From Clostridia bacterium (GTDB lineage Bacteria > Bacillota_A > Clostridia > UBA1212 > UBA1255), in contig JAFWZH010000268.1 of NCBI GenBank assembly GCA_017522515.1, positions 1-6,658 of the forward strand: a DNA stretch of 6,658 bases, read 5' to 3'. The notes beneath the pieces were generated by a model. It saw only the letters and a list, made by a program, of their open reading frames with translations. It searched no databases and was not told where the DNA came from. Position numbers and translations under genes: made by a program. Position 1 is the stretch's first letter. The number at the start of each line of letters is the position of its first letter. Positions 1-6,658 of the stretch are shown piece after piece.

Positions 1-170
1 AATCCTGAATCAGAGAGTTGTTCTTTTGATATACCTAATCCTTTAGATATACTTGCTACATCCTTTAAAGAATCTTTTTTCCACTCTTCCGTGAACTCAG
101 GAAATCGAAGTCTTGGAACATTTCCTTTATTGGGTACATTAGGATTTGTATTTTGTTTATCGTTTGCCAT
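1..170 (-). CDS. hsdS: Type I restriction-modification specificity subunit HsdS, N-terminal part (cut by window edge)
   Basis: The DNA-recognition subunit of the type I system; it chooses the bipartite target site for both methylation and restriction. Reading begins at the ATG at 170-168, and 56 codons are open to the window edge. The visible peptide starts MANDKQNTNP, then has the typical HsdS entry PRLRFPEFTEEW at residues 19-30, followed by a stretch (SLKDVASISKG, about 34-44) that opens the first target-recognition domain. This 'PxLRFPEF...W....L.D' pattern is a familiar HsdS N-terminus. It lies 41 bp downstream of hsdM on the same strand, as expected for a co-transcribed hsdM-hsdS pair. 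The leader has no clear Shine-Dalgarno sequence. The variable target domains lie outside the window, so specificity cannot be guessed, nor can it be seen whether alternative hsdS cassettes or an invertase follow. Confidence 0.88.
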   Translation of the reverse strand, partial: MANDKQNTNPNVPNKGNVPRLRFPEFTEEWKKDSLKDVASISKGLGISKEQLSDSG

Positions 171-211
171 AATCATTTGTTTACTTTTAGGTTAAACATT
201 AAGGATTGCAA

Positions 212-1768
212 TTAGTCAACCAATCCTAACTCTTTTAAGTAAACTTCTATTTGAGCATCAAGCTCGGCACGCTGTGCTTCAAGTGTTTTGATGTCTGCCA
301 TCACTGCTTTAATGTCGATTTCCTCTTCCTCTTCAAATGTATCAACATATCTAGGAATATTCAAGTTGTAGTCATTCTCCTTGATTTCATCAAGAGTAGC
401 ACAGTGGCTATATTTCTCAATTTCTTTACGTTCGCGATATGTGGTAACGATTTTTTCAATATGCTCGGGGCGGAGCTTGTTTTGAGTCTTTACCTTCTCG
501 AACTCTTTGCTTGCATCGATAAACAGGATATTATCATCAGCCTGACGGCATTTTTTCAGGACAAGAATACAAGTCGGGATTGATGTGCCATAGAAGATGT
601 TTGCAGGCAAACCGATGATTGCATCAATATAGTTTTTCTTTTCAATAAGGAATTGACGAATTGTACCTTCGGCAGAGCCACGGAACAGCACTCCGTGAGG
701 TGCAACACAAGCCATTGTACCACCTTCATTAAGGTGGTGAACCATGTGAAGAATAAACGCATAGTCGGCTTTGCTCTTTGGTGCAAGTTTGCCGGCTTTG
801 CTGAAACGGTCATCATTATTGAATTTTGCATCTGCACTCCACTCGGCAGAGAATGGTGGGTTAGCAATCACAGCATCGAATTGCGTGTCGCCAAATTCAT
901 CGTGTTCAAGAGTGTCATTGTTCTCAATGCGGAAGTTGTGGAATTTGATACCGTGAAGCAACATATTCATACGACAGAGGTTGAATGTTGTCGGGTTCTT
1001 TTCCTGTCCGTAAATGTCTTCAGCTTTGCCATTGCGTGCAGCACGAATGAGCAATGAGCCGCTGCCGCAAGTGGGGTCATATACATTACGTAAGCGTGTC
1101 TTGCCTGTAGTTACAATATCAGCAAGAATTTGGCTCACCTCCTGAGGTGTGTAGAACTCACCGGCTTTCTTTCCGGCACCGGCTGCAAATTGGCTAATCA
1201 TATATTCGTAAGCATCGCCAAGAATATCTATTTCCTGTGTTGCATCTACACCAAAATCTATCTCATCAAGAGCAAGAAGAACATTGCTGATTAGTGTATT
1301 CTTATCATCAGTTGTTCTACCTAGTTTGGGCGAGGCAAGGTCAATATCTGAGAAGAGACCGCCAAAGTCCTCTTCGCTGTCCTGTCCCAATGTACTATCC
1401 TCAATACGTTTTAATGAACGTTCGAGAACAGGGAGAATAGTCTCTTTCTTCTTGATTAAAGCAATGACCGAAGAGAACAGAAATTCAGGTTCAATGAAAT
1501 AACCGATAGATTCAAGACACTGTGTTTTCACAGCTTCCTGGAGTTCAAGATAATCTTCGTCATCGGTAACTTTCCAAAGTTCCTTGAATGTTATTTCATC
1601 ATCGACAAGAGCGGTGTCTGCAAAATGCTCTATTTTCTCCGACAGATATTTATAGAAGATGAAGCCAAGTGAAAAGTACATAAATTCACCAGCAGACATA
1701 TTTCCTCTCAATGTGTTTGCAACAGTCCAAAGTTGGTTACGCAGTTTTTGCTGAAGTTCTTCGCTCAT
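212..1768 (-). CDS. hsdM: Type I restriction-modification DNA methyltransferase subunit HsdM (N6-adenine)
   Basis: The modification subunit: it transfers a methyl group from S-adenosylmethionine to N6 of adenine in the site chosen by HsdS, and is also needed in the restriction complex. At 518 residues it has the usual length for EcoR124-type HsdM. The first 160 residues or so are the helical HsdM N-terminal domain (NQLWTVANTLRGNM at 11-24). The catalytic domain shows GEFYTPQEV (203-211), the SAM-binding motif I DPTCGSGSLL (231-240), the catalytic motif IV NPPF (303-306), ADYAFI (334-339) and IGLPANIFYGTSIP (385-398). NIPRYVD (470-476) and a charged, likely coiled-coil tail (about 485-515) end the protein; such tails contact HsdS. 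Every key residue is present, so it should be active. The start ATG is at 1768-1766. hsdR lies 136 bp upstream and hsdS 41 bp downstream, same strand. Whether hsdM has its own promoter is unclear: no convincing TAnnTTTG box was found in the gap. Confidence 0.96.
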   Translation of the reverse strand: MSEELQQKLRNQLWTVANTLRGNMSAGEFMYFSLGFIFYKYLSEKIEHFADTALVDDEITFKELWKVTDDEDYLELQEAVKTQCLESIGYFIEPEFLFSSVIALIKKKETILPVLERSLKRIEDSTLGQDSEEDFGGLFSDIDLASPKLGRTTDDKNTLISNVLLALDEIDFGVDATQEIDILGDAYEYMISQFAAGAGKKAGEFYTPQEVSQILADIVTTGKTRLRNVYDPTCGSGSLLIRAARNGKAEDIYGQEKNPTTFNLCRMNMLLHGIKFHNFRIENNDTLEHDEFGDTQFDAVIANPPFSAEWSADAKFNNDDRFSKAGKLAPKSKADYAFILHMVHHLNEGGTMACVAPHGVLFRGSAEGTIRQFLIEKKNYIDAIIGLPANIFYGTSIPTCILVLKKCRQADDNILFIDASKEFEKVKTQNKLRPEHIEKIVTTYRERKEIEKYSHCATLDEIKENDYNLNIPRYVDTFEEEEEIDIKAVMADIKTLEAQRAELDAQIEVYLKELGLVD

Positions 1769-1830
1769 ATTGTAAAGTTTTTATAATTCTTAATTTGCAA
1801 TGTTATTGGCTCGTTTTGTTTTTCGTGCAC

Positions 1831-1863
1831 CGCAGGGAATCACTTTCTGCGATGCTACCTGCG
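1831..1863. repeat. Inverted repeat in the hsdR-hsdM gap
   Basis: A 6-bp inverted repeat, CGCAGG at 1831-1836 and CCTGCG at 1858-1863, with a 21-base loop that holds a further TCTGCG. It sits in the middle of the 136-bp gap between hsdR and hsdM, in a GC-richer patch unlike the A/T-rich leaders of the operon. Function unknown; it could be RNA structure between the two coding regions or the remnant of a small intergenic element. Such short arms can arise by chance. Confidence 0.3.
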
Positions 1864-1885
1864 ACGTTCACTACAAAACTCGCCG

Positions 1886-1908
1886 ATAACAAAACTTTGT
1901 TTTGTTAT
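1886..1908. repeat. Perfect 10-bp inverted repeat spanning the hsdR stop codon
   Basis: ATAACAAAAC (1886-1895) and GTTTTGTTAT (1899-1908) are perfect reverse complements around a 3-base TTT loop. The hsdR stop codon (1907-1905 on the minus strand) lies inside one arm. In the hsdR-hsdM transcript this would form a hairpin right at the end of hsdR. There is no U-tract on either side, so it is not a canonical intrinsic terminator. It may protect the hsdR 3' end, modulate how much transcript continues into hsdM, or be a protein-binding palindrome. Confidence 0.55.
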
Positions 1909-4721
1909 TCCCAAGAGAATGTATTTATAATTGACAGTAATTGTTCGGTAACTCGTTTGATAGCCTTTCTTGTTTTTATTAAACCAAGATGCTGCTCTGC
2001 AATGGCTTCCTGAATTATTTCAGGCTTGTGCTTTTGCAGATAATCATATTCTGCCAAATAGCGTGCAAGCACATCTACGGGTATATTTTCGGTTTCCGAC
2101 AAATCTTTTATCGCTCTTTCTCGTTTTTCTTTCACATAGGTGTTGAGTCTCGCCTCCAAATCAATTGACCCGTCTGCCTTTGCACGTTCAAAGTTTTCTT
2201 TATCATCGTCCACATTCTGCTGAATGAAGCCGTCAATCAGCTTCGCCTTATTACGCATTTCGGCATCTTTAATCATTGTGTCAATGATGTTCCTGCGTTT
2301 TTCCTCGTAATCATCACTTGACGGATTAAGGTCGGCTATGAGTGCAAGGATATATGCTACATTGATTACATCGCTATGAAGCAATTCAAGACAGAAATCA
2401 ATGTCTTCAAGTGTCTTTGGCTCACCGTATGGGGCTTCGGGTTCCGAAGCTATTCCACTTGTCTGTTCCGGTGTTACGACACCCAATGCGATATCAAGGT
2501 ATTTGCTCTTGAAATCGTTGAACTCCTGCTCGGACATATAAAGGCTTGAATCATTAGGGTCGTATTCCTCGTAAATTTGAATTTCAGCCTGTTTTTTTAT
2601 AAGGTCGCGGAATGCTAAAACAAAATCACGCTTGTCATATTCGCTTTGAAGTGTATCTACGAATTGAGGTTTCGGATATTTTTTTAAGAATGCAATCGCG
2701 AGGTCATTAAGTTCTTTTTTTACTTTGTCGAAAGGCTCACGCAGAATATCTTCCGAAGGGCAGTTATTACTGAATAGTTTGATAGAGCTATCGACATTGT
2801 CCTTTAGATTGCGGAAACAGACGATTTTTCCAAAGCGTTTCTTTTCGTTAAGCACGCGATTGGTGCGGCTGAATGCTTGCAACAGCCCGTGGTATTCAAG
2901 TTTCTTATCAACATAAAGCGTATTCAACTTTTTAGAGTCAAAACCAGTCAAGAACATACCTACCACAAGACAAAGGTCAAGAGGTTTCATTTCAGGCTTT
3001 TTCTTCTTCATACGAAGATTTATATCATCGTAATAAGCACTGAAATTCTCTGTGGTAAATGCTGTGCCATACATTTTATTGTAATCATCCATTATGGCTT
3101 GCAATTCATCGGTTTGAACGCTTTCATTCTCAAACCCTCTGTTCATGCCCGTGTATGCATCGTCCTGATTCGTGTTTTGCCCATAGGTGAATACAGCACT
3201 AATCTTTATTTGAGGATTAAGACTCTTGAATATCTTATAGTATTTTATCAGCATAGGAACAGATTGTACTGCGAAAAGAGCATCATACTCTCCGTCGAAT
3301 GTCGATTTATTGAAGTTGTTGAGTATAAACTGGGCAATTTCAGTCATTCTGCCCTCATCATCATATTCAGCTGTTACATTGCCTGTATAATATTCCACCA
3401 AAAAACCAAGTACGTTTTCGTCGGCAATAGCATCTTTTATAAGATACTTATGCAAACAGTCGCCAAATATTTCTTTGGTAGTGTGCCCGTCGATTGAATT
3501 TTCAACGAATATCGGAGTGCCGGTGAAGCCGAATATTTGAGTATTAGTAAAAAACTTCATAATATTCTTATGGCTGTCGCCAAAATGACTTCGGTGGCAC
3601 TCGTCAAAAATCATAACAATCCGTTTGTCTCTAACAGCCAAAAGTTTATTGCTATAATAATCCTTTGATACAGCTGTGTTGAGCTTCTGTATTGTAGTGA
3701 TTATGATTTTACTATTTCCATTCAAGCGTTTGATAAGTTCCGATGTGTTGTCGGTATTATCTACAGCACCCGGTTCAAACGCTTCGTATTCCGATTGTGT
3801 TTGAGTATCAAGGTCGTGGCGGTCAACAACAAACATAACTTTGTCTATTCCGTCTATTTCAGACACCAATTGAGCAGTCTTGAATGATGTTAATGTTTTG
3901 CCCGCACCTGTTGTGTGCCAAATATATCCGTCCTTATTGGTGTTTTGTACACGGTCAAGTATCTTTTCAACGGCATAGAATTGATATGGTCGCAACACCA
4001 TAAGGCATTTATCGCCCTCGTGCATTACAATGTATTTGCTTATCAATTTGCCAAGAGTGCATTTGTCAAAAAACTCATTGGCAAACAGATTGAGGTCATT
4101 GTATGGTGTGTTTGCTGCATCTGTCCAGTTGAATGTGAATTTGTAACCTTGATTGGGATTGTTAGCAAAGTAACGTGTATTCACACCGTTAGAGACTACA
4201 AAAATTTGGATGTAGTCAAATAGTCCGTGGTATGATGTCTTGTGATAACGCTGAATTTGTTGGTATGCTTGTTTCAGTTCAACACCTCTCTTCTTTAGTT
4301 CTATTTGCACTAATGGTAATCCATTGATAAGAATTGTAACATCATACCGGCACTTCTTGCGTCCTTCAATGGTAATTTGATTTGCTACCTGAAATTCGTT
4401 TTTACACCATTGGCTACGATTAAGAAACTCCACCCAAATGCGTTCTCCATCCTCGGTGTCAAGAGGATAAAGGTCTCGAAGCTTCTTCGCTTTGTCAAAG
4501 CGAGTACCACCCTCAAGGTGAATGAGGATTTTCTCAAACTCCTTATCAGTAAACTGTGTACGGTTGTATTTTGAAAGTTCTTTTTGGTTATGCTTCTCCA
4601 GTTGTAATTTGAAGTTCTCAATCAAATTGCTTTCTTCTTTAATCACAACATATTCATAACTCATATTTTGTAATGTCCTTATCAGACCATTTTCCAAAGC
4701 TGCTTCACTCTGTGCTGTCAT
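1905..4721 (-). CDS. hsdR: Type I restriction-modification endonuclease / translocase subunit HsdR
   Basis: The motor and nuclease subunit: it uses ATP to pull DNA past the HsdS-bound site and cuts unmodified DNA at a distance. Numbered from the ATG at 4721 (938 aa), the N-terminal PD-(D/E)xK nuclease shows D127, E141-L-K143 and a QxxxY element (Q155-Y159). The superfamily 2 helicase core follows: Walker A TTGAGKT (270-276), Walker B DECH (373-376), motif III FTGTP (399-403), a motif V-like TGFDSKKLNTLYVDK (592-606) and motif VI QAFSRTNR (615-622). Roughly 655-938 is the helical C-terminal region that docks on the methyltransferase. Length and motifs fit the EcoR124-like HsdR family, somewhat shorter than EcoR124 itself. 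A TTG at 4730 would add three residues, but the ATG is preferred. It is first in the operon; a putative -7 box lies about 32 bp upstream. No frameshift or missing catalytic residue was seen. Confidence 0.96.
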   Translation of the reverse strand: MTAQSEAALENGLIRTLQNMSYEYVVIKEESNLIENFKLQLEKHNQKELSKYNRTQFTDKEFEKILIHLEGGTRFDKAKKLRDLYPLDTEDGERIWVEFLNRSQWCKNEFQVANQITIEGRKKCRYDVTILINGLPLVQIELKKRGVELKQAYQQIQRYHKTSYHGLFDYIQIFVVSNGVNTRYFANNPNQGYKFTFNWTDAANTPYNDLNLFANEFFDKCTLGKLISKYIVMHEGDKCLMVLRPYQFYAVEKILDRVQNTNKDGYIWHTTGAGKTLTSFKTAQLVSEIDGIDKVMFVVDRHDLDTQTQSEYEAFEPGAVDNTDNTSELIKRLNGNSKIIITTIQKLNTAVSKDYYSNKLLAVRDKRIVMIFDECHRSHFGDSHKNIMKFFTNTQIFGFTGTPIFVENSIDGHTTKEIFGDCLHKYLIKDAIADENVLGFLVEYYTGNVTAEYDDEGRMTEIAQFILNNFNKSTFDGEYDALFAVQSVPMLIKYYKIFKSLNPQIKISAVFTYGQNTNQDDAYTGMNRGFENESVQTDELQAIMDDYNKMYGTAFTTENFSAYYDDINLRMKKKKPEMKPLDLCLVVGMFLTGFDSKKLNTLYVDKKLEYHGLLQAFSRTNRVLNEKKRFGKIVCFRNLKDNVDSSIKLFSNNCPSEDILREPFDKVKKELNDLAIAFLKKYPKPQFVDTLQSEYDKRDFVLAFRDLIKKQAEIQIYEEYDPNDSSLYMSEQEFNDFKSKYLDIALGVVTPEQTSGIASEPEAPYGEPKTLEDIDFCLELLHSDVINVAYILALIADLNPSSDDYEEKRRNIIDTMIKDAEMRNKAKLIDGFIQQNVDDDKENFERAKADGSIDLEARLNTYVKEKRERAIKDLSETENIPVDVLARYLAEYDYLQKHKPEIIQEAIAEQHLGLIKTRKAIKRVTEQLLSIINTFSWE

Positions 4722-4752
4722 ATCAACCAATGTGTAAAAATCGTGCTAAATG

Positions 4753-4760
4753 CAAAAATA
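4753..4760 (-). promoter_or_regulatory. Putative Bacteroidetes -7 promoter box for the hsdRMS operon
   Basis: On the minus strand this reads TATTTTTG, a match to the Bacteroidetes -7 consensus TAnnTTTG. Transcription would begin near 4746, leaving a leader of about 25 bases before the hsdR ATG at 4721. A TTTG that could serve as the -33 box lies at 4786-4789, but the spacer of about 25 bp is longer than the usual 19-21, so the upstream half is weak. The surroundings are strongly A/T-rich. Confidence 0.4.
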
Positions 4761-4805
4761 AATAAAATTTATTTTAGAACCGCGCCAAAGGTCAGATTTG
4801 TTAAA

Positions 4806-4813
4806 AACATGTT
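4806..4813. promoter_or_regulatory. 8-bp palindrome AACATGTT next to the AbiGi-family promoter box
   Basis: A perfect 8-bp palindrome that overlaps the first base of the putative plus-strand -7 box, where a repressor could block transcription of the AbiGi-family gene. Such a short palindrome is expected by chance at appreciable frequency in A/T-rich DNA, so this is a weak operator candidate only. Confidence 0.2.
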
Positions 4814-4820
4814 ACCTTTG
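4813..4820 (+). promoter_or_regulatory. Putative Bacteroidetes -7 promoter box for the AbiGi-family gene
   Basis: TACCTTTG matches the Bacteroidetes -7 consensus TAnnTTTG. Transcription would start near 4827, giving a leader of about 30 bases before the ATG at 4859. No TTTG stands at the ideal -33 spacing; the nearest, 4797-4800, is only 12 bp upstream. The box faces away from the putative hsdR promoter, so the 137-bp region between the two start codons appears to drive both transcripts divergently. Confidence 0.45.
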
Positions 4821-4858
4821 CTGTAATTAAAATAATTGAATACAAAAAGTAATTGATT

Positions 4859-5665
4859 ATGGGACTAAGTTCGAATACATTGTGGCATCAAACAAAAAAG
4901 GGTGCTTTAGAAAGAATAATAAAAGAGAAACGATTTTCATTTTCTTACAGTAAAGAAACAATGCCAAATAATGAAGTTATGGCATTCCCTATGATTAGTC
5001 TTTGTGATTTACCCTTTTCAGAGTTTGCTGATTATATTACTAAATATGGAGGATATTCTATAGGAATGTCAAAGGAATGGGGTTTAAGAAATAGATTTAA
5101 TCCTGTGTGGTATTGTAATTATGATTCTTGTGCAATAGAAAATATTAAGCATTCTGGAATATTCTATGAGGCATCTTCTTATATAAAACCAATAGAGGGA
5201 GAATTGATTGTCCGAGGTCGAAAATTTAACAACTACCGTTATATGGATGAAAGAGAGGTGAGATTAACACCTCAAAAAAATGAACTTCAAGAAAGAGGTA
5301 TAAAACCATATTTGACAGTTGAAGAGTATAAAACATATAAAGAACAAAATAATGATTCCTCAAAAATACCTCTACACATTCCATTTGAATGGAATGATAT
5401 TAAGTACATTATTGTACAAAACAGCGATAATAAAGATGAATTCAGAGAATTATTAAAAAAGTTTGGATGCAATAACAACAATATTCATATTTACGACAGC
5501 AAGCAGATTAAAGAAGATATTATTGGAATTGGTCACAACAAAGAGGCAAGGTTTTATTTTCCTGAAAATCATAAGGAATTGATGAATATAGCGATGCTAT
5601 TATCACAGCAAAAAGGGGCGGACCTAAAATCTATGATAGAAAAATTGAAAAACAACAAAGAATAA
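4859..5665 (+). CDS. AbiGi-family abortive-infection (phage defence) protein
   Basis: A 268-aa soluble protein with no signal peptide or membrane segment, recognised as a member of the AbiGi family (Pfam 'putative abortive phage resistance protein AbiGi'). Diagnostic stretches in order: LWHQT (8-12), FPMISLCDLPFSEF (43-56), YGGYSIGMSKEWG (63-75), NPVWY (81-85), YMDEREVRL (128-136) and IKYIIV (181-186). A charged C-terminal extension (about 220-268) ends in a lysine-rich tail. In Lactococcus, AbiGi is encoded with the larger AbiGii and the pair causes abortive infection; databases label AbiGi as antitoxin by analogy. Here no AbiGii-like gene is adjacent: hsdR diverges upstream, and downstream is only a broken minus-strand gene 2 bp away. 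The ATG at 4859 is preferred to a TTG at 4853 two codons earlier. The gene is visibly more A/T-rich than the DNA to its right, fitting horizontal acquisition. The family call is fairly firm; the biochemical activity is unknown. Confidence 0.78.
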   Translation: MGLSSNTLWHQTKKGALERIIKEKRFSFSYSKETMPNNEVMAFPMISLCDLPFSEFADYITKYGGYSIGMSKEWGLRNRFNPVWYCNYDSCAIENIKHSGIFYEASSYIKPIEGELIVRGRKFNNYRYMDEREVRLTPQKNELQERGIKPYLTVEEYKTYKEQNNDSSKIPLHIPFEWNDIKYIIVQNSDNKDEFRELLKKFGCNNNNIHIYDSKQIKEDIIGIGHNKEARFYFPENHKELMNIAMLLSQQKGADLKSMIEKLKNNKE

Positions 5666-5667
5666 AC

Positions 5668-5811
5668 CTACATCGCCCCACTTGCGGTAACAGGGAACAT
5701 TTCTCTGTAAGGGAACTTCTCTGCCCCGATATACAGCGTATCAAACGCATCGGTGCCGTCTGTGCGATGTTCGAGCAGGTTTTCTTCTGTCTCGTCCAAC
5801 TTCTCACCGCC
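5668..5811 (-). pseudogene. 3' remnant of an unrecognised minus-strand gene
   Basis: The frame ending at the TAG at 5670-5668 encodes about 47 residues that look like the C-terminus of a genuine protein: an acidic, helix-like stretch (EKLDETEENLLEH) followed by DAFDTLYIGAEKFPYREMF, ending SGAM. Composition is protein-like, unlike the other frames here. Going upstream, the frame stays open into the 77-bp repeat at 5811, but there the peptide becomes low-complexity and its only Met would come from the repeat, so I take the repeat boundary as the break point. Its stop lies 2 bp from the stop of the convergent AbiGi-family gene, suggesting that this tail marks one edge of an insertion or rearrangement. 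I do not recognise the parent family. It could instead be a small intact 72-codon gene starting at 5886, which I think less likely. Confidence 0.45.
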
Positions 5812-5887
5812 TTTGACAACACTCGCTGACCGTGACCCGCACGGCACGACTACACCGTGCTGCGTGCGACCTATCACTGCTCGCATT
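5811..5887. repeat. 77-bp direct repeat, copy 1
   Basis: First copy of a 77-bp sequence beginning CTTTGACAAC and ending CTCGCATT. It matches copy 2 at 76 of 77 positions (G at 5862 here, A at 5947 there). An 8-base linker (GTCTAAAA, 5888-5895) gives a period of 85 bp. The unit is GC-rich and holds competing inverted repeats: CCGTG (5830-5834) with CACGG (5840-5844), and GCACGG (5839-5844) with CCGTGC (5855-5860). GACAA near its left end faces TTGTC (5886-5890) just past its right end, so the unit could fold as a closed, branched hairpin. No credible coding potential. Confidence 0.9.
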
Positions 5888-5895
5888 GTCTAAAA

Positions 5896-5972
5896 CTTTG
5901 ACAACACTCGCTGACCGTGACCCGCACGGCACGACTACACCGTGCTACGTGCGACCTATCACTGCTCGCATT
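5896..5972. repeat. 77-bp direct repeat, copy 2
   Basis: Second copy of the repeat, in the same orientation and 85 bp further on, with one substitution (A5947). It keeps all the internal inverted repeats of copy 1. Immediately after it the sequence diverges: the GTCTAAAA linker is replaced by AATTTCATTG, so this is the end of the tandem. Near-identity suggests recent duplication or selection on the folded structure. Confidence 0.9.
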
Positions 5973-5991
5973 AATTTCATTGAACCAGCTT

Positions 5992-6004
5992 TCACTCGCA
6001 GTGA
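5992..6004. repeat. Short hairpin TCACT-CGC-AGTGA
   Basis: A perfect 5-bp inverted repeat with a 3-base loop, 19 bp after the end of repeat copy 2. Its right arm overlaps the outer arm of the larger hairpin at 6000-6031, so the two structures are mutually exclusive on one strand. No T-run follows on either strand. Confidence 0.45.
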
Positions 6005-6031
6005 GATTACAAGTTAAACTTGTATCTCGCT
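6000..6031. repeat. Strong bulged hairpin
   Basis: AGTGAGAT (6000-6007), a single bulged T (6008) and ACAAGT (6009-6014) pair with ACTTGT (6018-6023) and ATCTCGCT (6024-6031) around a TAA loop. That gives 14 base pairs, one of them a G-T wobble that pairs on only one strand's transcript. It is the longest stem in the right part of the window. There is no U-tract, so it does not look like an intrinsic terminator. It could be a recombinase or regulator site, a single-strand DNA hairpin, or RNA structure. Confidence 0.6.
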
Positions 6032-6183
6032 CGCTTAATCGCAGCATTGTCGAATATCCACAAGGGGAATTTCGCTTATCGAGATTTTTTATGTGCATAC
6101 AAGGGCAACACGGTAAGGATATAACTCATCAAGGATTATCAGGAAAAATTTACCCGGCGGGCTACAAGAAATTGTTTGGTAAA

Positions 6184-6206
6184 GCGACAAAAAAAAGAGC
6201 GACAAA
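6184..6206. repeat. Direct repeat GCGACAAA with 15-bp period around an A-run
   Basis: GCGACAAA occurs at 6184-6191 and again at 6199-6206, separated by A-rich sequence. On the minus strand this reads as two TTTGTCGC words separated by a T-run. Phased short direct repeats of this kind are typical of regulator or integrase arm sites, but two copies are too few for more than a suggestion. Confidence 0.4.
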
Positions 6207-6449
6207 GAATTTTCAATTATTCCTTATCACTCTGCCTGTCCTTGTGAATATCCGCGTGTTGCTACCTCTGCCTTCGGCGAACCTCGACTGCGCTCGTTGT
6301 GTGTGCAAGCAAGCTTCCACTCACTCGCTGGCACGAGCTTTCGCACCGAAAAAAGCCGCAACCGAAAAGCATTGCAGTGCTCTTAATCATCTAAAAGCAA
6401 GCAGTGGCACATTGCACATCGGCTGTTAGAAGCCTGAAGAGGGAGGCAT

Positions 6450-6479
6450 AAAAAGCCCCAACGCAAATTGCGTCGGGGC
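6450..6479 (-). terminator. Intrinsic terminator for minus-strand transcription
   Basis: GCCCC-A-ACGCAA (6455-6466) pairs with TTGCGT-C-GGGGC (6468-6479), a GC-rich stem of 11 pairs with one A-C mismatch and a very tight tip. On the minus strand it is followed directly by TTTTT (6454-6450), the classic rho-independent layout. On the plus strand no immediate T-run follows, so it acts mainly leftward. It would stop transcripts entering from the right of the window and insulate the repeat region and the AbiGi-family gene from antisense transcription. No convincing minus-strand gene lies just to its right. Confidence 0.8.
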
Positions 6480-6488
6480 AGATAATAG

Positions 6489-6644
6489 ATGTTTTATTTT
6501 GCACAAATTTGCTGCTTGATGCTTGGACTCAGTGCCGCACGTATGAGTGAAATCATAACGGGTAAGGGTGAGCCGTCACTAAAAACGGGAAGGGAAATCA
6601 GTCGCAAGCTGAACATAGACCCTGCCATCGTGCTTGGAGTGTAA
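6489..6644 (+). pseudogene. Shortened, probably frameshifted XRE-type helix-turn-helix gene
   Basis: The frame 6489-6644 gives 51 residues. From residue 12 it reads LGLSAARMSEIITGK, then EPSLKTGREISRKL and NIDPAIVLGV to the stop, the turn and recognition-helix pattern of XRE/HTH_3 regulators (GxS...SEI..GK..PSL.....IS..L.IDP). The N-terminal helix and most of helix 2 are missing: in-frame TAA TAG at 6483-6488 sit directly before the ATG. In the neighbouring frame, HKFAA is encoded just before the point where MLGLS begins in this frame; joined, they make a standard helix 2. This suggests a frameshift of two extra bases near 6513-6516, or loss of the 5' end at the junction with the terminator. 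Intact relatives are small DNA-binding regulators or antitoxins. It could also be expressed as a tiny protein from the ATG at 6489. Confidence 0.5.
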
Positions 6645-6658
6645 AGCCACGCTTCAGC

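Follow-up and report, generated by a model that had tools for sequence, protein, structure and literature searches.

What does a gene of the AbiGi family, known from the two-gene lactococcal AbiG system and named there as an antitoxin, do when it stands alone next to a type I restriction system? The question is raised by a 6,658-nucleotide stretch of DNA from a Clostridia bacterium (contig JAFWZH010000268.1; hereafter the window). We propose, with a probability of roughly 0.6, that the solitary gene encodes a DarT-like ADP-ribosyltransferase (ART) acting as a stand-alone phage-defence effector and not an antitoxin, a reading drawn from a predicted structure and conserved residues.

The AbiGi frame is intact from the ATG at 4859 to the TAA at 5665 (forward strand, 268 amino acids) and diverges from hsdR (4730–1905, reverse strand), so that the sequence-only reading, which had described a full-length gene divergent from hsdR, was borne out in this respect. 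hsdR and hsdM are long open frames with full-length Pfam and PADLOC matches: HsdR has HSDR_N, SWI2_SNF2 and EcoR124_C domains, the last marking an EcoR124-type C terminus (PADLOC REase_I, E = 2.1e-260), and the type I methyltransferase HsdM (1768–212, reverse strand) matches N6_Mtase with E = 9.9e-116 in Pfam and is also recognized by PADLOC. The specificity subunit of this system was identified by eye from the translation of an HsdS-like start, the first 56 codons (170–3, reverse strand), which is cut by the window edge. The GC content is 0.30 in the AbiGi gene, 0.39 to 0.42 in hsdR and hsdM, and 0.49 in the downstream DNA, and this AT-richness relative to its surroundings is consistent with a separate origin of the AbiGi gene. 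The intergenic region (4731–4858) has a GC content of 0.25 and contains a −7-like box, TACCTTTG, at 4813–4820. This promoter-like box, pointed out previously, is indeed present, but we rejected it as promoter evidence because TANNTTTG occurs at chance level (8 matches found versus 7.4 expected); the arrangement TTTG-N17-23-TANNTTTG had no match. Downstream, the one ORF scanned (5886–5668, reverse strand) matched nothing in Pfam, NCBIfam or PADLOC at E ≤ 1, and positions 5666–6658 had no match among 72,556 plasmid records. The broken gene claimed at this place was therefore not supported, and decay of the surroundings is unproven. This GC-richer DNA also holds a 77-nt direct repeat (5811–5887 and 5896–5972) whose copies are 99% identical and 8 bp apart.

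Assignment of the protein to the AbiGi family, proposed earlier as a check, was confirmed by the PF10899 match (E = 7.7e-21; 75.4 bits against a gathering cut-off of 22.4) and by PADLOC (E = 4.3e-29). By contrast, the NCBIfam AbiGI equivalog NF042957 gave 27.7 bits against a cut-off of 300, and by these profiles the window protein is a member of the AbiGi family but not an orthologue of lactococcal AbiGI. The two share PF10899 and a similar predicted fold; the lactococcal-type protein differs in having NxM where the window protein has HxT and in being paired with AbiGii (PF16873), encoded immediately 3′. An AbiGii-paired member from Niallia is 28% identical to the window protein at 72% coverage. 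Closer homologues, of 73–91% identity, also exist (P0001–P0005).

No AbiGii partner was found in the window, as had been suggested: an HMM built from four sequences had no match at E ≤ 10 among the 141 segments of the six-frame translation, and within the window the gene directly downstream is not the PF16873 gene that defines two-gene AbiG. The earlier description of AbiGii as a nucleotidyltransferase did not hold, because the three AbiGii proteins scanned belonged to PF16873 and had no nucleotidyltransferase match. Among homologues, obligate pairing with AbiGii, which would have spoken against a solitary function, was not seen; AbiGii adjoins AbiGi in 5 of 117 non-duplicate loci, all from Bacillota, four of them picked by hand and the fifth (L152) unpicked. 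The Niallia AbiGi matched 83 plasmid records, and neighbourhoods were viewed for six of these plus three from another search.

An AlphaFold2 model of the window AbiGi had a pLDDT of 88.5, and its leading structure matches were ARTs or Tpt1 relatives. The best PDB match was DarT (Foldseek E = 2.9e-4), with modest TM-scores; the ART fold of AbiGi is a prediction, and a sequence search of the PDB gave no ART match. Whole-length hhalign of AbiGi against DarT aligned the HxT region alone. After this result, the halves of AbiGi were compared separately, and in each half the short DarT profile match exceeded 100 of 100 column shuffles. The C-terminal match does not cover ExE; it includes a predicted strand and helix following an insert (EWNDIKYIIVQNSDNKDEFRELLKK, residues about 177 to 201, positions 5387–5461, forward strand), which aligned to PIDALLGIICYSEKTKTDIDKLLIER of DarT over 26 columns. 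AbiGi and DarT (PF14487) of the DarTG system share the predicted fold, the β1 HxT-helix element, a (Q/E)xE motif and the following strand. They differ in that AbiGi has ExE instead of QxE (Q158-x-E160 in DarT2 and Q150-x-E152 in DarT1, PMC11281641) and an insert of roughly 35 residues, judged by eye, after the ExE strand; the Pfam DarT family was also absent among families matched by AbiGi at E ≤ 1. In addition, no DarG was recognized in the window, where hsdR lies on one side and the ORF at 5886–5668 was the one scanned downstream. The RNA 2′-phosphotransferase Tpt1/KptA uses an R-H-R-R residue set, whereas AbiGi has an invariant ExE.

The putative NAD-binding element of the window protein is H10-Q11-T12 (4886–4894, forward strand), which lies inside the stretch aligned to DarT, and the putative catalytic motif is E131-R132-E133 (5249–5257, forward strand). 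From the order of the motifs, and not from superposition, we infer that ExE is the counterpart of the DarT (Q/E)xE. We counted these signatures in 119 AbiGi ORFs, including seven outside 230 to 350 amino acids that the conservation table omits. ExE is present in all 117 ORFs covering the site, HxT in 104 of the 114 ORFs without AbiGii (the His is kept in 110), and the His is gone in all five ORFs with AbiGii. Conservation of H10xT12 and E131xE133 suggests that AbiGi has both the β1 NAD-binding H/R and the (Q/E)xE glutamate of ARTs. The solitary branch carrying HxT and ExE spans Bacteroidota, Pseudomonadota, Bacillota and archaeal MAGs; the AbiGii-paired branch lost HxT and kept the predicted fold. 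Because pairing has a single origin on the tree, loss of HxT and gain of AbiGii count as one correlated event. An AbiGi with NxM and no detected AbiGii (L156, 5872–6735), from a genome of the Clostridium phylum, is possibly an orphan of the paired branch. A tandem pair of AbiGi genes, separated by 29 bp and each carrying HxT and ExE, was seen in a viral contig (L145, 5045–6834).

The neighbours of AbiGi in other loci were tabulated, as the sequence-only reading had recommended; neither a recurrent divergence from hsdRMS nor a conserved partner besides AbiGii (5 of 117) emerged among the loci surveyed. The largest non-AbiGii neighbour cluster within four genes comprised five loci, with N6_N4 methylases in the three members scanned (L075, L162 and L163), and the commonest Pfam families among the 143 nearest genes occurred three times each. 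In 36 of the 112 non-duplicate loci lacking AbiGii (31 plus five set aside earlier, L005, L075, L151, L163 and L169), a gene on the same strand encoding at least 150 amino acids lies within 45 bp, and in 15 of these 36, as a raw count, the coupled gene is or resembles a defence component: HamB (L038, with AbiGi itself cut short at 163 amino acids), a type IV/Mrr-like protein (L055), weakly matching viperin-like radical SAM proteins (L057 and L071), HNH (L074), N6_N4 methylase (L075), type IIG (L082), an HsdS-like subunit after an N6-methylase (L142), BrxL (L151), a mad6/PD-T4-6-like kinase (L160), RT UG24 (L166), Shango SngABC (L169), and an Snf2-helicase/DUF4391/AbiGi/type III Mod/Res run (L163, with L162 and L167 by clustering). 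The other 21 had no defence match, an unscanned gene or a second AbiGi (L145). The PADLOC scan covered 30 of the 37 coupled neighbour genes, those outside it being in L058, L068, L144, L162 (two) and L167 (two); Mod was assigned by Pfam in L162, and L167 was assigned by clustering. At E ≤ 1e-5, PADLOC gave 354 families for the 143 nearest genes and 161 for 106 distal genes; the PADLOC and Pfam tallies count families, not proteins, and we claim no enrichment statistic. The 15 of 36 coupled loci lend support to the broader idea that AbiGi is an accessory gene in defence loci.

Several of these loci have a distinctive layout. In Bacteroidaceae (L163, 1434–12478; also L162, and L167 by clustering), an HKD/Snf2 helicase, DUF4391, AbiGi, and type III Mod and Res form a run in which DUF4391, AbiGi and Mod are at most 10 bp apart or overlap, possibly a composite type III system. 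SngA-SngB-SngC lies directly 3′ of AbiGi in L169 (3–6206), with one base common to AbiGi and SngA. In a viral contig (L142, 1106–6735), a DUF2971 protein that may be ART-like, an N6-methylase with HSDR_N_2, the HsdS-like subunit and AbiGi stand in a row.

Such arrangements bear on whether AbiGi of the window works with its type I neighbour. PrrC beside EcoprrI is kept silent by the state of the neighbouring defence system, and AbiGi could likewise stand guard, firing once HsdR is blocked by phage anti-restriction. The divergent adjacency to hsdR, the tight coupling with type III genes in the Bacteroidaceae loci, the type IIG gene of L082, the methylase/HsdS-like pair directly upstream of AbiGi in L142 and, in L074, an S-like match roughly 1.3 kb upstream are consistent with this idea, but the window AbiGi lies outside the hsdR operon, and most coupled neighbours belong to other systems or have no assignment. 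Moreover, when the window HsdR was used as a single-sequence query, which could miss a divergent HsdR, the one homologue detected across the other 121 loci was an SNF2 protein in L086 (E = 9e-4). We therefore rejected an HsdR composite as a general rule; the specific partnership with HsdR/HsdM raised earlier found no support in this search, and a guard of the window's own type I system seems quite improbable. Specificity_I had one match among the 143 nearest genes, distinct from the L074 match, and its locus was not found when sought in 34 genomes; an HsdM match lies beyond AbiGii in L085.

The antitoxin role of AbiGi is a label. It is the label in the Pfam and NCBI names, and AbiGi might truly be an antitoxin or regulator whose AbiGii-like toxin is encoded elsewhere in the genome or by an unrecognized neighbour; AbiGii is immediately 3′ in lactococcal-type loci, and its absence here concerns the window, not the whole genome. 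Nevertheless, AbiGii is adjacent in few loci, none of the other neighbour families recurs beyond five loci within four genes or three of the 143 nearest genes, and the H, Y, K and ExE residues of AbiGi, which are nearly invariant, appear catalytic, which together makes an antitoxin unlikely. That a lone antitoxin would be odd, as noted earlier, is granted; with a predicted ART-like fold and the signature kept, the puzzle probably rests on a wrong family label. Alternatively, AbiGi may have an ART fold but be a pseudo-enzyme, or it may sense NAD, ADP-ribose or nucleic acid, and in this way signal to other defence genes. Retention of the predicted fold without HxT in the paired branch suggests that some family members may act without catalysis, and abiGi and abiGii cloned singly in E. 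coli were each reported non-toxic in PMC3985639, which also states that many abiE homologues carry an abiG annotation. Non-toxicity of lone lactococcal abiGi is compatible with an ART and does not discriminate, because that branch lacks HxT and because CmdT, another ART-like phage-defence toxin, was likewise reported not to be toxic alone (PMC9519451); CmdTAC differs in being a three-gene toxin-antitoxin-chaperone system, and its likeness to AbiGi does not come from sequence comparison. A sensor need not retain HxT and ExE, as the solitary branch does across its phyla, and we regard this alternative as doubtful. Since solitary copies keep the signature residues and AbiGii-paired copies lost one, the lone gene probably acts as an effector, and the self-sufficient effector suggested earlier is plausible.

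In the ART mechanism that we propose, the β1 HxT element would bind NAD+, and E133 of ExE would be used to transfer ADP-ribose to nucleic acid or protein, or NAD+ would be consumed, so that phage and/or host would be stopped once infection is sensed. The effector would be silent during growth and triggered by infection; this silence without a partner may mean that the enzyme is intrinsically inactive until it meets a phage signal or that, as with PrrC, it is held back by the state of a defence system next to it. Catalysis and an abortive-infection outcome are what we infer for the window gene. A wider reading, which we hold tentatively and at somewhat under even odds, is that PF10899 is a DarT-like ART family, in which the solitary branch, catalytically equipped and mobile, is an effector that plugs into many defence systems unrelated to one another (restriction-modification of type III, IIG and I-like kinds, Hachiman, Shango, BREX, DRT and Avs4), and the lactococcal protein is a pseudo-enzyme derived by loss of HxT in the branch that acquired AbiGii.

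A relative in E. coli (L003-type) occurs in 356 of 5426 complete genomes of that species and is named antitoxin in seven of the eight records listed. In the three chromosomes viewed, yjcB is on one side of it and a convergent avs4 on the other, with an integrase nearby, and an IS remnant intervenes in one of them; the relative also adjoins avs4 on two plasmids. The cassette of L171 (8001–14124) has AbiGi convergent with avs4, an integrase alongside and yjcB next to the integrase. Another E. coli relative (L002), on a phage-like plasmid, had no avs4 nearby.

In the literature searched, which did not extend to bioRxiv preprints or to the majority of subscription journals, no description was found of AbiGi as an ART, of the two-branch pattern or of the plug-in habit, and the novelty is bounded by known kinds, namely, ART toxins in defence. 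If the reading is true, an ART family would be added to phage defence, the little-understood lactococcal AbiG would gain a testable mechanism, and the L003-type gene annotated as an antitoxin in E. coli would be an enzyme, whose position beside Avs4 makes the reading testable in a laboratory strain.
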